Source: Planctomycetota bacterium
GTDB lineage: Bacteria; Planctomycetota; Planctomycetia; Gemmatales; Gemmataceae
Direction: 5' to 3'
Length of the DNA stretch: 41,076 nucleotides
Assembly: GCA_021807595.1 (NCBI GenBank)
Contig: JAKBCS010000035.1
Coordinates: forward strand, 1 to 41,076
Shown here piece by piece: positions 1 through 41,076 of this stretch. Below the pieces are notes generated by a model. That model ran no database searches and was not told the DNA's origin. It worked only from the letters and a program-made list of their open reading frames with translations. Made by a program: the position numbers and the translations under genes. Numbering within the stretch: position 1 is the first letter of the stretch; every line of letters begins with the position of its first letter.

Positions 1-111
1 GCTCCGTGGTATTGCCCCACCTGTCTTAAAGAAACAGATTCCGAGACAATCTCCGAATCCGAGTCCGACGAATCGACCTTCCACGACGGACAAGCCTCAA
101 CCGGCGTTTGA
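1..111 (+). CDS. C-terminal end of an unidentified protein (partial)
   Basis: The first frame is open from the window edge to a TGA at 109-111, giving 36 residues. They contain a CPTC pair near the start (WYCPTC) followed by a Ser/Glu/Asp-rich tail (ETDSETISESESDES). A Cys-x-x-Cys knuckle followed by an acidic tail would fit the end of a small zinc-ribbon protein, but the fragment is too short to name. It would converge on the minus-strand ORF that ends at 123. A second plus-strand frame is also open to about 135 (Pro/Ser/Thr-rich), so the frame choice is not secure. Confidence 0.3.
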   Translation, partial: APWYCPTCLKETDSETISESESDESTFHDGQASTGV

Positions 112-122
112 ATCAGCATTCT

Positions 123-296
123 TTACGAGCCTGCCTTAGCCACCATCGCTTTGAATACATTGCGTGGAACGCCGTAGGGATAGCCGGGATGGCTTAGCGC
201 CGACATTGGGATTCCCTCAAGTCGGGAACCGATCTCGACGAGCGAAACATCGCCCATCGCCAGATCGTCCGTCGCGTGTTTTATCGTCTCACTCAT
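123..296 (-). CDS. small hypothetical protein, 57 aa
   Basis: An ATG at 296 (minus) opens a 57-residue frame ending in TAA at 123. The product starts MSETIKHATDDLAMGDV and carries a Tyr/Pro-rich stretch (HPGYPYGVPRNVF) near the C-terminus. The composition is that of a soluble mixed alpha/beta protein rather than of random translation, and only a weak AGG lies upstream of the ATG. It would lie just downstream of, and on the same strand as, the NHL lipoprotein gene (stop at 389). I do not recognise the family. The frame also runs open upstream, so a longer form is possible, but the upstream part is Arg-rich and looks non-coding. Confidence 0.35.
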   Translation of the reverse strand: MSETIKHATDDLAMGDVSLVEIGSRLEGIPMSALSHPGYPYGVPRNVFKAMVAKAGS

Positions 297-388
297 GGAA
301 CCTGTAACGGATCGATTCAGCGCTTTGGCGAATCGAACCGATCCGCCGATTGGATGAGAACGGGTGAGAGGGTTTTGTGGGAGGGAGT

Positions 389-1303
389 CTAAAAGTCGAT
401 GCGTTGCAGGCGATGATTTTCGGTATCGACGACGTGAACGCGGCCTCGGCTGTCGATGGCCAAGGCCCACGGATTGTGCAACCGACCGGGAGCGTGTCCG
501 GGACCGCCCCAACAACCCAGCGATTCGCCCATCGCCGTGAACTTCTGGACTCGATTGTTACCGTTCTCGACGACGTATAAGATGCCTCTTTTGTTGAACG
601 CCAGATCGTAAGGATATTTGAGCTGTCCCGGCTCCGCGCCGGAGACGCCCCAACAGCGCACCAACTTCCCTCGGCGCGTAAAGACTTGAATGCGATCGTT
701 GCAGGCATCGGCGACGTAGAGGTCGCCCTCCGGTCCCCAAGCGAGGGCGCGGGCGCGCGAAAACTGTCCCGGTTCGGTCCCCGCGCTGCCCCAGCAACGC
801 AGGAATCGACCGGCGGCATCGAAAACGCTAATCCGCTGATTCTGTCCGAACTCGGCCACAAAGAAATTACCCTCTTCATCCTCAACGACATCGCTCACAT
901 AGCCGAGTTGTCCCGCCTCCGTTCCGCTCTCGCCGCCGATCTTGCGGAGTTCGAACCCGGTAGGGGAGTAGATGCGGAAGCAGTTGTAGTGTGAGTCGCT
1001 GACGATCAAGTTGCCCCCGCGGGACACGCTCAAACCGCTGGGGCGGCCGTTACGATAATCCGGCGTCGTCCAGGTTGGGCCGAGATAGTGACCATCGCGG
1101 TCGTACACTTGGATGCGCGCGGTGAAATCGACGACGTAGAGCCGATCGTTGCCGTCGATAGCCACGGCGCGCGGGCGCACCATGTCGCCGTTCTGCACGC
1201 CGCGTCGTCCCCAAACCAACTCGGGGCTGGCCGGATCGCCTCCGCAGCCGAGCAACGTCGGTAACAGCAGCGCGATGGGGAGTCGAGAGGGAATGGAACA
1301 CAC
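389..1303 (-). CDS. NHL-repeat beta-propeller lipoprotein
   Basis: The predicted protein has 304 residues. I chose the GTG at 1303 because it gives a short lipoprotein signal (MCSIPSRLPIALLLPTLLGC) with an LLGC lipobox and Cys at residue 20; a GGAG lies about 10 bases upstream. The frame runs open to 1714, but that extension is Arg-rich and overlaps a plus-strand small gene, so I reject it. The mature part holds six NHL-type repeats of about 45 residues, each with a core such as GNLYVAD/GDLYVADACNDRIQ and a closing GxFLRCWG. That count suits one closed six-bladed propeller. Such lipoproteins are usually scaffolds or binding proteins on the periplasmic face of a membrane. No catalytic residues are evident and the ligand is unknown. 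The gene stands alone, divergent from the small gene at 1494. Confidence 0.85.
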   Translation of the reverse strand: MCSIPSRLPIALLLPTLLGCGGDPASPELVWGRRGVQNGDMVRPRAVAIDGNDRLYVVDFTARIQVYDRDGHYLGPTWTTPDYRNGRPSGLSVSRGGNLIVSDSHYNCFRIYSPTGFELRKIGGESGTEAGQLGYVSDVVEDEEGNFFVAEFGQNQRISVFDAAGRFLRCWGSAGTEPGQFSRARALAWGPEGDLYVADACNDRIQVFTRRGKLVRCWGVSGAEPGQLKYPYDLAFNKRGILYVVENGNNRVQKFTAMGESLGCWGGPGHAPGRLHNPWALAIDSRGRVHVVDTENHRLQRIDF

Positions 1304-1383
1304 GAAGATCGAACTCCAAGTCGAAGGATACCTCCGCTCATGAGCCAGTCCTTGCCATGCCGGAAGCGGAGGCGAGAATGGCC

Positions 1384-1411
1384 TTGTCGGACCCGGTTTC
1401 AATTCTACAAT
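1384..1411 (+). promoter_or_regulatory. possible sigma70-type promoter for the small basic gene
   Basis: TTGTCG (1384-1389) and TACAAT (1406-1411) are separated by 16 bases, close to the sigma70 consensus. Transcription would start near 1418 and give a leader of roughly 75 bases before the ATG at 1494. This is a match by eye only, and such matches occur by chance. Confidence 0.3.
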
Positions 1412-1493
1412 AAGACCCTTCTCGGAGTCGAGCATTCTGAAGGGATGAATCGAGTTTTTTGAGTTTACAGCGCGGTCGCGCAGGAGGTCATCA

Positions 1494-1580
1494 ATGGGAA
1501 GTCGGCGTCGCGGCAGCGGAAGGCGAAAAGTGGGTCGCAAGAAACGGCGCATGCGCGCCCGCATTCGCCACCGCAAGTAA
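1494..1580 (+). CDS. tiny Arg/Lys-rich protein, possible mS38/bS22-type ribosomal protein (28 aa)
   Basis: An ATG at 1494 is preceded by a perfect AGGAGG (1482-1487) with 6-base spacing, the best ribosome binding site in this part of the window. The frame ends in TAA at 1580 after 28 codons. The product begins MGSRRRGSGRRKVGRKK and ends RRMRARIRHRK; more than half of its residues are Arg or Lys. The MGS start, the KxxKKRRM core and the RHRK end resemble the AURKAIP1/COX24 (mS38, bS22) class of tiny ribosomal proteins, which are 25-35 residues long in bacteria. That family link is inference from composition and motif order. The gene lies between the divergent NHL lipoprotein and the convergent glgX, with its own possible promoter. 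It is short enough for gene finders to miss. Confidence 0.6.
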   Translation: MGSRRRGSGRRKVGRKKRRMRARIRHRK

Positions 1581-1741
1581 TCGACAATTCGTGCGTTTGA
1601 AGTTGTCCGCAGCTTGCTCCTGCCAGGAAGCGTGGAGGACGCGCGGTCTCGCTCCGTGCGGGTTTTGTTTCCGGCCACGCTCTGGATGCGAGAACCGCGA
1701 AGCCTCGTAGGCAACTCCGCGCGATGCCACCGCGCGAGTTT

Positions 1742-3799
1742 TCATGCTTCGGCGATCAATACCACGGTCGAGAAGGCGACCACGGGATAGGTCGAGCCTA
1801 CCTCGATGCGTTGGCCTTCGTCGAGTCCGACGATGTCGCGCGGCGAGAGTAGCGCCGTATCGACGATGCGGTGCCACGGACGGCCTCGTGGCGCGGGCGG
1901 GATGCGAAACGGCAGCGTCTCGGTCCAAGCGTTGAAAGCCATGTAGATGTCTCGATCCGGCTCGCGGTTGGTTCGGCGTCCGTCGAGAACCAGAGCGAGA
2001 CTACGGCTCCACGGCGAGAAATCCGGCTTGAAAGGAATCACGCCGTGCCAAATCACATCGGATCCCCACAGAAAATTCCTTCGGCGCAGGGCAGGATGGC
2101 GCTTCCGCAGTGCGATCATCTCGCGGGTGAAGCGCAGGAATCCGGCGTTGCGCTCGGCCAAGGACCAATCGATCCACGAGACTGCATTGTCCTGACACCA
2201 GGCGTTATTGTTGCCGTGCTGCGTGCGGAGAAACTCGTCGCCGGCCATTAACATCGGTACGCCCTGAGATAGCAGGAGTGTCGCGACTAAGTTCCGCGCT
2301 TGGCGTTGGCGCAAGGCAAGAATCTTGGCGTCGCCGGTCGGTCCCTCGACGCCGCAGTTCCAGCTATAGTTTTCTTCGCAGCCGTCGCGCTCATCCTCTC
2401 CGTTGGCCCGATTGTGTTTTTGGTTGTACGACACCAAGTCCCAAAGTGTAAAGCCATCGTGACAGGTAATGAAATTGAGCGAATGGCGCGGCTGCCGTCC
2501 GGAGCGTTCGTAGAGATCGGAGCTGCCGCACAGCCGCGTCGCTAATTGTCCTACCATGCCTGGCTCGCCGCGCCAGAAGCGGCGAACGTGATCGCGATAC
2601 ATACCGTTCCACTCCGACCAGCGGCGTCCGTAAGGAAAGCCGCCCACCTGATACAAACCCGCCGCGTCCCACGGTTCGGCGATCAATTTCGTATCGGTCA
2701 ACACGCCTTCTTCGGCGATCATCTCGACGATGGGCGGATCGACCATCACGCGGCCGAGGAAGTCGCGTCCCATTACCGAAGCGAGATCGAAGCGCAGGCC
2801 ATCGACGTGCATGTCGGCGACCCAGAAGCGCAAGCAGTTGAGGATGAGATTGCGGACGACCGGATGGTTGCAGTTGACGGTATTGCCGCAGCCGGAGAAG
2901 TTGAGATACTTCCCTTCCGGCGTGAGCATGTAATACAGCTGATTGTCGAGGCCGCGAAACGAGTAGGTTAGGCCGCGTTCGTCCCCCTCGCCGGTATGGT
3001 TGAACACGACATCGAGATAGACTTCGATTCCGGCGTCGTGGAAAGCGCGGACCATCTCGCGGAACTCGGTGACTTGTCCGTGTTCCTTCCCCGTGGCCGC
3101 GTAGGCCGCCTTGACTGCCGCGAACGCGACGCTGTTATATCCCCAAAAATTGCGCAGCCGTTCGCCAGTGTCGGGGTTGCGAAACGGGCAATCGCACTCG
3201 TCGAACTCGTGGACGGGCAGCAGCTCGACAGCAGTAACCCCTAGCGAAGCGAGGTAGGGGATTTTATCGACCAAGCCGGCAAAGGTTCCGGGATGGGCGA
3301 CCATGGAGTTCGGGTGACAGGTGAAACCACGAACGTGCAATTCGTAAACGATGGTATCTTCGAGCGGCGTCAACGGGGGCGCGTCTTCGCCCCAATGGAA
3401 GGGGCGACGAAGATACACGCTGCGCCGTGCAGAGCAGCGCGAAGAATCCGTCTCGTGCGGTTCACCCCACGACGAGCTATCGGACAAGGCCGTCGCCGAG
3501 GGATCGAGCAGCACGATCGACGGATCGAAACGATGCCCCAAGCCGCGCGGTCCCTCGACGCGCCAACCGTAGGTGAAGGCGGACGGCAAACCGGCGACGA
3601 GAATATGCCAATGATCGCCGGTCCGATTGCGCCGCCGATCCAACGGTACCTCGGCAATAAGTTGAACGCCGTCGAGCGGATAGATTACCAGAGTGACGGA
3701 GGTGCCATTGCGACAGAGGAGAGCGAAGTTAACGCCGTCGGGCATCGCCGATGCGCCGAGCGGCAAACATTTGCCGCGAGCGATTCGCAGAGAAAGCAT
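1742..3799 (-). CDS. glgX: glycogen debranching enzyme (GlgX-type GH13 isoamylase)
   Basis: This enzyme hydrolyses alpha-1,6 branch linkages of glycogen or limit dextrin in the cytoplasm. From the ATG at 3799 it has 685 residues, within the usual GlgX range; the frame is open to 3994, but that extension has no family similarity I can see. The N-terminal 120 residues match the CBM48/isoamylase N-domain. The GH13 barrel shows region I (DVVFNHTGEGDE), region II with the nucleophile (DGLRFDLAS, Asp about 338), region III with the acid/base (LIAEPWDAAG, Glu about 375) and region IV (FITCHDGFTL, Asp about 448). All three catalytic carboxylates are present. It is monocistronic here, and no other glycogen gene is in the window. 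The start is the least certain part, because only a weak GAAAG precedes the ATG. Confidence 0.95.
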   Translation of the reverse strand: MLSLRIARGKCLPLGASAMPDGVNFALLCRNGTSVTLVIYPLDGVQLIAEVPLDRRRNRTGDHWHILVAGLPSAFTYGWRVEGPRGLGHRFDPSIVLLDPSATALSDSSSWGEPHETDSSRCSARRSVYLRRPFHWGEDAPPLTPLEDTIVYELHVRGFTCHPNSMVAHPGTFAGLVDKIPYLASLGVTAVELLPVHEFDECDCPFRNPDTGERLRNFWGYNSVAFAAVKAAYAATGKEHGQVTEFREMVRAFHDAGIEVYLDVVFNHTGEGDERGLTYSFRGLDNQLYYMLTPEGKYLNFSGCGNTVNCNHPVVRNLILNCLRFWVADMHVDGLRFDLASVMGRDFLGRVMVDPPIVEMIAEEGVLTDTKLIAEPWDAAGLYQVGGFPYGRRWSEWNGMYRDHVRRFWRGEPGMVGQLATRLCGSSDLYERSGRQPRHSLNFITCHDGFTLWDLVSYNQKHNRANGEDERDGCEENYSWNCGVEGPTGDAKILALRQRQARNLVATLLLSQGVPMLMAGDEFLRTQHGNNNAWCQDNAVSWIDWSLAERNAGFLRFTREMIALRKRHPALRRRNFLWGSDVIWHGVIPFKPDFSPWSRSLALVLDGRRTNREPDRDIYMAFNAWTETLPFRIPPAPRGRPWHRIVDTALLSPRDIVGLDEGQRIEVGSTYPVVAFSTVVLIAEA

Positions 3800-4277
3800 C
3801 GTTTCGTCTTTCGGTTCGTAGCACGGTGGAGCCGATCCAAGCGTTGCGACAACTCTCGGCAAGCTCATGGTTTGAAGATAGACCAGACGCGGCAAGGTTG
3901 GCAAGGTCGATCCGAGACCCTCGAAGCGTCTTATCGTCCGTTCGGCACGACCGAGCATGGGACAAAATCGGCGACCTGTGAAACTTTTCGACAATTCGAC
4001 TGGAAAATAAAAAAAACTTCGTTACAATTCATCAGTGTAGGGAGGTTGGTCCACGCCAAACTCTCGAACCGCTGGCTTCACCTTTTTTGCTGCCGTCCTC
4101 GTGGGAGGATGGTCCCATTGAAGTCCGCAACTTTAACCGCATTCGCAAGGTTTACTTTTTTTTAACGGTATACTGCGTAAGTGCTTGTCCTGGCGAACCG
4201 GCGGCTGACGCTGCTGCATTCTAACGCCCATCCTCGGCGGCTGACGCGGTACGCCAAACACACCGGAGGAATCCAAC

Positions 4278-5678
4278 ATGGCCGTCGCTCGCGGCGACGA
4301 GGGGGCGGGGAATCTGACCCGCAGACGAACGATTCGACGAACCACCGATTCAGCGGCGTCTCCCCCGCCGCAATCCCCCCCTCCCCCCAACTACACCCCG
4401 CCGCGCGGCAATCCCGCGCTACGGCTGGACGATCTCTACCGGCTGCCGATGCCGAAATTGTTCGCCTTGGTCGAGCAAGAGGGCATCGCCGAACACACCG
4501 GCATGAATCGCGCACAGATGATCGTCGCCGTCGTGCGCCGTCAGATTGAACGCGGCGAAATCGTCCGCGGCTCCGGCACGCTCGAAGTCTTGCCCGATGG
4601 TTACGGATTCCTTCGCAGCGCCGCGCACAACTATCTCGCCTCTCCCGAAGACATTTACGTCTCCCCCAGCCAGATTCGTCGCCTCGGATTGCGCACCGGG
4701 TTGGTCGTCGAAGGCCCGATCCGCCTGCCCATCGAAGGACAGGAAAACTTCGCCCTCATGCAGGTCGAAGTCGTCAACGGTCATCCGCCGGAAGAGAAAT
4801 CTCGGCCAACCGTCTTCGAGGATTTGACCCCCCTACACCCCAATCGCCGACTCGTCCTGGAGACGACCGGCGACGAGATGCCCACCCGCGTGATCGACCT
4901 CGTGACGCCTATCGGCAAGGGCCAGCGCGGCCTGATCGTCTCGCCGCCTCGCGCCGGTAAGACGGTCTTGCTGCAAAAGATTGCCCTGGCCCTCAAGAAA
5001 AACCATCCTGAGTGTTATTTAATTGTGTTGCTCATCGACGAACGGCCCGAAGAAGTCACCGACATGGTTCGCACCGTGGCCGGACCCAACGCCGAAGTCG
5101 TCGCCAGCACCTTCGATGAACCGTCTTCGGAACACGTTCACGTCAGCGAAATCGCCCTGGAAAAAGCCAAGCGTTTGGTGGAAGACGGGCGCGACGTGGT
5201 CATTCTGCTCGACTCCGTCACCCGCCTCGCCCGCGCTCACAACACCGAAGCGCCCTCCGGCGGCAAGTTGCTGTCCGGCGGTCTCGATTCGAATGCGATG
5301 CAAAAGCCTAAACGCTTCTTCGGCGCGGCACGCAACATTGAGGAAGGCGGCTCGCTGACCATCCTGGCCACCGCCCTCATCGACACCGGCTCGCGCATGG
5401 ACGAAGTGATCTTCGAGGAGTTCAAGGGCACCGGCAACATGGAACTCCACCTGGATCGCCGACTCGTCGATAAACGCGTCTGGCCCGCCATCGACATCAA
5501 CCGCTCCGGAACCCGCAAGGAAGAATTGTTGATGCACCCCGATGAGGTTGATCGCGTCCGCGCTCTCCGTCGCGTCCTTGCCGACATGCACCCCGTCGAG
5601 GCAATGGAGTTGGTCGTTAACCGCATGCGCAAGACGAAGTCGAATGCGGAATTCTTGCTCAGTATGAACATGAGTTAA
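4278..5678 (+). CDS. rho: transcription termination factor Rho
   Basis: Rho is the hexameric RNA-dependent ATPase/helicase that ends untranslated transcripts. The 466-residue protein has a basic, Pro-rich N-terminal tail (1-45), a Rho N-terminal helical domain (about 50-95), a cold-shock-like RNA-binding domain with the RNP1 motif DGYGFLR (107-113), and a RecA-like ATPase core. Walker A is SPPRAGKT (222-229), and the Walker B segment reads [14 protein letters not shown]. The Q- and R-loop region ([21 protein letters not shown]) is intact. GGAGGA (4265-4270) stands 7 bases before the ATG. A TATACT at 4169-4174 could be a -10 box, but no convincing -35 accompanies it. The gene is followed after 13 bases by a perfect palindrome (5692-5720). 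Confidence 0.97.
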
Positions 5679-5691
5679 CTCTTTTCGTCTT

Positions 5692-5720
5692 CTCGTTCCC
5701 ACGCTCCGCGTGGGAACGAG
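5692..5720. repeat. REP-like palindrome, copy 1
   Basis: CTCGTTCCCACGC (5692-5704) and GCGTGGGAACGAG (5708-5720) are perfect 13-base inverted arms around a TCC loop. The core CGTTCCCAC/GTGGGAACG recurs at 24776-24800 and 24868-24893. No T-run follows, so a classical intrinsic terminator is unlikely, although a hairpin this strong just behind rho could protect a 3' end. Confidence 0.85.
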
Positions 5721-6663
5721 GGAGTATAGCGCCATCGACACCAACGCCAATGGTTCCCCCCTTGTCCGCCTCGCTCATTTCAGCGACATCCACGTTGCTG
5801 CGCCCATTCGCTCGTGGCAACCGCGCGATTGGTTCAACAAACGCATGTCGGCATGGATCAATCTTTGCCTATTAGGGCGAGGCAAACGCTTTCGTCACAC
5901 CGAACGCATTCTGACCGCGCTGCGCGAGGAGATACGGCAGCGAGGCTATCATCGTCTCCTTTTTTCCGGTGACGCCACGACGATGGGGTTCGAGGAAGAG
6001 ATTCAGAGCGCGGCGCGCTTGCTCGGCGTGGGAAACGAAGCGTTTGCGGGTCTAGCGGTGCCAGGCAATCACGATTACTGTACATCTTCCGCCATGCGGG
6101 GAGGCCACTTCGAGCGGATTTTCGCGCCTTGGCAGCAAGGCAAACGCATCGGCAACGAAGTCTATCCGTTCGCTCAGCGCGTTGGACATTTGTGGTTGAT
6201 CGGGGTCAACTCATCGACGGCCAATCGGCTGTACTGGGATGCGCGGGGGAGGGTTGGACCGGAACAGCTCGAACGTCTGGAAAAACTCCTCGGCCAACTC
6301 GAACCGGGACACAAGATTCTCGTCACTCACTATCCCATTTGTCTGGCCGAAGGGGAACCCGAAGGCGTTTTCCACGGACTGCGCGATCTGAACGACCTGC
6401 TCTCCGTGGCCAAGAACGGCGGCGTCACGTTATGGTTGCACGGCCATCGCCACGAACATTATCACCATCCACACTCCGAATACGCGCCATTCCCCGTCAT
6501 CTGCGCCGGCAGCGCCACGCAACGCGGATTGTGGTCTTATAGCGATTATTCGATTGAGGGATCGCGGCTGCGTGCGGAGCAACGCGTCTTCGACGAGGAG
6601 CGAGGGGCTTTCCGCGAGGGGCGCGTTTTCGAGGTGGAGTTGCCGATTTCGACGATTGGTTAG
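5710..6663 (+). CDS. calcineurin-like metallophosphoesterase
   Basis: The protein has 317 residues and carries the metallophosphoesterase signature in order: FSDIHV (metal-binding DxH, about residue 25), LFSGDAT (GDx, here with Ala-Thr in place of the usual Leu-Thr/Val), VPGNHDY (GNHD), LVTHYP and LHGHRHEH (GHxH). These residues bind the dimetal centre of phosphodiesterases and phosphatases acting on nucleotides, lipids or proteins; the substrate cannot be read from the sequence. There is no signal peptide, so it is probably cytoplasmic. The only in-frame start before the first motif is the GTG at 5710, which lies inside the REP-like palindrome and lacks a Shine-Dalgarno, so the true start may be non-standard. 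It converges on the caspase-like gene. Confidence 0.85.
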   Translation: MGTREYSAIDTNANGSPLVRLAHFSDIHVAAPIRSWQPRDWFNKRMSAWINLCLLGRGKRFRHTERILTALREEIRQRGYHRLLFSGDATTMGFEEEIQSAARLLGVGNEAFAGLAVPGNHDYCTSSAMRGGHFERIFAPWQQGKRIGNEVYPFAQRVGHLWLIGVNSSTANRLYWDARGRVGPEQLERLEKLLGQLEPGHKILVTHYPICLAEGEPEGVFHGLRDLNDLLSVAKNGGVTLWLHGHRHEHYHHPHSEYAPFPVICAGSATQRGLWSYSDYSIEGSRLRAEQRVFDEERGAFREGRVFEVELPISTIG

Positions 6664-6709
6664 CCGCGACGCGGAGCGGAGCGCGTTCCGCTCCGCGTCG
6701 CGGCTAACC
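6658..6709. terminator. long perfect hairpin between convergent genes (repeat family 2, copy 1)
   Basis: The arms 6658-6680 and 6687-6709 are perfect 23-base inverted repeats (GGTTAGCCGCGACGCGG ...) with a 6-base loop. The hairpin covers the stop codon of the phosphoesterase and ends 1 base before the stop of the opposing gene at 6711, which suits a bidirectional 3'-end structure. There is no T-tract, so termination would have to be Rho-aided, or the element acts as an RNA-stabilising hairpin. A related copy lies at about 38593-38641, again between convergent genes. Confidence 0.65.
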
Positions 6710-6710
6710 A

Positions 6711-8948
6711 CTAGCGCGTCGCCTGCCATTCGAGACCGAGGTTGGTTAGTTTCTCGCGCTTGGCCAGCACTTCCCACGGCGAGCCAGCGTGATCCTTGAT
6801 GATCTTGTCGAGCAACTTGTGCCCTTCCTTGGCGAACTTCTTTCCGGCGCTGTCGCCTTGCAGCTTGGCCTGCGAAGCCAATTTCCAGCCGGATTGCAAT
6901 TCCGGATCGCGAGGCGGAAACTCCTTGCGCATCGAGCCGAGCATCGACTGATACTCGAACAGATACGCATACTCCAGCTGCATGCGGGCATGGATGTAAT
7001 CGTAATTGGCTTGCCAGCGTCTGTTCTCGGCTTCCCTGGCCTCGACGACTTTCGGATCGCGCAAATCGTTCAAGGCGTCGTCGATGGCGCGCATGAGCAA
7101 GGCGACGCGGCGTTCGTCGTTCTCGACGCGCGTCTTGAATTGCGTCTCGACGTTGCCGCCGCCGGACGGAGCGCGATAGCCATCGCGAAGTACGTTCAAT
7201 TGGACGCCGATCTTCGAGCGCATCACACTGATGTCACCGCTCAACTCTGTTGGCCCTTTAGCGGGATAAATGGCCCAGAGAACGGCGCGAGCGTTCTTGA
7301 CGGCCTTGCGAAGGGGCGATTCGGGATTGGGCACATCGCCTTGATATTGCTTGAGCGCCTCGACGGAGAAAGGGGGTAGAGCATCGTAGCGAATGGCCAA
7401 TTCGTGCGTAACCTTGATCGGCGGGGCACCGGCTTGGCTAAGAACCGATTCGATCAACATCTTATTGATGGACACGCTGGCGGGAGGAGCGGCGAGCGCG
7501 GCGATGGGACTGAGCGGCGGTGCTTCCTTCGGATCGTAAGCGTCGTTGCCTTCCGCTTCCTTGCCGGTCAAACGCGAGATCTGTTCGAGCTTGCGCTTAC
7601 CCAATTCTTGTTTCATGCGCCGATTGACCAGTTCGACCCAGCGCTCCATCGGTAACGACTTCTTGGGGTCATTTTGAATCTTGCCGTTCCCTAAGCTCGA
7701 CGCCGTCTCCCTCATGGAGTCTAGGAAAATGCCCATCGGGTAATCGTCGGAAGCATAGGATCGTTGCTTGGCGATGCACGACGACCAGACTTGGACTCCT
7801 GCCGGTGGAGTCTTCAGCAGGGCATCGAGTTTCTCGCCCATCTCGTCGCCGCCGGGCCGTTCTTGTCCGATGGTCGGGTTGAAGCGATTCGAGTCAAGCA
7901 CCAATACTTTTTGCCTCGCCTTGCACTTGGCCATTTGCTCGTAGAACCACTTGAGGGGAATCATCGTGTCGGCGCGATCCAATTCGCCTTCGATGGGAGC
8001 GAGATACACGTCATCGCCCAGCTCGACCGAATGGCCGACGAAGAAGACCACGACGCGATCCTGATCGCGCGAGGATTCGAGAAAAGCGGTCAATGATTTC
8101 TCGATGACTGACTTCGTTGGTGCGCGCGGATCGCCGTCGGTGTGGAACGAGTCGTCGCTGAGATGAGCGATTTGGTTGCGCGGGATTTGCACGGCGCGCG
8201 ACAGGTTATCTAAAAAGGCGTGGAAATTATCGGACTTCGACGATCCGTTGAGGATCGGATTGGCGTAGAGATAATCGTGAATGCTGATGACCAACGCCCG
8301 ACGCGGGAAGAGGTTGCTTCCGGGGCGCGACGGTTTGGGTGAATCGTTGCGATTCGGGTTGGGGCGAGTGGGCGAGTCCGTGGGTTGTTTGTTCGACGGC
8401 GTCTTGGACGAGGGCGCTTTGTCTTTCGTTCGCGACGCGGTGGGGGGAGTGGAAGGGGACTCGTTTTCCGATTTCCTGGTCGTTGGACCGGCCGATGCTT
8501 TCTCGCGGCCATTCTGGGCAACCGGATCGTCGTCGGGAGGGAAGAGCGCGGCGAGGTTATCCCAGAAGACAAACGCGCCGCCGGCAGTGAGAACAAGAAG
8601 GAGAAGAGCGAGAAACGCTCCCATCCATCCGCCGCTGCCTTTCGATGGACGCTGCTTCTTGCGTTTGCTCGGCTCACGATCGGCGTTGTCGAAAACGTCG
8701 AACGCCGCGCCGCCGACCGGCTGGGCGACGGGCACGGCGAGAGCAACAACCGGAGGAGTAATCGTCGCGGTAGCCGCCTTTTGAGGTGGAGAATCGATTA
8801 CGTTCTCGCGGACGGTTGGAGCGGTTCGACTCTTAGCTTGCAACAGCGTGCCGCAATGTTTACAGCGTATCGCTTGCTGGAGCCAATCGGCGGGAATGCG
8901 AAGCCGATTTTTACACCCCGGACACAACGACTGCACCAACTGCGGCAT
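6711..8948 (-). CDS. membrane-anchored caspase-like (peptidase C14 fold) protein, catalytic Cys missing
   Basis: The protein has 745 residues. An N-terminal zinc ribbon (CPGC at 9-12, CKHC at 29-32) is followed by a linker, one membrane segment (about 108-130) and a Pro/Ser/Thr/Lys-rich stretch (135-212). A caspase-like domain (about 215-450) starts RRALVISIHDYLYANP and holds the His of the p20 subunit (FFVGHS, His306). Where metacaspases and orthocaspases have D-x-C, this protein reads VLVLDSNRF, with Asn354 in place of Cys. The segment VWSSCIAKQRSYAS (Cys391) corresponds to the usual Ala-Ser/Ser-Tyr region. The C-terminal 250 residues are helical and unassigned. It is probably a non-proteolytic binding or scaffolding homologue, unless Cys391 takes over. 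GGAG lies 9-10 bases before the ATG. It converges on the phosphoesterase across the hairpin. Confidence 0.85.
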   Translation of the reverse strand: MPQLVQSLCPGCKNRLRIPADWLQQAIRCKHCGTLLQAKSRTAPTVRENVIDSPPQKAATATITPPVVALAVPVAQPVGGAAFDVFDNADREPSKRKKQRPSKGSGGWMGAFLALLLLVLTAGGAFVFWDNLAALFPPDDDPVAQNGREKASAGPTTRKSENESPSTPPTASRTKDKAPSSKTPSNKQPTDSPTRPNPNRNDSPKPSRPGSNLFPRRALVISIHDYLYANPILNGSSKSDNFHAFLDNLSRAVQIPRNQIAHLSDDSFHTDGDPRAPTKSVIEKSLTAFLESSRDQDRVVVFFVGHSVELGDDVYLAPIEGELDRADTMIPLKWFYEQMAKCKARQKVLVLDSNRFNPTIGQERPGGDEMGEKLDALLKTPPAGVQVWSSCIAKQRSYASDDYPMGIFLDSMRETASSLGNGKIQNDPKKSLPMERWVELVNRRMKQELGKRKLEQISRLTGKEAEGNDAYDPKEAPPLSPIAALAAPPASVSINKMLIESVLSQAGAPPIKVTHELAIRYDALPPFSVEALKQYQGDVPNPESPLRKAVKNARAVLWAIYPAKGPTELSGDISVMRSKIGVQLNVLRDGYRAPSGGGNVETQFKTRVENDERRVALLMRAIDDALNDLRDPKVVEAREAENRRWQANYDYIHARMQLEYAYLFEYQSMLGSMRKEFPPRDPELQSGWKLASQAKLQGDSAGKKFAKEGHKLLDKIIKDHAGSPWEVLAKREKLTNLGLEWQATR

Positions 8949-9059
8949 GGGACGATCTCCAAAGCGAGGAAGAATCTCTCTGTCATTCAGACGATATTAT
9001 ACGTCATCCGGTTCCTTCGACCCAAGTAGAATGTCGCGCCAATCGGACTGTTTCCAAAG

Positions 9060-10304
9060 TCATTCGCCGGTCGAGAGATGGAGGCGGACCCGATTGAGGG
9101 CGAGTTTGGCGGTGCGCCTCCGCACTTCGTCACGGCTGCCGGTCCAGCTGAAGCGCGTGGAGGTCGCGCCGCCCGACCATGCCAGACCGACGAAGACCAG
9201 ACCGACCGGACAATCCGCGTTCAGATCGTGGGGACCGGCCACGCCGACCGTGCTGACCGCCAAATCGGTACCCAGGCGTGTGCGGCAGCCGACGGCCATT
9301 GCTTCGGCAACTTCGGCGCTGACGGCTCCGTAGGTTTCAATCAGAGATTGCGGCACGGCGAGCAATTCCACCTTCAACCGATTATCGTAGGCGACGATAC
9401 CGCCGCGAAACCAAGCGCTGATGCCCGGCACACTGCCGAGCCGCTCGGCCACCAGACCCGCCGTCACCCCTTCCGCCGTCGCCAAACTTTGTCGTTTCGT
9501 AGCCAACAACTCTGCCACCGTTCCTTGCAATTCCTCCTCATCCAGGCCGAAAACCAGCGAGCCAAGTCGTTCGCGCACCGTTCGTTCGACCGGAGCGATC
9601 TGCGCTTGGGCTTCCGCGAGGCTCGGCGCGCGGGCGAGGATGCGCAACGAGACCACCGCGTCGCTGACCGTGATGCCTACCTCCGGCACATGGCCGCGCT
9701 TCGTCAGGTCGAGCAGTTTCTCTTCGATTGCCGACTCTCCGAGTCCGAAGGTGTTTATTTTGCGCTGCACGAGTACGCCGCCACCGAGTCCGAGCGCCGC
9801 CAGACGAGGTTTGATCTGCGACTCGAACATGCCGTACATCTCCGACGGCACGCCCGGCATGGCTGCAATCTGGCATTCGCCCATACGCATCCAGATTCCG
9901 GGCGCGGTTCCTCGCGCATTGAAGATCGCTTCAGAACCCGTGGGAAACTGTGCTTGCACGCGATTGCGTTCCGGCATGGTTCGATTGCGTCGGCGAAACA
10001 TCTCTTCGATGTGCCGAAGCGAATCGGCATCCTCGAACAATTCGACGCCAGCGACGCGGGCCAACACTTCGCGCGTTAGATCGTCTTGCGTGGGACCGAG
10101 ACCTCCCGTCGCCAGTACCAATCCGGCTCGCCGACTTGCGATGCGGAACGCCTCGATATTCGCTTCAAGATCGTCGGCGACCGTCGTATGCCAACCGACG
10201 GCAATACCCATCTCCGCCAAGTGCCGGCTGAGCCATTGGCTATTGGTGTCGAGATTCTGACCGCTGGTGAGTTCACTACCGATCGAGATTATTTCACACT
10301 TCAT
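9060..10304 (-). CDS. cinA: CinA family protein with altered amidase motif
   Basis: The 414 residues have the standard two-domain CinA layout. Residues 1-170 are the MoCF-like domain (ISIGSELTSGQNLDTNSQWL, ATGGLGPTQDDLTREV, MPGVPSEM), linked in this family to ADP-ribose pyrophosphatase activity. A KH-like linker precedes a C-terminal PncC-like domain (about 265-410), which in active homologues deamidates nicotinamide mononucleotide for NAD recycling. The active-site motif is normally AES-C-TGG with Ser as nucleophile; here it reads AEGVTAG (276-283), so Gly279 replaces Ser. The GxxGP segment is also changed (GVAGPHDLNADCPVG). The conserved Lys of the Y-x-N-x-x-K motif remains (Lys311). The amidase is therefore probably inactive. 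The gene is divergent from the histidine kinase; nadB, another NAD gene, lies 1.6 kb away. Confidence 0.93.
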   Translation of the reverse strand: MKCEIISIGSELTSGQNLDTNSQWLSRHLAEMGIAVGWHTTVADDLEANIEAFRIASRRAGLVLATGGLGPTQDDLTREVLARVAGVELFEDADSLRHIEEMFRRRNRTMPERNRVQAQFPTGSEAIFNARGTAPGIWMRMGECQIAAMPGVPSEMYGMFESQIKPRLAALGLGGGVLVQRKINTFGLGESAIEEKLLDLTKRGHVPEVGITVSDAVVSLRILARAPSLAEAQAQIAPVERTVRERLGSLVFGLDEEELQGTVAELLATKRQSLATAEGVTAGLVAERLGSVPGISAWFRGGIVAYDNRLKVELLAVPQSLIETYGAVSAEVAEAMAVGCRTRLGTDLAVSTVGVAGPHDLNADCPVGLVFVGLAWSGGATSTRFSWTGSRDEVRRRTAKLALNRVRLHLSTGE

Positions 10305-10416
10305 AAAAATACTCTATCATTGGGGCGGTCCACTCGTAAAGAGGAGCGGAGGCAGTCGTGACTCCCCTCACCCCAATCTCTCTGCGGGGGACAGGGGCTT
10401 TGCGGATCGCCTCTGA

Positions 10417-11946
10417 GTGTGCGAAGGGGCGATACAATGTCCAAGCGTCCTTTATTTATGCAACAACGCCGTCTGGGGAGCCGCCGCTATTTCGATTCGA
10501 TTTGAACGCATCGTCCGCTGGTCGGCCCTGGCGGGCAGTGCCTTGCTCGTGGCCGCTTGTGTTGCTGCCGCCATTCACCTCAATCAGGCGCATCGAGAGG
10601 TTTCGCGCGTGCTGACGGAGAACGCGGCCAGCAATCTGGCCGACAAGGAGTTGGAGACGACTCTCGACGAATTGCCGGTTTTGCTGCGCGGCGATCGCGC
10701 TCAGCCCGATCTTGAAGCGGAGTTGATGCGTCGCCACGACAAGGCGGAACAACAACTTCGGAATGTGGCCGAGTATGCCAATACCGACAAAGAGAGGAAA
10801 CTAGTCGAGCAGATCGAGAACAGCTGGCAACGCTACAAAACCCTGTATAGCAATCGACCCGGCGAGGCTTCCGAAAAGGAACGGGAACTGTTCGATCGCC
10901 GTTTGGCTCTGTTCCTCGAAGAGGACCTGTTGCGACGCTGTTCCAATCTGCTGGAATACAACACTCGACAAGTGAAAGAATCCAGCGATGCGGATCATCG
11001 ACTTGTCGAACGCTTGACGTGGGGTCTGTTGACGGTGGGCATCGGCGCGCCGCTGGTCGGTCTTCTGCTCGGCTATGCTGTGGCGAGACGGCTGCATCAG
11101 TCCATGCTGCAATTGAGCGTGCGCATCCGCGACGCGGCGGGTCGGCTCAACAGCGAGTTGGAACCGTTTCAGGTGGGGAGCGATCTGGACGTGGCGGCTT
11201 TGCATCGCCAAATGCAAGTCATTAGCGATGAAATTGAGCGCGTCTTTCAACGGCTTCGCCAGCGCGAGCGCGAGGTGCTGCACGCCGAGCAATTGGCCGC
11301 CGTCGGTCAGGTAGCCGCCGGCGTGGCCCACGAATTGCGCAACCCGCTCACTTCGGTCAAGATGCTGGTTCAGACCGGCTTGGAAGGCGCGCCGCCGAGT
11401 GGGTTGCCGGCCGAGGATTTACAGATAATCGAGAAAGAGATTCGCCGCATGGAAGTCTGTATCCAGACGTTTCTCGATTTCGCCCGACCGCCCAATGCCG
11501 AGCGCCGCCACACCGATCTGTTGGCTGTGGTTCATCGCGCCGTCTCTCTGTTGGAAGGACGAGCGCGGCGGCAGCACGTTGACATTCAAACCGACCTGCC
11601 GCGAACGCCTTTGGAATTACTCCTCGACCCCGAGCAGATCCATCAGGCGTTGGTAAATCTGATGCTCAATGCGCTGGATGCCATGCCGCGAGGGGGCGAA
11701 CTGCGATTGGAAGTACGAACCATCACCGATCCACCAGGGGCGCGGGTCCGCATTCGAGACACGGGAACCGGCATCCCCGCTCCGGTGCTGGCTCGCCTGT
11801 TCGAGCCGTTCGTCAGCGGCAAGGAAACCGGGCTGGGATTGGGGCTGTCGATCAGTCGTCGTCTGCTCGAAGAACACGGCGGGAGTATTACGGGGGAGAA
11901 TGACCCCCAAGGCGGAGCGCTCTTCACGTTCATCCTGCCGAAGTAG
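10417..11946 (+). CDS. sensor histidine kinase, NtrB-like, two membrane segments
   Basis: The protein has 509 residues from the GTG at 10417. Two membrane helices (about 35-55 and 202-223) flank a helical periplasmic sensor of about 145 residues. A HAMP-like helix pair and a coiled coil (to about 290) follow, then HisKA with the phospho-acceptor His305 in AHELRNPLTSVKML, then HATPase_c with N-box (LVNLMLNALDAM), G1 (DTGTGIP), F-box (FEPFVS) and G2 (GLGLGLSISRRLLEEHGG). This order is that of soluble-output NtrB/PAS-type kinases that pair with NtrC-type regulators; no response regulator is adjacent. The start is unresolved, because no good ribosome site precedes the GTG and the first 25 residues are poorly protein-like. 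The gene ends 10 bases before nadB, so the two are probably co-transcribed. Confidence 0.9.
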   Translation: MCEGAIQCPSVLYLCNNAVWGAAAISIRFERIVRWSALAGSALLVAACVAAAIHLNQAHREVSRVLTENAASNLADKELETTLDELPVLLRGDRAQPDLEAELMRRHDKAEQQLRNVAEYANTDKERKLVEQIENSWQRYKTLYSNRPGEASEKERELFDRRLALFLEEDLLRRCSNLLEYNTRQVKESSDADHRLVERLTWGLLTVGIGAPLVGLLLGYAVARRLHQSMLQLSVRIRDAAGRLNSELEPFQVGSDLDVAALHRQMQVISDEIERVFQRLRQREREVLHAEQLAAVGQVAAGVAHELRNPLTSVKMLVQTGLEGAPPSGLPAEDLQIIEKEIRRMEVCIQTFLDFARPPNAERRHTDLLAVVHRAVSLLEGRARRQHVDIQTDLPRTPLELLLDPEQIHQALVNLMLNALDAMPRGGELRLEVRTITDPPGARVRIRDTGTGIPAPVLARLFEPFVSGKETGLGLGLSISRRLLEEHGGSITGENDPQGGALFTFILPK

Positions 11947-11956
11947 GTAAACGACC

Positions 11957-13564
11957 ATGACTTTTCCCAAGCGCTATCTCGTTCGTTTCGGTCCCAAACA
12001 GACGCCGCACGTCTTTACCGATCTACTGGTGATCGGCGTCGGAATTGCGGGGGTTCGCGCCGCCTTGGTCGCGCCGCGCTCGCTGCGCACGCTCATCATC
12101 ACCAAGGACCGCTTGCAACAGAGCAACAGCAGCTACGCCCAGGGAGGCATCGCCGCCGTCCGCTCGCCAGAAGATCGATTTGAAAACCACATTGAGGACA
12201 CGCTGACAGCGGGAGCCGGACTATGCGAGCGCGCCGTCGTCGAAACGGTGGTGCGCGAAGCGCCCCGGCAGATCGACGATCTCATCGGCTACGGCGCGCG
12301 TTTCGACGCCGAGACCGGAATCGAAGGCGGACACAGCTATCATCGCATCGTCCATGCCCTCGGCGACGCAACCGGCTTCGAGGTCATGCGCGCGCTGATC
12401 GAAAAGCTAAAGCAGACTGCGAATATCTCCATTTGGGACCGCACCTTTACAATCGACCTGTTGACGCACGACGGACGCTGTGTCGGGGCGCTGGTTCATC
12501 GCAAACGGCAGGGCAAACTTCTCGTCTGGGCCAAGCAGATCGTCCTCGCTTCGGGCGGCGCGGGCATGGTGTACCGCGAGACGACGAACCCTCCCGTGGC
12601 CACCGGAGACGGCATGGCCGCCGCCTATCGCGCGGGAGTCGAGCTTCGCGACATGGAGTTCATGCAGTTTCATCCGACCGTGTTGTACGTCGCCGGTTCC
12701 AGTCGATTCCTCATCAGCGAGGCGGTGCGCGGGGCGGGTGCGTACCTGCGCGACAAGAACGGAGTTCGGTTCCTCCTTGATGAAGACCCTCGCGCCGAAT
12801 TGGCCACGCGCGATGTGGTAGCCCAGGCCATCGTTCGCTGCATGGAACGAACCCAGCATCCCAATGTCTATCTCGATCTTACGCATCTCGACCCGGTCAA
12901 GGTGCGCGAGCATTTTCCGGGCATCGCCAAGGTATGCGCCGAATTCGGCCTCGATATTACCCGCGATCCGATTCCGGTTCGACCGGGCGCGCATTACACC
13001 ATCGGCGGAGTGACGGTCGATGCCCAAGGGCGCACCGCGCTGCCGGGCTTGTGGGCGGCCGGCGAAGTGACTTCCAGCGGTCTTCACGGCGCGAATCGCC
13101 TCGCTTCCAACAGTCTGCTCGAAGGCTTGGTTTTCGGCACTTCATGCGGCCAAGGCGCGGGCGAAATCGCAGAAGGACTACCGGACGCTTTTCTCGTTCC
13201 TCCCGTGCAGGCCGTGTTTCAACCGGAGACCGATGGCCCCAGGCTCGATGTGGCCGACCTGACCAACTCGCTGCGAAGTCTGATGGTACGCCGCATGGGG
13301 ATCACTCGAAGCCACGAGGGTTTACTCGAAGCCGAGCGCACGGTTGCCTTCTGGTGCCGCTACGCCCTTCGTCGCGAGTTCCACACTCGCGCCGGCTGGG
13401 AACTGCAAAACTTGCTCACCATCGCCCGCCTGATGATCTGGTCCGCTCTGAAACGAGAGGAATCGCGCGGCGTCCACTTCCGCTCCGACTATCCGCAACG
13501 CGACGATTCCCACTGGCAGCGGCATATCCCCTGTCCCGCTCAGCTTCCCGATCCGTCGCATTGA
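11957..13564 (+). CDS. nadB: L-aspartate oxidase
   Basis: NadB oxidises L-aspartate to iminoaspartate, the first step of de novo NAD synthesis, using FAD. The 535 residues carry an N-terminal Rossmann FAD motif (VIGVGIAGVRAA), the family segment SSYAQGGIAAV, HRIVHALGDATG, the substrate-binding FMQFHPTVLY, SEAVRGAGAYLRD, the HYTIGGV loop and the FAD-closing GLHGANRLASNSLLEGLVFG. The length is normal. The first 20 residues are slightly longer than in many homologues. Only a weak AGG precedes the ATG, and translation may be coupled to the kinase gene 10 bases upstream. nadA and nadC are not in the window. Confidence 0.97.
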   Translation: MTFPKRYLVRFGPKQTPHVFTDLLVIGVGIAGVRAALVAPRSLRTLIITKDRLQQSNSSYAQGGIAAVRSPEDRFENHIEDTLTAGAGLCERAVVETVVREAPRQIDDLIGYGARFDAETGIEGGHSYHRIVHALGDATGFEVMRALIEKLKQTANISIWDRTFTIDLLTHDGRCVGALVHRKRQGKLLVWAKQIVLASGGAGMVYRETTNPPVATGDGMAAAYRAGVELRDMEFMQFHPTVLYVAGSSRFLISEAVRGAGAYLRDKNGVRFLLDEDPRAELATRDVVAQAIVRCMERTQHPNVYLDLTHLDPVKVREHFPGIAKVCAEFGLDITRDPIPVRPGAHYTIGGVTVDAQGRTALPGLWAAGEVTSSGLHGANRLASNSLLEGLVFGTSCGQGAGEIAEGLPDAFLVPPVQAVFQPETDGPRLDVADLTNSLRSLMVRRMGITRSHEGLLEAERTVAFWCRYALRREFHTRAGWELQNLLTIARLMIWSALKREESRGVHFRSDYPQRDDSHWQRHIPCPAQLPDPSH

Positions 13565-13635
13565 AGGGGCGAACGGTTCGAGTGTACTACCAGCTAAATT
13601 TACCGGAGCGTTTACACGTCCCGCTCGCCCAAGGG

Positions 13636-14040
13636 TTACTCGTCGATGATTTTGACCAGCACGCGCTTGGCGCGATGACCGTCGAACTCACCGTAGAAAA
13701 TCTGCTCCCAGGGTCCGAAGTCCAGCTTGCCCTTCGTGATCGCCACGACGACTTCCCGGCCCATGATCTGTCGCTTCAAGTGGGGGTCGGCGATGTCCTC
13801 GCCGGTGCGGTTGGGGTGGTAGGGGTTGGGGTCGGGGTTGAAGGGGCCAGTTGCTCCAGCCACACGCCGAAATCGTGGTGAAGCCCACGTTCGTCGTCGT
13901 TCACAAAAACGGATGAGGTAATGTGCATCGTATCGAGAGCGGCAACCAAGGACTTCGCGCCGTTTGGATCGAACCGCGACTCTTGCAAAAGGCCGACACC
14001 CCGGATCGCTGAACGGTCGCAATCCCCAACCCGATGTCTG
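13636..14040 (-). pseudogene. yjbQ: YjbQ/UPF0047 family gene, frameshifted
   Basis: Two minus-strand frames together make one YjbQ-like protein. The upstream frame gives [20 protein letters not shown] and then WLEQLAP. The downstream frame gives [20 protein letters not shown], then [20 protein letters not shown] and [20 protein letters not shown], with the stop at 13636. They join at a run of four G (13843-13846, plus strand); one extra base there would restore a single frame. Residues before MHITSS (about 13925-14040) are poorly conserved and may hold a second shift, so the 5' boundary is approximate. YjbQ proteins have been linked to thiamin-phosphate synthase activity and are widespread. 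Either the gene has decayed or the base is a sequencing error. It converges on nadB. Confidence 0.65.
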
Positions 14041-14459
14041 ATCTCGCAAAACCGAACGAACGAATCCTGTTTTCGTCGGCTTCTTCTCGACGAACCACTC
14101 TCAGCAAGCTCCGCCCCCTGTGCGGAATGGGACCAATCGGGTCCGCACCGCCGTGCGATTCGGCTCACGATGCGTCCACAACAAACAGCTTCTATTGGGC
14201 TACTTCCCGACGACTGACTCGATTTTGCTCGCCAGAGTGACCCCTCGGCCAAAAGGATGGGTTTCGGCATCTCATTTGCGATAGAAAGACAAAATGGATG
14301 GTGTTGTCCAGAATGGAGGCGATCTCTGTTTTGCGAGCAACGACAGATGGGATCGACGGTTCCTAGAGGATTCCTGAATGGGTGCGCGCCGCGCCGCCGG
14401 TGTTCGCGGTGTTGAATCGCCACGAGCCGGGAGGGGGCGGTCCAAGAGGAGAAACGACC
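14041..14459. other. intergenic region without a convincing gene
   Basis: Frames across this 0.4-kb stretch are Arg/Ser-rich on both strands and show no family motif. It may carry the eroded 5' end of the yjbQ remnant (minus) and the promoter of the FHA gene (plus), but I see no clear -35/-10 pair, tRNA or strong hairpin. Confidence 0.4.
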
Positions 14460-14891
14460 ATGTTTGAGCGCGTGATTCTGAAGGCCTTAAACGGTGCCTC
14501 GAAAGGGCATGAGTTCGTTTTGAGCAACGAAATGGATTACGTTCTCGGTCGCGCGACCGACTGTTCGTGCGTTCTGGACGATCCGTATCGACTCGTCTCT
14601 CGCCGTCATTGCCGGATCGAGGTCCGCGCTCCGTTCGTTCGAGTGCAAGATCTGGGCAGTCGCAACGGCACTCAAGTGAACGGAGCGAATATCGGTCGAA
14701 CCACGGGGCCGCTCACTTTCGAGGATCTAACGGTAGTGGCATATGAGGCCCATCTCCTGGAAGACGGCGACATTCTTCAAATCGCGGGTTACGAATTTGA
14801 AGTGGAATGCGATCCGTCGACTCGCTGCGCCGAGGCCGAATCGCGCGATCCGGAGAAACTCTGGGCGTGCGAATGCGCGTCGTGCTGTTGA
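14460..14891 (+). CDS. FHA domain protein
   Basis: From the ATG at 14460 (AGGAG 14447-14451, 8-base spacing) the protein has 143 residues. Almost all of it is one forkhead-associated domain, with [14 protein letters not shown] (GR motif), VSRRHCRI (the phosphothreonine-binding SxxH), and [11 protein letters not shown] (the NG turn). FHA domains bind phosphothreonine peptides, and planctomycetes have many Ser/Thr kinases that could supply a target. The tail is Cys-rich ([10 protein letters not shown]), which could bind a metal or form disulfides, but no known motif fits. The larger open frame starts at 14382, but the part before 14460 lacks protein character. There is no kinase gene nearby. 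Confidence 0.92.
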
Positions 14892-15127
14892 TCGACGACG
14901 GAGCGTCGAAGTCGAGGCCCTCGAAAGCGTGCGGCGCGGAGCCGTGAGGGCTTTCGTCCTTCCGTCCCCTCGGGCGGTTAATGCTATGCTAAGCAGCTGG
15001 CCTTTTGATGCGGGGCTGGTATCTCCTGCCTCAAGAATTGCACTTGGACGTTTTGGAAAGCTTTGGTATGTCCTTGGCCCTGTCCGTTCGCTGGCGGATT
15101 GCGCGAACTACACAAGGGCGGCAAGAT

Positions 15128-17944
15128 ATGGTGCGGAACGAATCATCGACCCAGGCAAGGTTTCTCGGCGTGCTGGTCGCGGCGGCGCTCGTATTCGCCG
15201 GTGTCGCGGTCGGACAACAGATGATCCAATACGGCTTTGAGGCGCGCAATCCGGTCTGGCGTCCGGGACCGCACGATGCCGCTTACAAGGAATCGCTGCA
15301 CGGTCTCAGCAGCGACCACGTTCACCGCGGGCAGCGTTCCGAAACGATCCAATTCGAGGCCGAGAGCGGCAGCTACATCCACTACACCTACGCCCTGGGA
15401 CGCGCTCCGGTCAACGACGACCTCAGCATCAGCCTCTGGGTCCGAGCCAGCCGTCCGGGCGTGCAATTGTTGGCGCGCGTGGTCTTCCCGCACGAACTCG
15501 ATCGCAACAATCCCGGCCACTTACTCTCGGTCCTGCTGCCGGGAGAACGCTACCAGATTGCCCAGCAATGGCAGTCGCTGTCCATCCCGACGCCGGTGAA
15601 GCTGTTGCGCCAACAACAATTATTGCTCGCTCGGTCGCTGCGGCGCGAGATCAATTCCGCCGATGCCTACGTCGATCAGGTAATTCTCAACGTCTACACG
15701 GGACCGGGCAAGACGCGCGTTTGGATCGACGATCTGGAAGCAGGTCCGGCGTTTGAGGTGCCGTCGAAAAACGATCCACAAGGCAACGGCATCGATCGGT
15801 CGGGAGAGCGCGTGATGACGCCAGCGCGTCCCGCCGTCCGCCACCGAGCCGACACCGTCAGCGTGGCCGGCGGACACCTTACGGTCGGAAACGATCGGTT
15901 GTTCATGCTCGGCATTCGCCATACCGGCACGCCGCTGCCTCTGCTGCGCAATGCCGGCTTCAACACGGTTTGGCTGGACGAAAGCACGCCGTCCGGGTTA
16001 ATCGAAGATGCCGCGAATCTCGGTTTCTGGATCGTGCCGATGCTGCATCCTCCGGACACGGCGCAAGTTGGCAGCAGCGCCAAATCGCCGAGCCGGCTCG
16101 TCGCCAATGAGGCGTTCGGGCAGAACGTCGGACGGTTTCTCCGCGAGCAATCCGTGTTGTTTTGGGACTTGGGCGGCAATCTACAATACGAGCAGAGTCG
16201 ATCGGTACTCGACGCGGCGCAAGCGGTCCACAATATCGATCCGCTTCGCCCGTTGGCCGCCGACATCCGCGATGGCTTTCTCAGCTACACACGCTCCGGA
16301 TCGCAGCGGATGATGATCGGCACGCACCGTTGGCCGCTGCTGACGAGTCTGGAGCTTGCGGCCTATCGCGAGTGGCTGATGCAACGCCGTTTGCTCCTCG
16401 ATCCCGAAGATTACTGTTGGACGTGGATTCAAACGCATCTTCCCGATTGGTTCTTGACCGCCGTCTACGAGCGCGGCGCGGGACGTTTCACCGAGCCGGT
16501 TGGGCCGCAGCCGGAACAAATCCGCCTGTTGACCTACCTCGCCGTAGGTTGCGGCTACCGCGGTCTGGGATTCTGGTCGGATCGATTCTTGGCCGATAGC
16601 CACATGGGACGCGATCGATGGCTGACGCTGGCTCTGCTGAATCAAGAAATGCGTCTGCTCGAACCGCTGCTCGTCGATGTGAAGGGGCAAGCGCAATGGG
16701 TGAAGGCCGAGAATGCAATTGGTCTACCGGAGCCGAACGTTCAGGCCGCCGTGCTACGAACTGAGAAGGCGGTCATCGTTCTGCCGGTCTGGATGGGATT
16801 GGGTTCCCAATACGTCCCGTCTCAGGGATACGTCTCGCAGCTCAAGTTGAAGGTGCTGGTACCGGATAATTATGTCGCCTGGGAAGTCTCGCCGGGCAAG
16901 TTTCGATCCTTCGCAAGCAAGCCGGTGCTGGGAGGTAAGGAAATAATCCTGGATAACTTTAATCTCACCGGCGCGATCGTCTTTACCGCCGACATGATCG
17001 GTCGAGGCAGCCTCGTGCCGCGCTTCCAAGAGATGCAGCGCTCGATGTGCAAGCAAGCGGCTCAGTGGACGCACGATCTGGCACAAGAAGAGATCGTCAA
17101 GGTTACGCGGATTCACGAAGAGCTGAAAAATCTCGGCAAGAAAGTGGACGACGGCGATGCTTTGTTGGAGACGGCTCGGCTGTGGTTGGAAAAGAGCCGC
17201 AAGCACCGCGTGGACGGATTGTTTCCCGAAGCCTATGCCGATGCGCAACGCGCTTTGCGGGCGGTGCGCATCCTCATGCGTCAACATTGGGATGCCGTCG
17301 TGCAAAAACTGACGACGCCGGTGGCCTGTCCCTACGCACTCAGCTTCTACACGCTGCCGCGCTTTTGGCAGTATTACGACGGTCTGTCCAAACTGAAACC
17401 GGGCAGAAATGTCTTGACGGATGGCAACTTCGAGTGGCCGCCCCGCACGCGCGACAAATACTGGGGGCTGGAGGACGCGCCTTCGCGGGACGATGTAGTG
17501 GGCGAGGCCAAGCGTGTCGCCAACGATCCGCGCGAGGGAAAACAGTGTCTGATGCTCAAGCTCAAGCCGAAGAACCCTCTGAAAGCGGCACAGGTATTGG
17601 AGCGTTCGTTTCTGGCCCTGCACAGTCCGGCGGTGAGCCTGCCTCCGGGCACGTCGGTGCGCATCAGCGCATGGGTGCGCGTGCCGGAGGAGATCTTCGG
17701 CTCTCCCGATGGAGCTTTGTTGTACGACAGCGCCGGCGGCGAACCAATGGCGGTGCGCATCATGTTGCCCACGGTTTGGCGACAGTTTATACTCTATCGC
17801 ACCGTGCCGGAATCGGGGAAAATCAACGTCAGCTTGGCGATGACCGGCTTGGGTACGGTGTATTTCGACGACATTCGCATCGAGCCGTTGGTCGAAAAAA
17901 GCGCGCTCGAGGCCGCCGATACCGAGCCGACCCCTCCGCGCTGA
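15128..17944 (+). CDS. large secreted protein: CBM-like, TIM-barrel-like, helical and CBM-like regions
   Basis: The ATG at 15128 gives 938 residues and a clean signal peptide (MVRNESSTQARFLG, then VLVAAALVFAGVAVG). The frame opens at 15005, but the upstream part would bury the signal. Residues about 30-250 look like a jelly-roll carbohydrate-binding domain (WVRASRPGVQLLARVVF ... TRVWIDDLEAGP). Residues about 280-590 resemble a glycoside-hydrolase TIM barrel (MLGIRHTGTPLPLLRNAGFN, VLFWDLGGNLQYEQ, YRGLGFWSDR). Where GH5-type enzymes have Asn-Glu after strand 4, this sequence reads GGNLQYEQ, so catalysis by that pair is doubtful. A helical stretch (about 640-760) precedes a second jelly-roll-like domain that ends GTVYFDDIRIEP. 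It probably acts on, or binds, polysaccharide outside the cytoplasm. The exact family is not recognised. Confidence 0.85.
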   Translation: MVRNESSTQARFLGVLVAAALVFAGVAVGQQMIQYGFEARNPVWRPGPHDAAYKESLHGLSSDHVHRGQRSETIQFEAESGSYIHYTYALGRAPVNDDLSISLWVRASRPGVQLLARVVFPHELDRNNPGHLLSVLLPGERYQIAQQWQSLSIPTPVKLLRQQQLLLARSLRREINSADAYVDQVILNVYTGPGKTRVWIDDLEAGPAFEVPSKNDPQGNGIDRSGERVMTPARPAVRHRADTVSVAGGHLTVGNDRLFMLGIRHTGTPLPLLRNAGFNTVWLDESTPSGLIEDAANLGFWIVPMLHPPDTAQVGSSAKSPSRLVANEAFGQNVGRFLREQSVLFWDLGGNLQYEQSRSVLDAAQAVHNIDPLRPLAADIRDGFLSYTRSGSQRMMIGTHRWPLLTSLELAAYREWLMQRRLLLDPEDYCWTWIQTHLPDWFLTAVYERGAGRFTEPVGPQPEQIRLLTYLAVGCGYRGLGFWSDRFLADSHMGRDRWLTLALLNQEMRLLEPLLVDVKGQAQWVKAENAIGLPEPNVQAAVLRTEKAVIVLPVWMGLGSQYVPSQGYVSQLKLKVLVPDNYVAWEVSPGKFRSFASKPVLGGKEIILDNFNLTGAIVFTADMIGRGSLVPRFQEMQRSMCKQAAQWTHDLAQEEIVKVTRIHEELKNLGKKVDDGDALLETARLWLEKSRKHRVDGLFPEAYADAQRALRAVRILMRQHWDAVVQKLTTPVACPYALSFYTLPRFWQYYDGLSKLKPGRNVLTDGNFEWPPRTRDKYWGLEDAPSRDDVVGEAKRVANDPREGKQCLMLKLKPKNPLKAAQVLERSFLALHSPAVSLPPGTSVRISAWVRVPEEIFGSPDGALLYDSAGGEPMAVRIMLPTVWRQFILYRTVPESGKINVSLAMTGLGTVYFDDIRIEPLVEKSALEAADTEPTPPR

Positions 17945-18009
17945 GTGGCCATGTGCGATTCTCCCTTGCGGGCATAGCATAATGGAGAACACCCGCACGA
18001 GAGGCCATC

Positions 18010-19005
18010 ATGCGACAACTCGCCGTATTGTCCAGTGCCGACAGCGCTCGCACGCTCGCCGATCATCTACTTACATTGAAGATCGACACGCAACTCGAAC
18101 GACAGGCGGATGGTTGGGCCGTGTGGGTCCGCGATGAAGACCACCTGTCCCGCGCCCGGCAAGAATTGGAAGCGTACCAACGCAATCCCAACGATCCTCG
18201 CTACACAAGCGCCGGCGGCGCTGCCAACTCGCTGAGAAGTCAAAGACTCAAGGAAGAGAAGGAGTTTCATCGGCGTCAGTCACGCTTCCACACGCGCATG
18301 GGTCGGGCAGGAAGCGCCGGCACTTACACGATTGTGCTTATCGTGCTTAGCGTACTCGTTTTGGGATTGATGGACGGCACGCGCTACCGCGGTTTGGTCG
18401 TGCAAACCCTATCGATCGCGCCTTACAAACTCGTTCCGGTCTTCGATCCGTTGAGCAGCGACGGAGGCGTGCAATGGGAAGTGCGTTGTACCGACGGACT
18501 GGAGCCGATTCTTCGCGGTCAAATCTGGCGCTTGGCGTCGCCGATGTTTATCCATTTCACGATCTGGCATCTCTTTTTCAATATGTGGTGGTTGTACGCT
18601 CTCGGCGGGGCCATCGAATGGCGGCGCGGACGCTATCGCTATCTGGCCCTGGTACTCGCCGTGTCGGTGGCGTCCAATTTGGCGCAATACTTCCTCGGAC
18701 ATCTCGGTGAGAGCGCGTCGCTCGCTTCGTTGCCGCGCTCGCCGAATTTCGGCGGCATGTCCGGAGTGGTCTACGGCCTGTTGGGCTACGTCTGGATGAA
18801 GGGCCGCTTTCAGCCGGAGTTGGGATTGGGAATCGACCGCGTCAACCTCATCCTGATGATCGGCTGGCTTGTGCTGTGCATGACCCCCTGGAGCTACTGG
18901 CTCATCGGCACACGGGTTGCCAATGTGGCCCATGTCGCCGGTCTGCTCATGGGCATGTTCATCGGCTACATGCCGATGCTTTGGCAGTCCTTTCGCTCGG
19001 ACTGA
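18010..19005 (+). CDS. rhomboid-family intramembrane serine protease
   Basis: The protein has 331 residues. Residues 1-90 resemble the soluble GlpG N-domain, followed by six to seven membrane helices from about 105. The catalytic dyad is visible as Ser251 in NFGGMSGVVYGLLGY and His308 in NVAHVAGLLMGM. The HxxxN-type motif in the L1/TM2 region (HFTIWHLFFNMWWLY) is also present. Rhomboids cleave membrane proteins within or next to their transmembrane segments; the substrate here is unknown. An insert of about 35 residues (VPVFDPLSSDGGVQWEVRC ...) between TM1 and TM2 is typical of planctomycete forms. The 3' end overlaps the convergent membrane-protein gene by 40 bases. Confidence 0.92.
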   Translation: MRQLAVLSSADSARTLADHLLTLKIDTQLERQADGWAVWVRDEDHLSRARQELEAYQRNPNDPRYTSAGGAANSLRSQRLKEEKEFHRRQSRFHTRMGRAGSAGTYTIVLIVLSVLVLGLMDGTRYRGLVVQTLSIAPYKLVPVFDPLSSDGGVQWEVRCTDGLEPILRGQIWRLASPMFIHFTIWHLFFNMWWLYALGGAIEWRRGRYRYLALVLAVSVASNLAQYFLGHLGESASLASLPRSPNFGGMSGVVYGLLGYVWMKGRFQPELGLGIDRVNLILMIGWLVLCMTPWSYWLIGTRVANVAHVAGLLMGMFIGYMPMLWQSFRSD

Positions 19006-19934
19006 GCCGATTTCCGGAGCGGTCTCATTGCCATTGTGGCCATGAGCGGCACCAGCGGCATGTAGTTGCGTGATTCCGCCAACCAGCCGAAGGCGACGTT
19101 GCTCAGGATCAGCAACGGCATCACGACCAGAAACAAGGTGCGCAGGCGCGGATCGAGAACCCTCCAGCGCCGTGCGATGGCCGGCACGAACAGACCGACG
19201 AATAACAGCGGATGAAGATAATTTTCCCATAGAGGACAGGGCAAGGAGGCAATCGGCTCGCCGAATCCGAGATTGGTACCGATCATCAGTCCCGCGCCGT
19301 TCATATTTCCCAGCCCCAGCCGCCAGCCAAACGGCAGCCGCGCCGCCAAGAACGCCGCCGTACACGCCAGGCCGAGCGCTCCGGTGACAGCCCACGTCCG
19401 CCAACCGCGCCGCCAGTAACAGACGAGATAAGCTGGAACCACAATCGCCGCCGTTTCCTTGGCCAAGACTCCCAAGGCCAACGAAACGGCCAACGCAACC
19501 GGTCGATCTTCCAAGAGATAAACGAACGCCAGCACGAAGAGCATATGACTGAGGGGATCGGTCAACTGTCCCCAATAGCGCAGAATCGATAGTGGATAGA
19601 GAAGCGCCAATGGAAGCAGCGTCCACAGTGCGCGCGCGTCGTCGAGATAGAGTCGAGCCAAACGCTGCGCCGCCCACAAGAAGCAAGCGGAGAAGAACCA
19701 ACGATAAAAGAGGCAGGAAAACTCCCAACTATGGCTCAGACGTTCCAGCAACCGAACGACATAGTGCGGCAATGGGCGGTAGTTGTGCGGCGCTTCGTAG
19801 TTGCCGTTGAACTGCTGAGTGTAGATGCGCCGCTGCCATTGCCGCACTCCGTCGAGGCGATCCACCATGAACCAATGAATCGCCGTCAGCGCGGCGGCGA
19901 GAGCGGCAAACAGGAGTGCGACACGGATATTCAT
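18966..19934 (-). CDS. polytopic membrane protein, GT-C glycosyltransferase-like
   Basis: The ATG at 19934 overlaps the stop of the upstream nuclease gene in an ATGA, so the two are translationally coupled. The protein has 322 residues with about nine hydrophobic segments. The pattern of an early luminal loop (DRLDGVRQWQRRIYTQQFNG), the LTDPLSHMLFVLAF segment and LGVLAKETAAIVVPAYL recalls DUF2029/PMT-type GT-C transferases, which use lipid-linked sugars, but a convincing catalytic Asp-Glu/Asp-Asp pair is not obvious. The assignment is therefore structural and tentative. The C-terminal 13 codons overlap the rhomboid coding sequence on the opposite strand. Confidence 0.75.
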   Translation of the reverse strand: MNIRVALLFAALAAALTAIHWFMVDRLDGVRQWQRRIYTQQFNGNYEAPHNYRPLPHYVVRLLERLSHSWEFSCLFYRWFFSACFLWAAQRLARLYLDDARALWTLLPLALLYPLSILRYWGQLTDPLSHMLFVLAFVYLLEDRPVALAVSLALGVLAKETAAIVVPAYLVCYWRRGWRTWAVTGALGLACTAAFLAARLPFGWRLGLGNMNGAGLMIGTNLGFGEPIASLPCPLWENYLHPLLFVGLFVPAIARRWRVLDPRLRTLFLVVMPLLILSNVAFGWLAESRNYMPLVPLMATMAMRPLRKSAQSERKDCQSIGM

Positions 19935-20317
19935 TCGCCGCAGACTTCGTCGAGAACATCTTCGGCAACGTAGATCGGCGTGGAGGCGGTGACGGCCAAG
20001 GCGATGGCATCGCTGGGACGGCAATCGACTTCCACCATTTCGCCGTTCAGACGAATCCGCAGCTTGGCGTAGTAGGTGTGATCGCGGAGTTCGGAGATGT
20101 ACACGTCGCGCAACTCGCCGCCCATGTTTTCGACGACACTGGCCACCAGATCGTGGGTCAATGGTCGAGGCGATGGCAGATGCTTGACGCGGCGGTCAAT
20201 GCTGGTCGCCTCGAAGATGCCGATCATGATCGAGAAACTGCGGTCGCCGTCCACCTCCTTCAGCATGACGACCTGCTGTTCGTGGATCTCGCTGATAATG
20301 ATTCGCCTCAACTCCAT
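19931..20317 (-). CDS. bifunctional nuclease family protein (DUF151)
   Basis: The protein has 128 residues from the ATG at 20317. It matches the bifunctional nuclease domain along its whole length: MELRRIIISEIHEQQVVMLK, SFSIMIGIFEATSID, RPLTHDLVASVVENMGGELR, TYYAKLRIRLNGEMVEVDCR and the signature PSDAIALAVTASTPIYVAEDVLDE. Family members have been described with RNase and DNase activity, often in DNA-damage or host-defence settings. A GTG at 20329 with a GAGG upstream is an alternative start four codons earlier. It is the first gene of a two-gene unit with the membrane protein. Confidence 0.9.
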   Translation of the reverse strand: MELRRIIISEIHEQQVVMLKEVDGDRSFSIMIGIFEATSIDRRVKHLPSPRPLTHDLVASVVENMGGELRDVYISELRDHTYYAKLRIRLNGEMVEVDCRPSDAIALAVTASTPIYVAEDVLDEVCGE

Positions 20318-20329
20318 GTGAACCGGCAC

Positions 20330-20836
20330 GGCAGCCTCGCTTTCTTGCCAACGAATCCTCTGCCCGGAATCGCTCCGGGACGAACAGGTGCATTATAAAA
20401 GTAGAAGCGGAATACGGTCAAGGAAGGAGTCGGCCCCATCGTTCTCGTCGTTTGGCCGCGAGGCGTGGCGGAGCGCGAACGCCTCGCCCTTCCCCAGGCC
20501 TCGCGCCCAAGGAACAACCTCCGCTATCCTCTCGGCAGTCGCGTTGGATAACGATTGTGCGGGACACTCATTTTCAAGAACGGCTTTCGAGAGGGAAATG
20601 CGCTTGACTAAGGCAACAACCGCTTATACTGATGATATGGTTACGGATTGAACAACACCAAGGTTGTAGCGGCTCAGCTGTGAGAAGAGCATTTGGAAAT
20701 CCGCTCCACGGCGAGCCGCATTCTCATTGGAGTTGCTTGCGTTTAACAATGTGACACCGCAAGCATCAAGAAAACTCTCGGCGTCATGGCGTGAGTTGTC
20801 CCTCCATACCTCTCTTACAAACGGGAGACTTCATCG
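20330..20836. other. 0.5-kb intergenic region between divergent genes
   Basis: No frame here looks coding. It separates the divergent nuclease gene (minus) and speA (plus). It contains a GC-rich segment at about 20455-20515 with a short inverted repeat (GGCGTGGCGGAGCGCGAACGCC) and, further right, a possible promoter (20604-20630). If that promoter is used, speA has an unusually long leader of about 200 bases. I found no known riboswitch motif in it. Confidence 0.5.
20604..20630 (+). promoter_or_regulatory. possible sigma70-type promoter of speA
   Basis: TTGACT (20604-20609) and TATACT (20625-20630) each match the sigma70 consensus at five of six positions. The spacer is 15 bases, shorter than the 17-base optimum. 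This is an eye match in an otherwise GC-rich region. Confidence 0.35.
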
Positions 20837-22759
20837 ATGCCGAAAGGCGCGGAACAGGAATTACTCGACAAATGGAAGATCGTGGATGCCCTCGAAACCT
20901 ACGGCATCCGAAACTGGGGCAAGGGCTATTTCGGCATCAACAAGGCCGGCCACGTCACTGTTTTGCCGAACAAGCGCACCGACGAGGCCATCGATCTGAA
21001 GGAATTGATCGACCAATTGCAAGCGCGCGGCATCCAACTGCCGATCCTGCTGCGTTTCACCGACATTCTCCGCCATCGCGTCGGCGAGATTCACGACGCC
21101 TTCCGCCATGCCATGGACGAGTATGATTTTCAAGGCAATTATTGCTGCGTCTATCCCATCAAGGTCAATCAGCAACGTCACGTCGTCGAGGAGATTCTCG
21201 ACTTCGGCAAACCGTTCCACTTCGGCTTGGAAGCCGGCTCGAAGCCGGAGCTATTGGCCGTGTTGGCGCTGACCAACGGAGTCGATACGCCAATCATCTG
21301 CAACGGCTTCAAGGACGAAGAGTTCATCCGCATGACCATGCTGGCGCGCAAGATCGGCAAGCAGGTGATACCGGTCGTTGAGAAGTTCACCGAGTTGGAG
21401 TCGATTTGCCGGAACGCCGAAGAGTTGGACGTGCGCCCAGCCATTGGCGTGCGCGTGAAATTAGCGGCGCGCGGGGCCGGACGTTGGCGCTCGAGCGCCG
21501 GATACCGTTCCAAATTCGGCTTGACCCTCACCGAAGTGCTGGAAGCGGTCGAGTATCTCAAACAGCGCGACATGGCCGACTGCTTGCAGTTGGTTCACTT
21601 CCATCTCGGCAGTCAAATCACCAACATTCGTAGCATCAAGAGCGCCCTCACCGAGGCGGCGCGCGTTTACGTCGAACTGCATCGCGTCGGCGCGGGCGTG
21701 CAGTACCTCGATGTCGGCGGCGGACTCGGAATCGACTACGACGGTTCGCAGACCGATTTCGAGTCGTCGGTCAACTACACGCTCCAAGAGTACGCCAACG
21801 ACGTGGTCTTCCGCATAAAAAGTGTCTGCGATGAAGCCGGCGTACCACATCCGACCATCGTGTCGGAATCCGGCCGCGCCGTCGTCGCCTATCACAGCCT
21901 CCTCGTCTTCGACGTTCTCGGCGTGTCCCACTTCGACCGCTACGATGTGCCGCCGGAAATACCCGCCGACGCGCCGCAACAGATCGCCGACCTTTATGGC
22001 ATCTATCGCGATCTCAAAAAGAAGAATATCCTGGAGAGCTACCACGACGCCGTCCAGGCCGTCGATGAATCGCTGAATATGTTCAATCTCGGATCTCTCG
22101 ACATCGAGATGCGCGCGCTCTCGGAGCGTCTGTTCTGGGCGTTGTGCAATAAACTGCAAAAGATCGTCCGCGAGTTGGACTACATTCCGGAAGAACTGCA
22201 AGGTCTCGAAGCGCTGCTGTCCGACACCTACTTCTGCAATTTCTCGATCTTCCAGTCGATGCCCGACAGTTGGGCGATCAAACAGCTTTTCCCCATCGTG
22301 CCGATCCATCGCCTCAACGAAGCGCCCTCGCGCCAGGCTGTCCTCGGCGACATCACCTGCGACTCGGACGGCAAGATCGACCAGTTTATCGACCTGCGCG
22401 ACGTTCGCAATACGCTGCAACTGCATCCCTTCAACGGCGAACCGTATTACCTCGGAGCGTTTCTGCTTGGAGCCTACCAAGAGATCCTCGGCGATCTTCA
22501 CAATCTGTTCGGCGACACCAACGCCGTCCACGTCAGTCTCGATGAGGGCGAGGTGAACGTCGATACGGTCATCAAGGGCGACACCGTGCGCGAAGTGCTT
22601 GCTTATGTGCAATACTCCGCCGACGAGCTGACGGCGCGCCTGCGAAAAGATGTCGAACGAGCCGTGCGCGGCGGGAAAATATCTCTGGCGGAATCCAGGC
22701 AACTTCTGCGCTTCTATGAATCGGGGATGGAAGGGTATACTTATCTGGAGGAGCCGTAA
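20837..22759 (+). CDS. speA: biosynthetic arginine decarboxylase
   Basis: SpeA converts arginine to agmatine with PLP, the first step of the agmatine route to putrescine. The 640 residues have the normal family length. They show the N-terminal NWGKGYFGINKAGHVTVLP, the PLP lysine in VYPIKVNQQRHVVEE (Lys109), the fold-III segments GLEAGSKPELLAVLAL and FHLGSQITNIRSIK, the glycine-rich phosphate loop DVGGGLGIDYDGS, ESGRAVVAYHSLLVFDV, and the DITCDSDGKIDQF Cys/Asp motif at the dimer-interface active site. A GGGAG stands about 10 bases before the ATG. Two plus-strand genes follow closely, but their functions are unrelated. Confidence 0.97.
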   Translation: MPKGAEQELLDKWKIVDALETYGIRNWGKGYFGINKAGHVTVLPNKRTDEAIDLKELIDQLQARGIQLPILLRFTDILRHRVGEIHDAFRHAMDEYDFQGNYCCVYPIKVNQQRHVVEEILDFGKPFHFGLEAGSKPELLAVLALTNGVDTPIICNGFKDEEFIRMTMLARKIGKQVIPVVEKFTELESICRNAEELDVRPAIGVRVKLAARGAGRWRSSAGYRSKFGLTLTEVLEAVEYLKQRDMADCLQLVHFHLGSQITNIRSIKSALTEAARVYVELHRVGAGVQYLDVGGGLGIDYDGSQTDFESSVNYTLQEYANDVVFRIKSVCDEAGVPHPTIVSESGRAVVAYHSLLVFDVLGVSHFDRYDVPPEIPADAPQQIADLYGIYRDLKKKNILESYHDAVQAVDESLNMFNLGSLDIEMRALSERLFWALCNKLQKIVRELDYIPEELQGLEALLSDTYFCNFSIFQSMPDSWAIKQLFPIVPIHRLNEAPSRQAVLGDITCDSDGKIDQFIDLRDVRNTLQLHPFNGEPYYLGAFLLGAYQEILGDLHNLFGDTNAVHVSLDEGEVNVDTVIKGDTVREVLAYVQYSADELTARLRKDVERAVRGGKISLAESRQLLRFYESGMEGYTYLEEP

Positions 22760-22800
22760 CTTTTGACTGCTGCCAACGGTTCGTCACACGGGAACCTGCG

Positions 22801-23214
22801 ATGAGCGAGGTTATCGAACTAGGTAAACGCAAGCGTCTGCGGTTCGTGTGCGGGATCGTTGTCCTTTTTCTCCTCGCCTGTTGTCTCCCCTGCATCGATG
22901 GTGGACCAGCGGTGCAATCTTGGGACTTCGAGGCCGGTTGGCATTACGGTTGGGTGATCTTGCTGGTCGGCTGGGAAGGGGGCAATAACGGTGTGCCCTG
23001 GTCGGCGAATGTCTTTTTGGCCGGAGGACTGCTCTGTTTATGGAGGAGATGGTTTCGGGCGGCGCTGTGCCTTGGCATCGTGGCATCGGTGCTGGGGCTG
23101 ACGACGTGGTGGGTGCGGCGATACGATAGACTCATGATCGGATACTATGTTTGGCAGATGAGTTTGCTGTCTCTGGCCCTCGGCGCGGCATTGGCGTACC
23201 GCAAGTCGAAGTGA
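22801..23214 (+). CDS. small integral membrane protein, 137 aa
   Basis: The protein has four hydrophobic segments: FVCGIVVLFLLACCLPCI (about 15-32), WHYGWVILLVGW, FLAGGLLCLW/ALCLGIVASVLGLTTWW, and a last one near YYVWQMSLLSLALGAALAY. A basic N-terminus (GKRKRLR) suggests a cytoplasmic start. I recognise no family. It begins 41 bases after speA and ends 23 bases before gatB, so it is probably in the same transcript. A GGGAA lies about 7 bases before the ATG. Confidence 0.75.
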   Translation: MSEVIELGKRKRLRFVCGIVVLFLLACCLPCIDGGPAVQSWDFEAGWHYGWVILLVGWEGGNNGVPWSANVFLAGGLLCLWRRWFRAALCLGIVASVLGLTTWWVRRYDRLMIGYYVWQMSLLSLALGAALAYRKSK

Positions 23215-23237
23215 AATCATGGAAATGGAGCCTCCTC

Positions 23238-24725
23238 GTGGCGGACTTGCCTTATCGCATCGTCATCGGTTTGGAAGTACACGTTCAGTTGCTGACGCAA
23301 ACCAAGCTGTTCTGCGGGTGCAGCACGCAATTCGGGTTGCCTCCGAACTCGGCGACGTGTCCGGTGTGCATCGGCATGCCCGGCGTGCTACCGGTGATGA
23401 ATCGCCAAGCCTTCGACCTCGCGCTCCGCGCCGCGACGGCTCTCAATTGCCGCATCGCCGAGTTCACCAAGTGGGATCGCAAAAATTACTACTATCCCGA
23501 TCTGCCAAAGAATTATCAGATCAGCCAATACGATCTCCCCTTTGGTCGCGACGGCTGGTTGGAGATTCGTACCCCGTCCGGACCCAAGCGCATCGGCATC
23601 CTTCGCGCCCATCTCGAAGAAGACGCGGGGAAGATGATGCACGACGAACGGGGAACCGGAAAGGATAGCCTCGTCGATCTCAACCGTGCCGGCACGCCTT
23701 TGCTGGAAATCGTCGGCCATCCCGAACTGTCCGAGCCGGAAGAGGCGAAATCCTATCTCGAAGAGATGCGCCTGCTGCTGCGCGAGATCGGCGTGTCCGA
23801 TTGCGAGATGCAGGAAGGCAGCTTGCGCTGCGACGCCAACGTCAACGTCCACATCCCGCAACCCGACGGCTCCTCGATTAAGACGCCCATTGTGGAGGTT
23901 AAAAACCTCAATAGCTTCCGCGCCGTCGAACGAGCCATGAAATACGAGGCGCAAAGACAGTATGAAGAGGCTCAGCGCGATCCGAATTATCGTTTGGAAA
24001 CGACGGCCAAGGCGACGGCGGGATGGGACGAGCATCGGGGCGTCACCGTCGTGCAGCGGCGCAAGGAAGAAGCGTCGGACTATCGCTATTTCCCAGAGCC
24101 GGATTTAGTCCCAATCGTCGTCGATGGCGCTTGGCGCGAACGAGTCCAGGCGGAGATGGGCGAGTTGCCTTCGGCCATGCGCCTGCGCTTGGTCGATCGG
24201 TATGGCCTGTCCGAGTACGACGCCGGCGTGCTAACGCTTCAGGGGCGCGGTGTCGTGGGCTATTTCGAGGAAGTCGCCAAAATCTGCGGCGATGCCAAGA
24301 CGGCGTGCAACTGGGTGACGAACACGATTTTGGCCACCCTCAACGAATCGAAGGAAGAGTTCTCGGCTTTTGTCGTGCGTTCGGGGCTGACGGGAGAACG
24401 CCTCGGCGGACTGATCGCCGAGCAGAAAGCGGGCGGTTTCAACAAGCAAGCGGCCGAACAGATTTATCGCCACATGATCGAAGTCCAAGTAGACGCCAAG
24501 GCTGCCATCGAGAAACTTGGTGTGAAGGCGCTCGACGCCGAAGCACTCGTTGCCATCGTGCGCCGTGCCGTGGCCGCCAATTCCAAGGCCGTCGCCGATT
24601 TCAAGGCCGGCAAGTCGAAGGCAGCTCAAGCGATTAAGGGAGCCGTGATGCGCGAGACCAAAGGGGCGGCAAAAGCAGAGGTCGTCGAGCAGCTCATTTT
24701 GGAAGCAATTCAACGGGAAGAGTAA
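23238..24725 (+). CDS. gatB: aspartyl/glutamyl-tRNA amidotransferase subunit B
   Basis: GatB is the kinase/tRNA-binding subunit of GatCAB, which converts Glu-tRNA(Gln) or Asp-tRNA(Asn) to the amidated form. The GTG at 23238 (GGAG 23227-23230, 7-base spacing) gives 495 residues starting VADLPYRIVIGLEVHVQL; the open frame to 23151 is upstream of this family start. Visible motifs are the GLEVHVQL start, the Cys-rich CGCSTQFGLPPNSATCPVC, KNYYYPDLPKNYQISQYDLP, GILRAHLEEDAGKMMHD, VDLNRAGTPLLEIV and SLRCDANVNVHI. The C-terminal helical and YqeY-like domain ends EQLILEAIQREE. The length is normal. gatA and gatC are not adjacent. Confidence 0.97.
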   Translation: MADLPYRIVIGLEVHVQLLTQTKLFCGCSTQFGLPPNSATCPVCIGMPGVLPVMNRQAFDLALRAATALNCRIAEFTKWDRKNYYYPDLPKNYQISQYDLPFGRDGWLEIRTPSGPKRIGILRAHLEEDAGKMMHDERGTGKDSLVDLNRAGTPLLEIVGHPELSEPEEAKSYLEEMRLLLREIGVSDCEMQEGSLRCDANVNVHIPQPDGSSIKTPIVEVKNLNSFRAVERAMKYEAQRQYEEAQRDPNYRLETTAKATAGWDEHRGVTVVQRRKEEASDYRYFPEPDLVPIVVDGAWRERVQAEMGELPSAMRLRLVDRYGLSEYDAGVLTLQGRGVVGYFEEVAKICGDAKTACNWVTNTILATLNESKEEFSAFVVRSGLTGERLGGLIAEQKAGGFNKQAAEQIYRHMIEVQVDAKAAIEKLGVKALDAEALVAIVRRAVAANSKAVADFKAGKSKAAQAIKGAVMRETKGAAKAEVVEQLILEAIQREE

Positions 24726-24775
24726 GGGTATAGTCGATGAGAGCTTTTCGAATTCAAATCGGGTACTAATCTCCT

Positions 24776-24800
24776 CGTTCCCACGCTCTATGTGGGAACG
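24776..24800. repeat. REP-like palindrome, copy 2
   Basis: CGTTCCCAC (24776-24784) and GTGGGAACG (24792-24800) are perfect 9-base arms around a 7-base loop, with the same core as the palindrome behind rho. It lies 50 bases after gatB and forms a pair with copy 3 about 70 bases further on. Confidence 0.8.
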
Positions 24801-24867
24801 CACGTCCGGACGATCCGCATCCCGTCCCCGACGTCCCGTGGTTTTTGCAGCGGAGCGGTGAGGCTTG

Positions 24868-24893
24868 CGTTCCCACGCAGGAGCGTGGGAACG
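24868..24893. repeat. REP-like palindrome, copy 3
   Basis: CGTTCCCACGC (24868-24878) and GCGTGGGAACG (24883-24893) are perfect 11-base arms with an AGGA loop. With copy 2 it makes a two-hairpin cluster between the convergent gatB and HTH genes, as in BIME-type REP doublets. Confidence 0.85.
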
Positions 24894-24924
24894 GGAGAGA
24901 AGAACGCTCATCCGTGACAGTCGC

Positions 24925-26829
24925 TCAATTATCCGGCAAACCTTCCTCGAACATTTTGGCGATGGGGCGGATGATTAGGTTGCTCACTTTGTTTCCCGAA
25001 TGGTAGCCCCACATGCCCTGAACCAACTCGAAACTCATCAGACCGACGACAAAGAGGAGGATGGTGGAGAACAGCGACACCAAGGGAACCATGACGCCCC
25101 ACTCTGCGGGCGGAGCGGCGGCGGCGAAGGTCTCGACTTCTTCCTCTTCCCCAAGCGCCGGTTCTTCGTCGAGATCGGCATCGAGATCTTCGACTTCTTC
25201 CTCGTCCACTCCACCCTTGGCCGCTTTGCGCTGAACCGTGGCTGCTCCCTCGTCCGCCTCTTCCTCGTCTTCGAGGGGCACGACCTGACTACCGCTCTCT
25301 TCGCCCTCCAGCGAGAGATCGAACTCCGAGCTTTCCAGATCGGTGTCGCCTTCGTCCAGGGCCACCGCCTCGGAACCGGATTCTTCGTCGAACGAGGGAA
25401 CCTCAAAGTCTTCGGTCTCGACGATGTTGTCCTCTCCGGAATCCTCTTCGACCGACAGCCCACCGCTCTCATCGAGCGTCAGTTCGAACTCGCTGTCGCT
25501 GTCGGCTCCCGGCGTCTCCAGCACCAGATCCGACGAGCCGTCGTCCACCGCCAGATCCGAACCTTCGGTGTCGAGGCTCAATTCAAACTCGCTGCTGCTG
25601 CCTTCTGCCGAGGCATCCTCGTCCTGTAAGCTCAATTCGAATTCGCTGCTGCTGCCGTCGGTCGGAGAGGCATCTTCGTCGTGGAGGCTCAATTCGAAAT
25701 CGCTGCTCGAATCGGTGCCGGACTCCTTGGCCGATATCGGCTTCGGTGTGCCGCCGGTGTCGAGACTGAGATCCAGCTGCATTTCCTCGCTGCCTTCTTG
25801 TTCGAGCGAGATGCCGCTATCGGCAGGATCCTGCAGATTAATGCCGCTGGCGTTCTTACGGCCGGTCAGTTCGCCGAGATCCACTTCGTCGTCGCTTAGT
25901 TCGAGCGGCGAAGACGACTCGCTGAGGGGCTTCAACTCGAAATCGCTGCTGCTGTCGGTGTCGGCGGTTTTGGCACTTCGCCCCGGAGGCGGAATCGTTG
26001 GGCCGTCCATGTCGAGGTCGTTCTCGGACAACTCGAAGGGCGACGAAGTCGGCAACACGGGAGAACTACCGGGCTTGGGGCGATGCTTCGTGGCTCTGCC
26101 GCGCGCCGCCTCGGCTCGACGCTGTTCGGCATCGAGATCGATTTCCTCGGTGACCATTTGCTCGGACGCACTGCCGCGAGAGACCTCTTCGATACGAATG
26201 TCGCTGTCGGACGGCTTCTTCGGAGGTTGTTTGCCGACGGGGATGTCACTGTCGTGCGGAGACGACGGTGAGATCTTCACGTCGCTGTCGCTCGGCTGAT
26301 CGAGCGGCACGATGCGAACGCCACTATCGTCTTTGGCGGGCGGAGACATGCGCGATTTACTCGAACCCAGCTTCGGAGGCGGAGAGACTGGTGCTTTCGA
26401 TGCTGGGCCAAAATCCATGTCCCCGCCGTCCAGAACGAGGCGCACATCGGAATCGCTCGACGCCTTGGGAGGCGACTTGGAGGCACCCGTTTTGCGCGAC
26501 CCGGAATCGGAACGAGAGGGCTTGTCGGCAGCTGGCTCTTTCCCGATGGGCACTTCGGCCGACTCTTCGGCATCGAGGCTGAAATTAAACACATCGTTGC
26601 CGCCGGATTCGCCCGCCTGTTTCTTCGCCATTTCGCCGAGCGGCAACTCCGGATCGCTGCCGTAGCCGCGCTCGCGCGCCATCTCGTCGATCTCTTGGGA
26701 GCGAAAACGCCAGCCGGAGCGATCTTGGAAGGCGCGGATTTCCTTCTTGCGAGCCATTTCCTTCAGTTGATCGGGGTTCGTGTGAAGAATCTGCGCGGCC
26801 TGTTCCAAGGTGTAGTATTGCTGCGGCAT
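24925..26829 (-). CDS. membrane-tethered HTH protein with long acidic repeat linker
   Basis: The ATG at 26829 has GAGGT 7 bases upstream and gives 634 residues. Residues about 3-55 form a MerR/excisionase-type winged helix (YTLEQAAQILHTNPDQLKEM ... GWRFRSQEIDEMARERG). About 480 residues of Ser/Asp/Glu-rich, low-complexity linker follow, with repeated units of the form SSSEFELSLxDEDA; at least five close copies lie between about 25270 and 25960. Single short hydrophobic-acidic units (FELSENDLDMDG, LELSDDEVDLGE) continue the pattern. One membrane helix (VPLVSLFSTILLFVVGLMSF) lies near the C-terminus, with a short basic tail. It is probably a membrane-bound DNA-binding or docking protein. The repeated FELSL motifs look like short linear binding sites. 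No partner can be named. Confidence 0.88.
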   Translation of the reverse strand: MPQQYYTLEQAAQILHTNPDQLKEMARKKEIRAFQDRSGWRFRSQEIDEMARERGYGSDPELPLGEMAKKQAGESGGNDVFNFSLDAEESAEVPIGKEPAADKPSRSDSGSRKTGASKSPPKASSDSDVRLVLDGGDMDFGPASKAPVSPPPKLGSSKSRMSPPAKDDSGVRIVPLDQPSDSDVKISPSSPHDSDIPVGKQPPKKPSDSDIRIEEVSRGSASEQMVTEEIDLDAEQRRAEAARGRATKHRPKPGSSPVLPTSSPFELSENDLDMDGPTIPPPGRSAKTADTDSSSDFELKPLSESSSPLELSDDEVDLGELTGRKNASGINLQDPADSGISLEQEGSEEMQLDLSLDTGGTPKPISAKESGTDSSSDFELSLHDEDASPTDGSSSEFELSLQDEDASAEGSSSEFELSLDTEGSDLAVDDGSSDLVLETPGADSDSEFELTLDESGGLSVEEDSGEDNIVETEDFEVPSFDEESGSEAVALDEGDTDLESSEFDLSLEGEESGSQVVPLEDEEEADEGAATVQRKAAKGGVDEEEVEDLDADLDEEPALGEEEEVETFAAAAPPAEWGVMVPLVSLFSTILLFVVGLMSFELVQGMWGYHSGNKVSNLIIRPIAKMFEEGLPDN

Positions 26830-27085
26830 GGCGTGGACCTCATAAAACCGAAGCGAAGATAGGCTCTGAGTGTTCGTGACCCGGACACTCGCTGCTCTCA
26901 TCATCGATTGTAAACGCTTCGGGCTTGAATGCAAGCTCCAGGAAGGAAGGGAAGGGTGGCGGAAAGGGGGTAAATGTCCCAACGGCGCGCGTTATCCCGA
27001 AAGTGCTGGCGCGCCGCGGGGACGCAACGCCTCTCGCCTACCCTTGCGAAGGGGAAAGCGAGAGGAGCCAAGGCGTCGACGCCCT

Positions 27086-27877
27086 TCACGAGTCGTTGCC
27101 GTTGTAGGGGGCGTTGTTCGTGGTGGGAAAGCCCAGCTTGTTGAGTTGTATGTATCCCGCCGCGTCCGTCGGCCAGCTGGCGTCCCAAGGGGTGTAGGTT
27201 CGCTCCATCGTTTGGACGTGGCCGTCGAGGAACGCCATGTTGGCGACCGTGGTGTGCCGGAAGTGCGTCATCGCCTGATACAATCCCCAGCTAGAATAAG
27301 TGGACAACGGCACCGGGCCGACGATGGCGTCGGACTCTTGCATGGTGCAAAGCGAGCCGGGCACGCACGTCAGCAGCGCGGAATCGCAGAACAGGTACGC
27401 CGTGCTAGTCGCCTGGATTTGTACGATACGTCGATTGCCCACCGCTCGATTGTAGCCGTAGCCGCCGGTTCCAGAGGAATACTGAAAGAAACCCGGCGGC
27501 GGATTGAGGCTGGGACAGGTCGTCACTTTACTATTGTTCTCATAGTACGGGGTGAGTAGACCGTGCATCGGATCGAGGGTGGTTGTCCAGGTTGTGGGAT
27601 CGGTGGCCGCCAATCCGAACCACCATTTTGTGGCATAGTTGGGACCGCCGAGATAGAGGTAATCGGGCGGCAAGACTTGCAGCGCGGATTCGTAATTGTG
27701 AACGGCCAACGTCAGCTGCTTGAGATTGTTGGCGCACTGGGATCGGGCGGCGGCCTCGCGCACCTTCTGCACGGCGGGCAACAATAGCCCAATCAGCACT
27801 GCGATGATGGCAAGAACCACCAACAACTCGATCAAAGTGAACGCGGGCGAGCGAGGACGGGAACGAAGGGAACGCAT
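27086..27877 (-). CDS. DUF1559 prepilin-like protein under a cobalamin riboswitch
   Basis: The ATG at 27877 (AAGGA at 27886-27890, 8-base spacing) gives 263 residues. After a basic leader ([12 protein letters not shown]) comes the type IV prepilin signal [20 protein letters not shown], with the Glu at +5, so a prepilin peptidase should cut before Phe. The N-terminal helix continues as [20 protein letters not shown], the hallmark of planctomycete DUF1559 proteins. The C-terminal motif [18 protein letters not shown] matches the RHxGxxNxxFxDGxV end of the family. Four Cys cluster in a central loop ([23 protein letters not shown]). DUF1559 proteins are exported pseudopilin-like proteins of unknown job. 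The only gene between the riboswitch and the next minus-strand gene is this one. Confidence 0.93.
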
Positions 27878-27885
27878 GGAAACAG

Positions 27886-28011
27886 TCCTTCCTGCCGGCA
27901 CGGGCAAAGGAGACTGCTTCGGCTAGGCACGGGGCAAGGGATCGGCGCAATCGCGGAGTAGCCTGCCCGGATGCTTGGAACCGAAGCATCGGAACAACAA
28001 ACTCGGCAGGC
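27886..28011 (-). promoter_or_regulatory. probable expression platform of the cobalamin riboswitch
   Basis: The minus-strand sequence CCTGCCG (28010-28004), at the 3' edge of the aptamer, can pair with CGGCAGG (27897-27891) directly before the AAGGA ribosome site. Alternatively, GCCTGCC (28011-28005) can pair with GGCAGGC (27967-27961). A 7-bp hairpin (GATGCTT/AAGCATC, 27970-27990) lies between. Two mutually exclusive partners for one aptamer strand suggest a translation on/off switch. There is no U-tract for an intrinsic terminator. The pairing is inferred, not folded by program. Confidence 0.45.
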
Positions 28012-28219
28012 AGGTCTTCTGGCTTTCGGCTGCGCGGATCGAACGCTCAAGTCTGATCCTCGCGGTTCCGAACGGCCTTCCCACGCCGATGCGTAGTGGC
28101 AACCCTCAAGGTTTCGAGGGGTTCGGAGATCGTGCCGATTACAGCGGCGGCCCCGCAACGGATTCGCACCGTTTTCCCTATTATCTCCCAATCCCCTAGC
28201 GGGTTAAGGAGAACCTGTC
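28005..28219 (-). promoter_or_regulatory. cobalamin riboswitch (B12 aptamer)
   Basis: The minus strand shows the conserved parts in order. There is a P1 strand CAGGT (28217-28213), the core GGGAAAACGGTGCGAATCC (28178-28160), GCnG then GCCGCTGTAAT (28148-28138), two variable stems, and the B12 box AGCCAGAAGACCTGCC (28024-28009). ACCTG (28015-28011) closes P1. The B12 box differs from the usual form at one position. The aptamer starts 32 bases after the lnt stop and ends 128 bases before the DUF1559 start codon. By family knowledge, adenosyl- or other cobalamin binding usually turns the downstream gene off. Confidence 0.93.
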
Positions 28220-28250
28220 GAACGAAAAGAGAATGTATGACCTAGCGTCG

Positions 28251-30032
28251 TCATCGACCAGTCCGCAATTGCTCCCGGCTTCGACGGACGAATGCCCGAA
28301 CGACACAAAAACCGACTGCGAGCCAACACGACCACGGCAGCCAATCGCCCCAGCGCGCGTAGAGGCTTTGGCGATCGTCGAGGGGGATCTCGGCCAACAG
28401 AACGCCGGCGACTTTCGTGTATTCGTGCCATTCTGCGACGGGCAGGGCGGGACTGTCTCTATCGATCTTCCAGAGGTGAAATTGGGGGAAGACGCCCGGA
28501 TCGGAGCGCGGTTGTTCTCGCGGCTGCAACACCCGCCCGTTGCCATCAATGACGGCGGAGATGCCCATGTTGACACTGCGTGCCACGGAGCGACGGCATT
28601 CGACGGCTCGGAAGCGGCAAACGGCCAAATGTTGGTCGTGTTCGCTCGTGCCGTCGAACCAGCCGTCGTTGGAAATGTTGAGCAAGAAATCGACCGAGTC
28701 CACCCCGCCTCCACCGTAGGAATGGGCCACCTCGGCATCGGTGTCTTCGTAGCAAATAAGAACGCCAAACGTGGATTGTCTCTTGGACGCATCGACCAAC
28801 GGAAATCGAGTGTGCGACAGCCCCGGCCAGACGCTGTAATCGAAATCGTAGGGAGCGAGCTTATTCATAAACGGCAGCGATTCGCGGAAGGGAACGTATT
28901 CGCCGAAGGGAACTCGATGGATCTTGTCGTAGCGTCCGGCGAGCCGGCCTTGGGCGTCCAGGGCGATGGCGGTGTTATACCGATGGCTTCTGCCGTCCTC
29001 CGAAAGATCCAACGCATTGGTGCCAATCAACAGGTTCGTGCGCCACCGAGCGGCCATGTCCTTGGCCATCGCTTGGCACGGAGCGATGGGCTTCCCCGCT
29101 TCCTCGCGCCATTCGTAGGGCCAACTCGTCTCCGGCCAGACGATCAGATCGGGGCGAGCCAGCGCGGCCAAATCGGCGAGATCGCGGAAATGTTCGCCAA
29201 CGTGTAGGGCGGCCTCGTCGGACACGGCACTGTCGTTGCGCAGGCGTTGATCGAGATTGCCTTGCAGAAGCGCGATGCGAGGTCCGGGTTTTTGTCCACC
29301 CTCTCCCAGACGCCAATACCCGTAGCTTATCGTTCCGGCCAGCGCGGCCAACACGACGAAGGCCGCAATCCAAAGCGAGCCGTTCCCGTCGGCTGCCGGG
29401 CGAGAACCCATCCGTAGCAGCCGGCGCAGGCCGTTCGACGTTAAGAGAATCTCAACCGCCAGGCCATGGACGGCGGCGATGAGGAAGGTCACGCCATAGG
29501 CTCCCGTCACATCGGCGATCTGAATAATCGGCAAATCATCGTGCAGCGCGTGTGCCAACAGATACCACGAAAAGCCACCGGCGAGCGTCGAGCGCAGATA
29601 CTCCAACGCCGTCCACGCCAATGGAACCGTCAGAGCCAACGGCAAGCGCGCACTGCGATCCAGCCAGCGAATCAGGCACATGACGAGAGGGAAGTAGAGA
29701 GAGCAATAGAACGCCAAACCGATCCAGGTGAAGTACATGCGCGGATCGGCGACGCGCAACCACTGCAGCGCCGCCAGATAGAAAGCGAGTCCGCCGAGCC
29801 AGACGTTGAGGTAAAGCCAAATGGGCAGAACCGTGCCGCGCACCAGGATCAGCATGGGAATCAACGCGATCCATGCGAGCCGACCGCACGAGACGGGAAA
29901 GTAGCAAAGCCAGAGGAGTATACCGGTTAAAAACGGCAGCAGAAGTATCCAATGCCGACTCGTTTCTTCGGTTCGAGGGCAGGCTCGGGGAGAACCGAGC
30001 GAGCGCGGCAACGTCGTTTCCATGGCGTGCAT
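28251..30032 (-). CDS. lnt: apolipoprotein N-acyltransferase
   Basis: Lnt adds the third acyl chain to the N-terminal Cys of lipoproteins at the inner membrane. The 593 residues have six to seven N-terminal membrane helices (to about 240), a nitrilase-fold catalytic domain (about 250-540) and one C-terminal helix (LPWSCWLAVGFCVVRAFV). The catalytic triad is complete: Glu301 in LIVWPETSWPYEW, Lys370 in RYDKIHRVPFGEYVPF and Cys428 in GVLICYEDTDAE. The protein is longer than the E. coli enzyme by about 80 residues, mainly through N-terminal and mid-loop extensions. The ATG at 30032 has GAGG 6-7 bases upstream and lies 12 bases after the moeA stop, so moeA-lnt is probably an operon. Confidence 0.96.
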   Translation of the reverse strand: MHAMETTLPRSLGSPRACPRTEETSRHWILLLPFLTGILLWLCYFPVSCGRLAWIALIPMLILVRGTVLPIWLYLNVWLGGLAFYLAALQWLRVADPRMYFTWIGLAFYCSLYFPLVMCLIRWLDRSARLPLALTVPLAWTALEYLRSTLAGGFSWYLLAHALHDDLPIIQIADVTGAYGVTFLIAAVHGLAVEILLTSNGLRRLLRMGSRPAADGNGSLWIAAFVVLAALAGTISYGYWRLGEGGQKPGPRIALLQGNLDQRLRNDSAVSDEAALHVGEHFRDLADLAALARPDLIVWPETSWPYEWREEAGKPIAPCQAMAKDMAARWRTNLLIGTNALDLSEDGRSHRYNTAIALDAQGRLAGRYDKIHRVPFGEYVPFRESLPFMNKLAPYDFDYSVWPGLSHTRFPLVDASKRQSTFGVLICYEDTDAEVAHSYGGGGVDSVDFLLNISNDGWFDGTSEHDQHLAVCRFRAVECRRSVARSVNMGISAVIDGNGRVLQPREQPRSDPGVFPQFHLWKIDRDSPALPVAEWHEYTKVAGVLLAEIPLDDRQSLYARWGDWLPWSCWLAVGFCVVRAFVRRSREQLRTGR

Positions 30033-30044
30033 GCGTTCCTCTCC

Positions 30045-31298
30045 TCAATCCAAACTCAACACTTCAAACGTCCGTCCGGCCCGATGGCGTAGATCGCCTG
30101 CGGGAACCAACATCAAGGCGTTGGCATCCGTCAGAGCGCGCAAATCCGCCGAGCCGATCCAAGGCACCGGGCGCACGTTCCATCCCGTTGAACTCGATTC
30201 CAGTCGCGCGGGATGATACGTCGGTCGATCGGTGCGATACGCGAAATCGGCGCTCAGAATCGCGGAGACGAAATGCGGCCCAGCATCGACGCAGCCGCGC
30301 AACCGTTGCAGGACGGGACGCACGAACAACTCGAAGCAAACCAGCACGCTCACGGGATTTCCAGGCAGACCGAAAACGAGCGTCGGCGCGCCGCCTCCCA
30401 GCCGAATCGCCGTCCCGAAGAAGATCGGCTTGCCCGGCTTCATCTCAACCTTGTGAAAGTGGGCGGCCACGCCGGCCTCGCGCAACACTCCCGGCACGAG
30501 ATCGAGCTTGCCCGCCGACACGCCGCCCGACAGCAGCAACACATGCGACTTAAGCCCATCGCAGACCAGAGGCTTCAGGCGCGCGGCCTCATCCCGACCG
30601 ATGCCGAGATAGCGAGGTTGTCCCCCCGCCCCACTTACCAGCGCGACCAGCATCGCGCCGTTGCTATTGCGAATCTGTCCTCCCTCCGGTCGTTCGCTCG
30701 GTTCGACCAATTCGTCTCCGGTAGATAAAATGGCGACCCGCGGCGACGGATGGATCGGCACCGTAGTTTTCCCAACCGTGGCCAGAATGCCGAACTCCTT
30801 GGATCCTAGAATAGTTCCCGCTCTCAGAATCGCGTCGCCGCTCCGCATCTCCGCGCCCTGAGGCAGAATGTTCTGTCCCAGTTTCGGTGGGCGATCCGCG
30901 ATTCGCACCCAACTCTCGCCATCGAGAGTCGTTTGCTCGACGACGACGACGGCATCGCAACCGACCGGGATCGGCGCGCCGGTCATAATGCGACTGGCCT
31001 GACCCTTTTCGAGCGGTTTCTTGGGAGTTTGGCCGGCGGTGATCTCTTCGATGATTTGCAGCCTGCCCTTGCCCGTCGGCAGATCGGCGCAGCGCACCGC
31101 GTAACCGTCCATCATCGACTTGTGATACGGAGGCATGTCGAGATCGCTGAGTACATCCGCTCCCAGAACGTGGCCGAGTATGGCCGACGCGAGCGCGGTC
31201 GGTTCGGGGCATAGCGGTCGAACATGCTGCTGCACAATGGCTTGAGCGCCGGCAACGGTGAGAAGCGGCGAACTTTTCGCGGATACGATTTCGGTCAC
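30045..31298 (-). CDS. moeA: molybdopterin molybdenumtransferase MoeA
   Basis: MoeA inserts molybdate into adenylylated molybdopterin to make active molybdenum cofactor. The GTG at 31298, with GAGG 5 bases upstream, gives 417 residues; the open frame reaches 31355. Visible are the N-terminal DMPPYHKSMMDGYAVRCADL, the domain II segment SRIMTGAPIPVGCDAVVVVE, the MoCF core ILSTGDELVEPSE, LLLSGGVSAGKLDLVP and FGLPGNPVSVLVCFELFVRP, and a C-terminal beta domain. All active-site loops are present. No other Mo-cofactor gene is in the window. The gene leads the moeA-lnt unit. Confidence 0.95.
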   Translation of the reverse strand: MTEIVSAKSSPLLTVAGAQAIVQQHVRPLCPEPTALASAILGHVLGADVLSDLDMPPYHKSMMDGYAVRCADLPTGKGRLQIIEEITAGQTPKKPLEKGQASRIMTGAPIPVGCDAVVVVEQTTLDGESWVRIADRPPKLGQNILPQGAEMRSGDAILRAGTILGSKEFGILATVGKTTVPIHPSPRVAILSTGDELVEPSERPEGGQIRNSNGAMLVALVSGAGGQPRYLGIGRDEAARLKPLVCDGLKSHVLLLSGGVSAGKLDLVPGVLREAGVAAHFHKVEMKPGKPIFFGTAIRLGGGAPTLVFGLPGNPVSVLVCFELFVRPVLQRLRGCVDAGPHFVSAILSADFAYRTDRPTYHPARLESSSTGWNVRPVPWIGSADLRALTDANALMLVPAGDLRHRAGRTFEVLSLD

Positions 31299-31428
31299 GG
31301 CCACCTCGACTCGAATGCTTTCGGGAGCCTCCGAGTAGCGATTGTACCAGCCCACGCCGGAGCGAGACTAGATCGACCCGGCAAACCGGCAGCGAAACCT
31401 GTCGGGTTTCCATCTCGCACCCGGCAGC

Positions 31429-33063
31429 TTACCCTGCTGGTTCGCCGGGGAGGTCCCGGCACGTTTGAGCCACGGCGAGACGAGCGGGTACGGCCGCGCG
31501 GATGCGACGATCGCAGACTTCGCGCTCAAAACAGAAGGCAACGCGACCGACGCGGAAACAGAGGGGCACGGCGTCGCCGACGTAGGCGGACGCGACGTGC
31601 GAATGCGAGATTCCGGCCATCGGTTCGCAGCTGTCGAGCGGAATTGCCAAAGTAATCTCTTGTCGAGTGATGCGCGCATACCACGGTTGCGAGGAGAGCG
31701 CGCAGTTCTGGGGCACGCAATAGGACAAGAACGCGCGATAATCCTCGAAACAGTCGGTCCACGGCGCGCCGGGCAAGATGGGTTCGGACGGATGGAGTTC
31801 GGATTCCAAGTCCGGCGCGCTGCCCGTGCCGGGTTCGAGAAGAACGCGGCACGATCGATCTTCGGCTACCCGAACGGCGGCATGGGCCAAGGGGTGCATG
31901 GGCATTCCCTCGGAGAACAGGCGCGCCGCCAAGGCGTGGGGCGTGCTGGCAATGGCGTTGGTGACAAAGTAGACGCCGCGCTGTCCGGCTTGAGGATCGA
32001 CAACGTAGATGCGCCAATTTGTCTGAATGGGAGAAGGCAATAAGCGACGCAGTGGGCCGAGACAGCGCGGCCCAAAATGGCCGTGCCGATAAGTGAGATG
32101 CGTGAACAGAGCGTATCGGCCGGCGCGACCGATGCGCTGCAACTCCAACCCTGACGGTACGAACGGCTCCAGGCGATCGGCTTCAACGAGATAATTGACG
32201 TAAATCACATCGGTTATATCGCTTGAAAAGGCAATCGGAGGGAACCATTCGCCGTAGGCGCGGAGGAGCCGACTGTTGCCCACGCCCTCAAGAAAACGAC
32301 CGGCCACGCCGGACCAGGGATGCCTCCACGGAGCGAGCCGTCCGTGTTTCTCGTCCGGACGGGCGCGGCGCAACACCTGCTCGGACACGGCTGCCAGCCA
32401 GACCACCAACAGGGTCAGGCCGATGCCGTTGCTGGCACCCACCATTGCGGGATTCGGTTGCAGATCTTCGGGCAACAACAGGCCGAGGCTTCCGACCGAC
32501 AAGATCGACCACGTTAGCAGCGACAATCCGGTGAGATTGCGAGTCCACGTTCCGGCGGAGGCAAAGCACCAAGACCACGACAGCGCCATGCACAGGTACA
32601 ACGATCCGCCCCAAACGACGACAGCGCGATACACCTGCTTCTCGAATAGCAGATAGGGAAGGAGGTCGCCGCTCCGGTCGGCCTGCGCGGCGAGATCGAG
32701 GCCGCGCGTCACCCACAAAGCTTGCCCGGTCAGATCGGGCACGTTGGCCAAGAGGGTAAAGAAAAGGACCGTGGCGGCGGGGACTCGTGGAATCCAGCCG
32801 GTGCGAAGGGACGCCGCTGCCATGAACAAATCGGCAAACGCGCTCGCTTGCCAGGGCAGCCACCCTAACCGCCAGAGCCACGGATGTCCGGCCAAATAAG
32901 CGACGCGCTCACTATCGCTGAGAGCGCTGCCTCCGGGCACGCCCGGCAACAGACATAACACGGTGCCAACCAAAGCAAACGCATGGACGACCAGATTGAT
33001 GAGAAGCACCTGCTCAAGAAACCGCGCCGCTAAACGCGGTTCGTTCGTCACCGATTCTCGCAT
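31429..33063 (-). CDS. membrane protein fused to a DUF2071/YqjF-like domain
   Basis: The protein has 544 residues; the ATG at 33063 has GGGGGAG 6-7 bases upstream. Residues 1-240 hold about six hydrophobic segments (LLINLVVHAFALVGTVLCLL, ATVLFFTLLANVP, VVVWGGSLYLCMALSW, LLTWSILSVGSLGLLL, GLTLLVVWLAAVSE). Residues about 280-530 are soluble and resemble the DUF2071/acetoacetate-decarboxylase-like fold: IYVNYLVEADRLEPFVPSGL (the family 'x-LxPxLPxGLEL' start), FTHLTYRHGHFGP, then NWRIYVVDPQAGQRGVYF. No Schiff-base Lys equivalent is clear. The role is unknown. The fusion to a multi-helix membrane domain is the unusual part. The family call is tentative. Confidence 0.75.
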   Translation of the reverse strand: MRESVTNEPRLAARFLEQVLLINLVVHAFALVGTVLCLLPGVPGGSALSDSERVAYLAGHPWLWRLGWLPWQASAFADLFMAAASLRTGWIPRVPAATVLFFTLLANVPDLTGQALWVTRGLDLAAQADRSGDLLPYLLFEKQVYRAVVVWGGSLYLCMALSWSWCFASAGTWTRNLTGLSLLTWSILSVGSLGLLLPEDLQPNPAMVGASNGIGLTLLVVWLAAVSEQVLRRARPDEKHGRLAPWRHPWSGVAGRFLEGVGNSRLLRAYGEWFPPIAFSSDITDVIYVNYLVEADRLEPFVPSGLELQRIGRAGRYALFTHLTYRHGHFGPRCLGPLRRLLPSPIQTNWRIYVVDPQAGQRGVYFVTNAIASTPHALAARLFSEGMPMHPLAHAAVRVAEDRSCRVLLEPGTGSAPDLESELHPSEPILPGAPWTDCFEDYRAFLSYCVPQNCALSSQPWYARITRQEITLAIPLDSCEPMAGISHSHVASAYVGDAVPLCFRVGRVAFCFEREVCDRRIRAAVPARLAVAQTCRDLPGEPAG

Positions 33064-33278
33064 GCGATGCTCCCCCCGCTTGCCGCAAATCCGACCGTCA
33101 TGGTAGCGATTTTGTCCGGATCGCGCCTAGAAGAATCCACAGCGGCGTGGTTTCGATCGTACCGATTGCACTGTCTCGGACAACGGGACGCGCGTCGTTT
33201 CATCGAGTTTCAGAGAATGAAAGGCCCAGACGATGGACGATGACCTACCGAAAGCTATTGGCAGCAAGGATGCACACC

Positions 33279-33599
33279 ATGTCGATTTTCTATTTGATGC
33301 CGCCGCGTCCTTTTCTCGGCGATCGCTTCGCCGATTTCTTACAGACGCTGTTTCCCGGGCTGGATTGGGACAGCTCATCGCGCGCTAATTTGGTCGATCT
33401 CCTCGGCAATGCCGCCGTCGCGCGCGAAGGAGTATTCGTCGTCTATCGCGACGATCTGCCGCGCGATGAAGCGGCGGCGCGGGCGCTGCGCGATGGATTC
33501 GGAGCCGAGCCGGGCGACGAGGTGATCGAGATTCGTCCGAGCGGTCGGGCGGGAGAAGTCGTCACCCGCCGTTGGCAAGTCGATGCTCCCGACGCTTAG
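33279..33599 (+). CDS. hypothetical protein, 106 aa
   Basis: AAGGA (33266-33270) stands 8 bases before the ATG at 33279, so the longer frame from 33147 is not the likely start. The product begins MSIFYLMPPRPFLGDRFADF, then LQTLFPGLDW, and has two beta-rich segments (AREGVFVVYRDDLP, DEVIEIRPSGRAGE). It is a small soluble acidic protein with no signal peptide, and I do not recognise the family. It converges on rsmE with only 1 base between the two stop codons. Confidence 0.72.
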   Translation: MSIFYLMPPRPFLGDRFADFLQTLFPGLDWDSSSRANLVDLLGNAAVAREGVFVVYRDDLPRDEAAARALRDGFGAEPGDEVIEIRPSGRAGEVVTRRWQVDAPDA

Positions 33600-33600
33600 A

Positions 33601-34323
33601 CTACCGTTTGTCCCCTGCTTCACCGAATCGAACTGCCAGCGCCAGCGCCGCCGTCTCCACGCGCAGAATGCGTGGCCCTAGATCGAGCGCGCGCCAACCG
33701 GATGCCACGGCAAGCGCGACTTCGTCGTCCGTAAATCCGCCCTCTGGTCCGACCGCGAACGCGAGGTCGCGCACTACGGCGTCGCCGCCCGGTTCCGCGA
33801 ACGATTCTCGATCTCGGTTCGGATGTCCCAACACACGGCGCGGCGGCAAATGGGCGGAACGGCAGAACTCTGGCCAATCGGTGAGGGGTCGAACCTCCAA
33901 GAGAACATTCCGACCGCATTGCTTACTCGCTTCCACGACGTAGCGTTGCAGTTTGTCGAGTTTGGTCTCGCGCGGATGGACCACGCTGCGCGCCGTTCGC
34001 AACGGAGTGAACGACGAAACGCCCAGTTCGGTGAGCTTTTCCAAGAGGAACTGCGCGCGGTCGCCGCGAGGCAACGGTGCCGCCGCTTCCAAACGAAACG
34101 GCAGCTCGTGCTGGGGAGACTCGACGCCTATCACTTCCAACTCGATTCGTCGGCGACCGGCGCTCTCGATGCGCGCGGGGTAGTGGCACCCATCGCCGTT
34201 GAATAGGCAAACCTCATCGCCGGCGCGGAGGCGACAAACCGCGGCGAGATGATGGGCCTCGGCGTCTTCGAGAAGCACTCGACCCAATCGCAACTCGCAA
34301 TTGACGTAGAATCGCTCGGCCAT
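33601..34323 (-). CDS. rsmE: 16S rRNA m3U1498 methyltransferase RsmE
   Basis: RsmE methylates N3 of U1498 in 16S rRNA with SAM. The 240 residues have an N-terminal PUA-like domain (MAERFYVNCELRLGRV, AHHLAAVCRLRAGDEV) and a C-terminal SPOUT fold. Its trefoil-knot motifs are visible as EKLTELGVSSFTPLRTARSV, EASKQCGRNVLLEV, FAVGPEGGFTDDEVALA and LGPRILRVETAALAL. All knot motifs are intact and the length is normal. The gene is divergent from the Pro-rich protein gene at 34496, and the 172-base gap should hold both promoters. Confidence 0.95.
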   Translation of the reverse strand: MAERFYVNCELRLGRVLLEDAEAHHLAAVCRLRAGDEVCLFNGDGCHYPARIESAGRRRIELEVIGVESPQHELPFRLEAAAPLPRGDRAQFLLEKLTELGVSSFTPLRTARSVVHPRETKLDKLQRYVVEASKQCGRNVLLEVRPLTDWPEFCRSAHLPPRRVLGHPNRDRESFAEPGGDAVVRDLAFAVGPEGGFTDDEVALAVASGWRALDLGPRILRVETAALALAVRFGEAGDKR

Positions 34324-34495
34324 CCTTGCTAATGTCCCTCCCGCTTAAGGGGTAAAACTCGATCGAAAAGCCGCAGGGCGAGCGTCTGGATCTCGACGAG
34401 ACGTTCGGACCCTGAAAGTGATTCTATTTTCGATTTCGGTTTTGGGGTTCGAGTTTTCGGCAAGGGTGGTTCTCTGGAGGGGAAAGGGACACGCC

Positions 34496-35512
34496 ATGAT
34501 GACTTCCGTTTCGCCACACGCGCCGGTCAGATTGAATCCGACTCGGCAGCAACTCGATGAACTCGACTCGCTGCTCCAGCGCATGCTGGAGCTTCCGGTC
34601 AATACGCTCGATGAAGAAGAGGAAATGGAAGCCGAGGCAGCGCGGATGGAGCCGCCTTTGCCTCCCATGCCTCCACCTGCTTCGCCGCCGCCTCCCGTTC
34701 TGCCGGTGCGCGAACCGAGGTCCGCTCCTCACGTTTCGTACACGGTGGTCGAGACGGCCAGTCCTCGCCCGATTCCCGCAGCATCGGGCTTCGAGCCGCG
34801 ACCGTCGATGCTCTCGCCTCGCCTTGTGCCCGTGACGACGCCCAGCGAAGCCGTTGAGGACGATGCCGAACCGTTTGCGCCTCCGACTCCACCGCCGTTG
34901 GCCGAATCGCCGCTGCCAACGCCGATGATCGCTCCGCAGATGCCGTTCGACTCGGAATCGCCGGAACACGAGGCGGAACTGTGGGTTCCGTTGCGTTCCA
35001 CCTGGCAGCCCTCGGCCCACACTTGGCAGCCCCTGGCCGAAAGCTGGCTTCAGGCCAACGAGGGAGACGTTTCACCCATCCATGGCACCCACCCCCTGCC
35101 GATGCCGGGGCCTGGCTTGGAACCGATGCCTGTCGGCGAGACGATGTTCTCAAGCCCCGTCCCGCAGCCTCCGTCGCCTCCTGCTCCACCGTCGCTCGAT
35201 GAGAGACCCGCCTCGACGCTCGCGGATCAAATTGCAGACAAAGAGGAGATTGAAAAGAGCGTATCGAGAGAGTCGGCCGTGGAACCTCCTTTGCTTCTGA
35301 CTTCGGAGGATGCTCCCCGTTCCGCTCCGCTCGCCCTCTTGCCGTTGGTTTGGTTCAATCGAGGTTTCGATGCTTGTATGTCCCCGCTGGGAGCTCCCGG
35401 ACGTTGGGCGTGCGGCCCGCGCGGACGGCAACTGCTCGGTCTCGCCGGTTTGGCATCGCTGGCCGCCGCCGCCATCCTCGCTTTGGGCGCGGGAATGGGT
35501 TGGTGTTGGTGA
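34496..35512 (+). CDS. Pro-rich protein with C-terminal membrane helix
   Basis: The ATG at 34496 gives 338 residues. A short helical start (LNPTRQQLDELDSLLQRMLE) is followed by about 240 residues rich in Pro, Ser and Glu (for example PPLPPMPPPASPPPP), and then a C-terminal hydrophobic helix (LLGLAGLASLAAAAILALGA) ending GMGWCW. The layout of a short structured head, a long disordered linker and a single tail anchor suggests a spacer or docking protein on the inside of the membrane, like the HTH protein at 24925. I recognise no family. It is separated by 99 bases from the five-gene run that follows. Confidence 0.75.
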   Translation: MMTSVSPHAPVRLNPTRQQLDELDSLLQRMLELPVNTLDEEEEMEAEAARMEPPLPPMPPPASPPPPVLPVREPRSAPHVSYTVVETASPRPIPAASGFEPRPSMLSPRLVPVTTPSEAVEDDAEPFAPPTPPPLAESPLPTPMIAPQMPFDSESPEHEAELWVPLRSTWQPSAHTWQPLAESWLQANEGDVSPIHGTHPLPMPGPGLEPMPVGETMFSSPVPQPPSPPAPPSLDERPASTLADQIADKEEIEKSVSRESAVEPPLLLTSEDAPRSAPLALLPLVWFNRGFDACMSPLGAPGRWACGPRGRQLLGLAGLASLAAAAILALGAGMGWCW

Positions 35513-35611
35513 GCGACCCTGGTAGAATAGCTGTCGTCCTTCGGCGTCTCCCTAGCCGCGTCGCGCCCCGGAGACGCCGATGGATGCGAGTCCGATACCT
35601 TGGGAGCAATC

Positions 35612-36238
35612 ATGTCGAACGTCCCGGTCGATGCCAACGCCTTGACGCACGAAGATCCGCCCACCAATCCGTTCGCCGCCTTCCTCAGCTATCTCATCCC
35701 AGGATTGGGACAGATTTATCAGGGGCGCATCGGCAAGGGGTTGCTCTTCTTCGTCTGCGTCTACACGTTGTTTTTCATGGGAACCTATTTCGGTAGCGGA
35801 ACAGCCCAGATCAAAACCAAAGCCTCCGACGATCCCATCGCGTACGAGGAAGAAGTCTACACGGTGACGAGCAATGTTTATCTGCCCGATACCGCCGAGC
35901 AAAACAATCCGTTCAACCTTCCGCGCGTCCTGGCCAATTTGTACAACCGACCGCAGTTCGCCGGTCAGTTTTGGGTCGGAATCGCGGCTTGGCCGGCGAT
36001 CTGGCAATACATCAACTACAATCGACGGCAGGATCACGGCGACACTTTCCTGGCCGACTTTCAACGAACACCCAACGACAAATCGTTGAATGCCCTGCAT
36101 ACCAGCGGAGACAAAACGCTGGAGTTGGCATGGGTATTCACCGTCATCGCCGGCGTTCTCAACGTCATGGTGATTTACGATGCCTTGGCCGGTCCCGCTT
36201 TCCCGCCGGGCACGGATCAAGACGAAGCGACGGCTTAA
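35612..36238 (+). CDS. TM2-like/DUF6677-type membrane protein
   Basis: The ATG at 35612 (GGGAG about 6 bases upstream) gives 208 residues. A first helix pair, AAFLSYLIPGLGQIYQGRIG then KGLLFFVCVYTLFFMG, matches the TM2-like consensus of planctomycete DUF6677 proteins (PGxGQxYxGRxxKG). A soluble loop of about 60 residues and two more hydrophobic segments (FWVGIAAWPAIWQYI, WVFTVIAGVLNVMVIYDAL) follow. The function is unknown. It is the first gene of a five-gene run in which neighbouring genes lie within 20 bases or overlap. Confidence 0.83.
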   Translation: MSNVPVDANALTHEDPPTNPFAAFLSYLIPGLGQIYQGRIGKGLLFFVCVYTLFFMGTYFGSGTAQIKTKASDDPIAYEEEVYTVTSNVYLPDTAEQNNPFNLPRVLANLYNRPQFAGQFWVGIAAWPAIWQYINYNRRQDHGDTFLADFQRTPNDKSLNALHTSGDKTLELAWVFTVIAGVLNVMVIYDALAGPAFPPGTDQDEATA

Positions 36239-36249
36239 TCCAGGAGACG

Positions 36250-36516
36250 ATGGGATCAACCGGAAGCGCAAGCGAACCGATTTCGGACGAGGCACGGCGA
36301 GAAAGGCAGCGCGACATGCACACATTTTTACCCAATCACAATCTGTATTTCGTCGAGTTACCTATTCTCATCGTGTTAATCAGCCTGGTTTACAGTGCCA
36401 CGCGCTTCGACGAATGGCGTCCCATTCTGTTGGAGGCACTGCGGTGGGGAATGCGCCTGGTTCTCTTCCTGTTCTTCATCGGATTCGTTTTGTACATCCT
36501 CGACCGCATCACATGA
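36250..36516 (+). CDS. small membrane protein, 88 aa
   Basis: The ATG at 36250 is 12 bases after the DUF6677 stop and has AGGAG 3 bases upstream, a tight spacing. A second in-frame ATG at 36316 would give 66 residues. The product has an acidic/basic head (SDEARRERQRDMH) and two hydrophobic segments (YFVELPILIVLISLVYSA and LVLFLFFIGFVLYILDRI). No family is recognised. It is always likely to be translated with its neighbours. Confidence 0.75.
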   Translation: MGSTGSASEPISDEARRERQRDMHTFLPNHNLYFVELPILIVLISLVYSATRFDEWRPILLEALRWGMRLVLFLFFIGFVLYILDRIT

Positions 36517-36526
36517 CGCCATCACC

Positions 36527-37960
36527 ATGAGCGAGGAACAGCCCCACGATCCGTCGGCCAAGCGCGAACGGCGACTGGCGAAACACTTTCGCTGGCAAGC
36601 CTTTTTTGAGCGCTGCGCCGAACCGCTGTTCGTCCTCGATCGGCGCGGTCGCTTGCTCTTCGTCAATCGAGCCTGGGAGACGCTGACTGGGCTGGGACTG
36701 GAAGATGCTCACCTTCTCGTTTGTCGGCGGTACAAGCCCGTTGGGCCAGACGATCCGCTCGAAGAAACCTTGGCTCACGCATTGACGCCGCCGCCGGATG
36801 TGCGGCGCGGTGGAATGGGCCGCGTTCGGCGCTGGATTCCCGGATCGGGCGGCGCGAGTCGTTGCTGGGAAATCGAGTTTCTCCCCTTGTTGCAAGAAGG
36901 GGAACGGGGCGGCTACCTCTTCGTGGGACGCATTCATCCTCTCGACGAAACCGAGGCTGCTCCTCTTACCTCCCTTTCGGAGAAACTGATCGACCTGCGG
37001 CAGCGCCGCATCGAACGCTTTCGTCTCGAAGATTGGTACAGTACCCTTCCGGCCATGCAGCGTCTCGTCGAGCAAGCTCGCTTGGCAATTCAGGTGAAGG
37101 CCCCCGTTCTGTTCGTTGGCGAAGCGGGTACGGGCAAGCAGACCTTGGCGCGGACGGTCCACTTTCTCGGCATCCAGCGCGAGGAGGCGTGTGCCTTTCT
37201 CGACTGCCAGCATCTACCCCCCGCCGCGTTGGCCGCGTTGCTGTTCGGACCGCGCGGCGGTCGCGAACACTTCACCGCCATCTATCTCCGCGAACCGGCC
37301 TCGTTGCCGCGCGATCTTCAGTTACGCTTGGTGGATACCGTACGAAGTATGGCGGCGGGAGAGTCCCGCCTGCGCGTCTTCGCGGGATGCCGACAGAAGC
37401 CGGAGCAAGCCGTCCGCGAGGGCCGATTGTTAGAGGAACTGGCTTACGCGCTCGGTACGCTTGTCCTCGACTTGCCGCCGCTGCGCGAACGCCAGGGCGA
37501 CTTGCAGGCGCTCGTCGATCGCTTGCTCGCACGCGCCTGCGTCGGCCGCGAGACGCGTGTCGCCGGACTCGACGCGGACGCCTGGACCATGTTGCGAGAT
37601 TACGCTTGGCCGGGCAACGTCCGCGAGTTGTACCATGTCCTTCGATCCGCCTGCGCGCGGACCAATGGAACCCAAATTCGCGCCGCCGATCTTCCCTCCA
37701 GTCTTCGCCGCGCCGTGGAACGCGAGAAGTCTCCACCGAACAACCGGCCGGGGGAACTGCCGCTGGAACAACTTCTCGAAGAAGCCGAACGCCGTCTCAT
37801 TCAACTCGCCCTCCAGCGCGCCGGCGGCAAAAAGGCGCTGGCGGCGCGCCTGCTGTCGATCCCTCGACCGCGGTTGTGGCGGCGGATGATTAAGCTCGGC
37901 ATCGTCGATACCGAAGGACCGGACGATGCGAGGGAGGGCAGCGTGACGAGCGAAGAATAA
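36527..37960 (+). CDS. PAS-AAA+-Fis regulator resembling sigma54 activators, ATPase and sigma54-contact motifs lost
   Basis: The ATG at 36527 gives 477 residues. A PAS-like domain (FFERCAEPLFVLDRRGRLLF, about 26-135) is followed by an AAA+ core and a Fis-type HTH (EEAERRLIQLALQRAGGKKA, then LAARLLSIPRPRLWRRMIKL). Walker A is intact (GEAGTGKQ, 198-205), as are LPPLRER and WPGNVRELYHVLR. The GAFTGA loop that contacts sigma54 is absent: LFGPRGGREHFTA stands there. Walker B, usually GTLFLDE, reads AIYLREP (251-257). The arginine-finger segment FREDLYYRL reads LLEELAYAL (301-309). It should bind nucleotide and DNA but not drive sigma54 open-complex formation. It sits in the middle of the five-gene run. 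Confidence 0.9.
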   Translation: MSEEQPHDPSAKRERRLAKHFRWQAFFERCAEPLFVLDRRGRLLFVNRAWETLTGLGLEDAHLLVCRRYKPVGPDDPLEETLAHALTPPPDVRRGGMGRVRRWIPGSGGASRCWEIEFLPLLQEGERGGYLFVGRIHPLDETEAAPLTSLSEKLIDLRQRRIERFRLEDWYSTLPAMQRLVEQARLAIQVKAPVLFVGEAGTGKQTLARTVHFLGIQREEACAFLDCQHLPPAALAALLFGPRGGREHFTAIYLREPASLPRDLQLRLVDTVRSMAAGESRLRVFAGCRQKPEQAVREGRLLEELAYALGTLVLDLPPLRERQGDLQALVDRLLARACVGRETRVAGLDADAWTMLRDYAWPGNVRELYHVLRSACARTNGTQIRAADLPSSLRRAVEREKSPPNNRPGELPLEQLLEEAERRLIQLALQRAGGKKALAARLLSIPRPRLWRRMIKLGIVDTEGPDDAREGSVTSEE

Positions 37961-37979
37961 TCGGCAAGAGGAAGAGGAT

Positions 37980-38381
37980 ATGCACTGTCCGCAATTACTC
38001 GTTTATGAAACGGATCGACGGTTGGCGACGATGTTGCAACCGCTGGCCGACAAACGCCAATGGTTGTTGCGCGAGCCGCGCCAACTGTCGGCTTGTCTGC
38101 GGCTGTTCGATCGACGCGGCCCCGGAGTTCTCGCGATGCGTCCAAGCCGCGAGGTGGAGCGCGAATTGGCCCTTCTCGAACAGGTGGCATGGCTGCACCC
38201 AGAGGCGGCTCTCCTCCTCGTTCTCGATGTAGAGCAGCTGGGATTATCGAGCCTGGCGTGGGATTTGAGCGCAAGCTGGATCTTATCGCCGCCGCACACG
38301 CGCGAACGGGTGACGGAGCTAGTGGATCATCTGATGCGACAATTCGAGCCGTCCACCTCTGCTACGAAAGATGGAAGATGA
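37980..38381 (+). CDS. receiver-like hypothetical protein, 133 aa
   Basis: The ATG at 37980 has a strong purine-rich site (AGAGGAAGAGGAT). The 133 residues alternate helices and strands like a response-regulator receiver: LLVYETDRRLATMLQPLA, PGVLAMRPSREVERELALL, HPEAALLLVLDVEQLGL and LSASWILSPPHTRERVTELV. The phospho-acceptor Asp and the usual acidic pair cannot be placed, so this would be a degenerate receiver, or a different alpha/beta fold. The stop overlaps the next start in an ATGA, so it is coupled to the ferredoxin. Confidence 0.75.
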   Translation: MHCPQLLVYETDRRLATMLQPLADKRQWLLREPRQLSACLRLFDRRGPGVLAMRPSREVERELALLEQVAWLHPEAALLLVLDVEQLGLSSLAWDLSASWILSPPHTRERVTELVDHLMRQFEPSTSATKDGR

Positions 38382-38566
38382 TCGAACTTCCCCTTCTCGA
38401 CGAGACACGCTGCCATCGCTGCGCCGATTGTGTTGCCGTCTGTCCCACGAAGTGTCTGTCAATGCGTGCCGACGGTCCATTCTTGAACCTTCCGCCCGCG
38501 TGCGTTAGTTGTGGACTGTGTGTTCTTGTCTGTCCGAGCGCGGCGTTGAGCCTGGCCGCGGTGTGA
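38378..38566 (+). CDS. 2[4Fe-4S] ferredoxin-like protein, 62 aa
   Basis: The ATG at 38378 overlaps the preceding TGA (ATGA). The 62 residues hold two full cluster motifs, CHRCADCVAVCP (about 12-23) and CVSCGLCVLVCP (about 42-53), each C-x2-C-x2-C-x3-CP. The spacing and length are those of a bacterial 2[4Fe-4S] ferredoxin, a low-potential electron carrier in the cytoplasm. The start MIELPLLDETRCHRC has no signal. Genes for a partner oxidoreductase are not adjacent, so its redox partner, or a sensory role for the neighbouring regulator, is open. It is the last gene of the run. Confidence 0.92.
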   Translation: MIELPLLDETRCHRCADCVAVCPTKCLSMRADGPFLNLPPACVSCGLCVLVCPSAALSLAAV

Positions 38567-38592
38567 AAAGTAGGCCGGTCTATAAATCGACG

Positions 38593-38641
38593 GCGGAGCG
38601 AAGCGCGAGAGTTCGCGCTCCGCTCCGTGTCGCGGCTAACC
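38593..38641. repeat. repeat family 2, copy 2 (decayed left arm)
   Basis: The right part (38619-38641, CCGCTCCGTGTCGCGGCTAACC) matches 6688-6709 at all but one position. The left arm is only partly complementary (GGAGCGAAGCGCGA against TCGCGCTCCGCTCC, one mismatch). Like copy 1 it lies between convergent genes, here the ferredoxin and the TIGR03000-like gene. Confidence 0.55.
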
Positions 38642-38658
38642 GAAGGAAAGCCCCCGAT

Positions 38659-39297
38659 TTACTTGGCCTGCGCGGTTTGCACCGTTTCGGACAACAAGCT
38701 GCGGAAATCGGCGCGAGCGATCTCGCCGGCGCGAACGATGACGCGGCGGGTCTGCGAAACCGGCTTGCCGTCGCGGATCGTCTCCACGCGCACCATGTAG
38801 TAGTACGATTGGCCGACTTCCAACGTCGGCGTGTTGAAGCTACGAACGCCGGGCGCGGCTTTCAGCTGCACATCGTCGATGAACAGCTTGGCATCGGCGG
38901 GCACTTCGACGACGAGCTTAGCCTTCGACGGTGAAAGATAAACGCCTTTCTTGGTCTCCTTGGGAGCGGGGATCGATTCCGCCGGAGGAGTGCCACCGGC
39001 GGGAGGCATTCCCGGTTGGGAGATCGAACCCGGATAGGTGGGCGCGCCGTAGTAGGTTCCCATGCAGCCGGCGCTCCAACTGCTATAGCCGCCCCAGCAT
39101 CCGCCGTAGCAGCTCCCCCAGCAGCCGCCGTAGCATCCACCACCGCCACCGTAACAACCGCCATAGCACCCACCACCGTAGCAGCCGCCATAGCACCCAC
39201 CATGACAACCACAGTAGTTGCTGTAACCACAGCAACGATGGCAGTCCGGCGTCGCGCTGCCTGCCGTCAAGGCCGCCATCAAGACCACGCTGTACAT
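38659..39297 (-). CDS. Gly/Cys-rich exported protein with TIGR03000-like domain
   Basis: The protein has 212 residues. It opens with a short hydrophobic start (MYSVVLMAALTAGSATP), a possible signal peptide. About 70 residues built of imperfect GGCYGGCYG units (about 18-85) follow, a short Pro-rich link, and a C-terminal domain of about 80 residues (LVVEVPADAKLFIDDVQLKA, TPTLEVGQSYYYMVRVE, RRVIVRAGEIARADF). That last domain matches the planctomycete TIGR03000 domain, known mainly from Gemmata relatives. Such proteins are thought to lie in the cell envelope, where the Cys-rich stretch could cross-link. A sigma70-like promoter (39387-39415) lies about 90 bases upstream. Confidence 0.9.
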   Translation of the reverse strand: MYSVVLMAALTAGSATPDCHRCCGYSNYCGCHGGCYGGCYGGGCYGGCYGGGGGCYGGCWGSCYGGCWGGYSSWSAGCMGTYYGAPTYPGSISQPGMPPAGGTPPAESIPAPKETKKGVYLSPSKAKLVVEVPADAKLFIDDVQLKAAPGVRSFNTPTLEVGQSYYYMVRVETIRDGKPVSQTRRVIVRAGEIARADFRSLLSETVQTAQAK

Positions 39298-39386
39298 CTT
39301 AGACCCTCCCTCAAACTCGAGTTGAAAAGACTTGAGCGAATAACTCGCGCCATCTCCTTCATGTGAACATGGCGTCTCTGGGATAA

Positions 39387-39415
39387 ATAGTAAAATTGGA
39401 TAATTTGTCCGTCAA
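39387..39415 (-). promoter_or_regulatory. sigma70-type promoter of the TIGR03000-like gene
   Basis: On the minus strand TTGACG (39415-39410) and TACTAT (39392-39387) are spaced by exactly 17 bases in an AT-rich pocket. That is the best promoter match in the window. Transcription would begin near 39380 and give a leader of about 80 bases. Confidence 0.55.
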
Positions 39416-39569
39416 TGCCAATCTGGAAAAAGGACGACCGCTGTATCGGAAACAATCGTTATATTCGAACCCCCGCCTCGGAATCTCGCCCAGCTGAGGA
39501 TCGTGGCCGTCTCCTCTTGGCGTTTGGGCCGCTTATCCGTTACAGTGGGTTTATTGAGGAGAATCCATC

Positions 39570-40976
39570 GTGACACGCTTTGTATCGTTTGGGTTGGTAT
39601 TCGTGTTCGGCTGCGGAGCTGCAGAGCCGGCCGAGAACTTTGTCACGGCGAAACCCGGCGCGCCGCTGCCTAAAGATCTACGCACGCGCCGAACCGGCGA
39701 CGATTGGCCGAGATTCCTCGGCCCCACCGGCGACAGCATCTCGACCGAAAAAGGAATCCTTACCCCTTGGCCCAAAGAAGGCCCGCGCCTCGTTTGGCAG
39801 CGTAAGCTCGGCGACGGCTACGGTATGCCGGCCATCAGCCGCGGTCGCTTGTTCGTCTTCGATCGTTCCGGGAACCGCGCCCGCCTCCGCTGTTGGAACA
39901 GCGAAACCGCCGAAGAACTGTGGACCTTTGACTACGCAACCGAGTATCAAGATCTCTACAACTACAGTGGTGGGCCGCGTTGCTCGCCGGTCGTCGATGG
40001 GGATCGCGTCTACATCTACGGCGTCGATGGCCTGCTCTGCTGCTTGCGCATCGAAGACGGCAAGCCCATCTGGAAAGTCGATACCATCGCCCGCTTCCAT
40101 GTCCGGCAAAACTTCTTCGGTGTGGGCAGCACGCCGATTGTCTCGGGCGATCTGATATTGGCGCAAGTCGGCGGCAGCCCCGAGAGCGACCGTGCGCGCG
40201 ACGCACGCGATTGGCCCAAAGCTGACAACAGCGGCATCGTCGCTTTCGAGAAGTATACCGGTAAGGTTCGCTATCGTGTGGCCGATGAACTCGCCAGCTA
40301 CTCCAGTCCAATGTTGGCGACCATCGGGGAGCGGCGGTTGTGTCTGGTTTTCGCGCGCGGCGGACTCGTCGCGCTCGATCCGGCATCGGGAAAGATCGAC
40401 TTCCGCTATCCCTGGCACGCGAAGGTTCTCGAAAGCGTTAATGCCAGCAATCCGGTCGTCGCCGGCAGCCGCGTCTTGATCTCCGAGACCTATGGCCCGG
40501 GCAGCGTGCTTCTCGAAGTTAAGCCCGGCGAATGCAAGCCGATCTGGAGCGACGCCGACAAGGGCATCCGCGAGAAGAGTCTTCGCTGTCATTGGAACAC
40601 GCCGATCCGCGTCGGCGACTATGTGTATGGAAGCAGCGGCCGTCATTCCAACGAGGCCGAGCTACGCTGCGTCGAATGGGCCACCGGCAAAGTCGTCTGG
40701 CGCAAACCCGGCCTGACTCGCTCGTCGCTGTTGTTGGTCGAGAACCACTTCATCTGTTTGAGCGAAGATGGTATGCTGCGATTGTTGAAGGTGAATCCAG
40801 ATAAGTACGACGAGGTATCGAGCGTGGAGTTGACGCAGGCGGGAGCGGATGGCCGGCGCGAGCCGTTACTCAACGAACCGTGTTGGGCCGCGCCGATCCT
40901 TTCGCACGGGCTACTGTATCTGCGCGGCGCGGATCGTCTCGTTTGTCTGGAATTGATTCTACCCACCAAGAAGTAA
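39570..40976 (+). CDS. PQQ-like beta-propeller lipoprotein
   Basis: The GTG at 39570 has AGGAG (39557-39561) 8 bases upstream. The 468 residues start with a lipoprotein signal (MTRFVSFGLVFVFGCGAAEP, VFGC lipobox). An opening motif DDWPRFLGPTGDSIS is the usual head of planctomycete 'WPxFRGP' PQQ-like proteins. About seven to eight blades follow, with W-docking cores (GRLFVFDRSGN, GDRVYIYGVDGLLCCL, SGIVAFEKYTGKVRYRVAD, GGLVALDPASGKIDFRYPW, DGMLRLLKVN). No PQQ or metal-binding residues can be assigned, so a structural or binding role is as likely as dehydrogenase activity. It is divergent from the TIGR03000-like gene. Confidence 0.9.
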   Translation: MTRFVSFGLVFVFGCGAAEPAENFVTAKPGAPLPKDLRTRRTGDDWPRFLGPTGDSISTEKGILTPWPKEGPRLVWQRKLGDGYGMPAISRGRLFVFDRSGNRARLRCWNSETAEELWTFDYATEYQDLYNYSGGPRCSPVVDGDRVYIYGVDGLLCCLRIEDGKPIWKVDTIARFHVRQNFFGVGSTPIVSGDLILAQVGGSPESDRARDARDWPKADNSGIVAFEKYTGKVRYRVADELASYSSPMLATIGERRLCLVFARGGLVALDPASGKIDFRYPWHAKVLESVNASNPVVAGSRVLISETYGPGSVLLEVKPGECKPIWSDADKGIREKSLRCHWNTPIRVGDYVYGSSGRHSNEAELRCVEWATGKVVWRKPGLTRSSLLLVENHFICLSEDGMLRLLKVNPDKYDEVSSVELTQAGADGRREPLLNEPCWAAPILSHGLLYLRGADRLVCLELILPTKK

Positions 40977-41035
40977 ATTGCCGGCTCATTGAGCTGCAAA
41001 GTTTCAAAAGACCCTTTTCATGGAGGAAAGGCGGC

Positions 41036-41076
41036 ATGTGGCAACGAACCAAGATAGGCTGGCTGCTTTTGACGGC
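41036..41076 (+). CDS. N-terminal start of an exported protein (partial)
   Basis: The ATG at 41036 has GGAGG 9 bases upstream. Its first 13 codons give MWQRTKIGWLLLT, which looks like the beginning of a signal peptide or membrane helix. The frame leaves the window. A second ATG at 41020 (MEERRHVATNQD) is possible but would have no ribosome site. It follows the PQQ-like gene after 59 bases, so the two may be co-transcribed. Confidence 0.45.
   Translation, partial: MWQRTKIGWLLLT

Follow-up and report, generated by a model that had tools for sequence, protein, structure and literature searches.

A planctomycete gene unit of a degenerate NtrC-type regulator and a predicted pseudo-receiver, with neighbouring genes for respiratory and Fe-S proteins

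Gene layout of the locus

The window analysed here is a single contig of 41,076 nucleotides from a planctomycete of the family Gemmataceae. It contains a run of five open reading frames, A to E, which are all located on the plus strand between positions 35612 and 38566. Gene A (35612..36238) codes for a DUF6677 membrane protein of 208 aa (Pfam PF20382, E 1.3e-22) and gene B (36250..36516) for a small membrane protein of 88 aa, which belongs to no named family and gave no match in Pfam or NCBIfam. They are followed by C (36527..37960), a regulator of 477 aa with a PAS region, an AAA+ domain predicted to be ATPase-dead and a Fis-type helix-turn-helix (HTH), by D (37980..38381), a predicted stand-alone pseudo-receiver of 133 aa, and by E (38378..38566), a 2[4Fe-4S]-type ferredoxin of 62 aa with nine conserved cysteines. 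The intergenic gaps comprise 11 bases between A and B, 10 between B and C and 19 between C and D, and the genes D and E overlap by four bases (ATGA). These reading frames, gaps and the overlap had been described in an earlier note on this DNA and were confirmed in every position. The tight spacing is conserved across many genomes and speaks for the co-transcription proposed there; judged from this arrangement, A to E are likely transcribed together. A scan of the plus strand revealed no promoter-like sites, and terminator-like sites were fewer than in shuffled sequences. On the left side the run is preceded by a gene for a proline-rich protein, designated 'up' (34418..35512, plus strand), which is a neighbour of A-B and stands outside C-D-E. 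On the right side it is followed by a gene for a TIGR03000 (plancto_dom_1) protein at 38659-39297 on the minus strand.

Properties of the proteins C, D and E

According to Pfam, C is composed of a PAS region, a degenerate sigma54 AAA domain, AAA_lid_14 and a Fis HTH (HTH_8). The PAS region comprises about residues 21-141 (36587..36949; matches of PF13188, PF00989 and PF08448 at residues 22-135). It has low-to-medium confidence in the structure model and no cofactor could be inferred for it. The Walker A motif GEAGTGK is kept (residues 198-204, 37118..37138). Alignment with L004, an intact paralogue encoded in the same genome, located the deletion of the GAFTGA loop at GPRGGREHFT, about residues 241-250 (37247..37276). 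The intact paralogue shows the order GHEKGAFTGA...GTLFLDE...GRFRSDLYYRL, whereas C contains FGPRGG-REHFTAIYLREP and GRLLEELAYAL instead. The Walker B motif of C, AIYLREP (residues 251-257, 37277..37297), is degenerate, since the catalytic Asp is exchanged for Arg255 (YLREP compared with FLDE in the paralogue), and both the first and the second arginine of the finger motif are missing from C of the window. Among 25 C proteins from Gemmataceae the Walker B Asp at position 255 is retained in two, the first finger arginine in one and the second in seven. In the same set G198 and G203 of Walker A are invariant and K204 is found in 23. The GAFTGA loop is present in 15 paralogues from the window's own genome and absent from C and from the aligned C proteins of the whole class, in which most of Walker B has also disappeared and the WPGN.REL-like and Fis HTH motifs are kept. 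The HTH itself (residues 417-460, 37775..37906; HTH_8 E 2.5e-9) belongs to the best-kept parts of C, with R447 and R453 invariant, and this points to DNA binding. In the diverged C of genome G058 (L089 5369-6820, minus strand) even Walker A is lost (FAGSTATERC), with both HTH and gene order preserved.

Of the features of a bEBP, C thus possesses an AAA+ domain with Walker A, the lid and the Fis HTH, and lacks the GAFTGA loop, the Walker B Asp and the arginine fingers. Because the loop, the Walker B Asp and the first arginine finger are lost, C is not expected to function as an activator of the sigma54 polymerase. The proposal that C is a disabled regulator of the sigma54 type is supported by the comparison with the intact paralogue, and the label 'sigma54-dependent regulator' would be wrong for proteins of this kind. 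A loop-less AAA+ domain combined with an HTH is the arrangement of VpsR and of the loop-less NtrC proteins, and C shares it. VpsR was also recovered as a PDB profile match for C and as a fold match for D.

Protein D alone has no Pfam match. A profile built from D matched best the receivers of Spo0A and NtrC1 in the PDB, with E-values of about 2e-6 to 3e-6. The AF2 model of D (pLDDT 82) retrieved the receivers of NtrX, HupR, NtrC1 and VpsR in a Foldseek search, with TM values of 0.6-0.7 and modest E-values. Both the profile matches and the predicted fold are in agreement with the earlier description of D as receiver-like. The position of the phospho-Asp is occupied by R, Q, K, V or T in 27 of 27 sequences; at the position of the conserved Lys a proline is found in 23 of 27 and a lysine in none, and D does not have the phospho-Asp, Thr/Ser and Lys that characterize a phosphorylatable receiver. 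Proteins with a receiver fold in which one or more of the five active-site residues are missing are defined as pseudo-receivers (PMC12632262), and by this definition D, as predicted from its sequence and model, is an aspartate-less pseudo-receiver. A classical two-component arrangement was not found, as D has no phosphorylation site and the five-gene run contains no histidine kinase; a widely conserved kinase neighbour was not seen within about 4 kb either. D-like proteins outside the Gemmataceae (for example L119 3051-3506) have in common a C-terminal tail with a short LPW-like motif at its end, which is absent from D of the Gemmataceae.

Protein E was assigned by Pfam to the dicluster ferredoxins (Fer4). 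It has two CxxCxxCxxxC(P) motifs, as expected for a 2[4Fe-4S] protein. In 22 sequences the cysteines 12, 18, 22, 26, 42, 45, 48 and 52 are invariant and Cys15 is found in 20, so that one of the eight ligand cysteines is replaced in two sequences; the ninth cysteine is the invariant Cys26. E resembles the 7Fe/8Fe dicluster ferredoxins (Azotobacter FdI, FdxA type) in the two-cluster cysteine pattern and in the extra cysteine after CPxxC, and FdI was among the PDB matches of the E profile; Cys26 presumably corresponds to the extra cysteine of FdI. E differs from these proteins in the CxxCxxC spacing at the first cluster, which favours the 2[4Fe-4S] type, and in being encoded together with a regulator.

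Conservation and gene context

The earlier note had suggested that the gene order be followed in related genomes. Of 42 loci examined in Gemmataceae, 13 have the complete order A-B-C-D-E, among them that of the diverged G058, and the order recurs in a looser form in G022, G024 and G027; the protein identity in loci with recurring order is mostly 30-50%. Together with the co-occurrence of C and D described below, this conservation greatly exceeds what chance would produce. A and B are both present at 22 of 41 C loci in Gemmataceae and 'up' at 21 of 41. B is a single-copy gene detected in 83 of 95 Gemmataceae genomes; of the 25 genomes without C and D, 17 also contain it. Three of the latter (G068, G071, G080) show RsmE, 'up', A and B in a row, with TIGR03000 immediately behind B. 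In the window this place between B and TIGR03000 is occupied by C-D-E, which accordingly behaves as a cassette beside A-B. In several Gemmata-type genomes A-B and C-D-E are far apart, and in G060 they are oriented towards each other. The idea that A-B is a constant component of the module was rejected, since A-B with the same flanks, including the adjoining 'up', is present in genomes without C-D-E. The membership of the two membrane proteins, as assumed in the note, is consequently not supported; the five-gene run consists of two separable units, A-B and C-D(-E). No conserved partners of the Gemmataceae C-D-E were seen beyond A, B, 'up', RsmE and sometimes TIGR03000.

C was found in 66 and D in 69 of the 95 Gemmataceae genomes. 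Both occur together in 65 genomes, one of them alone in 5 and neither in 25 (Fisher p about 1e-17, uncorrected for kinship). The pair lies usually beside A-B, or elsewhere, and mostly has ferredoxin E next to it. In 13 of the 65 genomes both genes were detected but not at a distance of 5 kb or less; the assemblies concerned are in part fragmented, while others consist of a single contig (G051, G087). The Gemmata-type genomes G010 and G012 (L062, L065) have 0.6-2 kb inserted between C and D and an acetolactate-synthase-like ORF close to D-E. E follows directly after D in 38 of 45 D loci and is missing from this place in the other 7. The linkage of D and E mostly survives the separation of D from C, often with the ATGA overlap, and E was not detected beside C-D outside the Gemmataceae. 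Ferredoxin E is thus tied less strictly to the unit than D.

A weak match of D in genome G107, which belongs to another family, drew attention to a locus that contains C, D and apbC/mrp. The C protein of this locus was used as query for a search of 198 genomes of the class (E up to 1e-40); 37 of them gave a match, in each case a single one. We examined the gene context of 33 C loci outside the Gemmataceae, with the identities of NuoM, NuoN and ApbC taken from NCBIfam. The gene apbC is located within 5 kb of C in 16 of the 33 loci, 15 times downstream on the same strand and once divergently, usually with D in between. The genes nuoM-nuoN are located upstream of C in 9 loci, and in 7 of these nuoN is the adjoining gene; in G175 and G245 nuoN ends 2-3 kb from C. 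Six of the 33 loci have both nuoM-nuoN and apbC. A D-like protein follows C in at least 12 loci, some of them recognised by eye only, and in several genomes of the class no D, nuo or apbC could be recognised in addition to C. Loci with the nuo/apbC context are spread over several families, and this provides independent support for the proposed link to redox or Fe-S metabolism. No nuo or apbC gene was seen near C-D-E in the Gemmataceae loci examined, and in the window's genome nuoN and an apbC-like gene are located on other contigs than C-D-E.

For a phylogenetic analysis the AAA and HTH columns of 35 C proteins and 15 full-length, GAFTGA-bearing paralogues were used. The tree separated the C proteins from the intact paralogues with a support of 100/100, and the C proteins of Gemmataceae formed one clade (100/98). 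All paralogues come from the single genome of the window, which restricts the power of this comparison. The C proteins appear as a class-wide planctomycete branch of NtrC-type proteins that lost the sigma54 engine, kept the DNA-binding domain and often have a detached pseudo-receiver as partner.

Proposed function and alternative explanations

Since genes for complex I, an Fe-S carrier and a ferredoxin adjoin C-D, the redox or Fe-S status is the most likely signal of this unit. We tentatively propose, with a probability of about 0.45, that C-D(-E) is a phosphorylation-free and sigma54-independent planctomycete regulator tied to the status of complex I and Fe-S proteins. The ancestor of the unit would be a sigma54 activator of the NtrC type. 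By its Fis HTH, C probably binds DNA, and it would be unable to remodel the sigma54 polymerase. It probably acts at sigma70-type promoters, as activator or as repressor, by analogy to VpsR and the GAFTGA-less NtrC proteins of Rhodobacter and Caulobacter, for which activity at sigma70 promoters independent of ATP hydrolysis is reported (PMC10274813). D, encoded as a protein of its own, probably attaches to C and controls the assembly state of C, with no phosphorylation involved. The gene neighbours suggest that the unit probably responds to the redox or Fe-S state of the respiratory chain, and in Gemmataceae the ferredoxin E may deliver electrons, or information on its clusters, to D or C. Of the redox module at the membrane reporting to a DNA-bound regulator, which had been offered as one reading of the locus, the redox or Fe-S link is retained in our proposal and the membrane proteins A and B are not. 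The literature leaves open by what means pseudo-receivers are switched (PMC12632262); for C-D the gene context provides a candidate signal, the status of complex I or of Fe-S proteins.

The single parts of C-D-E are of known kinds; their combination and the class-wide conservation appear to be new. Like C, the loop-less NtrC proteins and VpsR are NtrC-type regulators without the sigma54 loop. They differ from C-D in having the receiver in the same chain, where C carries a PAS region and the receiver D is separate, and in the importance of the receiver Asp for their function, which is gone in D. To our knowledge no Fe-S partner of these proteins has been described. RitR and HP1021 are similar to D in having a receiver fold without the phosphorylation residues, and some aspartate-less receiver proteins are redox sensors (PMC12632262, PMC5965902). 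RitR and HP1021, however, combine DNA binding and cysteine-based sensing in one chain, whereas D is stand-alone and has no conserved cysteine. The Mrp/ApbC/Ind1 Fe-S carriers, the genes of which take the position after C-D outside the Gemmataceae, are not homologous to E. A literature search, thin on subscription papers, found nothing on DUF6677 or on this unit, in line with the statement of the note that the gene set matches no described system.

It is possible, if somewhat unlikely, that C-D is a regulator as proposed and that E is an ordinary electron carrier sharing the transcript, while C senses a PAS ligand or a nucleotide. The PAS region and the nucleotide-binding Walker A are both kept, and the loci in which E is missing from its place beside D or C-D would fit such an independent carrier. 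This explanation does not account well for the persistence of the D-E linkage at loci where D has left C, nor for the finding that elsewhere in the class apbC, the gene of another Fe-S protein, occupies the place of E. A further reading, that C, D and E are joined in one complex with the ferredoxin as its signal-bearing subunit, we regard as doubtful. Here complex I or the Fe-S supply would feed the redox or cluster state of E, D would read this state, and C would thereby be switched. If this is true, an Fe-S protein and not phosphate would drive such a response regulator. Still less probable is that C-D does not regulate transcription and instead serves complex I and Fe-S proteins as an accessory factor or in their assembly. 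The gene order nuoM-nuoN-C-D-apbC is compatible with it, and the apbC/mrp homologue Ind1/NUBPL is a mitochondrial assembly factor required for complex I (PMC6196649), but the strong conservation of the Fis HTH argues for DNA binding. A single membrane-redox module of all five genes, with A-B as membrane sensor, is very improbable, as the recurring A-B-C-D-E order that favours it is outweighed by the genomes in which A-B occurs without C-D-E or at a distance from it.

Two further observations concern the flanking genes. The protein 'up' ends in a hydrophobic C-terminal region, matches no Pfam family and is conserved in Gemmataceae between rsmE and A-B. The TIGR03000 protein has an N-terminal half rich in Gly, Tyr and Cys, and in several genomes its gene forms the right-hand border of the C-D-E cassette.
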